A stretch of DNA of 64,000 bases from Colwellia sp. (lineage in GTDB: Bacteria; Pseudomonadota; Gammaproteobacteria; Enterobacterales; Alteromonadaceae), in assembly GCA_002733765.1 (NCBI GenBank), contig NVWU01000017.1, positions 1-64,000 of the forward strand, written 5' to 3'. Shown in pieces: positions 1 to 64,000 of this stretch; position 1 is the first letter of the stretch, and each line of letters starts with the position of its first letter. The notes under the pieces were generated by a model. That model did not search any database and was not told where the DNA came from. It was given only the letters and a program-made list of their open reading frames with translations. The translations under genes were made by a program, and so were the position numbers.

Positions 1-47
1 TTTTTGCTTCGTGGTTAACGTTGCCGTTTGCCCGAAGCAGGATGCGC

Positions 48-75
48 ATTGTACGCTTCCGAGTTTTGATGTCAA
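48..75 (-). promoter_or_regulatory. Stable-RNA type promoter, proximal copy, firing leftwards
   Basis: On the minus strand TTGACA (75 to 70) is followed by a 16-bp spacer and TACAAT (53 to 48), then directly by GCGCATCC. A near-consensus -35, a 16-bp spacer and a GC-rich discriminator are the hallmarks of rRNA and tRNA operon promoters under stringent control in gammaproteobacteria. Transcription would leave the window at base 1. The transcribed RNA genes are not in view, so their identity is inferred. Confidence 0.7.
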
Positions 76-230
76 CGTTTTTTTGAATCTTTTTTAAAAG
101 TTTTTGCAAACCCTCAAAACCGTTACCTTAAAACATTAAGTTAGCCTATTTACTTCAAAAGTAATGAGATAACTTATCAAAACGTCCAGTTGGTTAAGCT
201 TTTTGGCTGAAACCCTTGGAACTGATGCGC

Positions 231-258
231 ATTGTATAGATCTAACCGCAGGGATCAA
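231..258 (-). promoter_or_regulatory. Stable-RNA type promoter, distal copy, firing leftwards
   Basis: On the minus strand TTGATC (258 to 253), a 16-bp spacer, TACAAT (236 to 231) and GCGCATC repeat the architecture of the copy 183 bp downstream. The 13-base string from -10 through discriminator is identical in both (41-53 and 224-236 on the plus strand). AT-rich DNA lies upstream of the -35, where an UP element would sit. The tandem arrangement resembles P1/P2 of rrn operons. Confidence 0.65.
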
Positions 259-454
259 GCATTATTTATGATCTTTTATTTGTTCGAAGATAAATTGAAC
301 TAAACGGATGTATATAAGGCAATTTCACTTCTAAACTTGTTTAATTGCATGTTTTTCACACTTATTGTTGCACTCTTATAAAAGGTGGGTACCATAGAAT
401 TTCACTTTTTGCTTTTATACACATATAAATTAAAATAATAATTAGGTATTCATT

Positions 455-931
455 ATGAAGTCTCCGCAAATCTCAACCGTAATTATAGCTATTGTTTTTG
501 CTATCTTTGCTTACATTATTACTAGTACTGTTTCTCTTACTCCTGTAATTGTATCAGTTATTGTTTTTATCAGTGCTTTTGTTGCCCCTTTACTTAGTAG
601 CTCTTCTAATAGTTCTTCAAGTACTACTAAGGTAAGTACGCCCTTACAAAAATCTTCAGAGGACATTAAAACCCTTTATGTTGGCAATTTACCCTATCGT
701 GCGAATGAAACAGCCATTAGAGAATTATTTTCTAACCACGGTATTGTTCAGTCGGTAAGATTGATGAAAGACAAGCATACGGGAAAACGTCGCGGTTTTG
801 GTTTTGTCGAAATGTCCACAAGTGATATTGATAAAGCAATTAGTGCATTGAATGATACAGAGTTTCAACAACGTACATTAAAAGTTAGAGAAGCCAAAGA
901 ACGTCCTGAGCGTACTGATCCTGTTAGTTAA
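455..931 (+). CDS. Membrane-anchored RRM RNA-binding protein
   Basis: A 158-residue protein with two parts. Residues 6-48 are very hydrophobic and break near 24-30, which suggests a two-helix hairpin in the inner membrane. A Ser/Thr-rich linker (about 49-68) joins it to one RNA recognition motif (about 72-148). RNP2 is LYVGNL (74-79) and RNP1 is RGFGFVEM (113-120), both with the aromatic residues that stack on RNA bases. Bacterial RRM proteins of this size are often cold-induced and bind single-stranded RNA; here the RRM would face the cytoplasm. An AGG lies 8 nt before the ATG, and a strong terminator follows, so it is probably monocistronic. The RNA target is unknown. Domain assignment is secure; cold induction is inference. 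Confidence 0.85.
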   Translation: MKSPQISTVIIAIVFAIFAYIITSTVSLTPVIVSVIVFISAFVAPLLSSSSNSSSSTTKVSTPLQKSSEDIKTLYVGNLPYRANETAIRELFSNHGIVQSVRLMKDKHTGKRRGFGFVEMSTSDIDKAISALNDTEFQQRTLKVREAKERPERTDPVS

Positions 932-953
932 TCCCCTCTAAAACATAATTATC

Positions 954-993
954 AAAAAGCCCATTAATATTTCTTCTATTAATGGGCTTTTTC
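954..993 (+). terminator. Rho-independent terminator after the RRM gene
   Basis: AAAAAGCCCATTAATA pairs perfectly with TATTAATGGGCTTTTT across a 7-nt loop, and further Ts follow. It lies 23 nt after the stop codon. Confidence 0.9.
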
Positions 994-1114
994 TTTTTAG
1001 TCTTATTTACTCTCCTCATTAAATTAATGCTAAAAAAGCCTAGACAATAATATAGGCGAGAGTAGAATTTGCGCTCTTATTTACTTCCATCTCTATTAAT
1101 ATATAGGCTCAAGC

Positions 1115-2209
1115 ATGTTCGATCATATTCATCCCGATAACTACATAAAGCAATTATCGAAAAAACAGCATGCAATGGCCGAGTTGTTTTCTTGTTTCGA
1201 TGTTCCCGAAGCACAAATTTTTCCCTCTGCATCATTAAACTATCGACTACGTGCAGAATTTAGAGTCTGGCATCAAGATGATGATCTTTATTACATTATG
1301 TTTAATAGTGTCACCAAAGAAAAATTTCGTGTTGATGATTTCCCGGTAGCCAGTCTGTTAATTAATCAAGCAATGAAAACTTTACTGACGTTAATTAAAG
1401 ATCATAAGGAACTTCGTTATAAACTGTTTCAAGTAGATTTCCTCTCAACGTTAAGCGGCGAATTACTTATAAGTATGCTCTACCATAAACCGCTAGAGCC
1501 AACATGGGAGAATTCAGCTCGGGCACTTAAAAAACAGTTATCCTCAATTGCACCTGTAGATATAATTGGCCGTGCGAAGAAGCAAAAGATTATTATTGAT
1601 AAAGATTACGTTATGGAGTCACTTCAAGTAGGCGATAACACTTTTATTTATCAGCAAGTAGAAAATAGTTTCACTCAGCCAAATGGCGGTGTTAATGAAC
1701 AAATGTTACTGTGGGCTCAACAGGCAACGACAAATGCAAGAGGTGATCTAATCGAGTTATATTGTGGTAATGGTAATTTTAGTATTGCCTTAGCACAAAA
1801 CTTTGACCGCGTATTAGGCACGGAAATATCTAAAACATCCGTAAGATCAGCACAAGTAAATATAAAAGAAAATAATATTGATAACATTGATATTGTTCGT
1901 ATGTCTAGTGAAGAATTTAGCCAAGCAATGAATGGTGAGCGTAAGTTTAGACGTTTAGAGGGATTTGATTTAACAACCTATAATTACGATACGGTATTAG
2001 TTGATCCACCTCGGGCAGGTTTGGATGAAGATAGCGTTGAATTAGTCAGTCGTTTTAATAAAATTATTTATATTTCGTGTAACCCAAACACCTTGAAAGA
2101 CAATTTAATTCAATTAAGTCAGACTCATGTCATGCAAGAATTTGCCTTATTCGATCAATTTCCTTATACAGACCATATTGAAGTAGGCATGATACTTACA
2201 CGTAAATAG
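1115..2209 (+). CDS. trmA: tRNA (uracil-5-)-methyltransferase TrmA
   Basis: Makes 5-methyluridine at position 54 of the T-loop in tRNAs, using S-adenosylmethionine. The 364-residue length matches E. coli TrmA. Visible family marks are the SAM-binding strand-loop ELYCGNGNFS (214-223), the QPN motif at 188-190, the DPPRAGLD segment (297-304), the catalytic cysteine in SCNPNTL (C322) and the C-terminal glutamate in DHIEVG (E356) that acts as general base. The N-terminal TRAM domain and the iron-sulfur cysteines of RlmD-type paralogues are absent, which separates TrmA from RlmC/RlmD. The gene converges on fabR, and both neighbours are also close to trmA in enterobacteria. Confidence 0.96.
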   Translation: MFDHIHPDNYIKQLSKKQHAMAELFSCFDVPEAQIFPSASLNYRLRAEFRVWHQDDDLYYIMFNSVTKEKFRVDDFPVASLLINQAMKTLLTLIKDHKELRYKLFQVDFLSTLSGELLISMLYHKPLEPTWENSARALKKQLSSIAPVDIIGRAKKQKIIIDKDYVMESLQVGDNTFIYQQVENSFTQPNGGVNEQMLLWAQQATTNARGDLIELYCGNGNFSIALAQNFDRVLGTEISKTSVRSAQVNIKENNIDNIDIVRMSSEEFSQAMNGERKFRRLEGFDLTTYNYDTVLVDPPRAGLDEDSVELVSRFNKIIYISCNPNTLKDNLIQLSQTHVMQEFALFDQFPYTDHIEVGMILTRK

Positions 2210-2263
2210 CGTTTTATTTAGTATTATTATCAACAGAATATAAGGTTATTTCTAGCAAGTAGC

Positions 2264-2896
2264 CTATTTTCTTTTCCTTACCGCTTTACGGCGGTCACTC
2301 AACTCAGCGGCACCACGGGCAATAAAGCGTAATTGTTGAATTGTTTGTTTCGATAATTGCTCGCGCTCAGCTTTATCATCGATATCAAGCGCATCAGAGC
2401 CCGCACTAAAAACAATTGTTACCGCCGCATTAGCTTGCATATAAGCAACTTCACCTTCAAGATCATTGGCGTGTTGTAAATAATCACAGAGTTCCATCGT
2501 AAAATAACGAATTTCTCTAATTACCGCCGCGCGAAATGCTGCTGATGTTCCTGAGCGTTCACGCAGTAGTAACCTAAACACATTACCATTACTTTCAATT
2601 AATTCCATAAAAGTAGCAACAGATATTTGTATCACAGAACCACCTTTTGCAATACGTTGACGAGCTTGGCGCATTAGTTGCCTTAATGTTAACCCGGCCT
2701 CATCAACTAAAGTAAGCCCTAGTTCATCCATATCAGAAAAATGACGATAGAAAGAGGTTGGTGCAAGCCCAGCTTCTTTAGCCACTTCTCGTAAACTTAA
2801 GCTAGAAAAACTTCGTTCTGCACTTAATTGTCTTAACGCCGCATCAATTAATAATCTACGGGTTTTTTCTTTTTGCTGGGCGCGAACACCACTCAT
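2264..2896 (-). CDS. fabR: TetR-family repressor FabR of unsaturated fatty acid synthesis
   Basis: A 210-residue TetR-type regulator. The N-terminal helix-turn-helix (about 30-55) contains [19 protein letters not shown], the recognition segment typical of FabR. In E. coli FabR senses the saturated/unsaturated acyl-CoA or acyl-ACP balance and represses fabA and fabB. The C-terminal half is the ligand and dimerization region; its last residues are basic (RRKAVRKRK). The gene is divergent from sthA, as in E. coli, which supports the name. I saw no clear FabR operator in the shared intergenic region, so autoregulation is not shown. Confidence 0.93.
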
Positions 2897-3336
2897 GGTT
2901 TTAACTCGTTTAAAAATATTATTTGCTAATGATACAGTGATAAAATAGCCATTACTATGATCCTTAAATGGAGTAAAGAAATGCTCAGTGCACGCCCTAG
3001 TGCCAAAGAACTTTTATCCGTTTACAACAAAAATATATTTTACTGATTAATAAGATAAATAACTTTGCCAAATACGAAAATGACTTACCGCCAAACGAAA
3101 GCTAATTTTTACTTAAGCAGAAAAATCAAATTTACTGGCTCAATATAAAAAATTTAACCGACACTTAAGAATATAGCGTCATTGCTAGCTGCTAATGACA
3201 ACCAAACTCACTTAATAATCAACATAATAAGCATTTGGTCTATTATCATTTACCAAAAAATCCTGCTAAAATTTTCATAATTATATTTTCATTTTTATAT
3301 GAATGAATAAAATCGGCAGAATTTGGGGAAAGTCTT
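2897..3336. other. Divergent fabR-sthA intergenic region with a short ORF
   Basis: This 440-bp AT-rich region must hold promoters for both genes, but no promoter or operator stands out. It contains a 21-codon ORF at 2981-3046 on the plus strand, preceded by TGGAG 7 nt before its ATG. It could be a leader peptide or chance. No terminator hairpin was seen. Confidence 0.35.
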
Positions 3337-4779
3337 TTGACTAAAACAAAAATCAAAACGGAAACGAAACAAGAAAACCTTCAAACTAACTTTGATTATG
3401 ATGCAATAATTATAGGTACTGGGCCTGGGGGAGAAGGTGCCGCGATGAGATTAGCAAAAGAAAATAAAAAAGTTGCTATGATTGAACGCCACCATCAAGT
3501 AGGTGGAGGTTGTACTCATTGGGGAACCATTCCTTCAAAAGCCCTAAGGCACTCAGTTAGGCGTATGATTGAGTTTAATTCCAATCCTTTATTTAATCCT
3601 TCCGAAAAAAAAGTAAAACTAACTTTTGAAAATATTTTACAGCACACCACGAAAGTAATTAGAGACCAAGTAAGAATGCGTACTGGTTTTTATGACCGTA
3701 ATTATGTGGATGTTTTTCATGGTTCGGCCACTTTTGTAGATAAAAATACGTTAAAGATTACGAGTAAAGATGGGGTCGAAGAATTTAAAAGTGCTGATAA
3801 TATTATAATTGCTTCAGGTTCAAGACCATACCGTCCAGATGATATAGATTTTACCCATCAGAGGGTTTATGACTCGGATACCATTTTATCGTTAAAGCAT
3901 GATCCAAAAAGCATCATTATTTATGGCGCTGGCGTTATCGGCTGTGAATACGCCTCTATATTTAGAGGGTTAGGCTGTAAAGTTGACTTAATAGATACAC
4001 GTGATCGGTTATTATCCTTCATGGATGCAGAGATGACTGATTCACTAAGCTATCACTTTTGGAACTGTGGCATTGTCATTCGCCATGATGAAGAATACGA
4101 GTCTATTGTTGCCACAGATGACAGTGTAGTATTAACACTTCAGTCGGGTAAAAAAATGAAAGCCGATTGTATTTTATTTGCTAACGGTAGAAGCGGAAAT
4201 ACCAATACTCTCGCCATTGAAAATACGGGTTTACTACCAAATTCTCGAGGCTCATTAGAAATAAATAACCAGTATAAAACAGCCGTAGATAATATTTATG
4301 CTGTGGGTGATGTCATAGGTTATCCAAGTTTAGCAAGTGCTGCTTATGATCAGGGAAGAATTGCTGCGGGTTATATTCTTAAGCTGCCTACCCAGGCACA
4401 GTTAATTGAAGATATTCCTACCGGAATTTATACTATTCCTGAGATGTCTTCTGTGGGTAAAACTGAACAACAATTAACTGCCGCAAAAATACCTTACGAA
4501 GTTGGTAGAGCATCTTTCAAACATCTAGCCCGCGCTCAAATAGGCAATAGTGCCATTGGTAGCTTAAAAATATTATTTCATCGTGAAAGCAAAGAAATCT
4601 TAGGTATTCATTGTTTTGGCGAAAATGCAGCTGAAATAATTCACATTGGCCAAGCCATTATGCAACAGAAAAATGGGGGTAATACCATTGAATACTTCGT
4701 CGAAACAACCTTTAATTATCCAACAATGGCTGAAGCATTCCGCGTAGCCGCATTAAATGGCTTGAATAGATTATTTTAA
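3337..4779 (+). CDS. sthA: Soluble pyridine nucleotide transhydrogenase SthA
   Basis: A FAD-containing flavoprotein that moves hydride between NADPH and NAD+ in the cytosol and balances the two pools. Its 480 residues include an N-terminal extension of about 20 residues relative to E. coli (466). The FAD-binding [10 protein letters not shown] lies at 27-36. The active-site loop [13 protein letters not shown] has one cysteine (C59) where disulfide reductases have CxxxxC, the known sign of SthA. The NAD(P)-binding loop [11 protein letters not shown] (about 204-214) and the dimerization domain (from about residue 360) follow. The start is TTG at 3337 with GGGGA 8 nt upstream. A bidirectional terminator separates it from the convergent malic enzyme gene. 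Confidence 0.95.
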
Positions 4780-4824
4780 CTATTTTTTAATAACCTTTAT
4801 TATGTAAAAAGTATCAACATAAAA

Positions 4825-4863
4825 CAAAAAACGCATAATATGATTAATATTATGCGTTTTTTT
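4825..4863. terminator. Bidirectional terminator between sthA and the malic enzyme gene
   Basis: CAAAAAACGCATAATAT and ATATTATGCGTTTTTTT form a long perfect stem with A and T tracts on opposite sides, so it can end transcription from both convergent genes. Confidence 0.9.
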
Positions 4864-4884
4864 ATATTCTCACCTAAGAAAAAA

Positions 4885-6126
4885 TTACTGCATGTAATTA
4901 TCAGGTAAAGGCAGCGCCGCAACACCCGATTCTACCGCAGCTTTTGCTACCGCTAAAGCGACTGCAGGTAATAAACGCGGATCCATTGGTTTCGGAATAA
5001 TATAGTTGCGGCCAAAAACTAGTGAGCTTTCACCAGAGGCTGCTAACACTTCACTTGGTACTTCTTCTTTTGCTATTGCTCTAATAGCATGTACCGCTGC
5101 AACTTTCATTTCATCATTGATAGTACGAGCACGAACATCTAAAGCACCACGGAAGATGAAAGGAAAACAAAGTACATTGTTCACTTGGTTAGGGTAATCA
5201 GAACGACCTGTCGCAATAATAGCATCATCACGAGCAGCTAACGCCAATTCAGGCTTTATTTCAGGATCAGGGTTTGAACAAGCAAAAATAATAGGTCTAG
5301 GCGCCATTAATTTAACTTGTTCAGCAGTTAATAAATTAGGACCCGACACTCCCACAAAGACATCAGCTCCTTCAATGGCATCATCTAAGGTACGTTTGTC
5401 AGTATTATTTGCAAACAGTTTTTTATATTCATTTAGATCATGACGACGTGTATGTACTATGCCTTTAGTATCAAGCATATAGATTTTTTCACGCTGAGCA
5501 CCACACTTGATTAATAACTCCATACAAGCAATGGCAGCAGCACCCGCACCCAAACAAACGATATTCGCTAGTTTAATGTCTTTACCTTGAATATCTAATG
5601 CGTTGATCATACCCGCAGCAGTAACAATGGCAGTACCGTGTTGATCATCATGAAATACAGGAATTTTACAACGTTCTATTAAGGCTTTCTCAATAACAAA
5701 ACATTCTGGTGCTTTAATATCTTCAAGATTTATACCACCAAAACTATCGGCAATATTCGCAACGGTATTAACAAACTCTTCAACTGTTTTGTGTTTAACT
5801 TCAATATCAAACGAGTCAATATTAGCAAAGCGTTTAAATAATAATGATTTACCTTCCATTACTGGTTTAGATGCCATTGGACCTAAATTACCTAAACCTA
5901 AAATAGCAGTACCATTAGTGATAACGGCAACCGTATTACCTTTTGCCGTATACTTATAAACATCATCGGGATTAGCGGCTATTTCTCTTACTGGCTCAGC
6001 AACGCCGGGGCTATAAGCCAGTGATAAATCATCACTAGTTTCAGCCGCTGTAGTTAATGAAACACTGATTTTCCCCGGTGTAGGTAAGGCGTGGTAATCA
6101 AGTGCTCGTTGACGAAAGTCTGTCAT
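4885..6126 (-). CDS. Malic enzyme, short form without phosphotransacetylase domain
   Basis: Oxidative decarboxylation of malate to pyruvate and CO2 with NAD(P)H formation. The 413-residue protein holds the malic N-terminal domain (YSPGVAEP at about 39-46, then the metal/substrate region ending in FHDDQHGTA) and the NAD-binding domain (VCLGAGAAAIAC). E. coli MaeB carries an extra phosphate acetyltransferase-like C-terminus that is missing here, so this resembles the compact bacterial form. Cofactor preference cannot be read with certainty. I chose ATG at 6126, which has GGGAA 6-7 nt upstream, over the in-frame TTG at 6138 that overlaps that site. Its own promoter should lie in the 226-bp gap towards purA. 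Confidence 0.92.
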   Translation of the reverse strand: MTDFRQRALDYHALPTPGKISVSLTTAAETSDDLSLAYSPGVAEPVREIAANPDDVYKYTAKGNTVAVITNGTAILGLGNLGPMASKPVMEGKSLLFKRFANIDSFDIEVKHKTVEEFVNTVANIADSFGGINLEDIKAPECFVIEKALIERCKIPVFHDDQHGTAIVTAAGMINALDIQGKDIKLANIVCLGAGAAAIACMELLIKCGAQREKIYMLDTKGIVHTRRHDLNEYKKLFANNTDKRTLDDAIEGADVFVGVSGPNLLTAEQVKLMAPRPIIFACSNPDPEIKPELALAARDDAIIATGRSDYPNQVNNVLCFPFIFRGALDVRARTINDEMKVAAVHAIRAIAKEEVPSEVLAASGESSLVFGRNYIIPKPMDPRLLPAVALAVAKAAVESGVAALPLPDNYMQ

Positions 6127-6304
6127 GGTAGTTCCCAAATGCGTTTGTGTATTATGTAAAATGAATGTTCATTCGTTGATTTTATTATAATTGTTGTATT
6201 TTGTAATTCAATATCTTAACTATCTATTAAAGAGTAGTTCAGGTTAACTATTTTTTAATAGATAGTTGATGATTATTTAGAATCATTTAAGAGATGAAAA
6301 ACAA

Positions 6305-6326
6305 AAACCAACCCGAAGGTTGGTTT
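6305..6326 (-). terminator. Terminator of the purA transcript
   Basis: AAACCAACC and GGTTGGTTT form a perfect 9-bp stem with a 4-nt TTCG-type loop on the minus strand, and the minus-strand sequence continues with TTGTTTTT. It lies just after the purA stop codon. Confidence 0.85.
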
Positions 6327-6352
6327 GTAAATAGATTTAAATCATTTAGCTA

Positions 6353-7669
<1,317 letters not shown>

Positions 7670-7795
7670 TTAGGCGAGAATTCTAACAAGAATAGATATT
7701 TAGTCCAAGAAAAAATGTATGATTTTTTTCATAATTTTAAAATTACCTATTAAGTTAAGTAGTTATGGTTAATTTTTTTTACCGTTAAGCCATTA

Positions 7796-7981
7796 TTATT
7801 GTGATAACACTATAATAATTACCCCTAAGAATAAAATAAACAAACCTATATTTCTAATATCTATAGTAGATTGCTCAGCTAATTTAAGTAAATAAGCACG
7901 CCATTTATTTGGAAAAAAAGCAGGGCCCACTCCTTCAACAATAAGTACTAAACCAAAGGCTAACAATAATGTGTCCGTCAT
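7796..7981 (-). CDS. DUF2065 small membrane protein (YjeT-like)
   Basis: A 61-residue protein with two predicted membrane helices (about 4-20 and 43-60) separated by a short basic loop (NKWRAYLLKLAEQ). The start matches the DUF2065 pattern, including LVLIVEGVGP and FFPNKWR. E. coli yjeT sits at the same place between hflC and purA. Its function is unknown; position suggests some link with the HflKC membrane complex, which is only inference. Confidence 0.88.
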   Translation of the reverse strand: MTDTLLLAFGLVLIVEGVGPAFFPNKWRAYLLKLAEQSTIDIRNIGLFILFLGVIIIVLSQ

Positions 7982-8021
7982 AGATCATCTCCAAACATAG
8001 TACCTAATGGATATTAAAAAT

Positions 8022-8051
8022 AAAAAAGCCAGCAATTCAGCTGGCTTTTTT
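8022..8051 (-). terminator. Terminator or attenuator after hflC
   Basis: AAAAAAGCCAGC and GCTGGCTTTTTT form a perfect 12-bp stem with a 6-nt loop, just downstream of hflC on the minus strand. It would separate hflKC from the DUF2065 gene and purA. Confidence 0.88.
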
Positions 8052-8070
8052 CAACATAACTCAATTATTT

Positions 8071-8958
8071 CTATTTGTTAGTATTACTACCATCTTTTAA
8101 ATAATGGAAGAAATCACTATCAGGCTTAATAACCATTATATCGCTTTTACTATTAAAGCTCTTTTCATAGGCTTCAAGGCTACGATAGAAACGATAAAAT
8201 TCAGGATCTTTACTATAAACATCTGAATAAATTTTAGCCGCTAATGCATCACCTTCACCACGCATGGTAGACGCAGACTTTTGTGCTTCAGCCAACATGA
8301 TAGTCATTTTAGCATCAATAGTCGCTCGAATGATTTCGGCTTGCTCTTGACCTTGAGATCTATGCTCTTTGGCTACAGCAGTACGCTCTGCACGCATACG
8401 TTCATAAATAGAGACACTGACTTCGGTAGGTAAGTTAATCGCTTTAATACGTACATCAACGACTTCAATACCAAGTTCTTCACGGCTACTAGCAGCGCTT
8501 TCTAGCGCTTTAGCCATAATAGAATCGCGATCGCCAGAAACAATCTCTTTAATGGTTCTATTACCAAACTCAGTACGCAGACCATTATTTACTTTTTGCT
8601 TAAGTAAAGCTCTAGCATTGTCAACTGAGCCAGAAGTACGTAAGTAATATGTTGAAAAATCAACAATACGCCACTTAACAAACGAGTCGACCATCAAATC
8701 TTTTTTCTCTGATGTTACAAAACGATCTGGTGCTTCATCTAAAGTTTGAATACGTGCATCTAGCTTACGTACAGACGCAATAAAAGGTATTTTAAAATGC
8801 AGCCCTGGTTCAAACACCATCATTTCATCAGTCGTAGAATCACGTTTAATTTTTGAAAATTGAAAAACGATACCACGTTGACCTTCATAAATAATGAACA
8901 CTGACGAAAACGCTAAAACAAAAAGTAACGTTAAAATTGCGATGGAAAAATTTTTCAT
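8071..8958 (-). CDS. hflC: HflC, SPFH-domain regulator of FtsH
   Basis: A 295-residue inner-membrane protein that forms the HflKC cage around the FtsH protease and limits its access to membrane substrates. It has one N-terminal helix (about 4-24) and then the SPFH/band-7 domain, beginning at EGQRGIVFQF. A long charged helical region (about 190-260) follows, with the AEIIRATIDAKMTIMLAEAQ repeat character typical of SPFH proteins. hflK lies only 3 nt upstream, so the two are surely co-translated, as expected for partners made in equal amounts. Confidence 0.95.
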   Translation of the reverse strand: MKNFSIAILTLLFVLAFSSVFIIYEGQRGIVFQFSKIKRDSTTDEMMVFEPGLHFKIPFIASVRKLDARIQTLDEAPDRFVTSEKKDLMVDSFVKWRIVDFSTYYLRTSGSVDNARALLKQKVNNGLRTEFGNRTIKEIVSGDRDSIMAKALESAASSREELGIEVVDVRIKAINLPTEVSVSIYERMRAERTAVAKEHRSQGQEQAEIIRATIDAKMTIMLAEAQKSASTMRGEGDALAAKIYSDVYSKDPEFYRFYRSLEAYEKSFNSKSDIMVIKPDSDFFHYLKDGSNTNK

Positions 8959-8961
8959 TGG

Positions 8962-10119
8962 TTAGTTTCTCCCACGGGTAAATCTATCACTTCGCCCAAA
9001 ATCAGTAGGCGATGTATTAACGTTTAATTTTTGCTGCGTTGACTGTATAGATTGTGGCGCAGCAAGATTAGTTGAAGACTGTTGCATTATTTTATCTAAT
9101 GGCAAGTACATCATATTATTACCACCTTCCACATCCACCATTACTTTACTGGTGTTGCTGTACACTTTTTCCATCGTCGCAATATATAAACGTTGACGGG
9201 TTACTTCCGGTGCAGCCTGATATTCAGGTAGAATTTTGGCAAAACGAGCAACTTCACCTTCTGCTTCTAGTACGACACGCCCTTTGTAAGCTAGCGCTTC
9301 TTGTTCTATACGTTTCACACGGCCACGAGCTCTCGGCTCAATACCACGAGCATAAGCCTCAGCTTCACGTAAAAAACGTACTTCATCTTCTTGTGCAGAA
9401 ATTGCATCATCAAAAGCATCTTTGACTTCATTCGGCGGACGAGCATCTTTAAAGTTTACATCAACAATGATTAACCCAAGATTATATGGCGCAATAATTT
9501 TTTCTAACTCTTGCCAAACTGACTGACGAATTTGTTCACGTCCACTGGTTAGAATATCATCCATTGTTGAATGACCAACAACATAACGTAATGCACTATC
9601 CAGTGATTGGCTCAAGCTATCATCAGCATTAGTAACACTAAAGATATAGTTACGAGCATTCATGACACGATATTGAATTTGCATATCAACACGAACAACA
9701 TTTTCATCTTGCGTTAACATAAAGCCTGAAGCAGGTAAATCACGAGTACTTTGCATATCAACCGGAATAATGCGGTCAATAAAGGTCCACTTCCAATTAA
9801 TACCTGGGTCAACCGTACCTGAATATTGACCAAAACGAAGTACTATACCCTTTTCAGCTTCCTTAATGGTATAGAAACCACTAAAAGCATAAACAACGAT
9901 AGCAATAATTAGCACTAGGCTTATGCCTATACTAGAAAAGTTTTTACCTGACGGAAATGAACCGCCGGTAGACTTTCCATTACCTTTGCCTCCAAAGATA
10001 CCAGTGACTTTTTTACCTAAATCATTCAGCAATTCGTCTAAATCTGGTGGTCCTTGGTTTTTTCCGCCTTTATTTTTCCAGGGGTCTTTATCATTATTCC
10101 CCGGTTCATTCCAAGCCAT
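8962..10119 (-). CDS. hflK: HflK, SPFH-domain partner of HflC
   Basis: A 385-residue protein. The N-terminus MAWNEPGNN and the Gly/Lys/Pro-rich cytoplasmic tail (1-65) are typical of HflK. One membrane helix (about 63-83) is followed by the SPFH domain, which opens with IKEAEKGIVLRFG. The helical region carries AEAYARGIEPRARGRVKRIEQEA, quoted here only as a guide to the conserved patch near residues 254-275. The C-terminal tail is Gln/Asn/Ser-rich and variable. With HflC it encloses FtsH in the inner membrane and modulates proteolysis. The order hflX-hflK-hflC is conserved, with about 190 bp between hflX and hflK. Confidence 0.95.
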   Translation of the reverse strand: MAWNEPGNNDKDPWKNKGGKNQGPPDLDELLNDLGKKVTGIFGGKGNGKSTGGSFPSGKNFSSIGISLVLIIAIVVYAFSGFYTIKEAEKGIVLRFGQYSGTVDPGINWKWTFIDRIIPVDMQSTRDLPASGFMLTQDENVVRVDMQIQYRVMNARNYIFSVTNADDSLSQSLDSALRYVVGHSTMDDILTSGREQIRQSVWQELEKIIAPYNLGLIIVDVNFKDARPPNEVKDAFDDAISAQEDEVRFLREAEAYARGIEPRARGRVKRIEQEALAYKGRVVLEAEGEVARFAKILPEYQAAPEVTRQRLYIATMEKVYSNTSKVMVDVEGGNNMMYLPLDKIMQQSSTNLAAPQSIQSTQQKLNVNTSPTDFGRSDRFTRGRN

Positions 10120-10309
10120 GGTGTTCTCCGCTAGGTTATTAAATTAATATTTTTATTCACACAACACGTTTTTCTCGACAAACACTTAGCAAACGATAAT
10201 TTTTATCGTATAGACAAGGCATGAGGAAGGCACAGCTGAAGTATAATATTTATGTTCAGTTTATGATAAAAACATTTGTTTTATAAGACTCTATATGAGT
10301 ATTAACACA

Positions 10310-11602
10310 TTATTTTACAATAAACTGCTCTATTTGATTAGTATTTTGTTTTACCAATCGATTCCATTCTCTTTTCGGTAACTTAATTATTAGATGACAA
10401 AGACCTTGTTCATCGTAATATTCTTCTTTAATACAATTTAACTTGTATAATATACCCCGCAACTTTCCTCCACTCGGTGGTATCGCTAGTTTCTGTTGTA
10501 CAACATGATTACCCAAACGCTCTGCTAAAGCGATAAAGAATAAATCGAGACCAATATTAGCTTGTGCTGATAGCCAAACTCTTATCGGCCGACCTTGATC
10601 ATCACGATCTATTCTGGGTTCAACATTATCTAAGTTATCAATTTTATTACAAATGATTAGCTGTGGGACTTCATCCGCTTCAATTTCAGCTAATACAGAT
10701 TCAACTTGTTCAATATTTTCGCTACGTCTATCATCAGAAATATCGACAATATGCAGTAATAATTCAGCTTCTCGAGTCTCTGTTAATGTTGCTTTAAATG
10801 CAGCAACGAGATCATGAGGTAAATGACGAATAAAGCCCACAGTATCCGCTAAAATAACACCACCAACCCCTTCAAGCTCAATGCGTCTCAGCGTCGGATC
10901 GAGCGTGGCAAATAATTGGTCCGCTGCATAAACGTCTGATTGAGTTAATGCATTGAATAATGTCGACTTACCCGCGTTGGTGTAGCCAACTAATGATAAG
11001 GTGGGCAATTCAGCACGAGTTCTTGAACGTCGACCTTGTTGTCGTTGTTTCTCAACTTTTTCTAAACGTTTACGAATATTAACTATTCGATCACGCAATA
11101 AACGTCTATCCGTTTCTAATTGTGTTTCACCTGGTCCCCGTAAACCAATACCACCCTTTTGTCGTTCTAGATGAGTCCAACCCCGAATTAAACGACTGCT
11201 GATATGGCGTAATTGCGCCAATTCTACTTGTAACTTACCTTCATGAGTACGAGCTCGTTGAGCAAAAATATCAAGAATTAGCGTAGTACGATCGATCACT
11301 CGGCATTGACACAATGCTTCAATGTTTTTTTCTTGGGATGGGGATAAACTATGATTAAACAGCACTACGTCAGCTTTATATAAACGAACCGCGTCTGCTA
11401 TTTCTTCCGCTTTGCCTGAACCAACAAAAAATTTTGGGTGAGGTGTGCTGCGCTTACCAGTAACAACCATTAATTCGTTCACGCCAGCAGAAGAGACTAA
11501 CATTTTGAATTCTGTTAAATCTTCTCGGGTGCTTTCATCTGGAAAATCCAAGTGAACAAGTACTGCTTGTTCACCTGCTTGATAACGATCAAACAACTGC
11601 AT
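10310..11602 (-). CDS. hflX: GTPase HflX, ribosome rescue/splitting factor
   Basis: A 430-residue GTPase of the Obg-HflX group. In E. coli HflX splits stalled 70S ribosomes, for instance after heat stress. The N-terminal nucleotide-binding domain (about 20-190) contains GSGKAEEIADAV and the conserved GGIGLRGPGETQLE. The G domain has P-loop GYTNAGKSTL (about 206-215), G3 DTVGF and G4 NKID. The last 70 residues form a variable tail. It sits 48 nt after hfq in the conserved miaA-hfq-hflX cluster. No terminator was found between hflX and hflK. Confidence 0.96.
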   Translation of the reverse strand: MQLFDRYQAGEQAVLVHLDFPDESTREDLTEFKMLVSSAGVNELMVVTGKRSTPHPKFFVGSGKAEEIADAVRLYKADVVLFNHSLSPSQEKNIEALCQCRVIDRTTLILDIFAQRARTHEGKLQVELAQLRHISSRLIRGWTHLERQKGGIGLRGPGETQLETDRRLLRDRIVNIRKRLEKVEKQRQQGRRSRTRAELPTLSLVGYTNAGKSTLFNALTQSDVYAADQLFATLDPTLRRIELEGVGGVILADTVGFIRHLPHDLVAAFKATLTETREAELLLHIVDISDDRRSENIEQVESVLAEIEADEVPQLIICNKIDNLDNVEPRIDRDDQGRPIRVWLSAQANIGLDLFFIALAERLGNHVVQQKLAIPPSGGKLRGILYKLNCIKEEYYDEQGLCHLIIKLPKREWNRLVKQNTNQIEQFIVK

Positions 11603-11650
11603 TAAACCTATATGTTTTCATGAAACTCATTATCAATATTGAAAAGCTGG

Positions 11651-11896
11651 CTATTCGTCTGAATCTGTATGATTGGCCATCGGGGCTGTATTGACAGCAC
11701 GAGCAGGTACTACCGTTGAAATAGCATGCTTATAAACCATTTGACTAACCGTGTTTTTCAATAAAATAACAAATTGATCGAATGATTCTACTTGTCCTTG
11801 TAATTTAATACCGTTAACTAAATATATTGCAACAGGAATACGATCACGACGTAAAGCATTCAAAAATGGGTCCTGTAAAGATTGACCTTTTGCCAT
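11651..11896 (-). CDS. hfq: RNA chaperone Hfq
   Basis: An 81-residue Sm-like protein that forms a hexameric ring and pairs small RNAs with mRNAs. The Sm1 motif covers about 9-50 ([20 protein letters not shown] and following), and Sm2 contains [12 protein letters not shown] (about 55-66), with the KH pair of the proximal RNA face. The C-terminal tail is short and acidic (HTDSDE), shorter than the roughly 100-residue E. coli protein. I placed the start at 11896 because GGAGCC lies 6 nt before that ATG and the family starts with [11 protein letters not shown]; an upstream in-frame start at 11947 adds 17 residues unlike the family. Confidence 0.96.
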
Positions 11897-12059
11897 TATA
11901 TGGCTCCTTTTTTTTATTCTTAAAAATAAGTAATTAATCAAAAGCATTTTGACTAATAATAAATGTAATTTTGCTAATCCTCAGCATATAACCAATTAAT
12001 TATACACCAATACTTTAATATTGCTTAATGATAGCGAGTATATCTTATATTTATAGTCA

Positions 12060-13010
12060 TCATTGTGAACATTTGCCAACTAATGCTAATACTTGTGCCA
12101 AGTTTGTTTTATCGTCTGTCGTTAGCCAATGTAAATCTTGCCAGCTACGCAGCCAAGTTAACTGCCGTTTAGCTAATTGTCTAGTGGCACACACACCTCG
12201 AAAAATCATTTCATTATGATCAAACTCACCATTGAGATATTGCCACATTTGTCGATAACCGACACAACGAATTGATGGTAAGTTTTCATGTAGATCACCG
12301 CGTGATTTAAGCTTTATAACCTCTTGCTCAAAGCCCTGCTCTATCATTTGCTGATAACGGAGTTCTATTCGTGCATGTAAGGTACTACGTTCTTGCGGTG
12401 TTATAGCAAATTGTAAAACATCACCATCAAGCTTAGCACCCTTAATTTCCGTTAATTGTGTTAATGTATTACCCGTTAATCGAAATACTTCTAATGCCCG
12501 AGTAATGCGTTGGGGATCATTAGGGTGTATTCGCTTTGCTGAAACACTATCAACTTTTTGTAATTGCTCATGCATGGCCTGCCAGCCATTTTGCTCAGCT
12601 TCTGCTTCTATTTGCTGACGAATGTCACTATTAGCAGCAGGCAAAGGCGACATACCTTCAATCAAACTTTTAAAGTACATCATTGTTCCACCAACCAACA
12701 AAGGTATGCGGTTGTTAGCTCTAATCTTTTCAATTTCAGCTAAGGCGTCATGACAAAAATCAGCCGCCGAATAACTTTGTGTAGCATCACGCAGGTTAAT
12801 TAAACGATGTGGGTATGCCGCTAATTCCTCAGCGGTTGGTTTAGCAGTACCAATATCCATATCACGATAAATTAATGCTGAATCTACACTAACAATGTCA
12901 CACGGTAGCGCATCACACAAAGCCAAGGCTAAAGCAGTTTTACCTGACGCAGTTGGGCCCATTAAACAGATAACTGGTGGTTGCTTTATTGATGAACTAT
13001 TATCAGACAC
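12060..13010 (-). CDS. miaA: tRNA dimethylallyltransferase MiaA
   Basis: Adds a dimethylallyl group to N6 of A37 in tRNAs that read codons starting with U; this is the first step towards ms2i6A. The 316 residues are normal for the family. The P-loop [11 protein letters not shown] is at about 17-27, followed by the substrate loop [18 protein letters not shown] and the conserved GGTMMYFK (about 106-113). The region [10 protein letters not shown] holds tRNA-contact residues. Translation appears to begin with GTG at 13010, three bases after the mutL stop codon, with AAGAG upstream. Coupling to mutL and to downstream hfq is the classical arrangement. Confidence 0.95.
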
Positions 13011-13013
13011 AGA

Positions 13014-14930
13014 TTAACTCTTATTTGTTTGTAGCTTAGCCTTTAATTGCTTAATTTCAGATGTGAGGTCAAGGGGAACAGAATTCAAGAGCACAGCCTC
13101 TATTAATTCATCTGGCAACTCTATTTTAGCACTTAGCCACAACGTTTGAGCTTGCTCAAGACTATATTCAGTATCAATCATCGCATTGGCAATCGCACAA
13201 CAAATAATATCACGATCAGAATCAACCGTTTGATTATTGCTGTCATTTTCGCGTTTTACTAAGGTATCAATAACACTAATAAAACTGCTACTCACATCTT
13301 TATCGCGCAATATTGCAGGAAACTGTCGTATTTGTAATTGCTGCTTGTGGTTAGTTTTATTTTGAATAACGCAAACAATACCCGCTAATTCAAGCAACCC
13401 TTGATGGTTTTTTACTGTATTCATTTGTTGCTCAGAAAGCGTAAACACTACAGGTAATAATAATGGCTGGCTAACTAATTTAGTGGATGAATCCGAGCTA
13501 CTTTGTTGCCAACTTATTGCTATTTTATGTCGATTAATCTGATAAGACAACTCACAAAGAGATAACAGGTGTAAGTTGTTTTTTTGCTTAAAAACACCAT
13601 AACTACCTTGTTTAATCGTCAGAAAAAAAGACTCTACAACCTTATCGCTGTTAACTATCACAGACAATTTGTCATCAATGGCGTGCTCTTCATGCTCAAC
13701 GGCAATAACAGGCGTCATCAATTGTTGGTAGTTCTGAACCGCGGCACGGCTTAGCGAATCACGTTGACCATAGCCTCCTTTAGCAGCATTAGACGTATAA
13801 GTAGTATCCTTCACTTGCTGCAAAGGTTGAATATAGTCTGGACGTGAGTATTGCACATTATCAGCACTAGGCTCTTTGGAAAATACCACTGACGGAGTCA
13901 TTTCCGCTGCATCATTAAGCTCTAAATCTAACGAATTACTCATTAGCGCCTTGTGGCAAACTGAATAAATGAAATCATGTACATAACGGCTTTGATGAAA
14001 ACGCACTTCATGCTTAGCCGGATGTACATTCACATCAACTTCTCGATAATCAAGGGCTAAAAACAAGACAAAAGCGGGATAAGTATCTGGTGGTAATAAA
14101 TCGGCATACGCTTGACGAATAGCATGATTAATTAACTTATCGCGCATCATGCGCCCATTGACATAACTATAACTGAGATCATTTTGATTACGGGCGAAAC
14201 TAGGTTTAGCAAGCCACCCCGTAAAACGCATATTATCGTGCTGACAATCAATTTCAATGGCATGATCTATAAATTTTTGTCCGCATACCATAGCGACACG
14301 CTTAGCATTTTGTGCCTGATTCGTAGCCGCTCGATATTGGCGCATAGTTTTACCATTATGAGTTAAGGTAAAAGTGACGTCCAAATGCGCTAAAGCAAGT
14401 CGACGAATAACCTCATCGATATGATTAAATTCAGTTTTTTCAGTACGTAAAAATTTGCGCCGAGCAGGTGTATTAAAAAACAAATCTAATACTTCAATGG
14501 TTGTGCCGTCAGGATGTGCCGCAGGGGTAATCGTTACAGTCATATCTCGGCCTTCAGCATTTGCTTGCCAAGCGGTGTCTTGATTTTCAGGCTTAGACGT
14601 TAAGGTTAAACGTGCCACCGAACTGATACTCGCCAACGCTTCACCGCGAAAACCTAAACTATTAATGGCCTCTAGATCATTAAGGTTTTTTATTTTACTC
14701 GTTGCATGACGGCTCAGTGCTAAGGTCAATTCGTCTTTAACAATGCCGCTACCATTGTCCGAAATACGAATACGTTTAACGCCACCTTTATCTACCTCAA
14801 TATGAATGGTGGTAGCACCCGCATCTAAGCTATTTTCAATTAATTCTTTAATAACTGAGGCAGGTCTTTCTACCACTTCTCCGGCAGCAATTTGGTTGGC
14901 TAAACGCGCGGGTAGTATTGCAATTGTCAT
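13014..14930 (-). CDS. mutL: DNA mismatch repair protein MutL
   Basis: Links MutS mismatch recognition to strand incision and unwinding. The GHKL ATPase domain fills residues 1-330, with motif [13 protein letters not shown] (about 31-42), motif II DNGSGI and motif [13 protein letters not shown] (about 94-103). The C-terminal dimerization domain covers roughly the last 190 residues. It lacks the DQHA-type metal motif of endonuclease MutL proteins, so it is the MutH-dependent gammaproteobacterial type. The linker (about 350-450) is long and poorly conserved. The 638-residue length is in the usual range. The amidase gene upstream ends 36 nt before its start. Confidence 0.95.
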
Positions 14931-14966
14931 AATACGGTAATGCTCAAAAGTGTATATTCAAAAAAA

Positions 14967-16304
14967 TCATCCCGCTCGAGGAATTTTCAAGGTTTGACCA
15001 ATGCGTAATGCATTAGATTTTAGATTGTTTACCGATTTCAGGGTCGCCATTGAAATATTATAGCGTTGCGCTAACACCGACAAAGATTCACCACTACGCA
15101 CTTTATGACTTTTATAACCAATGGCAGCAAAATAACTACCGGTTAATGGGTGCTCCATAAAATGATTACGAATACCACGGTGAATTGCACTTGCTAATAA
15201 TTGCTGATGCTTAGACCAGGTGAGGTTTTTTTCTTCTCTATGATTAGAAATAAAGCCTGTTTCAACTAGTATTGACGGAATATCTGACGATTTAAGTACG
15301 GCAAAGTTACCATTTTGCGGTGTCTTTTTATGCAATTTAGTTACTTTTCTTAACTGAGAAATAACCTTATTCGCCACACCAAAACTAACGCCTAAAGAAT
15401 GCTCTTTACTCATATCAGCCAAGGCCAGCGCTAAATGACTGTCTGAGGTGTTTTTAATCACGCCACCGCCTCCACCGAGTAATTCAGATTTTTTTTCCCG
15501 CTTTAATAACCATCGCGCTAATTCAGACTCTGCCCGTTTTTGCGTAACAACCCAAACTGAAGCACCGCTGGGGCCTGAAGTACGAAAAGCATCGGCATGG
15601 ATTGAAACTAAAAAATCAACATGTTTCTGTCTTGCTAAACTGGTGCGACGGTTTAAATCAACATAATAATCGCCTGAGCGGATCATCACCGCTTTCATGC
15701 CTTTTTCTTTATTGATTAAAGTTTGTAGTTTTTTTGCAATCGCTAAGGTAACTCTTTTTTCATAAGTACCTTTAGCACCAATAGAGCCTGGATCTTCACC
15801 ACCATGACCAGCATCAATGCCAATAATAATATCACCTAAGCTGACTTTTGGTTTAGATGCCACTTTGGTGGCTCTATTTTTATCGTATAAATCAATAACT
15901 AATCGATTGCCGTATTGTCCAGCTGGCGCTAAAGGAAAAACAGAAAGTTGGTAAGACTTTGTCAACTCTAACACTAAACGAGTACTAGAGTTAGATTTGG
16001 CATTACTGGTACGAAACAGTTTGATACGAGGATCATGACGCGCTAAATTTTTTAGCGCAACATTGTTTCTAGTATTACGAAAGTCAATTACTAAGCGGTT
16101 AGGTTTACGTAAACTAAAGTATTTATAATCGGGTTTATGTTTAAGGTCAAAAACAATACGAGTATTTTCTGGTGCTGGCCAAACACGAATACCATCAATA
16201 CTATTTGTTGCAGTATTGCCTGCAACAACACTATTTACTGTCAATGAGGCCACAACCATTGTTAGCCAAAGCATCCCTGTAAACAATAGTGATAACAACC
16301 GCAT
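14967..16304 (-). CDS. N-acetylmuramoyl-L-alanine amidase (AmiB/AmiC type) with AMIN and LysM
   Basis: A secreted peptidoglycan amidase that cleaves the bond between N-acetylmuramic acid and the stem peptide during septum splitting. After a signal peptide (about 1-29) comes an AMIN domain (about 35-140) that targets it to the division site. The Amidase_3 catalytic domain follows (about 165-390), with zinc ligands and catalytic residues in DAGHGGEDPG, the later YEKRVTL and VSIHADAF, and the final VETGFISN. One LysM repeat (HKVRSGESLSVLAQRYNIS) ends the protein. I prefer ATG at 16304, which has AAAGG 6 nt upstream, over the TTG at 16310. Its place between tsaE and mutL matches amiB in enterobacteria. 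Confidence 0.93.
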   Translation of the reverse strand: MRLLSLLFTGMLWLTMVVASLTVNSVVAGNTATNSIDGIRVWPAPENTRIVFDLKHKPDYKYFSLRKPNRLVIDFRNTRNNVALKNLARHDPRIKLFRTSNAKSNSSTRLVLELTKSYQLSVFPLAPAGQYGNRLVIDLYDKNRATKVASKPKVSLGDIIIGIDAGHGGEDPGSIGAKGTYEKRVTLAIAKKLQTLINKEKGMKAVMIRSGDYYVDLNRRTSLARQKHVDFLVSIHADAFRTSGPSGASVWVVTQKRAESELARWLLKREKKSELLGGGGGVIKNTSDSHLALALADMSKEHSLGVSFGVANKVISQLRKVTKLHKKTPQNGNFAVLKSSDIPSILVETGFISNHREEKNLTWSKHQQLLASAIHRGIRNHFMEHPLTGSYFAAIGYKSHKVRSGESLSVLAQRYNISMATLKSVNNLKSNALRIGQTLKIPRAG

Positions 16305-16343
16305 ATTCAACCTTTATAGATAAGCTTTAGAAAAATTTTAATT

Positions 16344-16844
16344 TTATTTTTGACGCGATGAGTAGCTCTGTAAAACATCTTCACCACGGGCAGAAAAAGC
16401 ACGCAATTCTACCGTGCGTTGTTCGTCTTGATAATCAAGTTGAATAACTATATCAGCTTTAGGTAAAATTCCTGCGCCTTTTTCAGGCCACTCAATAAAA
16501 CAACAACAATTTTCAGCAAAATAATCGCGGATTCCCATATACTCTAATTCTTCAGCATCGCTTAAACGATATAAATCAAAATGATATACCTGCCATGGTG
16601 ATAACTCATAAGGTTCAACTAATGTATAGGTAGGGCTTTTTACCTTACCTTGATGGCCCATACCACGAACAAACCCACGAGTTAACGTGGTTTTTCCTGC
16701 GCCCAAGTCACCATTTAGATAGACCACCAATGCTGATCGTGCTTTATTTATATGTTTATCCTGAGCCAATAGCACCCTAGCTAAACCTGTACCTACCGCA
16801 ATGGTTGCGCTTTCATCTGCTAAAAAATATTCAAGTTGCTTCAT
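16344..16844 (-). CDS. tsaE: tRNA threonylcarbamoyladenosine biosynthesis ATPase TsaE
   Basis: A 166-residue P-loop ATPase that works with TsaB and TsaD to put the threonylcarbamoyl group on A37 of ANN-decoding tRNAs. The Walker A motif is GDLGAGKTTLTRGF (about 46-59). The downstream SPTYTLVEPY and HFDLYRL segments are family signatures, and FIEWPEKG holds the Walker B-like acidic and tryptophan residues. It follows nnr after about 50 nt and precedes the amidase gene, which is the normal cluster. Confidence 0.95.
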   Translation of the reverse strand: MKQLEYFLADESATIAVGTGLARVLLAQDKHINKARSALVVYLNGDLGAGKTTLTRGFVRGMGHQGKVKSPTYTLVEPYELSPWQVYHFDLYRLSDAEELEYMGIRDYFAENCCCFIEWPEKGAGILPKADIVIQLDYQDEQRTVELRAFSARGEDVLQSYSSRQK

Positions 16845-16896
16845 TTAATTCTGTTCATTTAGTTTTATTTATTCAATGCTAGTTAATCAATATAGG

Positions 16897-18447
16897 CTAT
16901 TGACTATTTTGATTGACGAGCCGCTGCAATGGTACAAATAAATCGCTAGCTAACATACCGCGTTGCCCCTGTCTGCCAGCAATAATATCACCTGCAGCGC
17001 CATGAATATACACAGCCAAACAGCTGGCAACAAAATAGTTTTCGGTTTGTAAAATTAATGCCGCAATAATACCACTTAAGACATCACCCATACCGCCAGA
17101 AGCCATACCAGCATTACCTGTGCTATTAATCACCACAGTCTGCCCATCAGAAATTAAAGTGCCTGCACCTTTTAATATACAGATACCACCATATTTTTTA
17201 GCGATAGCTTGCACCGCATAAAAACGATCAGCTTCAATTGTTGCGGTATTACAACCTAACAGCATTGCGGCTTCTTTTGGGTGTGGTGTTAGTACCCAAC
17301 GCGAACAAAATTGCGCACTTTTTGATAATAAAGTTAATGCATCTGCATCCAGCACTAAACTGTTTGCATGTTGATTCTTATTTTGAATGAAGGTGGCTAT
17401 AACCAAGTCAAACAAGCTTTTTGACCACATGGTTTGCCCTAACCCCGGCCCTAATAATAAAACGTTTGCCTTGTTCATTGGTGATGAATTGACTAATTGT
17501 TGAGCATCACTAGGCGCTAACATTAATTCAGGTCGGCCATTAAACACCAGTGCCTGATTATCCTGATGGCAGCATACCGCAACTAACGCTGCTCCACACC
17601 TCAGTGCAGCTTCACTTGCTAAACGAATAGCGCCCGGCATGCCTACTCCACCACCTATCGCGAGAATTTGCCCAATAGTACCTTTATGGCTAGTGTTAAG
17701 GCGTTTTTTTAATAAACTGGCACCATCAGACAAAGGGAATTCTTTTTGAAAATAATGATGACAAGTGACTTGTTGTTTAAAGGAAGTTCCCAGTAATAAA
17801 TCAGCTAATATCAATTCGCCAACAAAATTTGCCGCCTGCCCAGTAAGTAAGCCTTGTTTGTAAACAATAAAAGTTACCGTGACCTTGGCAATAATGGCAA
17901 AGCTATCCTCAACAAAGCCAGTATTTGCGCATAAGCCTGACGGAATATCAACACTCAACACATCAGCTTTATTAATGTTTATCGCAGTAACCAATTGCTG
18001 CATAGGTAAGGCTAATGAGCCATAAAAGCCAATACCAAATAAGGCATCAACAATCACATCGCCAGAAAACAATTTTACCTGCTCTATTAAATTAGCGGTC
18101 ACAATGTCAGTGACTCCCGCTGAAGCCATACTTTGATATGCACGTAATGCATCACCTTTGATACTTTTTATCTCACAGGTTAACAGTACAGTGACGTGTA
18201 TATTGGCTAAGTGAGCTAGGCGAGCAATAATAAAGCCATCACCACCATTGTTGCCTTTGCCACATAACACTAAAACAGAGTTAGCCTTAGGCCAATGTTG
18301 TTGCAACTGTTCAAAAGCCGCGCTACCGGCTCGTTCCATTAATTGATACAGTGCTAATTGTTGATGTTGTGCAACAAGGCTTTCATTTTGTAAAACCTGC
18401 TTAGCACTATACGTACAATGCCAGTTATGTTTTTGTGATAAACTCAT
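16897..18447 (-). CDS. nnr: Bifunctional NAD(P)H-hydrate repair enzyme Nnr
   Basis: Repairs hydrated NADH and NADPH. The N-terminal YjeF_N domain (about 1-215) is the NAD(P)HX epimerase, with GKGNNGGDGFIIARL as its signature and VDALFGIG further on. The C-terminal ribokinase-like domain (about 235-510) is the ADP-dependent dehydratase, marked by GPGLGQ, DADAL and NAGMASGGMGDVLSG. The length of 516 residues matches the two-domain family. I set the start at ATG 18447, with AAGGTG 11 nt upstream. A longer reading from 18525 adds 26 residues that overlap the divergent queG start and do not resemble the family. Confidence 0.93.
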   Translation of the reverse strand: MSLSQKHNWHCTYSAKQVLQNESLVAQHQQLALYQLMERAGSAAFEQLQQHWPKANSVLVLCGKGNNGGDGFIIARLAHLANIHVTVLLTCEIKSIKGDALRAYQSMASAGVTDIVTANLIEQVKLFSGDVIVDALFGIGFYGSLALPMQQLVTAININKADVLSVDIPSGLCANTGFVEDSFAIIAKVTVTFIVYKQGLLTGQAANFVGELILADLLLGTSFKQQVTCHHYFQKEFPLSDGASLLKKRLNTSHKGTIGQILAIGGGVGMPGAIRLASEAALRCGAALVAVCCHQDNQALVFNGRPELMLAPSDAQQLVNSSPMNKANVLLLGPGLGQTMWSKSLFDLVIATFIQNKNQHANSLVLDADALTLLSKSAQFCSRWVLTPHPKEAAMLLGCNTATIEADRFYAVQAIAKKYGGICILKGAGTLISDGQTVVINSTGNAGMASGGMGDVLSGIIAALILQTENYFVASCLAVYIHGAAGDIIAGRQGQRGMLASDLFVPLQRLVNQNSQ

Positions 18448-18490
18448 AAATACTTTTGCACCTTGTTCAAATTGGTTAACTTTTTCAAAA

Positions 18491-19702
18491 ATGACAAATA
18501 CAACGGCTAATAATCCTGCTATCAACTATCCTGCATTGGTGGAAAAAATCAAGTGTTGGGGTAAAGAATTAGGCTTTTCTCAATTAGGTATTACCGATAT
18601 AGATTTATCAAAACATGAACAAGCACTTGAACGATGGTTAGCCAATAATTATCACGGAAATATGGATTACATGGCACGTCATGGTTTAATGCGCGCCCGT
18701 CCTGCCGAATTAGAAAGTGGCACTATCAGAGCTATTAGTGTTCGATTAGATTACCTACCAACCCAAGCAAAATGTGCACAAATATTAAAATCAAAAAATC
18801 ACGCTTATATCAGTCGTTATGCGTTAGGCCGTGATTACCACAAATTAATGCGCAAACGTTTACAGCAACTAGGGAAAAAAATTACCGCCTACGTTGAAAG
18901 TTTGGAGTGTGAAGGCATTGAAGGTGAGCATTTTAATTTTCGCCCTTTTGTTGATTCTGCCCCCCTTTTAGAAAGACCACTAGCCGAAAAAGCAGGTTTA
19001 GGTTGGGTAGGAAAGCACAGCTTATTACTCAATAAAGAGGCAGGGTCTTGGTTCTTTCTCGGTGAGTTATTGATCAATATTCCTTTACCGGTAAGCGTGG
19101 TTGCTACTATAGATAAAAGCACAGCAGCTAATGATTGTGGCAGTTGTGTTGCTTGTATCAAAATTTGTCCGACTAAAGCTATTGTTGAGCCTTATGTAGT
19201 CGACGCACGTCGTTGTATTTCATATTTCACTATAGAATCGCCTGATCCCATCCCATTAGAGCTTAGGCCTTTAATGGGAAATAGAATATATGGTTGTGAT
19301 GATTGTCAGCTTATTTGCCCCTGGAATAAGTACGCTAAACTAAGTTTAGAAAATGACTTTCAAGCGAGACATCACCTCGATGAAATAACTTTACTGGAAT
19401 TATTTTCTTGGAGTGAAGACTATTTTTTAGAACACTTACAAGGTTCCCCTATTCGCAGAATTGGTTTTCAAAGTTGGCAACGCAATATTGCGGTGGCATT
19501 GGGCAATGCGCCTTTTGATATAAGCATTGTTGTCGCACTAGAGCAAAAATTAACAACGGCATCAGTAATGGTCGCAGAGCATATCCATTGGGCACTGTCT
19601 CAACAAAACAAACGAAAATCATTCGATAACAACAATACTCATACAAGGCTTAATGCCAGGTTAATTCGCTCTATTGAGAAGGGTCTTCCCAGAGATGCTT
19701 AA
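18491..19702 (+). CDS. queG: Epoxyqueuosine reductase QueG
   Basis: Last step of queuosine synthesis in tRNA: reduction of epoxyqueuosine by a cobalamin and iron-sulfur enzyme. The 403-residue protein has the QueG N-terminal domain (about 60-140, with YHGNMDYM shortly before). A two-cluster ferredoxin-like region follows: CGSCVACIKICP (about 217-228) and CDDCQLICPWNK (about 271-282). A HEAT-like C-terminus completes it. It is divergent from nnr with 43 nt between starts, an arrangement also known from E. coli (queG-nnr). No strong Shine-Dalgarno sequence precedes the ATG. It converges on the large sensor-like gene. Confidence 0.95.
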   Translation: MTNTTANNPAINYPALVEKIKCWGKELGFSQLGITDIDLSKHEQALERWLANNYHGNMDYMARHGLMRARPAELESGTIRAISVRLDYLPTQAKCAQILKSKNHAYISRYALGRDYHKLMRKRLQQLGKKITAYVESLECEGIEGEHFNFRPFVDSAPLLERPLAEKAGLGWVGKHSLLLNKEAGSWFFLGELLINIPLPVSVVATIDKSTAANDCGSCVACIKICPTKAIVEPYVVDARRCISYFTIESPDPIPLELRPLMGNRIYGCDDCQLICPWNKYAKLSLENDFQARHHLDEITLLELFSWSEDYFLEHLQGSPIRRIGFQSWQRNIAVALGNAPFDISIVVALEQKLTTASVMVAEHIHWALSQQNKRKSFDNNNTHTRLNARLIRSIEKGLPRDA

Positions 19703-19734
19703 TATTGTCGCTTTCCCTCTAAATTGAATCCATG

Positions 19735-22700
19735 CTAAATACTTTCAGCATAGTTATCAATAGCGGTCAATGCTGCCCGAGTTTCTTTAAGTAAAATATT
19801 CACCTCCTTTAAGCTACTAGGTATCTCATTACCACTGAGTAATTTTGACCATTGAGAGCATAATTGCTCTAGCTCTGAAGCGGCTAAGATTTTAGCATTT
19901 AATTGCAACTCAATAATGACGTCTTTAGCTTTATAAAAATCTCTTGCTTTAATTGAATTAACCAACAGATCAAGTTGCTGATGATTATCTTGCGCATAAT
20001 CATCAAGCATAAATAATGCTAGCTCAGCCGAGCCTTGATGATGTAGATATTGTGAGAAATCAAAAGCGGCTTCTATATTCCCTTCAGTATGGGCCTCAGC
20101 AAAAGAAACAACAAGTTCAGTAATCATCTCCTCACCTTCATCAATACAATCGATTAATGTTTCAGGTAAAATTAACGCTGAACTTTCAGACTTATTTGAT
20201 GATTTATCGTATTGCAGCCAAGGCGCTAACACAACTCTCAAATCTGCTAATATCGACTGTTCAGTTAACTGTCCTATATGCCAACCGTCAAAGTATTTAT
20301 CATTCTCTGAACTTGGAACATGATCAGTTAAACTAAAAATAGCAACATCTACTAACGGTTTATTTTCCATTTTCACTAATGAGGTTTCGGAAAACTCAGT
20401 AAAAAGTATACAGTATAGACCTGTTTTCCATCGTTCTCGTTGAGCCTCCGCATGAGAAACGACATCTACTTTTAACCCTAACCAGTACAGTAATCGTTGA
20501 AAGTTTTGATATTGTTGAGGTGAATGTACCGCGAGTACCACGGGCAATCCACTTGCCAAATAATGACTCTGCTGGCATTGCTCTGGCGAAAGTAACTGAT
20601 TATTTTTACTCTCACTTGCTAGTAATTCTTTAATATTATGTAAAAAGACGTCTTTACACAATAATTGCTCACTCTGCGAATAAAATCCAAAACGATCAAA
20701 ACATAATGCGGTTGATTGTAATAACATCAATTTTGGCTGCAAAGAATGAGGCAAACTATTAATTTTTTCTGTTATTAAATCAAAATTTGTTTGAGCAATA
20801 TCGCTAGTCACTATTAATAAATCAAGCTTATGTTTACTAAGATTTTTTGCAGTAAGTTGCTGCTCAAAACTATCCATACGCGCCAGCACTTCACATTTAC
20901 CCGATGCAGATTGAACGAATTTTTCAAGTAACCCTGTTAGCATTACATTACTTGATAACAACATAACCTTAATACCATCAAGTTTATGCTCTTGCTGCTC
21001 TTTAATAATCACTGAAGAAGCGATAGCTAACGGTAATTCAAAACTAAGCTGAAAACCATCATCAGTAAGTCGAGCTATAATATTTTCACCATGTTGCTTA
21101 ACAAATAAAACAGTAAATATTTCGACCAATGGCGAACTTTGCGAAACAGTCGTTTGAGAATCAACCAACAGCGTAACTAAATTGGGTAAAGCCTCTATCG
21201 TTTCAGCGTTAACTTTTACGACAAAGTGTACTAATTGTTGACCTGCACTTTTATCTTGTAACTGTAAATGAAGATGCAATTGAGCACCTTGATAATCCTG
21301 TAAAGTGATATCAATTAGCAAGTACATTAACTGTTGAAATAAACGAAAATCGAGCTTAGCCTGAACTAGCAGTTGCTCATCATAACTAAAATGCAGCTGG
21401 TTATTAAATGTTTGCTGCTCGGCTTGTTTATTAAATAAAATCGCATGTATTTCATCAACTAGGTTTACATCGCCCAGTGTTAACACTGCACTTTGTGAAC
21501 GTATGTCACTGGCCAAATAAAATTGTGTTAATTGTTCATAAATGGGGAGTAAAGAAGCAAATGCGATTGCTTTACTTGTTTCATTGTTATTTGGCTTATT
21601 CAGCAACCTAGCTTGTTGTTGCTGTAGTAATGATAAAACACCACCTGCCAAATATTTATACCGCTGCAATTCGTTTTTAAGGTGGAATGCAGCTTGTTCG
21701 CTAGTATTTAACTGTTGTTGATTAGTGTTTTGGGTATACACAACCAATGCTTGCGCTTGCTCATCAATAACCTGTTGGAGTGTTTGACACTGTTGAACTA
21801 GTTGCTGAAATTCTTGTTCATTATGAGCTGGCTTAGCAATACTTTGTACTTGCTCCATTATTTCTTGAGTTTCAGCGCAATTAGCCTGAATATCATCACA
21901 ATTTTCAGCACGGATACGTTGGCGTATTAACACCACACTATGCTGTGCTGTTATTTTAATTTGCTCACGTAAACGCCATAATAAATAACAAAAAACTAAT
22001 AAAGATAAACTAATAGCCACTAATAAAGCTATCGACAACTCCTCTTGGGTAACGTTAATTTTTAATTTAACGTTAATTTTAACTAACCAATCATTAAGCA
22101 TACTAGAAACATGAACTGTTATTATTTCCGGTGGCTCCGCTAGTATTTGCCTTAATTGATTTTTTTGCACCGTTAAATCAAGTTGATAACTTTGTACTAA
22201 ACGAATAGACCCTTGCCATTTTGCTAACGCCCGTTGCTGAGTTAATACAATCTTTTCAAAGGTATCAATTTGTTGGTTAAAATCAACCATCGCTTTAGTT
22301 TTATCATTTATTTTAAAAGCATTACGTTGAGCAAAAACTTGCTCCACACCCAAGCGTAGCAAGTCAAAATTTTCCATACTAGTATTAATTGTTAGTTGCT
22401 CAAAACTGATTAAAACTTCTGCTAATAAACTTTTTAACTGTTGTAAAGTATGTAATTGTCGAATAGCGCTAACGTACATATTAGCTCGGCTAAGCGTAAG
22501 CCCATTATTTACATTACCCGCTTGAAGTTGTTTGAAAAGTAATGATTTTTTGACTATTTTTTTATCAATTATCGGCGTGATCGAAAACCACATTAGTTGT
22601 AATTGAATAATACTACTTTGTTTTAATTGTTCATTACGCCCATAACTTTGTTGAATACGCATAACAAGATCTCTCGCCGATTTATTGGCATTCAACCATT

Positions 22701-23085
22701 GTTGATATAGGTCGGCATGTGAACTTTCTAGTCTTAATAATTGTTTATTTACCGCAATCAACTCAGCTTGTCGTTCAACAAAATTTATTCCGCTATTGGT
22801 AAATAATAAATCATCAACAAGGTATTCAGCTTTATGTAACGCTTGTAGTTGCTCAAACTGTTGCTTTAAGGGAGTTAATTCACCATTAATCAACAAACGA
22901 CTCCGCTCACTTTGCTGATAAAATAAAGTAAAAATCAATGCTAGCGCAACAATAATAATTAGCAATAAAGCGATTAGCTTTGTAGAAAATTGCCGATGTA
23001 AGGGCTTTACCGTTAAGGGTTGAATTGATAAGTTTTTTTCTGGTTCGTTTGGTGTTTGCTCAACCAAGTCGTCAGTATTGCTCAT
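19735..23085 (-). CDS. Large membrane protein resembling a hybrid sensor kinase without catalytic residues
   Basis: A 1116-residue protein with two membrane helices (about 37-56 and 350-372) that enclose a long helical periplasmic region of the TorS/chemoreceptor type. After the second helix come a coiled-coil area (about 400-490), a segment shaped like a GHKL ATPase domain (about 538-688), two receiver-like segments (about 702-830 and 840-960) and a helical C-terminus like an Hpt domain (about 978-1115). I cannot find an H-box histidine, an N-box asparagine with its following motif, G-box glycine motifs, a receiver phospho-acceptor Asp in context, or the HxLKG of an Hpt domain. So the architecture is that of a hybrid kinase but phosphotransfer looks lost. 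It could be a scaffold or sensor partner. No regulator gene is adjacent. Domain calls rest on order and pattern and are moderately sure. Confidence 0.6.
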   Translation of the reverse strand: MSNTDDLVEQTPNEPEKNLSIQPLTVKPLHRQFSTKLIALLLIIIVALALIFTLFYQQSERSRLLINGELTPLKQQFEQLQALHKAEYLVDDLLFTNSGINFVERQAELIAVNKQLLRLESSHADLYQQWLNANKSARDLVMRIQQSYGRNEQLKQSSIIQLQLMWFSITPIIDKKIVKKSLLFKQLQAGNVNNGLTLSRANMYVSAIRQLHTLQQLKSLLAEVLISFEQLTINTSMENFDLLRLGVEQVFAQRNAFKINDKTKAMVDFNQQIDTFEKIVLTQQRALAKWQGSIRLVQSYQLDLTVQKNQLRQILAEPPEIITVHVSSMLNDWLVKINVKLKINVTQEELSIALLVAISLSLLVFCYLLWRLREQIKITAQHSVVLIRQRIRAENCDDIQANCAETQEIMEQVQSIAKPAHNEQEFQQLVQQCQTLQQVIDEQAQALVVYTQNTNQQQLNTSEQAAFHLKNELQRYKYLAGGVLSLLQQQQARLLNKPNNNETSKAIAFASLLPIYEQLTQFYLASDIRSQSAVLTLGDVNLVDEIHAILFNKQAEQQTFNNQLHFSYDEQLLVQAKLDFRLFQQLMYLLIDITLQDYQGAQLHLHLQLQDKSAGQQLVHFVVKVNAETIEALPNLVTLLVDSQTTVSQSSPLVEIFTVLFVKQHGENIIARLTDDGFQLSFELPLAIASSVIIKEQQEHKLDGIKVMLLSSNVMLTGLLEKFVQSASGKCEVLARMDSFEQQLTAKNLSKHKLDLLIVTSDIAQTNFDLITEKINSLPHSLQPKLMLLQSTALCFDRFGFYSQSEQLLCKDVFLHNIKELLASESKNNQLLSPEQCQQSHYLASGLPVVLAVHSPQQYQNFQRLLYWLGLKVDVVSHAEAQRERWKTGLYCILFTEFSETSLVKMENKPLVDVAIFSLTDHVPSSENDKYFDGWHIGQLTEQSILADLRVVLAPWLQYDKSSNKSESSALILPETLIDCIDEGEEMITELVVSFAEAHTEGNIEAAFDFSQYLHHQGSAELALFMLDDYAQDNHQQLDLLVNSIKARDFYKAKDVIIELQLNAKILAASELEQLCSQWSKLLSGNEIPSSLKEVNILLKETRAALTAIDNYAESI

Positions 23086-23124
23086 AGCTATTATTTTGTT
23101 TTAAATTCCTTTGTCGCTTTAGTT

Positions 23125-23430
23125 TATACCAAACTATATAGCCAAGCCACTTCAAGATGTGGGATTCAGCTAGAATTAGAAACGCCTTGAGGAAAGGCAT
23201 TGATTGAAGAGAATGGTTATTCTCTTATTGAAAGCCATAACGCAGCATAAAACATTTCTAAACTAGCCTTTTAGGGAGGGACGACTGAGTAAAAGGTGTT
23301 CATCGTTGCCTCTATTTTTAAGGGAGTCCCCTTAATAAAAACATACACCTGCTCATAATTCGCTCAAGCATCCTGAAACTCGCATTTTGAGATAGTTTGA
23401 GTATATAACCCAAGCTACCTCAAAATAATA
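23125..23430. repeat. Hairpin-rich intergenic repeat, MITE-like
   Basis: TATACCAAACTAT (23125-23137) is the imperfect inverse of ATAGTTTGAGTATA (23392-23405). Inside are local hairpins: GCCTT/AAGGC (23184-23198), AGAGAA/TTCTCT (23209-23226), and TTAAGGG/CCCTTAA near 23318-23335. The string CCAAGCCACTTCAAGATG (23142-23159) recurs in altered form as CCAAGCTACCTCAAAATA (23410-23427). There is no ORF. It has the form of a small non-autonomous element or a structured intergenic repeat. Confidence 0.55.
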
Positions 23431-23445
23431 GCGTAATGTATTTAA

Positions 23446-23931
23446 TTAACGTTTTTTACTCACCCAAGCCCATTCCATTTCACACTCTATAGGTTGTTGC
23501 CCTGATTCATCAGTAATTATAACCGGTACAATAACGTCGCCTTTCTCTTGTTGCTCAATCAACCTAATTTGCTCTAACGTTAAATTTGCTACCGCTTTTA
23601 AATTACCTTGCATTCTACGTTGATAATGAACTACCATCGACTTTAATAATGGCACTCTATCATCAGGTACATTCATACCAAACACGATGCCAGTGGCTGA
23701 TTCAGCCAATACTGCCGCGGCAATCGCATGAATACCACCAATATGATTTTGTACTGATTTTTTATTTTTTAACGTTAATATTGTTTGCTGCTGAGTTACC
23801 TTTTCAAGTTTAACGCCTGTGGTACCTGCAAATTTAACCTTTGAGCTGAACAAGGTTGTTAATAAAAATGACTGCATGAATTGCGGTGCTTTATTAACTT
23901 TATTAACAAATAAGCTAAAACGATTTGCCAT
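23446..23931 (-). CDS. DUF4442-type hotdog-fold protein
   Basis: A 161-residue protein whose central part (HIGGIHAIAAAVLAESATG, about 62-80) has the shape of the hotdog helix found in PaaI-type thioesterases and DUF4442 proteins. DUF4442 members lack a proven substrate; an acyl-CoA thioesterase or acyl-binding role is likely. No signal peptide or membrane helix is seen, although the N-terminus FMQSFLLTTLF is hydrophobic. It is a single minus-strand gene bounded by an intergenic repeat downstream and a perfect inverted repeat upstream (24006-24036). Family assignment is fairly secure; activity is inference. Confidence 0.7.
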   Translation of the reverse strand: MANRFSLFVNKVNKAPQFMQSFLLTTLFSSKVKFAGTTGVKLEKVTQQQTILTLKNKKSVQNHIGGIHAIAAAVLAESATGIVFGMNVPDDRVPLLKSMVVHYQRRMQGNLKAVANLTLEQIRLIEQQEKGDVIVPVIITDESGQQPIECEMEWAWVSKKR

Positions 23932-24005
23932 GTTTACTGACCTTAAAGATGATTGATGGCTTTATTGTTAACCATACTGGTCTGACCTGCAAGTTTTATC
24001 ATCAA

Positions 24006-24036
24006 AGAGACAATATAAACACGTGATATTGTCTCT
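24006..24036. repeat. Perfect 11-bp inverted repeat
   Basis: AGAGACAATAT and ATATTGTCTCT flank a 9-nt loop, between the importer operon end (24197) and the start of the DUF4442 gene (23931). On the minus strand TTTGAT follows the stem, a poor T-tract. It may be the importer terminator or an operator for the DUF4442 gene. Confidence 0.6.
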
Positions 24037-24196
24037 GCTAAGGAGTGTTATTTTTTGATTAATAAGGCATCAAATCATACTAACGTTTTCCAGAGATAGT
24101 GTTTTAACAATAGCGTTAAATTCACATTTCAAAAACTAGCCTCTCATATTGAGAAGTTTCATCTTTTTATCTTAACGATTAGTTCCATAATATGAA

Positions 24197-25177
24197 TTAT
24201 GACGGTTCATACAAATGACAAGCTACCCAGTGTGGCTCATTTTTACTACCGACTTCGACTTGTAGAGGCACTTTTGCCGCACAAATATCCATCGCTTCAG
24301 GACAACGCGTTCTAAAGGTACAGCCAGAGGGTGGATTTAGCGGTGAAGGTACATCACCTTTCAAAATTTGACGTTGATTTTTGATAGTTGGATCGGGTGT
24401 AGGTATTGCTGATAACAATGCTTTTGTATAGGGGTGCCTTGGCTCGTTATAAAGACTGGTCGTGGTTGCCTTTTCAACTAATCGACCAAGATACATGACA
24501 CCGACATCATCGCTGATATGCTGAACTACTGCTAGATCATGTGAGATAAATAGAAACGATATGCCTAACGTTTTTTGTAGGTTTGAGATCAAATTTAATA
24601 CTTGTGATTGTACTGATACATCTAAAGCAGATACAGCTTCATCAGCAACAATAAATTTAGGCTCAAGAGTCAGTGCTCTGGCTATCCCTATACGTTGACG
24701 TTGACCGCCTGAGAACTCATGTGGATATCGATGCAATACATGTTTTCTTAAGCCGACAATATCAAGTAGTTCTTCAATTTTTTGTTGGCGAGACTCCGCG
24801 GTTCCAATATGATGAATTTCTAGTGGCTCAAGCAACGTTTGTTGTATCGTTCTTCGCGGACTAAGCGATGCATAAGGATCTTGGAAAATAATTTGCATAT
24901 CTCTACGCGCATCTACCAGCGCTTTTGGTTCAAGTTTGGTGATATCAATACCATCAAGTATAACCGTTCCACCTGTAGGTTCATGTAAACGCAGTAAAGC
25001 ACGACCCAATGTAGATTTACCACAGCCAGACTCACCTACAAGTCCCATCGTTTTGCCTTTTTCAAGTACAAAACTGACATCGTCAACGGCTTTTAACTGA
25101 TTGACCACTCTATGAAATAATCCACCATGAATAGGGAAATGTTTTTTTAAGTTTTTAACCTCTAATAGCACACTCAT
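24197..25177 (-). CDS. Peptide/nickel-type ABC importer ATPase, OppF/DppF-like
   Basis: One of two cytoplasmic ATPases that power the importer. It has 326 residues with Walker A GESGCGKSTLGRAL (about 48-61), signature FSGGQRQRIGIARAL, Walker B FIVADEAVSALD and the H-loop ISHDLAVV. A C-terminal oligopeptide-transporter extension carries the cysteine pattern GCTFRTRCPEA followed by a later CAA. The start is ATG 25177, which shares a base with the TAA of the preceding ATPase gene (TAATG) and gives the family-like MSVLLEVKNL; a reading from 25192 adds five residues. It is the last gene of the operon. Confidence 0.93.
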   Translation of the reverse strand: MSVLLEVKNLKKHFPIHGGLFHRVVNQLKAVDDVSFVLEKGKTMGLVGESGCGKSTLGRALLRLHEPTGGTVILDGIDITKLEPKALVDARRDMQIIFQDPYASLSPRRTIQQTLLEPLEIHHIGTAESRQQKIEELLDIVGLRKHVLHRYPHEFSGGQRQRIGIARALTLEPKFIVADEAVSALDVSVQSQVLNLISNLQKTLGISFLFISHDLAVVQHISDDVGVMYLGRLVEKATTTSLYNEPRHPYTKALLSAIPTPDPTIKNQRQILKGDVPSPLNPPSGCTFRTRCPEAMDICAAKVPLQVEVGSKNEPHWVACHLYEPS

Positions 25178-26160
25178 TATGCTTCTCCACAAGGGTGAAA
25201 ACAGGCAACTTCACGGTTGTCTTTAATTTTATTACTCGGTTGTTCTTTGTGGCAACGATCATCTGCATATTGGCAGCGATCAGCGAAACGACAACCTTCT
25301 GGCAAGTGTAATAAATCAGGAACTGTTCCTGGAATGGTAGGTAATTCTAATACTTTATCTGCACGGATCCTTGGTATTGATGCCATCAGTCCTGCTGAAT
25401 AAGGATGTTGTGGATTTTTAAACAGCGGTATAATGGGGGCTTGTTCGACAATACGCCCCGCATACATTACTACCGCACGTTGACAAGATTCTGCAACAAC
25501 GCCTAAATCATGGGTTACCAGAACAACTGCTGTGCCTAATTCATGCTGCAATTTTACAATTTGTTCCATTACCTGCGCTTGTATGGTTACATCCAGTGCA
25601 GTGGTTGGCTCATCGGCTAATAATAATTTTGGATTACAAGATAATGCCATTGCTATCATCACACGTTGTCGCATTCCGCCTGACAATTGGTGAGGGTATT
25701 CATTAATACGTTTATCCGGTGACGGGATCCCTACCAACTCTAACATCTCAATAGCACGATTTTTAGCTTGTTTCCCACGAATTTTTTGATGTCGTGATAG
25801 TACATCTTTCATCTGATTTGCAATGGTAAAGACCGGATTTAATGCGGTCATCGGCTCTTGAAATATCATTGATATTTCACTGCCACGTATTTTTCGATAC
25901 TCAGACTCAGGCAAGCCAACCAGTTCACGACCATTGAGTTGAATACTACCTGCTGTGATCCTGCCGGGAGGCGACGGGATCAAGCCTAAAATAGCCAAAG
26001 ATGTTACTGACTTACCACAACCAGACTCACCGACAAGGCCCATAGTTTCGCCATGCCTCACATCAAAACTGATGCCATCAATCGCGCGAACTAGACCGCG
26101 TTCAGTAGTAAATTCAACAACCAAATCACGGACACTTAATAAAGGTTTTTTACTACTCAT
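25177..26160 (-). CDS. Peptide/nickel-type ABC importer ATPase, OppD/DppD-like
   Basis: The partner ATPase of 327 residues. It has Walker A GESGCGKSVTSLAI (about 40-53), signature LSGGMRQRVMIAMAL, Walker B LLLADEPTTALD and H-loop VTHDLGVV. The C-terminal extension has GCRFADRCQYADDRC, the Cys-rich segment found in OppD/DppD proteins (an iron-sulfur site in some homologues). Its ATG overlaps the permease stop by 4 bases and its stop overlaps the next start by 1 base, which shows tight translational coupling. Substrate specificity cannot be read from the ATPase. Confidence 0.94.
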   Translation of the reverse strand: MSSKKPLLSVRDLVVEFTTERGLVRAIDGISFDVRHGETMGLVGESGCGKSVTSLAILGLIPSPPGRITAGSIQLNGRELVGLPESEYRKIRGSEISMIFQEPMTALNPVFTIANQMKDVLSRHQKIRGKQAKNRAIEMLELVGIPSPDKRINEYPHQLSGGMRQRVMIAMALSCNPKLLLADEPTTALDVTIQAQVMEQIVKLQHELGTAVVLVTHDLGVVAESCQRAVVMYAGRIVEQAPIIPLFKNPQHPYSAGLMASIPRIRADKVLELPTIPGTVPDLLHLPEGCRFADRCQYADDRCHKEQPSNKIKDNREVACFHPCGEA

Positions 26161-27056
26161 GTGCTTACCTTTTTTGGATCTAATGCATCCTGTAAGGCAT
26201 CCGAAAACATGTTAAATGCCATGACAAGTATAAAAAGTAATACTGAGGCTGCATAAAAATTAGAAAATTCTCCGGCCTGTACTTCAAGTGTTGACTCAGC
26301 GATCATTAACCCCCATGAAACGCCATTTTTCACCCCCAAGCCTAAGAAACTTAATATCACTTCAGATTTAATAGCACCGACAAAAACGATGGTAGATTGC
26401 ACTAATAATATATGGAAGGTGTTTGGTAAAATATGCCTAACTATGATGATGTGCTGAGGAACGCCCACGGCACGAGCAGCCTCAACAAATTCAAAGTTTT
26501 TCAGTTTAATCACTTCACCACGTACCAGACGTGAGGTCGTCGTCCAAAATGTTGCAATCATGGCCACATGCATTGAATAGGCAAATCCACTTAACGCGAA
26601 TGCGATAGCCGCTACAAATAAATAAAAGGGAATAGAATCAAGTACGCCCATTAGCCAAAGAATAATTTCATCAATCCATGTATTACTGAAAAAACCAGAT
26701 AATGCCCCTAAAAAAGCGCCTATCAAGGTTGAAATAACGGCCACGACTAATCCAACTTCAAAGGCTGTTTTAGTGGAAAATATCGCTCGTTCAAAAATAT
26801 CCTGCCCAAGAATATTGGTTCCAAACCAATATTGAGACGATACCCCTTCCCATTTTTGACCATTATTATCAGACCATTCTGTGCCCCAAAGTCCAACGCC
26901 AACGCCGAGTGCTACTAACATATAGAAAGCCACGACAGATAGACCTATCATACCAGCACGGTCACGACGGAATTTATAAGCCGCCTTTGACCACATCGAT
27001 TCGCCTATTTTATCCTCAACCACTTCAGCAGTAGAAGTATCTAGTACTGTACTCAT
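26157..27056 (-). CDS. Peptide/nickel-type ABC importer permease, DppC-like
   Basis: A 299-residue inner-membrane permease. An N-terminal cytoplasmic tail (1-35) precedes the first helix (RAGMIGLSVVAFYMLVALGV). An OppC-type extracytoplasmic loop (about 58-85) and five more helices follow. The EAA loop, which docks on the ATPases, is seen as EAARAVGVPQHIIIVRHILP (about 191-210). It overlaps both neighbours by 4 bases (ATGA). With the DppB-like protein it forms the transmembrane channel. Confidence 0.93.
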   Translation of the reverse strand: MSTVLDTSTAEVVEDKIGESMWSKAAYKFRRDRAGMIGLSVVAFYMLVALGVGVGLWGTEWSDNNGQKWEGVSSQYWFGTNILGQDIFERAIFSTKTAFEVGLVVAVISTLIGAFLGALSGFFSNTWIDEIILWLMGVLDSIPFYLFVAAIAFALSGFAYSMHVAMIATFWTTTSRLVRGEVIKLKNFEFVEAARAVGVPQHIIIVRHILPNTFHILLVQSTIVFVGAIKSEVILSFLGLGVKNGVSWGLMIAESTLEVQAGEFSNFYAASVLLFILVMAFNMFSDALQDALDPKKVST

Positions 27057-27985
27057 TTTAGAGAAATCCTCGGGTCGACAACTTTGTATAAAATATCATT
27101 GATGATCAAGGTGAAAACAAACATGATTGCGGTTAACCCAATAACAGCCTTAAGAATAGGCTGATCGCCTGAAATTATTGCGTCATAAGTGACTTTACCT
27201 ACACCCGGTATGCCAAAATAACTTTCCAATAATAGGCTACCAGAAATCACAACCAGTGGAATCGAAAACATGATTCGAGTAATGATAGGAATCATGCTGT
27301 TTTTTAAAACACTTTTAAACAATAATTCAATCGGATGGGCTCCAAACGCTTTGGCTGTGCGTACATGGTCCCTACCCATCTCTTCAACAATTACCGCCCG
27401 GTAAAATCGCGTATTATAACCCAGAGAGACAAAAATGGATGCCAAGGTAGGTACGGTTACATAGCGAATATAATCGGTGAACGAATATACATCCCAACCT
27501 CTAACGGGGAATAGATCAAGCCCTTTCGACGATGAAAATATAATTTGGAAGGCAATAATCACAATAAGGAAACTGACACTCATGCCCATGACAGAAACGC
27601 CCATAATAATCTTGTCGATCCAATGCCCTCGATGATAGGCCGCAATTAACGCTAAAATTACACCGAGCAAATTACCCAAAACAAACCCCGGAAGAATTAA
27701 TGCTAAAGAGACAGGTATTGTTCGAACCAAAATGCTCGATACCTTTTCACCTGATGAATCAGAATAACCGAAATCCATTGTGGCTAATTCTTTCAAATAT
27801 TTTGTATAACGTACAACAAAGCTTTGGTCGTAACCTAATTGATGACGAACTTCAGTTATTTGCTCTTGCGTTGGATTTTTGCCAAGTAGATCATAGGTTT
27901 TATCTGGACCAAAATGCACCATCAATACAAAACTAATAAGCGTAACACCTAATATTAAAGGGATTCCTGTTAAAATTTTTCTCAA
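27053..27985 (-). CDS. Peptide/nickel-type ABC importer permease, DppB-like
   Basis: A permease of at least 310 residues with six predicted helices and the EAA loop RTAKAFGAHPIELLFKSVLK (about 209-228). The only standard start codon is TTG at 27985, used here, but it has no Shine-Dalgarno sequence and would remove family-typical residues. The frame stays open to 28009, and the upstream residues EILHYVLRKIL match the usual N-terminus of DppB proteins. An ATC at 28006 overlaps the preceding stop codon as TAATC and lies 8 nt after GAGGAG, so a non-AUG start there is likely. The gap to the binding-protein gene is at most 20 nt. Confidence 0.9.
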   Translation of the reverse strand: MRKILTGIPLILGVTLISFVLMVHFGPDKTYDLLGKNPTQEQITEVRHQLGYDQSFVVRYTKYLKELATMDFGYSDSSGEKVSSILVRTIPVSLALILPGFVLGNLLGVILALIAAYHRGHWIDKIIMGVSVMGMSVSFLIVIIAFQIIFSSSKGLDLFPVRGWDVYSFTDYIRYVTVPTLASIFVSLGYNTRFYRAVIVEEMGRDHVRTAKAFGAHPIELLFKSVLKNSMIPIITRIMFSIPLVVISGSLLLESYFGIPGVGKVTYDAIISGDQPILKAVIGLTAIMFVFTLIINDILYKVVDPRISLK

Positions 27986-28005
27986 GACATAGTGTAATAT
28001 TTCGA

Positions 28006-29838
28006 TTATTTAGTCTCCTCATCTAACATATCAACAAACTTCAGATGGAAGCCCCCCACTATTTGAGCATCAGTAAAAGAAACAACATTCTTGTGCCATA
28101 AAAATATGTTTTCACGAGACAGTCCACTAATAGTCACACAATCATCAATAACCATATTATTCATCTCCCGATAAAGCTGAGTACGTTCTGTTGATGGTTG
28201 CATGGTAGAGGTTTGTTCATACAATCGATTATATTCAGGGTTATTATAATTAGAACTATTAGAGCCTGGGGCTCCAAAAGGACCATAAAAGAGTTGTAAT
28301 GTATTTTGGGCATCAGGATAATCAAGCCCCCATCCCATGCCAAAGATCATAATTTTTGCTTGCTTAACCGCTTTATTAAAATCGCCAAAACTAGCATAAG
28401 AATCAAAAATAACCTTTTCCTCTGGATAGCCTATATCCTTCATCCATCCTCTAAACTGTTCATACATTTGTCTGGTGGCAACAGATGCTACCCCACCATA
28501 GACTAAACTCGGTACATTATCTGTCGTCCAACCACCTTCTAACATAAGGCGCTTTGCTTCATCTAAGTTGCGCAAAGTAGAACTATTTGAAAGTTCAGGG
28601 TCGTATTCTGGAACAACGGGTGGAATAATGCCTGGAAATGTGACGGCTATGCCAGAATAAAATACATCATTTCTTTCTTTCCAGTCAAATGCTGAGCGTA
28701 TAGCACATCTCAGTAATTTATTACGTTTGTCTCTAACGGGATCATCGTTGTATCCGATCAAAGGGTCACGCATGTTAAAATCTGTATGAACAAAACCTGT
28801 TTCAGTGGTATTAAACATATGATATTTTTCTGCCATTTCTGGTGTTAAGATCGGCTTAGGTTGCTTCTGACTAAGAATTTTTTCTACTTGCTCTACGGGT
28901 ACCCCGGTAAAATTTATTTCATTACCTTTATTGAATGATGCCCATTTTGAAGCACTTTCTTTGATAAAATCTATTTTCAGTGCATCAACTAATGGCGGTG
29001 ATTTTCCGGCAATTTTATCAATACCATATTTTTTATGCAGTATAGGATCATAGCCTTCAAATTCGAGGTCGATAGGCTCTTCTCGATATTTTATATTTCG
29101 AATCATCAACGCATAGTTTGATGATTCATAGCGAAGCATTTTAAAGGGGCCAGAGCCAACAGGATGCACAGATAATTCACGACCATAATGTTTAACCGCT
29201 TCATGTGGTACAAAGGCTGAAAACCCCTGAGCAAAAGTGTGTATTAATTGCGGGTAAGGTGCAATTAAAGTAATTTTAATAGTGTGTGAATCTAATGTTT
29301 TTAGACCTGCTATAACATCACTATAGTTTGAGCCCGCCTCTTTCCATTCGTTGAGTCCAACAATCTTACCATCCCAAAGCCAAGACCCTTGAGAACGATT
29401 AACAACATCAAAATGTCGTTTAATGGAATAAATAAGATCTTCTGCGATAACTTCTCGACCTATTCCATTTGGGAAAGCTGGGCTGTCAGCATAAAAAACA
29501 CCTTTTTTAATTTTAATGATATAGGTCAGGCCATCCTCAGATACTTCTGGCATGGCTACCGCAAGATTGGGCACTATTTCATAAGGACGAGCAAGATACT
29601 TATATCGGAATAAGGTGTCGTAAATATTTATCACAATATAATTTGCATATAATGTGGCTGAATTAAGAGGATCTAAACTACTCGGCGCACCGCCAAGTGA
29701 GTGACGGTATATCTTTGCCGGACCTTTTAAGTAGCCTTCTAGCGCTTTATCAATATCTATTGCCGCATTACAACCGGCGAGAGACATGACTACTATCAGT
29801 TGTAATAACCCATTCAACCATTTGGAATTTTGAAGCAA
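28006..29838 (-). CDS. Extracellular solute-binding lipoprotein, family 5 (peptide/nickel type)
   Basis: A 610-residue SBP_bac_5 protein. The signal sequence ends in the lipobox LAGC (Cys 23), so it should be lipid-anchored at the membrane and deliver ligand to the DppBC-like permeases. The N-terminal HSLGGAPSSLDPLN and later GSGPFKML are family signatures. It is longer than E. coli DppA or OppA (about 530), with an extra loop at roughly 255-345. The ligand, probably peptides, cannot be fixed. The start is uncertain: TTG 29838 has AAGGTG 6 nt upstream, while the in-frame GTG at 29847 lies inside that site. It is the first gene of the operon. Confidence 0.88.
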   Translation of the reverse strand: MLQNSKWLNGLLQLIVVMSLAGCNAAIDIDKALEGYLKGPAKIYRHSLGGAPSSLDPLNSATLYANYIVINIYDTLFRYKYLARPYEIVPNLAVAMPEVSEDGLTYIIKIKKGVFYADSPAFPNGIGREVIAEDLIYSIKRHFDVVNRSQGSWLWDGKIVGLNEWKEAGSNYSDVIAGLKTLDSHTIKITLIAPYPQLIHTFAQGFSAFVPHEAVKHYGRELSVHPVGSGPFKMLRYESSNYALMIRNIKYREEPIDLEFEGYDPILHKKYGIDKIAGKSPPLVDALKIDFIKESASKWASFNKGNEINFTGVPVEQVEKILSQKQPKPILTPEMAEKYHMFNTTETGFVHTDFNMRDPLIGYNDDPVRDKRNKLLRCAIRSAFDWKERNDVFYSGIAVTFPGIIPPVVPEYDPELSNSSTLRNLDEAKRLMLEGGWTTDNVPSLVYGGVASVATRQMYEQFRGWMKDIGYPEEKVIFDSYASFGDFNKAVKQAKIMIFGMGWGLDYPDAQNTLQLFYGPFGAPGSNSSNYNNPEYNRLYEQTSTMQPSTERTQLYREMNNMVIDDCVTISGLSRENIFLWHKNVVSFTDAQIVGGFHLKFVDMLDEETK

Positions 29839-30281
29839 AACATTCACCTTAAATTGATTTGTAACGATTTTTTATTCTTAGCAACCAACAAAATAACCAA
29901 CGTCCTGACGTTAAATAGATTACATTAAACTAGACCTAACACAACAGTAAAATTAATAGAATAAATCATGTTTCTGCATAATTCTCAGGGGTGGATTAGA
30001 CTTAAAGTAGAAACTGTCTATTTGAGCGATAAGTGTTAATACTGTAGGAGTTTAATTTTTCTGATGCGATAGATCTTCATACAGACGAGTTACAGCTAAC
30101 TTGCCCGTCGACTGCGCGACTTTTTGGTAAAAGTTATTATCAAAAAATACATATTTTCATCTATGTGGCATGTCTGCTATCAAAAAAGGGTTAACGTAAT
30201 GTGGTTATTTTGTCATATCCACTCTAGATCATTCGTGACCATTTTTCACAGCCACTTATTATCACGCACGAGTAGATTAAT
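29839..30281. other. Intergenic region between the importer operon and orn
   Basis: This region should contain the importer promoter (minus strand) and the 3' end of the orn transcript. The one structure noted is a 48-bp segment at 30134-30181 that resembles 37964-38011. No ORF or clear terminator was seen. Confidence 0.4.
30134..30181 (+). repeat. Diverged dispersed repeat, copy A
   Basis: By eye, 37 of 48 positions match copy B at 37964-38011, starting with TTATTATCAAAA and ending with GCTATC in both. Some similarity (CTG..CGA.TT.TTGG.AAA) extends about 25 bp upstream in each copy. The origin is unknown; copy B lies beside an IS91 remnant, so a decayed transposon end is possible. Confidence 0.4.
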
Positions 30282-30827
30282 CTAGATTTTAAAAAAGTGC
30301 TCTTGATACACTTTGAGCTCAGCGATAGATTCACGAATATCGTCTAAGGCTAAATGAGCGCCTGTTTTAACCACTTTGTCTAACACTGCGGGTTTCCATC
30401 TGCGCGCAAGCTCTTTTACCGTACTGACGTCTAAATTACGATAATGAAAACAGTCCTCAAAATCTGACATATATTTATTAATAAAACGCCTATCTTGTCC
30501 AATGCTATTACCACACATGGGTGATTTACCCTTTGGCACATATTGTTCAACAAATGTTATCGTTTGTGCAGTCGCTTCTGCTAAGCTCACTTCGCTGTCT
30601 CGACAACGTTGCGTTAAACCTGATTGACCATGATGTTCAATACACCATTCGCTCATATTATCGAGCACTTTGTCTGATTGGCTAATAGCAAAAACAGGTC
30701 CTTGTGCTAAAATATTTAACTGACTATCAGTAATAATAGTGGCAATTTCTAGTATTACATCTATCTCAGGCTCTAGCCCGGTCATTTCTAAATCAAGCCA
30801 AATTAAATTGGTGTCGTTACATGTCAT
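30282..30827 (-). CDS. orn: Oligoribonuclease Orn
   Basis: A 181-residue 3'-5' exoribonuclease that degrades dinucleotides, including pGpG from c-di-GMP turnover; usually essential in gammaproteobacteria. It belongs to the DEDDh family: WLDLEMTGL carries the first D and E, and the later Asp and the His-x4-Asp ([10 protein letters not shown]) are present near the C-terminus. The start at 30827 has AAGGA 7 nt upstream and gives [10 protein letters not shown]; an upstream GTG/ATG reading adds six residues. It is divergent from rsgA, as in E. coli. Confidence 0.95.
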
Positions 30828-30971
30828 AAGTGTTCCTTGTACCAAGTTTGTTAAGTTTTAGCCTTGGTATTAATAAATTGCACAAGCAATAGATGGTAAT
30901 ATAAGTATAATAGCTGACAAATAACTAGGATTAAATAAAATGATCAACCTTATCTGGTTACAACAATAATA

Positions 30972-32012
30972 ATGGCTAAGAAAAAACTGACCCATGGTCA
31001 ACAGCGTCGTATTAAAGCAAATCACGACAAAAAATTACGTGTCAAAGTAGATAAAGTACAATGGCAAGATGATGACTTGGGCATGGCACAAAATGGCATC
31101 GTCATTAGTCGCTTTGGTCAACATGCTGATGTAGAAAGTGCTGATGGTATAATATATCGCTGTAATTTACGTCGCTCTATTCGCTCATTAGTTTGTGGTG
31201 ACAAGGTACTTTGGCGCTTAGGTAAAGAAACACAGCACAGTATTCGCGGTATTATTGAAGCAGTGCACGAACGTGATTCGGTACTAAGCCGTCCTGATGT
31301 ATACGATGGCGTGAAACCCATTGCCGCTAATATTAGTCAAATATTAATAGTTTCTTCATTATTGCCCGCCTTTAATGGTGACATAATCGATCGCTACCTA
31401 GTTGCCGCAGAACAAACAGGTATTACGCCTATTATCGTGTTAAATAAAACTGATTTACTTGATGAGCTAAGCCAAGCAGAGCAAGGTGAGATTGAGCAGC
31501 AATTACAAATTTATCGAGAGATTGGCTACCAAGTACTTTATGCTAGCAGCAAAACAAATGCGGGTATTAGTGAAATAAAAGCTCAGCTAAATCAACATAT
31601 CAGTATTTTTGTTGGTCAATCTGGTGTTGGTAAATCAACCTTAGTCAACGCTTTGATGCCTGAGTTGGGCGTGGTTACTAAAGAGGTATCACAAAATTCC
31701 GGTTTAGGACAGCATACAACTACCGTTGCTAGGCTGTATCATTTTAATGACGGTGGTGATTTAATTGACTCTCCCGGCATTCGAGAATTTGGCTTGTGGC
31801 ACTTATCACCTGAACAAGTTTTTAATGGTTTTAAAGAATTTGAAGACTTTATCGGTCTATGTAAATTTAGAGACTGTAAACACATCAACGACCCTGGTTG
31901 TGCATTAACCGGTGCGAATGAGCAACAAATTAATCCTAAGCGACTAGCAAGCTTTCAACGAATTTTAGCCAGTTTAGGCGAAAACAAATTAACTTCACGA
32001 TTTAATGACTAA
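30972..32012 (+). CDS. rsgA: Small-subunit biogenesis GTPase RsgA
   Basis: A circularly permuted GTPase that checks late maturation of the 30S subunit. Its 346 residues begin with a basic tail ([21 protein letters not shown], here only partly conserved with other species). An OB fold (about 35-105) follows, then G4 NKTD before the P-loop [10 protein letters not shown] (about 216-225), then G3 [11 protein letters not shown] zinc site of Cys and His residues ([14 protein letters not shown]) ends the protein. psd starts 26 nt downstream and is probably in the same transcript, as in E. coli. Confidence 0.96.
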
Positions 32013-32038
32013 TCGATTGATAAATTAAAGGAAAAAAA

Positions 32039-32977
32039 GTGTCTTCAGAAAACATACCTTCAAATATGCCTTCAAACCCATTACCTGTAAAAAACACAAT
32101 CGGTGACAAAATTAAAATTGCATTACAATATGCGATGCCAAAACATGCAATTTCACGTTTAGTGGGTAAACTAGCCGCAGCTAAAATGGGCTGGCTAACC
32201 ACTAAATTGATTGATGTTTTTATCAACGCTTATGGTATTAATATGGGCGAGGCTAAACTTAAGAAAGCCAGTGATTTCGAAACTTTTAATGATTTTTTTA
32301 CACGAGAATTAGAGAGTGGCGCTCGTACCATTGATCCCGATAGCGATTCTTTATGTTACCCCGTCGATGGTGCAATATCACAACAAGGGGATATTGTTGA
32401 AGGTAAACTGATTCAAGCGAAAGGCTTTAATTACAGCCTAACCTCTTTATTAGGCGGCGACTCTAGAACGGCAGCCCCTTTTCAAAAAGGTAAGTTTTCT
32501 TGCATCTATTTAGCACCAAAAGATTATCATAGAATTCATATGCCAATGGCAGCAACACTACGTGAAATGATTTACATACCAGGAGAGCTATTTTCCGTTA
32601 ACCCATTAACGGCCAACAATGTCCCTAATTTATTTGCGCGTAACGAACGCGTAGTCACTATTTTTGATACTGAACATGGCGCGTTAGCCATGGTGCTTGT
32701 TGGTGCAACCATTGTCGCCAGTATTGAAACTACTTGGGCAGGCACTATTACCCCACCAGTAGGGTCTGATATTTTCCGATGGCAATACCCTGCAAAAGGT
32801 GTTGATGCGATCACTTTTGAAAAAGGTGATGAAATGGGTCGGTTTAAGTTAGGTTCTACCGTTGTAAGTGCTTTTGCACCTAATATGGTTGAATTCGCTC
32901 CTGAAGCTGGCCCACAAACCGTTACACGTTTGGGTGAGTTATATGCAAACCTAATACTAGCTAATAATGAAAAATAA
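32039..32977 (+). CDS. psd: Phosphatidylserine decarboxylase proenzyme
   Basis: Makes phosphatidylethanolamine from phosphatidylserine at the inner membrane. The 312-residue proenzyme contains the LGST self-cleavage motif (about 271-274). Ser273 becomes the pyruvoyl group of the small alpha chain, and the part before it forms the beta chain. The catalytic DYHRIHMP segment and the conserved [11 protein letters not shown] are also present. Translation starts with GTG at 32039, preceded by AAAGGA. It follows rsgA closely; the BlaI-type regulator downstream has its own promoter region. Confidence 0.96.
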
Positions 32978-33022
32978 AAAGTTGCTCATTAATTCAACAC
33001 AAGATAGGATGGCTATATAACG

Positions 33023-33042
33023 ATTACGATTATATTCGTAAT
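33023..33042. promoter_or_regulatory. Candidate operator of the BlaI-type repressor
   Basis: ATTACGA and TCGTAAT form a perfect 7-bp dyad with a 6-bp TTATAT spacer, 41 bp before the start of the BlaI-like gene. BlaI/MecI repressors bind AT-rich dyads in their own promoter, so autoregulation fits. No promoter hexamers were assigned with certainty. Confidence 0.5.
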
Positions 33043-33082
33043 TTATACCAAGTGATTAATATTCCATTAAAGGACAAAAAAC

Positions 33083-33463
33083 ATGGCGCGCGATAAATCA
33101 GTAGTAAAGCCAACAGAAGCGGAATTAACTTTACTCAATATCCTTTGGCAGATGGGTCCAGCTACCGTTAGACAAATACATGATACTGTTAGTACTACCC
33201 AAAAAACTGGCTATACTACTGTCTTAAAAATATTACAAATAATGCATGAAAAATCACTGGTTATTCGCGACGAAACTAATCGCGCTCATGTCTATGCCGC
33301 CGCTAATAGTGAGATGCATACTCAATCATCTTTGATTAAAGATTTGATCAGTAAAGCATTTGGTGGCTCAACATCAAAATTAGTGATGCGCGCTATTGAT
33401 GAGTCAACTTCTGCTGAAGAAATTGATGATATCCGTCAATTACTCAATTCTTTAGACAAATAA
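33083..33463 (+). CDS. BlaI/MecI-family transcriptional repressor
   Basis: A 126-residue penicillinase-repressor family protein. The winged helix covers about 10-80, with ELTLLNILWQMGPATVRQIH and the recognition region TGYTTVLKILQIMHEK. The C-terminal dimerization helix region (85-125) follows. In staphylococci the partner BlaR1/MecR1 signals cleavage of such repressors. Here the gene is 17 nt before an M56 peptidase gene, so the same logic is likely. No beta-lactamase gene is nearby, so the regulated genes are unknown. AAAGGA lies 10 nt before the ATG. Confidence 0.9.
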   Translation: MARDKSVVKPTEAELTLLNILWQMGPATVRQIHDTVSTTQKTGYTTVLKILQIMHEKSLVIRDETNRAHVYAAANSEMHTQSSLIKDLISKAFGGSTSKLVMRAIDESTSAEEIDDIRQLLNSLDK

Positions 33464-33480
33464 TTTTTTAAAAATTATCA

Positions 33481-35517
33481 ATGTTAACCCTTTTATCGAC
33501 TAATCCAGTGTTAACCAGTTTATCACTAACTTTATTGCACTTCCTATGGCAAGGGTTTTTAGTGGCTGCGGTATTGAAGTCTATATTGCTTATTTGCAAC
33601 AATCATAAACCTCAACTGCGCTATGCACTGTCAGCGTTGGCAATGTCGGTTAACTTGTTATTACCCATAGTTACTTTTGCGATTATCTATCAGACGGAAA
33701 GCTCGCCCGTTAATACAATAGCTAACTCATTAGCGTTAAGTGAATTTATACAAGAGTTAAAACAGCCTGATGCCTTTTTTAGTTATAACGAGTTAACGGC
33801 ATTACTGCCTTCCTTGTTACCTTATATTGCCATTTTATGGTTAGCAACAATTAGCCTACTAGCTGGAAAGTTATTATTAGAAATTTATAATGTTAATAAT
33901 TTGCCACAACAAAACACTGTGGCACCAAGTGAAAAACTACAAGCTCGATTTAATGAGTTAGCGAAACAAATTAAACTAACTATCACACCTCGATTATTAA
34001 TTTCAGCAAAAATTAAAGTCCCTATGGCCATTGGCTGGCTTAAACCTGTGGTTTTATTACCGGCTAACATGGTAAGTGGCTTAAGTAACCTACAATTAGA
34101 AATGCTGCTTCTACATGAGTTAGCTCATATTCGCCGTCATGATTACTTAGTTAACTTTTTTCAAACATTAGTGGAAATATTATTGTTCTTCCACCCAGCT
34201 GTACACTGGGTATCTATGCAAATGCGTAATGAACGTGAATATTGCAGCGATGATATTGCTGTGCAACATTGTGGTGATGCCGTTGGCTATGCTCATACTT
34301 TAGCGGATACCGCATTTTTATGTACAAAAGCTCATCATCATACCATTCCTGATCTGGCAATGGCCGCGTCTGGTGGTGATTTAAAACAACGCGTAGTTCG
34401 TTTAGTTGATCATCACTGTGCGCCCAAAAACAACATCAGTAAGTGGTTTGCCAGTGCCACTATCGTGTTTTCAGTATTACTGCTATCAAGCAAGCAGCTA
34501 TTGACCATGCCATTGCTTGACGTTTGGTATAGTGAAAAACCATCACAGCATTCAAACATGACTGAACAAGCAGAAAAAAATAATAGTCAAATAAGTAGTA
34601 ATACATTATCAAAATATTCTATTGCTCAACAGTTATTAACTCCCCAAAGTAAGCCAAATTTAGCCCATACTCTTGACTTAAAAACCCCGCAAGAATCGCA
34701 AGCAATATTAATCCAAAAGCAGCAAAAAAATAGTCAAACGCATACAGCAGCAGTGATAGAAGAACCATTAACGATTACCACTCAACAACAAGTGAACACC
34801 ACTAACGCTACATCATTAATTATCCCGTTAGATAATTCACTTGTAACAACAAATCAAGCTAATCAACTTAGTAAAGAATCGACTCCCCTTGATGCGGCAA
34901 GGGTTGAGCCAGTATTTAAACGTAGTAACTCTCATAGTCAATCATTATTAGTAGCCGCGACCCCATACCAACCAAAAAATGCAATATTGGCGATTACACC
35001 TCTAACGCAAACACTGAAAGCTAAAAAAATTAACATTAGAAAAATCACCACTCCAAGTAAAAATTCAGATATTTCGCTGTTAACTAGCACATCTAGCAAC
35101 AACAGCAAAAAAAACATCTTAGCCTTTACTGATAGTAAAAAAAATATAAGTACAAAATTTGTTGATCATATTTCAAGACAAAAAGAAGAATGGGTTCAAC
35201 CTATTGCCATAACAAACAAATCAATTATCCCCATAGCACCTATTTGGCATAGTGCAGAACAAGTAAAATCAGTTGTTCCTATTTACCCTCGCGTGGCAAA
35301 GCGTAAAGGGATTGAAATAGAAATAAAAGTTAACTTTACTATTGATGTTGATGGTCAGATCAAAGATATCAAATTTGCTCAACACAATAGAATTAATTAC
35401 TTCAAAAAATCAATACGAACAGCGATAAAAAAATGGCGGTTTTTACCTGCTAAAGTTAATGAAAAACCCGTAGAAAGCCAAATGGCTAAAGTCTTTTCTT
35501 TTAGCTTAGAAAGCTAA
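33481..35517 (+). CDS. BlaR1/MecR1-like M56 metallopeptidase with a TonB-type C-terminus
   Basis: A 678-residue membrane protein. Helices occur at about 12-32, 38-60, 100-125 and 322-340. The M56 zinc motif HELAHIRRHD is at 212-221, with a downstream glutamate region (NEREYCSDDIA) as third ligand. A long low-complexity linker rich in Gln, Asn, Ser and Thr (about 355-590) would cross the periplasm. It ends in a TonB C-terminal-like domain (about 595-678), recognizable by VVPIYPRVAKRKGIE and KKWRFLPAKVNEKPV. There is no penicillin-binding sensor domain as in BlaR1. It probably cleaves the upstream BlaI-like repressor, or controls it by another envelope signal. Confidence 0.82.
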   Translation: MLTLLSTNPVLTSLSLTLLHFLWQGFLVAAVLKSILLICNNHKPQLRYALSALAMSVNLLLPIVTFAIIYQTESSPVNTIANSLALSEFIQELKQPDAFFSYNELTALLPSLLPYIAILWLATISLLAGKLLLEIYNVNNLPQQNTVAPSEKLQARFNELAKQIKLTITPRLLISAKIKVPMAIGWLKPVVLLPANMVSGLSNLQLEMLLLHELAHIRRHDYLVNFFQTLVEILLFFHPAVHWVSMQMRNEREYCSDDIAVQHCGDAVGYAHTLADTAFLCTKAHHHTIPDLAMAASGGDLKQRVVRLVDHHCAPKNNISKWFASATIVFSVLLLSSKQLLTMPLLDVWYSEKPSQHSNMTEQAEKNNSQISSNTLSKYSIAQQLLTPQSKPNLAHTLDLKTPQESQAILIQKQQKNSQTHTAAVIEEPLTITTQQQVNTTNATSLIIPLDNSLVTTNQANQLSKESTPLDAARVEPVFKRSNSHSQSLLVAATPYQPKNAILAITPLTQTLKAKKINIRKITTPSKNSDISLLTSTSSNNSKKNILAFTDSKKNISTKFVDHISRQKEEWVQPIAITNKSIIPIAPIWHSAEQVKSVVPIYPRVAKRKGIEIEIKVNFTIDVDGQIKDIKFAQHNRINYFKKSIRTAIKKWRFLPAKVNEKPVESQMAKVFSFSLES

Positions 35518-35907
35518 AGTTTCTTCATTTATAATTGCTCTCTTCAATCACATTAGCTGACATTAGCGGATATTTATATCTCTCACCCCTCTGTAAGTTA
35601 CGGTTATAACGTAATACTAACTTCAGCCAAACAAAAAATTAAGCAGTGAATAAAAATAAATTCGAATTATATTCGATATTCACAAAGTCCATTAGTTGAA
35701 AGGAATATTTAGCGGGCCAAATTTTTTTGAGCGAAGCAAAACAACACCTGTATTGTGTCGCACTCCAACATTGACACCGGGATCCACTACCACTGAGTCA
35801 TGTCTTCATCATAAACATTTGTTTTACATTTATATTTACTCAGTAAATGCTTTACTTAATCTAGAGTGACCGAACAAAAAGTCAAACTGCTGTTCGGCCT
35901 ATTCAGT
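35518..35907. other. Intergenic region after the M56 gene
   Basis: Non-coding by inspection. It holds a TCGAAT-TAT-ATTCGA palindrome near 35660-35676 and a CCGAACA/TGTTCGG inverted repeat (35870-35897) without a T-tract, just past the alcohol dehydrogenase stop codon. Otherwise I see nothing in it. Confidence 0.4.
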
Positions 35908-37056
35908 TTACATAGCTGCAAGGTACATCTGGCAAATTTCTTCGTGACTTGCTTGTTTAGGATTAGTTAAACCACACACATCTTTTAAGGCATTGTCAGC
36001 CAATAATGAAATATCATCAGCTTTAACACCTAACGTTTCTAATCCCGCCGGAATACCTACTTTTAGCGATAATTTTTCAATAGCACTGATGGCAGCATTT
36101 GCACCTTGCTCTGCTGACATAGCAAGTACATCAACGCCCATACTCTTGGCAATATCTTTTAATCTTTCTGGGCATACTTGTGCGTTATAACGTTGTACAT
36201 GCGGTAATAATACAGCATTACAAACGCCATGAGGTAAGTCATAAAAACCGCCTAGTTGGTGAGCCATGGCGTGAACATAACCTAAAGAGGCATTGTTAAA
36301 TGCCATACCAGCCATAAATTGGGCATAAGCCATTTGCTCTCTTGCTTCAATATTTTCACCATTATCAACCGCTGTTGGCAAATTGGCCTGAATAAGTTCG
36401 ATGGCTTTTAGTGCCACGGCATCGGTAATTGGCGTGGCTGCGATAGAAACATAGGCTTCAATTGCATGAGTTAATGCATCCATACCTGTTGCAGCCGTTA
36501 ATGAGGCTGGCATACCAACCATTAGTGATGGATCATTAACCGATAATACTGGCGTAGTATGTTTATCAATAATGGCCATTTTTACATGACGTTTTTCATC
36601 AGTAATGATAGCAAAACGTGTCATTTCCGATGCGGTGCCCGCTGTTGTATTAATGGCAATTAAAGGCAGTTGTGGGCTTTTAGATTGGTCGACACCTTCA
36701 TAATCGGCAATTGCTCCCCCATTACTGGCGACTAACGCTATACCTTTGGCGCAATCATGTGGAGAGCCCCCACCTAAAGAAACAACAAAATCACAATCAT
36801 GTTGTTTGAGTATTTCTAACCCATCATTAACATTACTTATTGTTGGGTTAGGCTGTGCTTTATCAAATACGATACTGGCAATTTGCTGCTGATCGAGTAA
36901 ATCAGTGAAATTTTTTACCACGCCTATTTTATTTAAAACGCTATCACTAACAATTAATCCCTGTTTAAATCCTTGCTCTTTTATATAATTAATAGCTTCA
37001 GCTAAACTACCACTGCCCATCATGTTTATAGATGGCATATAAAATGTTGAACTCAT
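35908..37056 (-). CDS. Iron-containing alcohol dehydrogenase (YiaY/FucO-like)
   Basis: A 382-residue group III alcohol dehydrogenase. The nucleotide-binding [11 protein letters not shown] lies at about 96-106. The metal-binding region contains [10 protein letters not shown], then [20 protein letters not shown], giving the expected Asp-His-His-His iron ligands. Such enzymes reduce aldehydes or oxidize short alcohols (ethanol, 1,2-propanediol, lactaldehyde) with NAD(H); substrate cannot be assigned. The gene stands alone on the minus strand with GGAG 7 nt before the ATG. Housekeeping-like codon use contrasts with the broken DNA to its right. Confidence 0.93.
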
Positions 37057-37449
37057 AATATTCTCCTTTAATTAATTAATTTATACCACGCAGAATAGTT
37101 GAACAGCTTGATCTAAAACATAAGCCCATCATTAAATATATTTAAAATGACAATAAAATCACTACGTTAACTTAAGATAGTAACTGCTCATAAAGTGGTT
37201 TTTTAGTTGATGAGGCTGGCAAAAGCCGTGATACTGGAGTTGGTAGTTATCGAGATAAGCAATCATGAAGCAAAACTGGCTATTCGAATAGCGTATGGCG
37301 GATAAAAAAAAGGAAAATGGGTGACTTAACTGAATGAAACGGACAGGTATGGCTAGCCTGTCGCAGAATCTGCCTTAATAACACAGCCAAACCTCCACTA
37401 TTTTTGAGCGTGTCAATTCTTTGGTGATTGTTTACCTATTAAGGAGGAA

Positions 37450-37720
37450 AGACACTTTTTGGCGTGGCTCAATAGTCAACGCAAATGGATTGGGTCGTTT
37501 ATGCGAAACGCCCCTTTGCTGGGCCACAAGCGGTATTGGCTTATCTATCGAGATACACACATCGGGTTGCCATCTCGAATTCTCGGCTGGTTGCTATGGA
37601 TAAGGAAACGGTGACTTTCAAGTGGAAGAATTATCGCGTAAAGGAGCAGAATAGGCAGCGCACCATGACGCTGACACACGATGAGTTTATCCGGCGTTTT
37701 TACTGCATGTCTTACCAAGT
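37450..37720 (+). pseudogene. IS91-family transposase fragment, frameshifted
   Basis: The stretch DWVVYAKRPFAGP, followed by YLSRYTHRVAISNSRL and the later FKWKNYRVK...TMTLTHDEFIRRF, is diagnostic of the C-terminal part of IS91-type Y2 transposases. Upstream, RHFLAWLNSQR is in another frame and reaches the conserved part only after a shift near 37483. Downstream, LLHVLPS continues in a third frame from about 37700. The N-terminal catalytic part with its two tyrosines and the IS ends are not visible. It is a decayed remnant and cannot move. Confidence 0.8.
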
Positions 37721-37963
37721 TCAATTCCCGCGGTTTCCTCATTGTGAGCCTTTCAGACATCATCCTTTCTATGATGAGCTGCTGATAGGTTTTGTGCACT
37801 GGCTGATATCTAAAAACCTTAACGAAGTGATCGTTAGTAAAGTGAAAATTTTGCATTTTGCTATGTATCTTTAGTGGTAAAAGTTAGCGTTCTGAGATGA
37901 AACACCACAGGCAGCAATGAGCTTTTAGTTCACATAGAGGCTGAACGATTTATTGGCAAATAA

Positions 37964-38011
37964 TTATTATCAAAAGCTTAAACTTTTTATCTATGGGGAA
38001 CGTCAGCTATC
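37964..38011 (+). repeat. Diverged dispersed repeat, copy B
   Basis: Partner of 30134-30181, with the same length and the same ends (TTATTATCAAAA ... GCTATC). It lies between the IS91 remnant and the VF530 gene in non-coding DNA. Confidence 0.4.
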
Positions 38012-38109
38012 GGGAAACTGCTAGAGGAATATGATTGTTAAGCCATGTCCTTTGTAGTTCAACACATACAAAAATTTTCAAATATTAATGTCTTCGGTGT
38101 GGCATAAGT

Positions 38110-38439
38110 CTATTTGTTTTTCGATGTTGGCCAAACAAAGGGAGCGGGCTTGGTGGAAGTTGTTTCTGCTACTGCTGTATTCTGGGCGAGTATCCCCCTG
38201 ATTAATTTACCCGTTTCTTTATGTTTACTACAAAATGTTTTTAGGTATAAAATTTCAACTCTACTGCGTGCCCAAGGGGTTGTACGCAGAAATTTCAAAC
38301 TTGATTTAAGACGCGGTTTATTGGTGAAACAACGAATATTAAGTAACTCACCCATCTTATCCCAACCAATTTTCTTCTCTAGTTCGGTTAGAATCTGTTC
38401 AAGTTTCACGCCGTGTAGCGGATCATTACTTTTATTCAT
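38110..38439 (-). CDS. VF530-family DNA-binding protein
   Basis: A 109-residue protein. Residues 5-60 match the VF530 (DUF2132) pattern: DPLHGVKLEQILTEL, GWDKMGELLNIRCFTNKP and SSLKFLRTTPWAR. The family is small, helical and DNA-binding by structural work on the Vibrio fischeri member; biological role unknown. The C-terminal 45 residues (after about 64) go beyond the usual length of roughly 75 and contain two cysteine-free basic patches; they might be an added tail created by a lost stop codon. The gene lies in an accessory region. Confidence 0.8.
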   Translation of the reverse strand: MNKSNDPLHGVKLEQILTELEKKIGWDKMGELLNIRCFTNKPRLKSSLKFLRTTPWARSRVEILYLKTFCSKHKETGKLIRGILAQNTAVAETTSTKPAPFVWPTSKNK

Positions 38440-38496
38440 AGCCTACCTAAGTTCAAAAATAGCATTGTAACAAGTTTCCTAAATATTGACAGACTT

Positions 38497-38598
38497 ATGC
38501 GTTTAACTCAGGTAAAAGTGCACCAAGAACTTTATGAAAAAGTTAATATCCCCAGTGAGCTTGAAGCTCACAATAGACCATACTTAGTTCTCCATTAA
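38497..38598 (+). CDS. Short ORF upstream of the integrase fusion, possible gene remnant
   Basis: A 33-codon frame ending 15 nt before the integrase start. Its end, ELEAHNRPYLVLH, resembles the beginning of small proteins such as ToxN/AbiQ-type toxins (NRPYLV), but the similarity is too short to name it. No good ribosome-binding site was seen. It contains the 17-bp palindrome at 38555-38571. It may be a leader or a truncated gene. Confidence 0.25.
   Translation: MRLTQVKVHQELYEKVNIPSELEAHNRPYLVLH
38555..38571. promoter_or_regulatory. 17-bp palindrome before the integrase fusion
   Basis: GTGAGCTT-G-AAGCTCAC is a perfect inverted repeat, 43 bp before the integrase start codon. It could be an operator or an RNA hairpin. 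Confidence 0.4.
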
Positions 38599-38608
38599 TA
38601 ACGGAGAA
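38588..38608 (+). promoter_or_regulatory. Hairpin that hides the integrase Shine-Dalgarno sequence
   Basis: TTCTCC pairs with GGAGAA across a 9-nt loop. GGAG is the ribosome-binding site, 7 nt before the ATG at 38614, so translation may be damped in the mRNA. Confidence 0.45.
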
Positions 38609-38613
38609 TAATC

Positions 38614-39831
38614 ATGTTTTCTTTAACCGTTTATAAACCAACTGAGCCTTGGAACAAAAATAAAATTGTAGGGCAAAAATTACCACTTAAACTACAACAA
38701 ATTTGGGCAATCCGAATCCGACTAGAATTAGTGAATAATATAAGAGATCTTGCACTTTTTAACCTTGCTATAGATAGTAAATTAAGAGGCTGCGATTTAG
38801 CTGCTCTAAAAATAAGGGATATTGCCCACGGGAAAACTATTCAGTCTAGAGCTATTATTGTTCAAAAAAAGACAGGATTGCCCGTTCAATTTGAACTTAC
38901 CGAAAATACACGTAAATCAATTCAAACTTTGATTATACATTTTCAACTAAGCCAAAATGACTATTTGTTTAAATCGAGAATTCATTCGTCAGCACATTTA
39001 TCAACACGGCAGTATGGAGGAATAGTCGATGCTTGGGTTTCAATGATTGGTTTAGACCAAACCCAATATGGGACTCATACGATGAAAAGAACCAAACCTA
39101 CATTGATTTACAAGAAAACTAAAAACCTGCGAGCATGTCAACTGTTGCTCGGCCATAAAAAGCTTGAAAGCACTGTACAATACTTTATTTTATCGATTCA
39201 TATCGATATTATGCCTTATTTATCAAAACTGAGTGTAATCATGCATGACAAAGATAAAGCATTTATTGCCTTAAGAAAATCACTCTGCTCATATGCTTCT
39301 ATCAGCGATGATACATGGCAGGTCTTTATTGCCATCTGTAAATTTAAATCGCTTACAAAACATAGCTTTCTTTATAATATTGGTAGTATTCCATCTTCTT
39401 ATTCGTACATCTATCACGGATTAGTTAGATGCTTTTCCTGTGATGAAAAGGGAAGTGAATATAATAAGATGTTTTTTGATGAAGGAACGTTCCCTGGTTC
39501 AATGACGGCCTTATTAGCATCTGCACCATCATTACTTGCTTTTGAAGCACTTGAAAACTCGTTAATCATTGAGATTGATTTTATAGCTTATCGAAAATTA
39601 ATGTTTCAAAATGACGAGTTGAAACTGTTTCAAATTAATTATTTAGAGAAAAATTGGTTGTTGGCAAAAGATGCTCGTGAAATTGAGATAGTACAAGAAG
39701 ATGCGACCGCACGTTATTTGCACTTTATTGATAAACATTTTTCGCTCATTGATCGCTTACCGCAATATCATATAGCTTCACACCTAGGCATTACACCCAC
39801 ACAATTAAGTCGTATTAGAAAAAACCTTTAG
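38614..39831 (+). CDS. In-frame fusion of a tyrosine integrase and a Crp/Fnr-family regulator
   Basis: One uninterrupted 405-codon frame. Residues 1-198 are a tyrosine recombinase of the short type that begins with a PW-rich head: WAIRIRLEL, LAIDSKLRGCDL (Arg I), YGTHTMKRTK, LLGHKKLESTVQY (His III and nucleophile Tyr190). In the second catalytic triplet the expected HxxR reads HTMK, so Arg II is Lys158. The family's last 15-20 residues are replaced. From Met200 or Met210 (39211 or 39241) a Crp/Fnr protein of about 196 residues follows, with a cyclic-nucleotide-type barrel (GSIPSSYSYIYHGLVRCF ... FDEGTFPG) and an HTH ending in LGITPTQLSRIRKNL. Strong GGAG precedes only the integrase start. A dyad at 39191-39208 sits at the junction. 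It may be two genes merged by decay, or a true fusion. Confidence 0.7.
   Translation: MFSLTVYKPTEPWNKNKIVGQKLPLKLQQIWAIRIRLELVNNIRDLALFNLAIDSKLRGCDLAALKIRDIAHGKTIQSRAIIVQKKTGLPVQFELTENTRKSIQTLIIHFQLSQNDYLFKSRIHSSAHLSTRQYGGIVDAWVSMIGLDQTQYGTHTMKRTKPTLIYKKTKNLRACQLLLGHKKLESTVQYFILSIHIDIMPYLSKLSVIMHDKDKAFIALRKSLCSYASISDDTWQVFIAICKFKSLTKHSFLYNIGSIPSSYSYIYHGLVRCFSCDEKGSEYNKMFFDEGTFPGSMTALLASAPSLLAFEALENSLIIEIDFIAYRKLMFQNDELKLFQINYLEKNWLLAKDAREIEIVQEDATARYLHFIDKHFSLIDRLPQYHIASHLGITPTQLSRIRKNL
39191..39208. promoter_or_regulatory. Crp/Fnr-type dyad at the integrase-Crp junction
   Basis: TATCGAT-TCAT-ATCGATA is a perfect 7-bp dyad with a 4-bp spacer, 2 bp before ATG 39211 and 32 bp before ATG 39241. 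The 5-4-5 core (TCGAT-N4-ATCGA) has the spacing of FNR/FixK-type boxes (TTGAT-N4-ATCAA). It may be the autoregulatory site of the Crp-like part. Confidence 0.45.
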
Positions 39832-39950
39832 TTTATCAACCTATGTAAATGAACTTGCCGCATAATATATTTATTATCTATTCATCAAGTCACCAGACAA
39901 TAATCTAATTTTGTTTGGTATTTATGAACGTATAAAAAACAAGCGATATT

Positions 39951-40580
39951 ATGATGAAATTATTAGATGCCTTACAGTGGCGTTATGCAGTTAAACAGTT
40001 TTCAAATACAAAAGTATCATCAACTGATCTAAGAGTATTAATGAATTCAGCACGTTTGAGCGCATCTTCTTATGGCCTTCAACCCTATAATATACTAGTA
40101 ATAGAATCGGCGACTTTAAGAAAAAAATTATTACCATTTTCATACGGCCAAAACAAAGTTGCCGACAGCTCACATTTAATTGTATTTGCTGCTCACAGCC
40201 AAGTAGGCAATGCTACCGTAGACCGTTATATAGACAAACATGTCCAAATCACAGGTAAATCTCATGAAGATCTCCGCAATTATTCATTACATATGAAGTC
40301 TGCTCTGAATAATAAAACTCTGGCCAACAAACAAGAGTGGGCGCACCAACAAGCCTATATCGCTTTAGGAAACTTCTTAACCTGTGCCGCAGCCATGAAA
40401 ATTGATAGTTGTCCGATGACAGGAATTGATACGGCTGGTTACGATACCGTTTTAGATTTGGATAAAAAAGGTTTAACCACCTCGGTAATTTGTCCTATTG
40501 GATATAGACATCAAGACGATACTCAGTCAACAGCTCCGAAAGTACGTTTTGATTATGATGAAATAATTCAGGAACTTTAA
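39951..40580 (+). CDS. NAD(P)H-dependent oxidoreductase, nitroreductase family
   Basis: A 209-residue FMN-dependent nitroreductase-fold protein. The N-terminus LLDALQWRYAVKQFSN, followed by SARLSASSYGLQPYNI, is the FMN-phosphate-binding pattern of NfsB/YdgI-type enzymes. Later AHQQAYIALGNFLTCAA and CPMTGID are also conserved. It would reduce quinones, nitroaromatics or flavin in the cytosol; the true substrate is unknown. The stop codon is one base from the GTG of the DUF606 gene, so the next two genes are in the same operon. No strong ribosome-binding site precedes the ATGATG. Confidence 0.88.
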   Translation: MMKLLDALQWRYAVKQFSNTKVSSTDLRVLMNSARLSASSYGLQPYNILVIESATLRKKLLPFSYGQNKVADSSHLIVFAAHSQVGNATVDRYIDKHVQITGKSHEDLRNYSLHMKSALNNKTLANKQEWAHQQAYIALGNFLTCAAAMKIDSCPMTGIDTAGYDTVLDLDKKGLTTSVICPIGYRHQDDTQSTAPKVRFDYDEIIQEL

Positions 40581-40581
40581 T

Positions 40582-41040
40582 GTGACTTATTTATCATTTT
40601 TGGCACTAGCAGCGGGGGCAGCTATTGCGATACAAGCAACGATGAATTCCCAATTAGGCGTTTTACTCAAAAGCTCAATGATGGGGACAACTATTGCATT
40701 TTTGTTTAGTCTGATTTTCACTATTTCAGCGATGTTAATCTCCGTTAAAAGTTATCCTAATTTGGATGAAGTAAAATCGGTACCGTTATATTTATGGTTT
40801 ACTGGTGGTGCGTTAAGTGCCTTTGGTGTCGGTATGTTTTATTATTTAATCCCTAAAATGGGGGTGGGTTCCATGATGTCTTATGCCTTATCTGGTCAGA
40901 TATTAATCGCTATTATAGCTAGTCATTTAGGTTGGTTTGACTTACCTGTAAAACCAATAAATACAGTCAAAATAACAGGAGTTATCTTACTCATAGTAGG
41001 TGTCTTATTAATTAACTGGGAGTCAACTTATGCACATTGA
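40582..41040 (+). CDS. DUF606 (YdcZ-type) membrane transporter-like protein
   Basis: A 152-residue protein with five predicted helices and the opening LALAAGAAIAIQATMNSQLG, typical of DUF606, a half-size relative of the drug/metabolite transporters. The end GVILLIVGVLLINWES is the usual last helix. Such proteins probably act as dimers; substrate unknown. It starts with GTG at 40582, right behind the nitroreductase stop codon, and its last 11 bases overlap the acetyltransferase gene. The tight packing suggests a small detoxification or export unit. Confidence 0.85.
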   Translation: MTYLSFLALAAGAAIAIQATMNSQLGVLLKSSMMGTTIAFLFSLIFTISAMLISVKSYPNLDEVKSVPLYLWFTGGALSAFGVGMFYYLIPKMGVGSMMSYALSGQILIAIIASHLGWFDLPVKPINTVKITGVILLIVGVLLINWESTYAH

Positions 41041-41809
41041 TCAAGCCAATATATTTAATCTTAAAAGCTTATGGAAGAAATATGGCTCACAAATACAGAT
41101 TTTTAATAATAATGACAAAAAAATACAGGCTCAGCCTGAGTTACATATAAATACCCTTTGGCCTCATCGTTGCTGGTTCAATGGTTCAATAATATTGAAT
41201 GATTTTTCATGGCTTTCAAATATTCCTGAAATGACAATTTTTCCTATCTGGCCAATGCTTGACGATAAAGGAAATAGCGTGGAAGCATCTACAGAACTTG
41301 AACTGATTGAAAAACAATTACAAAAGAATAATTGGCACTGTATGTTAGAGCAGACAGCTATGTTTTTAGCATTGTCTGATGATGCTAACGAATACCGAGT
41401 AGAAACACGCATTGGCTTTACCATAAAAAAAGTGGAAACACCTGATAACATAACTTTATGGCTTGGTATAGTGAGTGATGCTTTCGGTTATTCTGTTGAC
41501 CGAACAGTCATAGAAAAGTTGACTAACGAGCCTGATATGCAGATATTAATGGCCTATGAAAATAGTCAGGCCATTGCGAGTGCAATTCTATATAAAACGG
41601 GTGATATCATTGGTATACATCAATTTGGGGTTAAACAAGACTTTCAAGGTAAAGGTTTTGCTCACAGTTTTATGAAAGAAATAATCGCAGCTTGTCATTT
41701 GTGGCAAGGAAAGAACATCGTTTTACAAGCATCATCTTCAGGCAAACCACTTTATGAACAGTTGGGTTTTCAATCTCAATTTTTAATTAAAAGTTATCAG
41801 AGACAATAG
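41030..41809 (+). CDS. GNAT-family N-acetyltransferase
   Basis: A 259-residue protein. The C-terminal 110 residues form the GNAT fold, with the acetyl-CoA loop seen as HQFGVKQDFQGKGFAHSFMK (about 203-222, the Q/RxxGxG/A pattern is QGKGFA). The last strand and helix are LQASSSGKPLYEQLGF. The N-terminal 140 residues do not match a domain I recognize. The start ATG at 41030 lies inside the end of the DUF606 gene, with GGGAG 9 nt upstream. The substrate is unknown; the neighbours suggest a shared small-molecule job. Confidence 0.85.
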   Translation: MHIDQANIFNLKSLWKKYGSQIQIFNNNDKKIQAQPELHINTLWPHRCWFNGSIILNDFSWLSNIPEMTIFPIWPMLDDKGNSVEASTELELIEKQLQKNNWHCMLEQTAMFLALSDDANEYRVETRIGFTIKKVETPDNITLWLGIVSDAFGYSVDRTVIEKLTNEPDMQILMAYENSQAIASAILYKTGDIIGIHQFGVKQDFQGKGFAHSFMKEIIAACHLWQGKNIVLQASSSGKPLYEQLGFQSQFLIKSYQRQ

Positions 41810-42064
41810 TTACACCTACAAACGATATAATTATTAGCTTGTAGCAATAAGTAAGTCTTCGATGAAACTATAATTCGAACGCAGAGTTAACAATTAATGC
41901 TAATGTATCGAAGTGGCAATCCTTGCCGTTAATAGATGGATGACCAACGGCAGGTATACAGCTTATTGCTGCCTGTCTGATTTAGTTAAGCCCTGATATT
42001 TAAAGGTGTCAGATCAGATATAAACTGCTACACATTAGCCTATAAAAATATTTCTCATTCCAGC

Positions 42065-42559
42065 TCAACCGCGCATTTTTTTACCATGTCCTTTATGATA
42101 TTCAATAGTCTTCAACCATTTCACTTGTTGCTCAGCTGTTAAAACATTAAAAATAGCATGTTTAGTTTTCACTCTAAGTAACGCTAACTGTGCGAAAATA
42201 GGCTGGTATGTATCATGTAGTGCATTGAACGCTTGCTCATCAAAGTTTTTTGTTTGGATTAGTTGTTTCTCTGCCGTTTTAAATTGCTTTATCGAGACTC
42301 GTAAAGTTTGATGTTGTTCTTTTGCTTGCCTTTTTATTGCTTTTATTTGCACTTGTTGCGCTTCGCTCAATGATAAAGCTTTAGTCATACGATTCATTTT
42401 ATGCTTATTTCCTTGATACTGATATTTTTGATGACCTCTTGAATCATCAAAAGCAATGTCACTGTCTGAGGCGTTAACACTGGCAACACTGGCAAAAGCG
42501 ATAACAATACAAACCGCTATAGTTGAGAAGATAGTTTTCGTTGATTTAGTCATATTCAT
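42065..42559 (-). CDS. Spy/CpxP-family periplasmic chaperone-like protein
   Basis: A 164-residue secreted protein with signal peptide (about 1-32, ending VASVNASDSD). It is helical and basic, with two LTxxQ-type motifs: LSLSEAQQVQIKAI and LTAEQQVKWLK, the signature of CpxP/Spy. CpxP inhibits the kinase CpxA when envelope proteins are folded, and Spy acts as a chaperone; the adjacent cpxRA-like genes favour the CpxP role. I chose ATG 42559, with GGAG 7-8 nt upstream; the reading from 42571 includes that site. Divergent transcription and the shared GTAAA boxes fit control by the neighbouring regulator. Confidence 0.85.
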   Translation of the reverse strand: MNMTKSTKTIFSTIAVCIVIAFASVASVNASDSDIAFDDSRGHQKYQYQGNKHKMNRMTKALSLSEAQQVQIKAIKRQAKEQHQTLRVSIKQFKTAEKQLIQTKNFDEQAFNALHDTYQPIFAQLALLRVKTKHAIFNVLTAEQQVKWLKTIEYHKGHGKKMRG

Positions 42560-42610
42560 AATTTTCTCCAAAAGATAATTTCGTTATACCACGTTAAATA
42601 ACTGCTCATC

Positions 42611-42616
42611 AGTATA
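42611..42616 (-). promoter_or_regulatory. Candidate -10 box of the cpxP-like gene
   Basis: TATACT on the minus strand, about 50 bp before the start codon. The -35 position falls next to the first GTAAA box (42638-42642), as expected for an activator that touches RNA polymerase. Confidence 0.4.
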
Positions 42617-42637
42617 GATAGCGCAGTGCTAAGATAC

Positions 42638-42664
42638 GTAAAGCCAATGTAAAGATTGAGTAAA
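42638..42664. promoter_or_regulatory. Triple CpxR box
   Basis: GTAAA occurs at 42638, 42649 and 42660, each 11 bp apart. The CpxR consensus is GTAAA-N(4-8)-GTAAA. Three boxes on one helix face in the cpxP-cpxR intergenic region strongly suggest a CpxR-controlled divergent promoter. Confidence 0.75.
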
Positions 42665-42706
42665 GGCTGCTAGGATCAAGCATCAGGCAATAATTAATAA
42701 GGTAAG

Positions 42707-43453
42707 ATGGCTATACAAAGCAATATGGAGTTTCACTTGAATAAAAAACAAATATTACTCATTGATGACGACCATGAATTAGCGGAGCTATTAGTTGATT
42801 ATTTAGCCCAACAAGGTTTTATTGTTCAGTGCTGCTTTGATGGTCTGTCAGGATTAGAACTAGCATATAATAGTAAATTTGATCTGATCTTACTTGATGT
42901 AATGATGCCTAAACTTAATGGTTTTGAAGTGTTAAAAGCGCTTGGCAGCGAATATAAAACTCCCATTCTGATGCTAACGGCTAAAGGGGATAACAATGAC
43001 AAAGTGCGAGGTTTAGAGTTAGGCGCTGACGATTACCTAGCCAAGCCTTTTCACCATCAAGAGTTATTAGCCCGTATACAGGCCATTTTACGTCGTATCA
43101 AAATTGTAACTCAGCAAAACAAACAAGCTTTACACGGTGAAAAATCAACATTAACCGTTAATAACATTGAACTTAATCATGCCACAAGAACCATTACTTG
43201 CCATACTGCTCCCATAACGTTAACCGGTACTGAATATCAAATTCTAACTATTTTAATGGATCATCACGGACAAATCATCGCCAAAGAGACACTTTCAAAA
43301 CAAGTATTAAATCGAAAACTAATGCCTTTCGATCGAAGTATTGATGTCCATGTAGGAAATATCCGACGTAAATTTCACCCTTATTGTGCCATTGAAAAAA
43401 TCAAAACGGTACGTGGTGCTGGTTACTTATTTCTCACTGGCGAAAGTAGCTAA
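42707..43453 (+). CDS. cpxR: CpxR-like response regulator (OmpR family)
   Basis: A 248-residue regulator. The receiver domain covers 14-130, with the acidic pair IDDDH (19-23), phospho-acceptor Asp64 in LLDVMMP, Thr91 and Lys113 in the LAKPF loop. The winged-helix DNA-binding domain (about 150-245) contains LTGTEYQILTILMDHHGQI and RSIDVHVGNIRRKF. The gene ends 6 nt before the kinase gene. The upstream GTAAA boxes and the divergent CpxP-like gene identify it as a CpxR counterpart. The start could also be the ATG at 42725. Confidence 0.9.
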   Translation: MAIQSNMEFHLNKKQILLIDDDHELAELLVDYLAQQGFIVQCCFDGLSGLELAYNSKFDLILLDVMMPKLNGFEVLKALGSEYKTPILMLTAKGDNNDKVRGLELGADDYLAKPFHHQELLARIQAILRRIKIVTQQNKQALHGEKSTLTVNNIELNHATRTITCHTAPITLTGTEYQILTILMDHHGQIIAKETLSKQVLNRKLMPFDRSIDVHVGNIRRKFHPYCAIEKIKTVRGAGYLFLTGESS

Positions 43454-43459
43454 ATAAAT

Positions 43460-44884
43460 ATGTCGATGAAACCATTAGCAAAAATAAAAATATTATTTTC
43501 TTCCTTTAGCATCAAGTTATTTGCTTGGTTTTGGTTTATCGCTATCGTCTCTATTTTTAGCACTCGCTTTATTTCTCACCAGTTATCAAGTGACACTTAC
43601 AACTCCGTCGTTAGCCAAGCACCACAGCAGAATGAGCTCCGTCAACTGCAAAATGCGGCAAAAAGAATTGAGCGAAGCAAAATAACTAATCTTGATGAAT
43701 TACTGCAAACAAAACGGGAACGATTTATCAAACCACCTTTTAACCTTTGGTTTAAAAATATAGATAATAATTCAATAGTGACCAGTTTTTTTCAATTACG
43801 TTCAAAGCATCAACAAACGCTTACCCGCTATATTAATGAGCAAACATTTGAGCAAACCATTACGAGTATTTTTTCTCATACTCGTTTGGTTGGCCCCGTT
43901 TTAATAAAAATCAATAAACAAAGCTATCAATTATTCATTTCAAGAAAACAGCACAAACGAAATTTTGGTCAACTTGTACATGATCTTCCTTCTTGGGCTC
44001 GTGTTGTTATTCCTGTGTTGATTAGTTTTATACTCTGTTTATTATTAGCACGTTCTTTTAGCAAACCAATTGCGACCATAAAAAAAGCGGCGACAGAATT
44101 AGGTCAAGGAAATTTAGCAACGCGTGTTAAAGGCATAACACAGCGTAATGATGAATTAGGGCAGCTCGCTAACAGTTTTAATCAAATGGCTGAGCAGTTG
44201 CAACAAAACCAAAGCGCACAACAGCGTTTACTTGGCGATGTTTCTCATGAATTGCGTTCCCCAATGACCCGCTTACAAATGGCATTGGGCTTAGCACAGC
44301 AAGAATCCACGACAAAATCAGCTCGCGAGAAATATCTGCAACGCTGCCAATTAGAAATAGACCGCTTAAATCAAATGATTGAAGAGGCATTAGTCTTATC
44401 TCGCTTAGAAAACACTCTGCAAACTATCGAGAAAAAACATTTTAATTTAACCGCTTTAGTACAAAAAACAATTCTCGAAGAACAGTTTATTGCCGAGAAG
44501 AAATCAATAACCATTACACTAGATACAACCGGTATAGTTGAGTGTTTAGGTGACTATACCTTACTGTTTAGCGCCATCAGTAATGTAGTCACTAATGCGG
44601 TAAAGTATAGCCCTGAAAATAGCACCGTAAAAGTGGCTCTATCCGTAAATAAGCAGTTGATTAGTCTGGTTGTTTCAGACAACGGAATTGGTGTGCCTCC
44701 ACAATCATTAACGGAGTTATTTACCCCTTTTTATCGTGTGAATCTTGCTAGAGATCGCAATAGTGGTGGGACGGGTTTAGGGTTGGCTATAGCCAAACAA
44801 GCCATTATGGCTCATCAGGGTAATATTTTTGCCAAAAACAATGAAATTAAAGGATTATCTGTTACCATTCAACTCCCTTTATGA
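43460..44884 (+). CDS. cpxA: CpxA-like sensor histidine kinase
   Basis: A 474-residue inner-membrane kinase. Two helices (about 14-36 and 176-200) enclose a periplasmic sensor region. The HAMP domain (about 197-250) has RSFSKPIATIKKAA. Phospho-acceptor His263 lies in DVSHELRSPM. The ATPase domain has N-box NVVTNAVKYSP, G1 VSDNGIGVP and G2 GGTGLGLAIAKQA, all intact. It should phosphorylate the adjacent regulator on envelope stress and be restrained by the CpxP-like protein. It is followed after 15 nt by the DUF748 gene, so the operon does not end with the kinase. Confidence 0.9.
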   Translation: MSMKPLAKIKILFSSFSIKLFAWFWFIAIVSIFSTRFISHQLSSDTYNSVVSQAPQQNELRQLQNAAKRIERSKITNLDELLQTKRERFIKPPFNLWFKNIDNNSIVTSFFQLRSKHQQTLTRYINEQTFEQTITSIFSHTRLVGPVLIKINKQSYQLFISRKQHKRNFGQLVHDLPSWARVVIPVLISFILCLLLARSFSKPIATIKKAATELGQGNLATRVKGITQRNDELGQLANSFNQMAEQLQQNQSAQQRLLGDVSHELRSPMTRLQMALGLAQQESTTKSAREKYLQRCQLEIDRLNQMIEEALVLSRLENTLQTIEKKHFNLTALVQKTILEEQFIAEKKSITITLDTTGIVECLGDYTLLFSAISNVVTNAVKYSPENSTVKVALSVNKQLISLVVSDNGIGVPPQSLTELFTPFYRVNLARDRNSGGTGLGLAIAKQAIMAHQGNIFAKNNEIKGLSVTIQLPL

Positions 44885-44899
44885 TAAAAATTCACGTAT

Positions 44900-47320
44900 A
44901 TGAACGCTTCTTCTTCTGTTAAAAAATCATCCCTTTATTTCAGTAAACCAGTAAAGATTATTACTCTGTTATTTATTGGTCTCTATTTTGTCATTTGGGC
45001 AATTTCTTCACCACTGAGTAAATATTTTATCAAGCCCATACTCCTTGAACAGGGGTTAACGCTATCTGCTAACACTAGTATCCGCTATAACCCTTTTATC
45101 AGTCAGTTGACCATTAGTGATTTAACACTTTATCTTAATAAAGAGGAAAAAGTACTTTCAATAAATGAATTAACCATTCGCTTAACATTATTTCGTTTGC
45201 TCTTTGACAAAATAGTGATTAGTAAATTTCATTTAGATAGTGCTTACATAAAAATTAATAAAACAGCAACCCAACTTGTGATTGCTGGAGTTGATCTAAA
45301 CAAAGAAAATTCTAATGAAGCCCCTAATAAAAACCCAGAAGAGGTCAACAACACTGAACCTAAAGCTAAGCCATTTGATTATCAACTCATATTACCAAAA
45401 TTAGACTTTAGCCAAATTAACATTGATATAGAAAACAACAACAAAACCCATCATATTTTAATTAATAATTTGTTAATCACTAAAGTAAAAGCAAGTGAAC
45501 AGTCTCAACAAGCTAACGTAAACCTACAAAGTATTATTGATGGTACTGAGGTTACATTTAATGCAGATGCTGAACTTGAGCAAGGGCAAGGAGATATTTC
45601 AACTCAACTATCAATAACTGATTACCCTATCGCTAAGCTACAGCGCTATGTAGAAGAGTTATCAGAGCTTAATGGCTCTTTTTCATTAGTTAGCGAACAA
45701 ACAATATCAATCTCAACCGAGCAAATTACACTGCATATAGATGAAGCAGAGATAACCAATAAAAATCTTGTTATTGGTTATGAACAGCAATTTTTTACTT
45801 TAGAAAGTTTACAACAAAATATTAGTGATTTGACCTTAACCTTAAATCAAGGCGAGATAACTGAGCTAAGTGGTCAAGGTCAACTTACGCTAAATGAAGC
45901 CAATATCTATTATAATAAACCCAGTCAAAAATTAGCCCACTTTGAGCAATTAGCCTTAAACGATATGAACTTTCACTTTACCGACACTGCAGAAGTAAGA
46001 GTCGACGAATTTCTGATTGAAGACATCTTTTTTTCCAAAAATGAAGACACTGAACTCCCTCCTATTGTGACATTAAAGCAGTTTAGTATCAGTGATATTA
46101 TAATAAGCGAGCACTACTTAACCGTTAACCAAATAATACTTGATAGCCTACAAAGCCAAATAACATTGAATAAAGAAAAGGCCATTGAAAATTTAGTAAC
46201 ACTGCCAATAACGGAAACAGAAAAAGAAGAAATTCTCGACGTGGTAGAAGACGTTGATCAAGAAATAAATGCCGCTACGGCCGATTTTATTATTTCGTTA
46301 AATGAATTTTCATTAATCAATGATAATCAAATATCACTGGTAGATAACAGTGTAGATCCTGTCGCTAAACGTAAATTATTTATCGATAAATTAACGCTCG
46401 GCGCGCTTAGTAACGCCCAAGATAAGCAGAGCCAACAAACACCCTTTGAGTTAGTTGGTCGCAGTAATAAATACGCCCATTTTGATTTTAAAGGCTTCAC
46501 CCAACCTTTTTTACAACAACCAACACATCACATCAACGGTTTTTTGAAAGAGTTATCTTTACGTGCTGTTTCTACTTATATGAAGCAAGCAATGCAATTA
46601 GAATTAAAAAATGGCCAACTCGATACCAATATTAACCTCACCCTTAAGGGCGAACAATTGGATGGCAATGTAATTATACTATTACAAGGGTTAGAAACTG
46701 CCATCGCTGACAGCGATGAAGCTGGCGCATTAATCGATCAGGGCGCTCTGCCCTTCAACCTTGCCTTGGGTATGTTAAAAGATAGTCATGGTAATGTAGA
46801 GCTTGATGTACCGTTGTCTGGCTCTACTTCCGACCCACAATTTGGCATGAGTAGTATTGTTAGCTTAATCACGCAAAAAGCCATTTGGATGGCAACGCAA
46901 GACTACCTATTAACAACCTTTGTTCCCTACGCCAATATTGTCTCTGCCGCCATGGCTGTTGGCGAATTCGCACTAAAACTACGCTTTGACGATTTACCTT
47001 ATCAGGCTAAACAAATAATGATAAATGAAGCTCAACAAGCTTATGTACAAGCCTTTATTGCGTTAATGCAAGACAAAGAGGATACACGAGTGAATATATG
47101 CGCGGTTAGTACCCCGGCAGATATTAACCTGAAAACAGGCAGTAAAATAACCGATAAAAGTGATATAAAACAACTAAAAGATATTGCTGAACAACGCGAA
47201 AATGTCTTTAAAGAATATATTATCAAACATGGTAATATTGCTTCATCAAGATTATTGTTATGTTCACCAAAAATAGATAGTAGCGAAAATGCACAACCAC
47301 GTATTGAGCTATCTGTTTAG
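44900..47320 (+). CDS. DUF748 (AsmA-like) envelope protein
   Basis: An 806-residue protein with one N-terminal membrane helix (about 16-38) and a long periplasmic part rich in beta strands, typical of DUF748 and the wider AsmA/TamB group, which are thought to shuttle lipids between membranes or support outer-membrane assembly. The C-terminal half shows the conserved pattern of the family (FKGFTQPFLQQPTHHINGFL, then SGSTSDPQFGMSSIV). A central acidic insertion lies near 420-450. It is the third gene of the cpxRA-like operon, and an envelope-maintenance job fits that place. The exact function is not known. Confidence 0.75.
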   Translation: MNASSSVKKSSLYFSKPVKIITLLFIGLYFVIWAISSPLSKYFIKPILLEQGLTLSANTSIRYNPFISQLTISDLTLYLNKEEKVLSINELTIRLTLFRLLFDKIVISKFHLDSAYIKINKTATQLVIAGVDLNKENSNEAPNKNPEEVNNTEPKAKPFDYQLILPKLDFSQINIDIENNNKTHHILINNLLITKVKASEQSQQANVNLQSIIDGTEVTFNADAELEQGQGDISTQLSITDYPIAKLQRYVEELSELNGSFSLVSEQTISISTEQITLHIDEAEITNKNLVIGYEQQFFTLESLQQNISDLTLTLNQGEITELSGQGQLTLNEANIYYNKPSQKLAHFEQLALNDMNFHFTDTAEVRVDEFLIEDIFFSKNEDTELPPIVTLKQFSISDIIISEHYLTVNQIILDSLQSQITLNKEKAIENLVTLPITETEKEEILDVVEDVDQEINAATADFIISLNEFSLINDNQISLVDNSVDPVAKRKLFIDKLTLGALSNAQDKQSQQTPFELVGRSNKYAHFDFKGFTQPFLQQPTHHINGFLKELSLRAVSTYMKQAMQLELKNGQLDTNINLTLKGEQLDGNVIILLQGLETAIADSDEAGALIDQGALPFNLALGMLKDSHGNVELDVPLSGSTSDPQFGMSSIVSLITQKAIWMATQDYLLTTFVPYANIVSAAMAVGEFALKLRFDDLPYQAKQIMINEAQQAYVQAFIALMQDKEDTRVNICAVSTPADINLKTGSKITDKSDIKQLKDIAEQRENVFKEYIIKHGNIASSRLLLCSPKIDSSENAQPRIELSV

Positions 47321-47351
47321 CGGGTAATAAGAAAAATAAAGAGTGATTATT

Positions 47352-48020
47352 GTGAAAAAAATGGATCAACAAGACAACTTTATCTATCTTACTTTTGCCC
47401 TAATATTGTTATTATTAGGCACCGCACTAGCACAACAATTTTTTGGCCCTTCAGTACAACAGCTAATGCAATCAACCACAGTAATCACGCTACTAGTGGC
47501 TGTTTGGGGCGTAGAATCTACACGATTTATTTTACGAAAAGCTTTTATTTTTCCTTTGGCTATTTTAACCATAGCCATGGCATCTAATTGGCTTGATAGT
47601 GCGGGATTTGATCAATTTTACCTGTTACTCTTACTCTGCTTTTTTATTTTTACCGCCTTTAAAACCGCTAAACAGGTTTTATTTACCGGAGAAATTGATG
47701 GAAATAAAATACTAGGTGCTATCTGCTTATACTTGTTATTAGGATTAATTTGGGCAGTAACCTATACCTTACTGCAACTTGAATTTCCCAACTCCTTTCA
47801 AATGATGAATGAAAATAACAAATGGTTTACCTTATTTCCTGACTTTATCTATTTCTCTTTTGTGACCATTACCACCTTAGGCTTTGGTGATATTTCACCA
47901 ACATTACCCCTCGCACGGTTTTTAGTCTATTTAGAAGCTATCATTGGCCAGTTTTATCTTGCCATTTTAGTCGCTAGCCTAGTTGGCTCTAGAATGTCAA
48001 CACTACCTCGTAAATCATGA
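47352..48020 (+). CDS. Two-helix-pore potassium channel family protein
   Basis: A 222-residue membrane protein with about four N-terminal hydrophobic helices and a C-terminal ion-channel module (helix about 121-140, pore loop and final helix). The selectivity filter reads TLGFGD, a variant of TVGYGD, so potassium or another monovalent cation is likely. There is no cytoplasmic RCK domain. Several starts are possible: GTG 47352 has AAAGAG 8 nt upstream, GTG 47343 overlaps that site, and ATG 47361 is further in. It lies 31 nt after the DUF748 gene in the long envelope operon. Confidence 0.8.
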   Translation: MKKMDQQDNFIYLTFALILLLLGTALAQQFFGPSVQQLMQSTTVITLLVAVWGVESTRFILRKAFIFPLAILTIAMASNWLDSAGFDQFYLLLLLCFFIFTAFKTAKQVLFTGEIDGNKILGAICLYLLLGLIWAVTYTLLQLEFPNSFQMMNENNKWFTLFPDFIYFSFVTITTLGFGDISPTLPLARFLVYLEAIIGQFYLAILVASLVGSRMSTLPRKS

Positions 48021-48062
48021 AAAAGTAAAATAAAAAATAACGCATAAAATATAGGGAATATA

Positions 48063-49145
48063 ATGAGTAGCCAGCAAGAAAATACAAGTACACTATTATT
48101 TAATCGACGTATTATCGATATAGCCATAAAGCTCAGTGCACTCGCTTTAATTTTATTTTGGTGTTTTCAGGTAATAAAACCTTTTGTACTCATCACCATA
48201 TGGGGTGGGATTTTAGCAGTAGCCTTACATCCGCTACATGTTAAGTTAAGCAAGATACTAAAAGGTAATAAAAAACTAGCTTCAATCCTTATTGCCTTGA
48301 TTGGCATATCACTTATTGCCTTACCCGCAATAAGTCTGTCATCATCATCTATCGACTCTGCACAATCACTTTATACGGGGATTGAAGATGGTACCTTAAA
48401 AATACCTAGCCCTAATGAAAGCGTAAAAGAATGGCCTTTAATTGGTGTTCAAACATATGATTTATGGCAAGCCGCTTATCAAGATATCCAAAAAGTAGCG
48501 AGTCAATATCCCGAGCAAATAAAAAGTTTATCTACCTCATTACTTTCTGCTGTTGCAGGGATTGGTGGCAGTATTATTCAGTTTATTATCTCATTAATTA
48601 TCTCCGTTGTATTTATGGCTAAATCAACGGCCTGCCATCAAGGCATAAGCGCATTAATGTCACGATTAATGAATGAGAGTGGTGATAGAACCATCACTAC
48701 CACTATCGCTACCATTCGTAGTGTTGCTACTGGTGTACTTGGCGTAGCTGTTATTCAATCTTTACTGTCTGGCATTGGCTTGCTCATTGCAGATATTCCT
48801 GGTGCTGGTATTTGGGCAATTGCTGTACTTATTCTTGCCATCGCACAACTACCTCCTATTTTAGTTTTAGGCCCTATCGCTGCCTATTACTTTTCAATAG
48901 CTGACACTACACCTGCTATAGCTTTTCTAATATTTAGCATTATCGTAAGCATGAGTGATGCGGTTCTTAAGCCTATATTTTTAGGTCGTGGCATGGATAT
49001 ACCTATGCTGGTCATTTTACTTGGTGCTATTGGTGGCATGTTACTCTCCGGCATTATTGGTTTATTTGTTGGCGCTGTAGCACTAGCATTAGGATATCAA
49101 TTAATGATGGATTGGTTAGCGCACTCTCCAACTGACCACACTTAA
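48063..49145 (+). CDS. AI-2E family transporter (YdiK-like)
   Basis: A 360-residue protein with about eight helices. The domain runs from about 20 to 350, with the family pattern PFVLITIWGGILAVALHPL in the first helices and LVILLGAIGGMLLSGIIGLFVG near the end. The family was named for supposed AI-2 export, but members also act as sodium/proton antiporters, so the substrate is open. A soluble part at about 85-155 separates helices 2/3 from the rest. It sits 42 nt behind the channel gene and 35 nt before the HlyD-type gene. Confidence 0.88.
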   Translation: MSSQQENTSTLLFNRRIIDIAIKLSALALILFWCFQVIKPFVLITIWGGILAVALHPLHVKLSKILKGNKKLASILIALIGISLIALPAISLSSSSIDSAQSLYTGIEDGTLKIPSPNESVKEWPLIGVQTYDLWQAAYQDIQKVASQYPEQIKSLSTSLLSAVAGIGGSIIQFIISLIISVVFMAKSTACHQGISALMSRLMNESGDRTITTTIATIRSVATGVLGVAVIQSLLSGIGLLIADIPGAGIWAIAVLILAIAQLPPILVLGPIAAYYFSIADTTPAIAFLIFSIIVSMSDAVLKPIFLGRGMDIPMLVILLGAIGGMLLSGIIGLFVGAVALALGYQLMMDWLAHSPTDHT

Positions 49146-49180
49146 TTTTTTAACTTACTTTATATAATGACGAGATACTT

Positions 49181-50257
49181 ATGTCAGAAACACAAAAAAA
49201 AGTAGATTTCACCCAAAAATTAACCAGAATAATTCTGACTTTATCATTACTCTATTTTCTTTGGTACGTGGTTGGTGACCGTATTACACCAACCACAGAT
49301 CAAGCGAGAGTACGCTCTTTTGTGATCCCCATAGTGCCGCAAGTATCGGGTAAAATATCAAAAATATATATTGGTGGTGACAAAAAGGTAAAGGAAGGCG
49401 AGTTACTTTTTGAAATAGAAGAAAGTGATTATCAATTGGCCGTAGAAAAAGCACAAATTGAATTAGAGCTAGCAGGACAAAACGTTGGTGCAGATACCGC
49501 ATCGGTTGCCGCGGCGAAAGCAAACGTCGAAAAAGCAAAAGCAGACTTAGTTGCAAAAGAAGCCAATGCAAATAGAATATTTAAAGTAGAAGCCCAAGGC
49601 GTAATTTCTAAAGCACAGGGTGACGAAGCCAGAGGTATATTAGCGGGTGCGCAGCAAAATGTAATTAATGCTCAGGCATCTTATGACAAAGCACAACAGT
49701 TATTAGGTAAACAAGGAAGTGAAAACACTAAAATTCAAGGTGCTTTAACAACTCTTTCCCAAGCGAAACTCAACTTAAATCGTACTAAAATTACCGCTCC
49801 GAGTGATGGTGTGATTTCTTACGCTAAAATTAATGTAGGACACTACGCTGCCGTAGGCAGTAAAATTATGACCTTTATTGATACTGACTATTTTTGGATA
49901 GAAGCCTCTTATCGAGAGAATAACCTTGGCAATATAAAAAAAGGTGATTCCGTTGATATAGTGCTTGATTCAGCACCAGGTGAAGTATTTTCCGGCATAA
50001 TTGTTAGTATTGGATACGGCGTGAGTTTTGACAAAAGTGTGCAAGGAGAACTGCCTACACCGGCAAAAACTACCGGTTGGATGCGTGAAGCACAGCACTT
50101 TACGGTTATCATTAAATTTAATGACGATATAGCAAAAAAATTATTAAGAGAAGGTGGTCAAGCAGATGTAATCACCTATACCGGTAACAATTTTCTTTTT
50201 AATGGTTTAGGTAAAATGTCAATTTGGCTAACCAGTAAATTAGCTTATTTATATTAA
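49181..50257 (+). CDS. HlyD/EmrA-type membrane fusion protein
   Basis: A 358-residue periplasmic adaptor with one N-terminal membrane helix (about 15-32). The lipoyl-like half-motifs are VSGKISKIYIGGDKKVKEG (about 55-73) and ITAPSDGVISY (about 204-214). A coiled-coil hairpin fills 85-195, and a beta-barrel domain follows. In related systems such adaptors link an inner-membrane transporter with an outer-membrane TolC channel. Here the next gene codes a DUF2955 membrane protein, the known partner in aromatic-acid or fusaric-acid type efflux. No TolC gene is nearby. Confidence 0.9.
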   Translation: MSETQKKVDFTQKLTRIILTLSLLYFLWYVVGDRITPTTDQARVRSFVIPIVPQVSGKISKIYIGGDKKVKEGELLFEIEESDYQLAVEKAQIELELAGQNVGADTASVAAAKANVEKAKADLVAKEANANRIFKVEAQGVISKAQGDEARGILAGAQQNVINAQASYDKAQQLLGKQGSENTKIQGALTTLSQAKLNLNRTKITAPSDGVISYAKINVGHYAAVGSKIMTFIDTDYFWIEASYRENNLGNIKKGDSVDIVLDSAPGEVFSGIIVSIGYGVSFDKSVQGELPTPAKTTGWMREAQHFTVIIKFNDDIAKKLLREGGQADVITYTGNNFLFNGLGKMSIWLTSKLAYLY

Positions 50258-50276
50258 TCGCTAGGTTAGACAAATA

Positions 50277-51317
50277 ATGAACATAACATTAACTAGCCTA
50301 ACCATACGAGAAATAAGGATATTACGTTTCTTTATTGGAGTAATGTTTGCCATAGTACTTGCCTATATTGCCAACTGGCCATTTGCGTTTATCACCCCTG
50401 TTTTTGTGGCTAAATTTTTAGGTAATAGTAAGGCTAAGCTACCCTTTAAAAAGCTAGTCACTATTTTTCTTGTTATTGTTAGCGCTTTTATTTTAGGCGG
50501 AATAATAACCAGGTTACTGCTACCTTTTCCTATTGTCTTTATTTTAATAATGACCCTACTAATTTTTTGGATTTCTTATTGGAACAATTCTGGCGGTAAT
50601 GAATTAGTAATCACCATGTTGTTAGTTGGCTTTACCGTAATCCCTATGATGGGCTTGCTTCACCAAGATATTGCACAAACATTTACCATTGGTTTTCTAT
50701 TCTCATGTTTTGTTTCGTTAATGATAACCATGCTAATGCATGAGTTAATTACGGATAAGACAATAACAAGCGACAATAACAAATTATCCGAAAGTAAATT
50801 AACAAAAAAATTATTAGCCCAAAAGCCTGAACGGGTGAAATTTGCGATATTAAGCACCTTAATGATAATGCCGGTTATGATATTTTTCTTTGCTTTTAAC
50901 CTAAGTAGTTCAGTGCTTATTCTTGCTTTTGTCGCCATGCTAGCGCAAAAACCTGATTTAGTCGCTGGCATTCAAGGTAGTAAAGCCTTACTTGTTGGCA
51001 ATACCATTGGCGGCTTCGTTGCCATTGCTATGTATAACTTACTAACAGTAGCCCCTAATTTTATTTTTCTAGTGTTATTATTTTCATGTGTTGTTATTAA
51101 CTTTGCTCAAGCTATTTTCTCAGAAAAGCCTATGGCACCATTATATGCAATGGCTTTTACCACCGTAATAATTTTAGTTTTTGGTGCAACCTTAAGTAGC
51201 GCTGATGCCGATGAAAAGTTCTATACCCGTATTATTCAAATTGCCTGCGCCTGTAGCTATGTCGTATTTGCGACTATTGCCGCAACCCCATTAATTAAAA
51301 GAATCACCCAAGCTTAG
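50277..51317 (+). CDS. DUF2955 membrane protein, probable efflux partner
   Basis: A 346-residue membrane protein with about ten helices arranged in two similar halves around a cytoplasmic loop (about 155-185, KLSESKLTKKLLAQKPE). DUF2955 is a branch of the FUSC/AaeB group of exporters. It follows the HlyD-type gene after 19 nt, which fits a two-part pump. The substrate is not predictable. This is the last gene of the long operon, and no clear terminator follows before the chemoreceptor gene 105 bp on. Confidence 0.82.
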   Translation: MNITLTSLTIREIRILRFFIGVMFAIVLAYIANWPFAFITPVFVAKFLGNSKAKLPFKKLVTIFLVIVSAFILGGIITRLLLPFPIVFILIMTLLIFWISYWNNSGGNELVITMLLVGFTVIPMMGLLHQDIAQTFTIGFLFSCFVSLMITMLMHELITDKTITSDNNKLSESKLTKKLLAQKPERVKFAILSTLMIMPVMIFFFAFNLSSSVLILAFVAMLAQKPDLVAGIQGSKALLVGNTIGGFVAIAMYNLLTVAPNFIFLVLLFSCVVINFAQAIFSEKPMAPLYAMAFTTVIILVFGATLSSADADEKFYTRIIQIACACSYVVFATIAATPLIKRITQA

Positions 51318-51422
51318 CTTGTAACATTACTGTCATACAACGGTAACACTCACGTCATATCTAGTTGTTAATTTGCTTTCATTTCTAAGGCTATTTAAAG
51401 TCAGATACTATCGGGTTTAAAA

Positions 51423-53045
51423 ATGAAAATGTTAACACGCGTAAGCAGCAAGTTGATCATATTATCACTAGTACCTTTACTCATTTTCAGTGCAATAATC
51501 TTTGCCAGCATAAAAATATCGGCTGACCGCCACCAGCACTCTCAACGCACGCTTGAATTTAGATTAAGTCAAACTCAACAGCTAAATTTAATTATCAGAA
51601 CCTTTACCTCTGATATTATTGACACCGCTCATAAAGCCCGCAGTGGCATGATTTTATGGCAAGATGCACAAAAACAAGTAGCCCTAGCCAAAAAAACAAT
51701 TAATCAACAATGGCAGGGTTATCAAGCAACTTCCTTATCAGCCCAAGAAGTAAAGATAGTAAAAACCATGGAACCTCTTTATCAAGAAAGTGTCGCAGCG
51801 ATGGAAAAAATTTCAGCTTTTATGGCTGAAGAATCCTCTTATAGTATGGGAAACTTTGTTGACTTACAGATGTATGGGGCACTTGAACCCTTCCTTCTTA
51901 AATTAGATCAACTAGTCGTTTTACAAAAAAAGTTGGCTCATGAGGAAATAATAGTCAATGAACAGTTAACTTCACAAACCAACCAAACTCTCTTTTTGGT
52001 AGTCAGTTGCATAGCTTTAGCTATTTTATTGTTAGGTTTATCTATTTTTAACTCAATAAGTAAACCACTCAAACACCTTCAAACAACAATTATCAATGTC
52101 GAAAAACAATCCAACTTAGCATTACGTGTAGAGCTCAATAGCCAAGATGAATTTGGTGAAATTGGTCATAGTTTTAATACTATGATGGACAGAATAGTTG
52201 AATTTATTGACACTATTTCTAATATTGGTACTTCATTAGACAGTGCAACAGAAAACACCTTAGCTGCCTGTATAGAAGCCAGAGGCCAAGTTAGCTGCAC
52301 TCAAGATGAATTATCCAATGCCTCCGTCTCTATTGGGCAAATGACTAAAGCCGTTGAAATAACTCAAGGGCATACAGAAGAAACTATCACGGTCAGTAAA
52401 AGTGCTGATACTCATGCCGCTAATAACTTTAACGTCATTAAAAAGTCAGCATTACAAATAGAACAGTTAGCAAAAGCGATTAATCAATCTGCCGATCAAA
52501 TGCACATTTTACGAGAACACGGTCAACAAATTAATTCAGTATTAACAGTAATAAAAACCGTCGCCGATCAAACAAATTTGCTCGCCCTAAATGCGGCAAT
52601 AGAAGCAGCTAGAGCTGGCGAGCAAGGTCGAGGCTTTGCCGTAGTTGCCGATGAAGTACGCTCGTTAGCTCAACGAACTCAAGAGTCAACAATAGAGATT
52701 GAATCAGTTATCGCTAATATAAGACAAGCCACAGATGATGCCGCAGCACAAATGAGAGAAAATGCGGTATTTGCCGATGATGGTGCAAAAACCATTAAAA
52801 CAACAGAAACAAGTTTGCACGTTATTATGGAGTCATTTACCGATATTATCAGTAAAAATGAATTTATTAACCACAATCAAAATGAACAATTACAAGCCGT
52901 TAAAGATGTAAATAAGATGATGACTCAAATTTTTTCTTTATCACAAAAAAGCAAAAACACTACTGAATTAGTGCTTGGTAATGCCAAAGATGTCGAAAAT
53001 CTTAGCCTGAAATTAAAAGCAGCATTAACCCAGTTTTGTTATTAA
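51423..53045 (+). CDS. Methyl-accepting chemotaxis protein
   Basis: A 540-residue chemoreceptor. Two membrane helices (about 9-29 and 192-214) enclose a helical periplasmic sensor (about 30-190), and HAMP (about 212-265) follows. The signalling domain ends with the hairpin tip [34 protein letters not shown] and SLAQRT, which bind CheA and CheW. No C-terminal CheR-binding pentapeptide is present. The ligand is unknown. It lacks its usual partners nearby, so it works with chemotaxis proteins coded elsewhere. Transcription is probably separate from the preceding operon. Confidence 0.93.
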
Positions 53046-53146
53046 CCGCAGGTAAAGTCTCGCGTTTATTATTTTATCATAAGCTTTACAGCTAGGGTTA
53101 AGCGGAATAATATGATTGCCTCACTTGGTAGCTATTCATAACATTT

Positions 53147-55552
53147 ATGCGTCAACATCATTGGCTTTTATTACTCTTATTTCTTTCTGGCTGTGCCACA
53201 TTAGGCATGTTTGAATATGATAAACATTATGGCATAGCCGATGCTGATAATCGTTTATTGGTAGACAAAATAACACCAGAAAAAAGTGACCATTTCAACC
53301 AAGTAATTAAGCCTATTATTGAAAATCGTTGCGTGGTTTGTCACGGTTGCTTTGATGCACCCTGTCAATTGAAAATGGAGAGCACCGCAGGTTTAGTACG
53401 TGGTGCCAATAAAACCCAAGTGTATAATGGTGAACGCTTACTTACTGCAAAAATAAGTCATAGCTTAAGTACATTAGAAAAAATTGATAAAAAAACAATA
53501 CAGTCATTTCGTCAAGAGGGTTTTTTTCCTGTGTTAAACGAGCGTCAACAGTCCTCGATGGCAAACACCAACGCCGGTGTTATGTATCAAATTCTACAGT
53601 TAAAACAGCAACATCCTTTGCCCGACACTCGCTTGCTAGATAGTAGCTTTGATGTTGCTTTGAACCGAACTGAACAATGTCCCACGATAGAGGAGTTCCA
53701 ACAATATAAAAACAAATTTCCATTAGCCGGTATGCCATATGCTCTACCGGCCTTAAACCTTGAACAGCACCAACAATTAAGTACTTGGATAGAAAATGGC
53801 GCTCGGTTAGCAGAAGCAACACCAATGACAACCAATGAACAAAATACAGTCAATAAATGGGAAAAATGGCTAAATGCTAATAACAATAAACAACAGCTAG
53901 TATCACGTTATTTATTCGAGCATCTATACCTAGCTAATTTATATTTTAAGCCCGGCAGTCATCGTTATTTCAAATTGGTAAGATCCAGTACACCGCCAGA
54001 GCAAAAAGTAGTAGTTATCAACACGCGACGCCCTTTTGATACGCCGTTTAGCGGTAGTAGCAAGACTCAAAAAACGCCACGGGTGTATTATCGTTTGTTA
54101 AAAAATAATAATAGCATCATTGCTAAACGACATATGCCCTATCGTTTTGATTTAGCAAAGCTCAATTATTTAACTGAGTTATTTATCACACCCGATTATC
54201 AAGTAAGTCAATTACCTAGCTATCAACTCAAAAGCGCATCAAATCCTTTTATTACCTTTAAAGCAATACCGACAAAATCTCGTTATCGTTTTTTGTTAGA
54301 ACAAGCACAATTTTCAATCATGAATTTTATTAAAGGCCCGGTTTGTCGAGGTCAATTAGCCTTAAATGTTATTGATGATCATTTCTGGGTGTTTTTTGCC
54401 GACCCTAACACGATTGAAAACTACCACACCGATAGCTTTATCAAGGACAATAGTGACCTATTACAATTACCCGCTGCAACTAGCGATAAAGCATTGTCTT
54501 TACTGTATTGGCGTTCGTATGCAAAACGTGAAAAACAATATCTAAAAAACAAACTAGATTACATGGCAAACATTAATTTTAAACAACGTGATTTAGATCT
54601 CAATTTAATTTGGTCAGGTGCAGGCAATCCTAATGCAACCTTAACAATATTTAGACATTTTGATAGTGCTTCAGTGCTACAAGGGTTTATTGGCCAAACA
54701 CCAAAAACAGCTTGGTTCATTACTTATCCCTTACTGGAACGTATTCACTATCTCCTCGTGGCCGGTTTTGATGTTTATGGTAATGTTGGCCACCAATTAA
54801 AAACTCGTTTGTACATGGATTTTTTACGGATAGAAGCTGAAAGTAATTTTATTACTTTATTACCTAAGAAAAATCGAAAATCCGTACATGAGTCTTGGTA
54901 TGAAAATACCAGTGAGACCATTAGAAATTATATTTTTTCCGATAATTTTTATCAATTACCAGAAACGAATATAAATTATCAAAGCCAAAATACAAAAAAA
55001 GAGCTATTAGAAAAAATAGCACTCTATACAAAAAATAAAGCAATAAATGGTTATAATTTAACGGCTCATTCTGACAATCATTTAAATAGTTATTCATTCA
55101 ATAGTAATGACTCTCAATTAATGCACCTTAATAATATAAAAGGGATAGCTGTCAGTATTTTACCTCAAATAAGTTATTTACAGGTAAATGGCAAGCAAGG
55201 TGAGTTTTTTTATACTTTAATCAATAATAGTGCTCATACCAATGTTGCTCATTTATTTTCAGAAAATGACAGACGTATTCCCGCAAAAGATAATTTAACG
55301 GTACTTAATGGCATTGTAGGAACCTACCCCAATGCTTTTTTTCAAGTAACTGAACAACAACTTGGAGAATTTGTTGACACTTTAAAGCATCTAAAAACAG
55401 AACAAGATTATCGTCACTTTAAAGATAAATTTGCCGTACGCCGCACCAATAAAGATTTCTGGAACTATGCTGATAGATTGCATTCTTGGTATAAAAAGCA
55501 TCATGGCGAGTCTGCAGGAATCCTCGACTTTAATCGTTTAGAAAATCGATAA
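53147..55552 (+). CDS. cti: Fatty acid cis/trans isomerase (Cti)
   Basis: Converts cis to trans double bonds in membrane phospholipid acyl chains, a rapid response to heat or solvent known from Pseudomonas and Vibrio. The 801-residue protein starts with a lipoprotein signal (LSGC, Cys16), then a cytochrome c-type haem motif CVVCH (62-66, with a further Cys at 68). The large C-terminal part includes SNPFITFKAIPTKSRYRF and PVCRGQLALNVIDDHFWVFFADP, typical of the family. It should lie in the periplasm. In a cold-adapted host rich in cis-unsaturated lipids such an enzyme would matter strongly. It is probably monocistronic. Confidence 0.92.
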   Translation: MRQHHWLLLLLFLSGCATLGMFEYDKHYGIADADNRLLVDKITPEKSDHFNQVIKPIIENRCVVCHGCFDAPCQLKMESTAGLVRGANKTQVYNGERLLTAKISHSLSTLEKIDKKTIQSFRQEGFFPVLNERQQSSMANTNAGVMYQILQLKQQHPLPDTRLLDSSFDVALNRTEQCPTIEEFQQYKNKFPLAGMPYALPALNLEQHQQLSTWIENGARLAEATPMTTNEQNTVNKWEKWLNANNNKQQLVSRYLFEHLYLANLYFKPGSHRYFKLVRSSTPPEQKVVVINTRRPFDTPFSGSSKTQKTPRVYYRLLKNNNSIIAKRHMPYRFDLAKLNYLTELFITPDYQVSQLPSYQLKSASNPFITFKAIPTKSRYRFLLEQAQFSIMNFIKGPVCRGQLALNVIDDHFWVFFADPNTIENYHTDSFIKDNSDLLQLPAATSDKALSLLYWRSYAKREKQYLKNKLDYMANINFKQRDLDLNLIWSGAGNPNATLTIFRHFDSASVLQGFIGQTPKTAWFITYPLLERIHYLLVAGFDVYGNVGHQLKTRLYMDFLRIEAESNFITLLPKKNRKSVHESWYENTSETIRNYIFSDNFYQLPETNINYQSQNTKKELLEKIALYTKNKAINGYNLTAHSDNHLNSYSFNSNDSQLMHLNNIKGIAVSILPQISYLQVNGKQGEFFYTLINNSAHTNVAHLFSENDRRIPAKDNLTVLNGIVGTYPNAFFQVTEQQLGEFVDTLKHLKTEQDYRHFKDKFAVRRTNKDFWNYADRLHSWYKKHHGESAGILDFNRLENR

Positions 55553-55628
55553 AACCTGATCTTGATCAAATACCTGAGTAATTGACTCGGATATTATATT
55601 GCCATTATTTTTATTATTGGAGTATATT

Positions 55629-55745
55629 ATGGGTTGTTGTGGCGGATGTGGTGGTGAAGACCATCAAGATAAAAAAGAACAAGAAGTAGAATCAGAACAA
55701 ACAACAGAAGCTAAAGAAACAAAAGAAACCGCTAACGAAGCGTAA
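55629..55745 (+). CDS. 38-residue Cys/Gly-rich microprotein
   Basis: Encodes 38 residues. The head is MGCCGGCGGEDHQDKK, with three cysteines and six glycines in the first nine residues, and the tail is acidic and rich in Glu, Thr and Lys. GGAG stands 7 nt before the ATG and a strong terminator follows 17 nt after the stop, so it is very likely expressed. The C-C-x-x-C cluster suggests metal binding or a lipid/thiol modification; I know no named family. CCGGCGG-headed microproteins are seen in related marine bacteria as far as I recall, but this was not checked. Confidence 0.75.
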   Translation: MGCCGGCGGEDHQDKKEQEVESEQTTEAKETKETANEA

Positions 55746-55762
55746 CTTTACTCTCCAAAGAT

Positions 55763-55794
55763 AGCAGTAACTTATAAGCCGTTACTGCTTTTTA
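55763..55794 (+). terminator. Terminator after the Cys/Gly-rich microprotein
   Basis: AGCAGTAAC and GTTACTGCT form a perfect 9-bp stem with a 9-nt loop, followed by TTTT. Confidence 0.9.
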
Positions 55795-56160
55795 TCCTCT
55801 AGATAATATCAACAAAGCTAATGCCACGAGCTAAAAGCCAGTCAAAAACATCTAGGCAAGCATCCGTATTTATTAATAACTCAGTAATTTCACCTTATCC
55901 ATTTACCCCCTACCACCTTTAAACAATTAAGATATTTAACGTTTAAAATCAATGGATTACTAGACATGGCATATCTGTCAGATTACATAATTCGCGAATA
56001 ATTGTAGTAATAGTTTTTATCTAGATTGATACCCATGTTACGTCAATATATAGAATTAACGTAAAACACTTGAATGTAACCCGCTAAATATCGGTATTAA
56101 TTAAAGGCAATTTTACTAGTGTAAACCAAGGTAGATAATGAGCATTAATTAAACAGCAGC
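55795..56160. other. Intergenic region before the carbonic anhydrase promoter
   Basis: AT-rich, without an ORF, tRNA or strong hairpin that I can see. The regulated promoter of the carbonic anhydrase gene begins right after it. Confidence 0.4.
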
Positions 56161-56166
56161 ATGTTG

Positions 56167-56195
56167 TTGACATATTATGTCGTCTCAAGTATTGT
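56167..56195 (+). promoter_or_regulatory. Probable promoter of the carbonic anhydrase gene
   Basis: TTGACA (56167-56172), a 17-bp spacer and TATTGT (56190-56195). The -35 box overlaps the first of two dyads, and the expected start point (about 56202) falls in the second. Confidence 0.55.
56169..56181. promoter_or_regulatory. Operator-like dyad 1 before the carbonic anhydrase gene
   Basis: GACATATTATGTC is a 13-bp palindrome (GACATA-T-TATGTC) that overlaps the -35 box. It matches dyad 2 at 56201-56213 except at the central base. Confidence 0.55.
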
Positions 56196-56200
56196 GTCAT

Positions 56201-56213
56201 GACATAATATGTC
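56201..56213. promoter_or_regulatory. Operator-like dyad 2 before the carbonic anhydrase gene
   Basis: GACATAATATGTC, 32 bp (three helical turns) centre to centre from dyad 1, over the expected transcription start. It overlaps the palindromes TGTCATGACA on its left and TGTCGACA on its right. Confidence 0.55.
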
Positions 56214-56260
56214 GACAGAAAATTCTGTGACTACATTTATATATCAATTTTGGAGTTTCT

Positions 56261-56989
56261 ATGAGATTAACACTACCTTCTATTTTATTGGCTTGCACTT
56301 CGTTTACTACTCTTGCTGGTGACGGACATTGGGAATATACCGGCAAACATGGTACTGCGCACTGGGGTGAAGAGTTTGCCTTATGTGGCAATGGTGTCAA
56401 TCAATCACCTATTGATATTTCAGCTTCTAAAACCATTGAAGCAGACCTACCTTCTTTGGTCATAAACTACCAAGAATCTAACGCTATCAGTATTAATAAC
56501 GGTCATACCATTCAAGCAAACATAAAAGGGAATAGCACATTCACTAATGATGCCGGTACTTTTAATCTATTACAATTTCACTTCCATGCACCTAGTGAAA
56601 ATACCATCAACGGCAAACACTTCCCCTTAGAAGTTCATTTTGTTCATGCTGATCAAGATAGTCGTTTGGCCGTTATTGGAGTTATGTTCGAAGAAGGCAA
56701 AAAGAATACCGAACTAGAAAAAATTTGGAGTGATATGCCTGAAAGTAAACAAAGTAAAGAGCAGTTAATTAATGCTCTTTCTGCGGCAAAATTATTACCA
56801 AAAGAGAAGTCTTATTACCGTTTTAATGGCTCATTAACTACTCCTCCCTGTACTGAAGGTGTACGTTGGTTTGTACTGAAAGACACCATTGAAGCCTCCA
56901 AAGCACAAATAGATAAATTCAGTAAAGTAATGGGAACCAATACTAATCGCCCAACCCAACCTATTAATGCTCGTATAGTTTTACAGTAA
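56261..56989 (+). CDS. Alpha-type carbonic anhydrase, periplasmic
   Basis: Interconverts CO2 and bicarbonate. The 242-residue protein has a signal peptide (about 1-19, ending TTLAGDG) and the alpha family pattern: WGEEF, CGNGVNQSPIDI, then the zinc ligands in FHFHAPSEN (two His) and EVHFVHAD (third His). The Thr gate-keeper region GSLTTPPCTEGVRWFV and the disulfide-forming cysteines (CGNG and PPCTE) are also present. Length is normal for bacterial alpha enzymes. GGAG lies 7 nt before the ATG. Two dyads over the promoter suggest a dedicated regulator; a terminator follows, so it is monocistronic. Confidence 0.95.
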   Translation: MRLTLPSILLACTSFTTLAGDGHWEYTGKHGTAHWGEEFALCGNGVNQSPIDISASKTIEADLPSLVINYQESNAISINNGHTIQANIKGNSTFTNDAGTFNLLQFHFHAPSENTINGKHFPLEVHFVHADQDSRLAVIGVMFEEGKKNTELEKIWSDMPESKQSKEQLINALSAAKLLPKEKSYYRFNGSLTTPPCTEGVRWFVLKDTIEASKAQIDKFSKVMGTNTNRPTQPINARIVLQ

Positions 56990-57007
56990 AACATAGGGGT
57001 AAAGATT

Positions 57008-57044
57008 AAAGCCAGTGATATGAATAATCTCGCTGGCTTTTTTA
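57008..57044 (+). terminator. Terminator after the carbonic anhydrase gene
   Basis: AAAGCCAGTGA pairs with TCGCTGGCTTT (11 bp with one G-T pair), and TTTTAT follows. Confidence 0.88.
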
Positions 57045-57130
57045 TATCGATGTTTTAATACTTGCTTATCAAGCATTGCTCAAGTTAGAATCAATCTCGT
57101 TAAGTGTTATTTAATAACGCTTAACCCAAT

Positions 57131-57213
57131 ACTTGTCGGAGTGCCAAAGGCTGAGATCGCGAAAGCGGGATCCGTAAAACCTGATCAGATTAATATCTGC
57201 GTAGGAAACAAGA
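57131..57213 (+). ncRNA. TPP riboswitch (THI element) controlling the thi operon
   Basis: All the conserved parts are visible in order: CTTGT ... GTCGGAGTGCC, GGCTGAGA, GGGATCCGTAAAACCTGATC, and CTGCGTAGGAAACAAG, with the closing P1 helix CTTGT/ACAAG (57132-57136 and 57208-57212). It binds thiamine diphosphate and lowers thi expression. About 126 nt separate it from the thiC start. No clear intrinsic terminator is seen there, so control is probably at translation initiation. Confidence 0.95.
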
Positions 57214-57252
57214 AAGAGTATAAATAACCTGTTATAACCAACACGTCATTAA

Positions 57253-59316
<2,064 letters not shown>

Positions 59317-59332
59317 TTACGGTAGCTAAACG

Positions 59333-60544
59333 ATGAATATTGCCATTGTTGGCGCAGGATTGATGGGGCGATTAGTCGCCCTGTCCTTACTTCGGGACAA
59401 AAATCTTCAACAAAAACAGTCAGCAAGCGTAACAATTACTTTATTTGATAAGGATAGTAAACACGCCCATAACAGTGCGGCCTATGCTGCAGCAGGTTTA
59501 TTAACGCCCTTAGGTGAGTCACTTCATTGTCAGCCTAATATTGTTAGTATGGGTTTTGAGTCATTACGTTTATGGCCAATTTTGCTCGACAGTTTAGATG
59601 AACATACCATTTTTCAACAAACTGGCGCCATCATGGTAAGTCATGAGCAAGATAAAGGGGATTATCAGCGTTTTGTTAGACATCTTCAAAACAATTATCC
59701 TGAGCACACTTTACATAAGTTAAACCGTATAGAATTGCTCACGCTAGAGCCTGAAATAGGAAGAAGCTTTAATCAAGGCTTATATCTTCCAGAAGAAGGT
59801 CAAATAGGTAATCGCCGTTTGTTGATTGCCCTGCGAAAGCAACTTGAAAAAGAAAGCCTGAGCATGAATGGTGTTAACTCACTAAACTGGTTAAGCGAGT
59901 GTGATGTATTTGCCATTGAACATACTGAGCTTAGCAGCAAAATAAGTTATCAACAGTGCGGAGTTAATGATAGCCAATCATTTGATTTAGTAATTGATTG
60001 TCGAGGCACAGGCGCAACAACTAAAAATAGTCAGCAAACTTGTGCACCGTTAAGTGATCTACGCTCAGTACGTGGCGAGTTATTTCAGTTATTTGCCCCT
60101 GATGTACATATTTCAAGGCCAGTAAGATTAATGCACCCTAGATATCAGTTGTACATTGCCCCTAAAGGCAAAGGGTATTATGTGGTTGGTGCAACTGAAA
60201 TAGAAAGTGATGATGACTCATCAATGACAGTTCGCTCAGCAATGGAATTACTCAGTGCGGCTTATAGTGTACATCCGGGATTTGCCGAAGCCAATATTCG
60301 TCAACATATTAGCCAGTGCCGACCCGCCTTTAGTGATAATCAGCCTAAAATTACCGTGCAAGATTCACTTATTCAGGTGAATGGTTTGTTTCGCCACGGC
60401 TTTTTAATTGCTCCAGTAGTACTTAAACAAGTACTAGCACTGGTCAATAACCTGATAAATAAGTCCAGCGATAAATTACCCTATAGTGATTATTTACCCA
60501 CAGAGCAACCGCAAGAAGAGGTGATTGATGAACATTCATATTAA
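59333..60544 (+). CDS. thiO: Glycine oxidase ThiO
   Basis: A FAD enzyme of the D-amino-acid oxidase group that oxidizes glycine to dehydroglycine for the thiazole ring. The 403-residue protein begins with the Rossmann motif IVGAGLMGRLVALSLL (about 4-19), has AYAAAGLLTPLGE (the FAD and substrate region) and the conserved NGLFRHGFLIAP near the end. It replaces ThiH, which is absent here, so thiazole synthesis is of the oxygen-using type. Its last 17 bases overlap thiS, so translation is coupled. Confidence 0.93.
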   Translation: MNIAIVGAGLMGRLVALSLLRDKNLQQKQSASVTITLFDKDSKHAHNSAAYAAAGLLTPLGESLHCQPNIVSMGFESLRLWPILLDSLDEHTIFQQTGAIMVSHEQDKGDYQRFVRHLQNNYPEHTLHKLNRIELLTLEPEIGRSFNQGLYLPEEGQIGNRRLLIALRKQLEKESLSMNGVNSLNWLSECDVFAIEHTELSSKISYQQCGVNDSQSFDLVIDCRGTGATTKNSQQTCAPLSDLRSVRGELFQLFAPDVHISRPVRLMHPRYQLYIAPKGKGYYVVGATEIESDDDSSMTVRSAMELLSAAYSVHPGFAEANIRQHISQCRPAFSDNQPKITVQDSLIQVNGLFRHGFLIAPVVLKQVLALVNNLINKSSDKLPYSDYLPTEQPQEEVIDEHSY

Positions 60545-60740
60545 CGGAAAAGCTTACTCATTAAGCGATGAAATACATAGTAATGTCAGCTCAGCATTAA
60601 CATTACATTTTATTGAACCACAACAGAGTACTTTTGCCGTTGCGCTTAATGGTGATTTTGTTGGTAAGTCAGATTACGACACGACCCAGCTAAATAATGG
60701 CGATAGCCTTGATGTACTATTACCAATACAAGGGGGCTAA
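60528..60740 (+). CDS. thiS: Sulfur carrier protein ThiS
   Basis: A 70-residue ubiquitin-like carrier. Its C-terminus PIQGG ends in the Gly-Gly that is adenylated and turned into a thiocarboxylate to give sulfur to ThiG. The N-terminus [10 protein letters not shown] is typical. ATG 60528, with GAGGTG upstream, is better than the TTG three bases before. It lies within the end of thiO and 2 nt before thiG. No thiF is in this cluster, so the activating enzyme must come from elsewhere. Confidence 0.93.
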
Positions 60741-60742
60741 TC

Positions 60743-61537
60743 ATGGCACTTAATATTTATGGGCAGCAGCTTGATAGTCGTTTTCTTATTGGCAGTGCTT
60801 TATACCCATCACCACACGTGATGAAACAAGCCATACTCGCCAGCGGTTCACAAGTAGTGACCTTATCACTTAAACGTCAAAACCCTGCAGATCAAGCAGG
60901 TCAACAAATATGGCGTTACTTACAAGAAGTCGTAACCAAAGTAAACGGTCACTTACTACCGAATACCGCTGGTTGTAAAACGGCGAAAGAAGCAGTAACA
61001 CTAGCGAAAATGAGTCGAGAGATATTTCAAACGGATTGGCTTAAGCTCGAAGTGATTGGTGATGATTACAACTTACAACCCGATCCTATCGAACTACTAA
61101 ATGCCGCCGAACAGCTAATAAATGATGGTTTTAAAGTACTACCATACTGCACCGATGATCTTGTATTGTGTCAGCGTCTTTATGATTTAGGATGTCAGGT
61201 GATTATGCCGTGGGCATCACCTATTGGTACGGGTAAAGGCTTGATGAACCCTTATAACTTAGAAACTATCCGTTTACGTTTACCCGATGCGACCTTAATT
61301 TTAGATGCCGGCATTGGCAAACCCTCTGATGCTTGTTTGGCGATGGAAATGGGCTATGACGGCATATTGCTCAATTCAGCAGTAGCGCTGGCTGATAACC
61401 CCGTGTTAATGGCAAAAGCTTTTAGCCAAGCACTACAAGCGGGTGAACAAGGTTATGTGGCTGGCGTAATGCAACAAAGACAAACGGCCCACCCCAGTAC
61501 ACCAACACTTGATACACCATTCTGGCATCAGAATTAA
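60743..61537 (+). CDS. thiG: Thiazole synthase ThiG
   Basis: Joins the ThiS thiocarboxylate, dehydroglycine and deoxyxylulose 5-phosphate into thiazole phosphate. The 264-residue (beta/alpha)8 barrel has the catalytic lysine in KLEVIGDD (about 92-99) and the conserved [12 protein letters not shown] (about 73-84), [13 protein letters not shown] (about 155-167) and [10 protein letters not shown]. It begins 2 nt after thiS with GGGGG 7-8 nt before the ATG. Length and motifs are normal. Confidence 0.96.
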
Positions 61538-61685
61538 ATAACTTCTTGTTGTAATACCAAATTAAAGCGTCAAAAGTACTCATTGACTAGCGTCAACTCC
61601 GTGCTATTTCCTTGTAATTTAACTTTACAACTTCAAGTAATATAATTCATTTTATCGTTATTGAATTAAAAAGAAGATTGAAATA

Positions 61686-63293
61686 ATGACAGAAAACATT
61701 AAATATAAACCAATAATATGGACCATTTCTGGTAGCGACTGCTCCGGTGGTGCTGGCATAGCTGCAGACATAAAAACAGGCCATGCCTTAGGGGTTGAGG
61801 TTTGTCATTTAATTACGGCTAATACGGTACAGAACTCAACAACCTTACGTTCAGTTAATGCCGTACCTGTTGAATTATTACAACAACAAGTTGATGTGTT
61901 AGCTGAGGATAAAAAGCCTAGTGTGATCAAAATTGGTTTAGTCGCTAATGCTGAGCAAGTGCGGTGGCTATCAACAATTATAGCTAAATTAAAACAAGAA
62001 AATAATTTGTTAATAACTGTTTACGATCCCGTTGGTCAAGCCAGTGTTGGGGGTAATTTTAATGCCTTGTCGTTGGCCGAATTAACACCTTTATTAACGC
62101 AAATAGATATTATTACTCCTAATGTAACCGAAGCAAAAACCTTAGCGGCTACCACCGGAAGTAGCGCTGTTTTAGCACAAAAAATTGGCCGAGATTTTGC
62201 TATTAATGCCGTAATAGTTAAAGGGGGGCATAGTGATAATAACAGCGCTTGTGTTGATCTGTGTTGTTATCAATTAAACACGATAAAGCAAGATAACCAA
62301 GACAAAACATTACAACGTATTCACTATCAACTTAGTTCACCACGTCTCAGCTGCCACTATAGCCATGGTGGGGGCTGCACTTTTGCGAGCGCACTGGCTG
62401 CTTTTTTAGCACAAGGTTACTTACTGCGCGATGCATTTACTTTAAGTAAGGCGTTTATTAATCAAGGCTTAACGGCAACTGCACCACTAAGTACAATAAA
62501 CGCCCATCAATATTATGGTGCTTTCGAGCAGCTATCATGGCCAAAACAAGCGCAATACTTTCCGCAAGTATGTGACGAGTTCACTCAACAATACCAAGAC
62601 TTGCCAAGCTTTAACAGCTTAGCTTTACAGGGAAAAAAGCTTGGCCTTTACCCCGTTATTGATTCACTATATTGGCTCGAACGTTTACTGCCTTTAGGAC
62701 TAAAAATCATTCAATTAAGGGTGAAAAATTTAGCGCACGATAACTTAGAACAAGTCATCATTGACGCAATCGCCTTAGCTAGAAGCTATGATACTCGGTT
62801 ATTTATTAACGATTATTGGCAATTAGCAATAAAACATGGTGCTTATGGTGTGCATATTGGCCAAGAAGATTTAGCTGATGCCGATTTAAGAAAAATACAA
62901 CAAGCAGGTTTACGTTTAGGTATTAGCACCCACGGCTGCTATGAGTTTTTACTCGCCCAGCAGTTACAACCATCCTACTTAGCCATTGGCGCAATTTTTC
63001 CGACCAAAACCAAGGATATGACGGGACAAATTCAGGGAATTAACAATTTGAAACAATTGTTAGCATTGAGACAAGCTCCTAAATTAATAAGGGTAGAGGA
63101 TGAAGAGCAACGGAGCAAGCAACAGGATAACAGCGATATTATTCCCATTGTTGCCATTGGCGGCATCAACCTTGAACGAGCACCTGAAGTTCTAGCAACA
63201 GGCGTTGACAGTATTGCCGTAGTAACGGCCATTACCGAAGCAAAAAGTCCAGAAGAAGCGGTTGCACAACTTGTTGCACATACTCTTTTATAA
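61686..63293 (+). CDS. thiDE: Fused HMP-phosphate kinase and thiamine-phosphate synthase ThiDE
   Basis: A two-domain protein of 535 residues. The N-terminal domain (about 8-270) is ThiD, marked by SGSDCSGGAGIAADIKT, HLITANTVQNS and the catalytic anion-hole region GGGCTFASALAAFLAQGY. The C-terminal domain (about 318-535) is ThiE, with LYPVIDS, IIQLRVKNL, FINDYW, GVHIGQEDL and VAIGGINLE. The ThiE part has a polar insertion near 470-485 (RVEDEEQRSKQQDN). It phosphorylates HMP-P, then joins it with thiazole phosphate. It follows thiG after 148 nt, so it may have its own promoter. Fusions of this type are known in gammaproteobacteria. Confidence 0.93.
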   Translation: MTENIKYKPIIWTISGSDCSGGAGIAADIKTGHALGVEVCHLITANTVQNSTTLRSVNAVPVELLQQQVDVLAEDKKPSVIKIGLVANAEQVRWLSTIIAKLKQENNLLITVYDPVGQASVGGNFNALSLAELTPLLTQIDIITPNVTEAKTLAATTGSSAVLAQKIGRDFAINAVIVKGGHSDNNSACVDLCCYQLNTIKQDNQDKTLQRIHYQLSSPRLSCHYSHGGGCTFASALAAFLAQGYLLRDAFTLSKAFINQGLTATAPLSTINAHQYYGAFEQLSWPKQAQYFPQVCDEFTQQYQDLPSFNSLALQGKKLGLYPVIDSLYWLERLLPLGLKIIQLRVKNLAHDNLEQVIIDAIALARSYDTRLFINDYWQLAIKHGAYGVHIGQEDLADADLRKIQQAGLRLGISTHGCYEFLLAQQLQPSYLAIGAIFPTKTKDMTGQIQGINNLKQLLALRQAPKLIRVEDEEQRSKQQDNSDIIPIVAIGGINLERAPEVLATGVDSIAVVTAITEAKSPEEAVAQLVAHTLL

Positions 63294-63314
63294 CTTAAGG
63301 GGCTTAGACCGTCT

Positions 63315-64000
63315 TTACTGTCCAATCGTTATTTTTGGCTGCCATTCTAACCAATCACTATCAACATCTTGATGCAAAGTAAAACGCTGATTTTTTTGCT
63401 CGCCATCGTTATGACTTGACTCTGGCGTAGCAAAAGCGACACCACCTGCAATGAGCGTTTCAATAGACTCTGAGTCGATATTAATACCAGAAAAAATACC
63501 TGCTTCAATATTTATACCACTGGTATTCCAAAATTTACTGCCGCTATTTACCAAAGGTGCATAGCGCTTAGCAATATTAATAAACACATTCACGGTATCT
63601 GCCGTTGCTGATAAGTCGATACCTATCACTTTACCCACCCTAATTTGTCGATATAACACTGGGTTTCCTACACGAATTGAACCTAAACGCTTCGTAACTA
63701 ACTTTACATTCAACCCGTAAGGTAGTTGGATAACTGTGGGTGCCATTGCCAATGCTTGAAACTCAATTTTTACCTCATTTGCTAGGTCCGCATCAGGAAG
63801 CAGAGCAATAAAAGCACCTTCAAGTAAATGTGTAATATTTTTCGAACCTACTAAACCTATGGTCGGCTCTACTAGCCAAAACTGACTACCTTGTTTTGCA
63901 TATTTGACCCCTACATCATTTAATAACACGAGGGCAGTAACACCAATTTTACCGTCATTAAACACTAACCGCTCTACTTTACCAATTTCTTGCTCTTGAT
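63315..64000 (-). CDS. PqiB/MlaD-family (MCE) protein, C-terminal part, cut at the window edge
   Basis: Partial: the frame is open to base 64000 on the minus strand and stops at 63315. Visible are the last two MCE-type segments, with FWLVEPTIG, VGSKNITHLLEG and later GNPVLYRQIRVGKVIGIDLS and SGSKFWNTSGINIE, as in PqiB and YebT/LetB. These are periplasmic tube-forming proteins that move lipids between membranes. The repeat GSxFW tells of at least two MCE units. A GTG at 63965 is an internal codon and not the start. PqiA and the N-terminus would lie to the right. It converges on thiDE. Confidence 0.85.
   Translation of the reverse strand, partial: QEQEIGKVERLVFNDGKIGVTALVLLNDVGVKYAKQGSQFWLVEPTIGLVGSKNITHLLEGAFIALLPDADLANEVKIEFQALAMAPTVIQLPYGLNVKLVTKRLGSIRVGNPVLYRQIRVGKVIGIDLSATADTVNVFINIAKRYAPLVNSGSKFWNTSGINIEAGIFSGINIDSESIETLIAGGVAFATPESSHNDGEQKNQRFTLHQDVDSDWLEWQPKITIGQ

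Follow-up and report, generated by a model that had tools for sequence, protein, structure and literature searches.

Does an open reading frame that joins a tyrosine integrase to a Crp/Fnr-type regulator encode a functional fused protein, or did two genes come into frame by accident? The question was raised by a 64,000-nt stretch of a Colwellia sp. contig (hereafter, the window), in which a single ATG-started frame of 405 codons (38614-39831) is free of stops throughout. The initial annotation had described it as one frame with an integrase half and a Crp/Fnr half, and this description was correct. When the joined frame was compared with Pfam, Phage_integrase was matched over residues 41-190 (48.4 bits; cut-off, 27.1), and the cNMP-binding domain was matched below threshold over residues 245-333. 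Elsewhere in the source genome (41 contigs), the one further match to the query was a 26%-identical integrase on contig C18. Comparison with relatives of both halves indicates that the frame is very probably an accidental, lineage-specific fusion, with a decaying integrase unit lying before a native regulator, and that the fused protein is probably meaningless. The features discussed are listed in Table 1.

Table 1 Features of the joined frame and its surroundings (positions in the window)
Feature	Position	Strand	Basis or remark
Fragment of Y2-type transposase (PF04986)	37485-37874	+	Domain match; IS91 link presumed
R-type site GGCAGCAATGAGCTTTTAGT, left end of VF530 segment	37910-37929	+	3 mismatches to pattern
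VF530-gene segment	37925-38567	-	90.8-97.8% identity to nine congeneric loci; gene at 38110-38439, minus strand
Left end of integrase unit (TGAGCTTGAAGCTCACAATAGACC...), common to other units	38552-38613	+	DNA alignments
Joined open reading frame, 405 aa	38614-39831	+	Frame and translation inspected
Solo tyrosine integrase remnant, 3' end missing	38614-39176	+	DNA homology stops at 39173-39176 (seven alignments) or 39186-39187 (two)
Lys158 codon, Arg II position (HTMK for HTMR)	39085-39087	+	Sequence and comparison with relatives
Break and presumed residual leader of regulator	39177-39240	+	DNA alignments; starts of regulator relatives
Tyr190 codon, ancestral nucleophile or chance TAC	39181-39183	+	Sequence and DNA alignments
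Crp/Fnr-type regulator, 196 aa, probable native start Met210	39241-39831	+	Free-standing relatives
Nitroreductase (PF00881), regulator neighbor in many relatives	39951-40580	+	
YdcZ-type exporter (PF04657), regulator neighbor in many relatives	40582-41040	+	
GNAT acetyltransferase, regulator neighbor in many relatives	41030-41809	+	

The integrase half is a truncated version of a 207-residue solo integrase. Its nearest relative in a search of 118 genomes was found in a congener (G011, 94% identity over 197 residues), and the named relatives from a scan of 84,980 species (Cognaticolwellia mytili, Colwellia chukchiensis, and Colwellia sp. MB02u-6) were 89-90% identical. The intact copies (L032-L035) have 207 codons and end in YLGIEVDDALEISESIDS or YLGIEVDDALDISESIDS, i.e., YLGIEVDDAL(E/D)ISESIDS. 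Where they carry this tail, the window reads STVQYFILSIHIDIMPYL, and the family tail is absent. The catalytic set of a tyrosine recombinase comprises Arg I, His, Arg II, and Tyr. The set is incomplete in the window: as had been pointed out at the outset, Lys occupies the Arg II position (residue 158), whereas HTMR was found in all five relatives compared (L003 and L032-L035). The region C-terminal to the nucleophile is also incomplete, the family tail being gone and DNA homology ending at 39173-39187. With its C-terminal tail missing and Arg II altered, this half would be dead as a recombinase.

The position of the break was less sharply defined than first described. DNA alignments of the window with L030, L032, L033, L034, L035, and L045 stop at 39176 and the alignment with L052 stops at 39173; these seven include a pair, L030 and L052, that is probably one contig (both 17,933 bp). 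The alignments with L003 and L050 extend to 39186 and 39187. Because homology ends ahead of the Tyr190 codon in seven alignments and beyond it in two, this codon may be ancestral or a chance TAC. The last helix had been said to be replaced right after Tyr190; the tail is indeed absent, but a break point after Tyr190 is uncertain, most alignments ending before that codon.

Along the branch leading to the window since L003, the integrase acquired nine synonymous and six nonsynonymous nucleotide changes, two of the latter in codon 189, beside the break, where homology is doubtful. The changes on this branch include R136G and R158K, both at positions that do not vary among the five relatives compared. 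With 445 nonsynonymous to 125 synonymous sites, neutrality predicts several-fold more nonsynonymous changes, and the integrase was thus constrained along most of the branch. Over the remnant, dN/dS between the window and L003 was 0.117 and no stop was present, which we count against an accident. A low dN/dS without stops would, as far as the sequences go, fit equally a recent break or a half still constrained, the two being indistinguishable. Stops were present in other integrase copies (e.g., L045 and L050) and in many matches of the 118-genome search, so decay is common in the solo-integrase family.

The regulator half appears to have kept its own start. Its closest relative (L036, 77.6% identity over 196 aa) begins at the equivalent of Met210, with MSDQNKAFIALR at its N-terminus and MHDKDKAFIALR in the window, and has an in-frame stop 12 nt upstream of that start. 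A stop lies at most 33 nt before the matched region in 13 of 22 regulator loci; the remaining nine have 42-114 nt of open frame ahead of that region, and a longer N-terminus is possible there, which we again count against an accident. From these starts we infer that the regulator is initiated at 39241. No strong ribosome-binding site is visible by eye before this position, in agreement with the initial annotation, but this is not a sign of fusion, since several stand-alone relatives also have none (by eye). The regulator, nitroreductase, YdcZ, and GNAT genes occur together in seven loci (L006, L037, L038, L039, L040, L043, and L046) and one or two of the three neighbors lie beside the regulator in further loci, so that the set is found in many, not all, relatives. 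The three were not seen next to the regulator in the closest relative, L036 (L083 in the wider view), a further point against an accident. The dN/dS of the regulator relative to L036 was 0.067, with dS saturated (1.72). As judged from these loci, the regulator is a free-standing gene, often at the head of a conserved cluster.

Whether other genomes carry the same junction had been proposed as a check, and none did in the sets searched with both halves. The 118-genome search included the source genome and gave matches in 65 genomes; in the 117 others, each match could be assigned to one of the two parts, integrase or regulator. Matches that ran past the integrase end crossed several stops (L013, 12-264; L030, 1-274; and weak ones in G073, G074, and G101). 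The scan of one genome per species (84,980 species) yielded 37 confirmed loci, each covering one half only. None of the 592 matching plasmid records covered 80% of the query, and 16 pattern matches in viral contigs included no relative. When positions 39100-39330 were used for a DNA search of the 39 genus genomes, seven matched. The source genome alone matched throughout; in G007, G011, G015, G022, and G035, the match was confined to the integrase side, and in G027 it covered 25 bp of the gap. This 25-bp match (96%) is embedded in long, unrelated open frames and was attributed to chance. Another candidate, the sequence GATTCATAT upstream of the regulator, possibly common to the window and L084, was too short for use.

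In simulations at local base composition, 27% of 18-codon gaps were stop-free; with one chance in three for the frame (27% x 1/3), an open junction is expected by chance in about 9% of cases, roughly 1 in 11. Under accidental fusion, a solo-integrase unit (left end, 207-codon integrase, and right end) would have landed upstream of the native Crp/Fnr regulator. A deletion would then have taken the last integrase codons, the right end of the unit, and all that lay between this end and the regulator; one event reaching from inside the integrase 3' end to the regulator leader would be the simplest history. The integrase frame would thereafter happen to stay open across the residual leader and continue into the regulator, and the working product would most likely be the 196-residue regulator translated from 39241. 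The initial annotation had offered, as one of its two readings, a decaying integron-like gene that has captured the expression of the regulator. A decaying gene before the regulator is right in outline, whereas capture of expression is a possibility taken up below. "Integron-like" describes a fair resemblance, but the integron tests applied here were negative (see below).

Its other reading, a sensor-controlled regulator built on a recombinase scaffold, found no support. A selected bifunctional protein, with a noncatalytic integrase fold as the DNA-binding module on a Crp/Fnr sensor, would be consistent with the open frame, with the low dN/dS relative to L003, and with the change at Arg II, as a dead enzyme could still bind DNA. 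Nevertheless, we consider it very improbable: the junction was seen in one genome only, R136G and R158K alter residues on which the five relatives compared agree, and the regulator is free-standing in the relatives seen and here keeps the start of the closest one. An assembly chimera or a sequence error near 39180 would have to be considered because the contig comes from a 41-contig assembly. Such an error, hiding a normal integrase end in another frame, had been named as a possible refutation. However, the right end of the intact unit (L032, 3601-3690) has no match anywhere in the window, so no frameshift can restore the integrase end; the break is internal to a 97.5-kb contig, and the genes that flank the regulator in relatives follow here in order. 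We therefore regard an artifact as very unlikely. Rather unlikely, on present evidence, is that the integrase remnant drives the regulator by transcription or translational coupling, replacing a lost native promoter. At most approximately 64 bp of native leader are left before 39241, a promoter-like match (TTGAAA-16-TATTTT, 39164-39191) spans the break, and the integrase start at 38614 is preceded by a ribosome-binding site that is good by eye. The good start context of the frame (ggagaataatcATG) is also counted against an accident. Promoter-like matches in the region are, however, at chance level (12 vs. 11.4 expected). A driving role for the remnant is compatible with accidental fusion and does not exclude it.

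The surroundings of the broken integrase point to a wider arrangement. The VF530 segment adjoins the left end of the broken unit directly. It matches nine loci, in full or in part (starting at 37925 in three of the nine and ending at 38567 in six, with L210 and L219 matching only 38090-38544), and homology is lost outside it, the flanks being partly common among the nine (L213 with L217 and partly with L216; L210 with L219). An integrase remnant lies beside the segment also in three of these loci (L213, L214, and L217). A search of the literature for VF530 together with Colwellia returned only Colwellia items. The Y2-type transposase fragment immediately precedes the R-type site. Its link to IS91 is presumed, as is the idea that the solo integrase might be an IS91 accessory; the latter was rejected, the long open reading frames around the intact integrases of L003, L005, and L032-L035 being unlike such a transposase by eye.

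Intact integrase units extend from approximately 60 bp before the start codon to approximately 57 bp after the stop codon, with similar ends and unlike flanks. In C. chukchiensis (L033, 1836-4776), the unit lies between two 100%-identical 1115-bp segments with the same ends, each carrying a pentapeptide-repeat-like gene (named by eye). In C. mytili (L032), the unit precedes a segment that carries AraC-like and EamA-like genes (named by eye). This segment (3662-5634) is 91% identical over 1974 bp to the reverse strand of L074 (12309-14281), from a genus other than that of the window, although L032 and L074 may share a genus with each other. It stops at the same ends in both, GCCACCAAAGCGGTCAT and CGGCAGCAATGAGCTT (the L and R sites), and its flanks differ. 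L074 also holds two 902-bp stretches with integrase (1945-2846 and 14858-15759), 99.6% identical, inverted, and approximately 12 kb apart. By eye, distant integrases of the same family on a Pseudomonas and an Escherichia coli plasmid (L075 and L076) also lie between short inverted repeats that are related in sequence (GGCAGCAATGGGTCG / CGACCCATTGCGGCC and AATGTCTGCAA / AGCGGACATT).

Both sites are directional and 24 bp long: GRCMGCWW-TGCCACCA-WWGCKGTC for L and GRCMGCWW-TGAGCTTR-WWGCKGYC for R. Solitary two-arm 24-bp sites were found at seven places in the 152 sequences searched and at none in one shuffle of each. With two mismatches, the L core gave 29 matches in the 118 genomes vs. three for the reversed pattern, and the R core gave 53 (50 places, three being counted on both strands) vs. 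two. With three mismatches, the 39 genus genomes gave 173 matches to the L pattern (reversed control, 39) and 134 to the R pattern (reversed control, 4); the patterns were built from some of the very genomes searched. The source genome has neither 24-bp core at two mismatches; at three, it has no L match (reversed control, 2) and two R matches. Among the matches listed, which cover 150 of the 173 L places and 116 of the 134 R places in 35 of the 39 genus genomes (G007, G008, G026, and G037 left out), 24 of 32 neighboring pairs within 6 kb run from L to R on one strand, 1.0-5.6 kb apart; six run from R to L (four of them 68-132 bp apart), and two are opposed. Directional segments with common ends in different contexts, the general criterion for cassettes, were thus found in the 24 of 32 pairs, in the 1974-bp segment, and in the VF530 segment.

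Seven integrase units have a hairpin close to their right ends, with 10 pairs and 82.9% of cells paired. Three of its pairs are changed on both sides, a number reached by 22 of 500 shuffles, and the hairpin is suggestive only. Rfam gave nothing at gathering score in 20 loci and nothing at E <= 1 in window positions 37000-40000. The arrangement of segments and sites resembles a cassette system, the link to the integrase being one of association. Tentatively, and with slightly less than an even chance of being right, the solo integrase may be the engine of an undescribed gene-cassette system that resembles integrons and is present in Colwelliaceae, perhaps more broadly in Proteobacteria. Cargo would lie from L to R, the integrase gene in the R-to-L gap would move as one more cassette, and the window would hold a decayed array of R-type site, VF530 segment, and broken integrase cassette.

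The fusion itself is ordinary. It illustrates how two genes joined in frame can pass for a designed fusion and why one must look at where the second gene starts in relatives. The solo integrase may be of wider interest, as it seems to be part of a gene-cassette system of marine bacteria that has been little described. In the literature searched, most subscription papers lying outside its coverage, no description of such an L/R system was recognized. If 207-residue solo integrases do move L/R segments, then a common gene, annotated on the plasmids seen merely as "tyrosine-type recombinase/integrase" or "site-specific integrase," would gain a job, and an integron-like route of gene exchange would exist that is invisible to attC searches.

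When compared with known systems, the integrase half falls among the solo short tyrosine-type recombinases/integrases of Proteobacteria. The plasmid-borne WP_008060324.1 and WP_001752951.1 belong to the same family; aligned with 96-100% of the intact C. mytili form, they show 65.0% and 66.5% identity. Unlike them, the window copy is truncated and has Lys at Arg II. For the regulator half, residues 224-404 could be aligned (E = 1.8e-11) with 3dn7, a Crp-like protein of solved structure (Cyclic nucleotide binding regulatory protein), but this half differs from regulators of this type in scoring under the Pfam cut-offs for cNMP_binding (22.5-24.7; cut-off, 27.5) and HTH_Crp_2 (12.7; cut-off, 27).

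Integrons combine an integrase (IntI), an attI site, and gene cassettes with attC sites (consensus RYYYAAC ... GTTRRRY). The Colwelliaceae loci are like integrons in that directional gene segments with short repeated sites at their borders lie close to a tyrosine recombinase, and unlike them in that the solo integrase sits between two sites. In the integron-integrase test, the best model, NF040815 ("site-specific tyrosine recombinase/integron integrase"), scored 48.4 vs. a cut-off of 220; the remaining integrase models matched were of Xer type and likewise far under cut-off. The RYYYAAC/GTTRRRY pair was present in none of five R-L gaps. In Xer-dependent pdif modules, short two-arm sites bracket genes; their site sequences presumably differ from those described here, and the Colwelliaceae loci have an integrase gene of their own nearby. 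The strand-biased circularizing integrative elements SE-6283 and SE-6945 are also marine gammaproteobacterial and carry tyrosine recombinases, according to their description (PMC9345347). The same description gives them four shared genes, two of which are integrases, and 19-bp imperfect inverted repeats at their ends, and it is by this four-gene set and these terminal repeats that they differ from the solo-integrase units.
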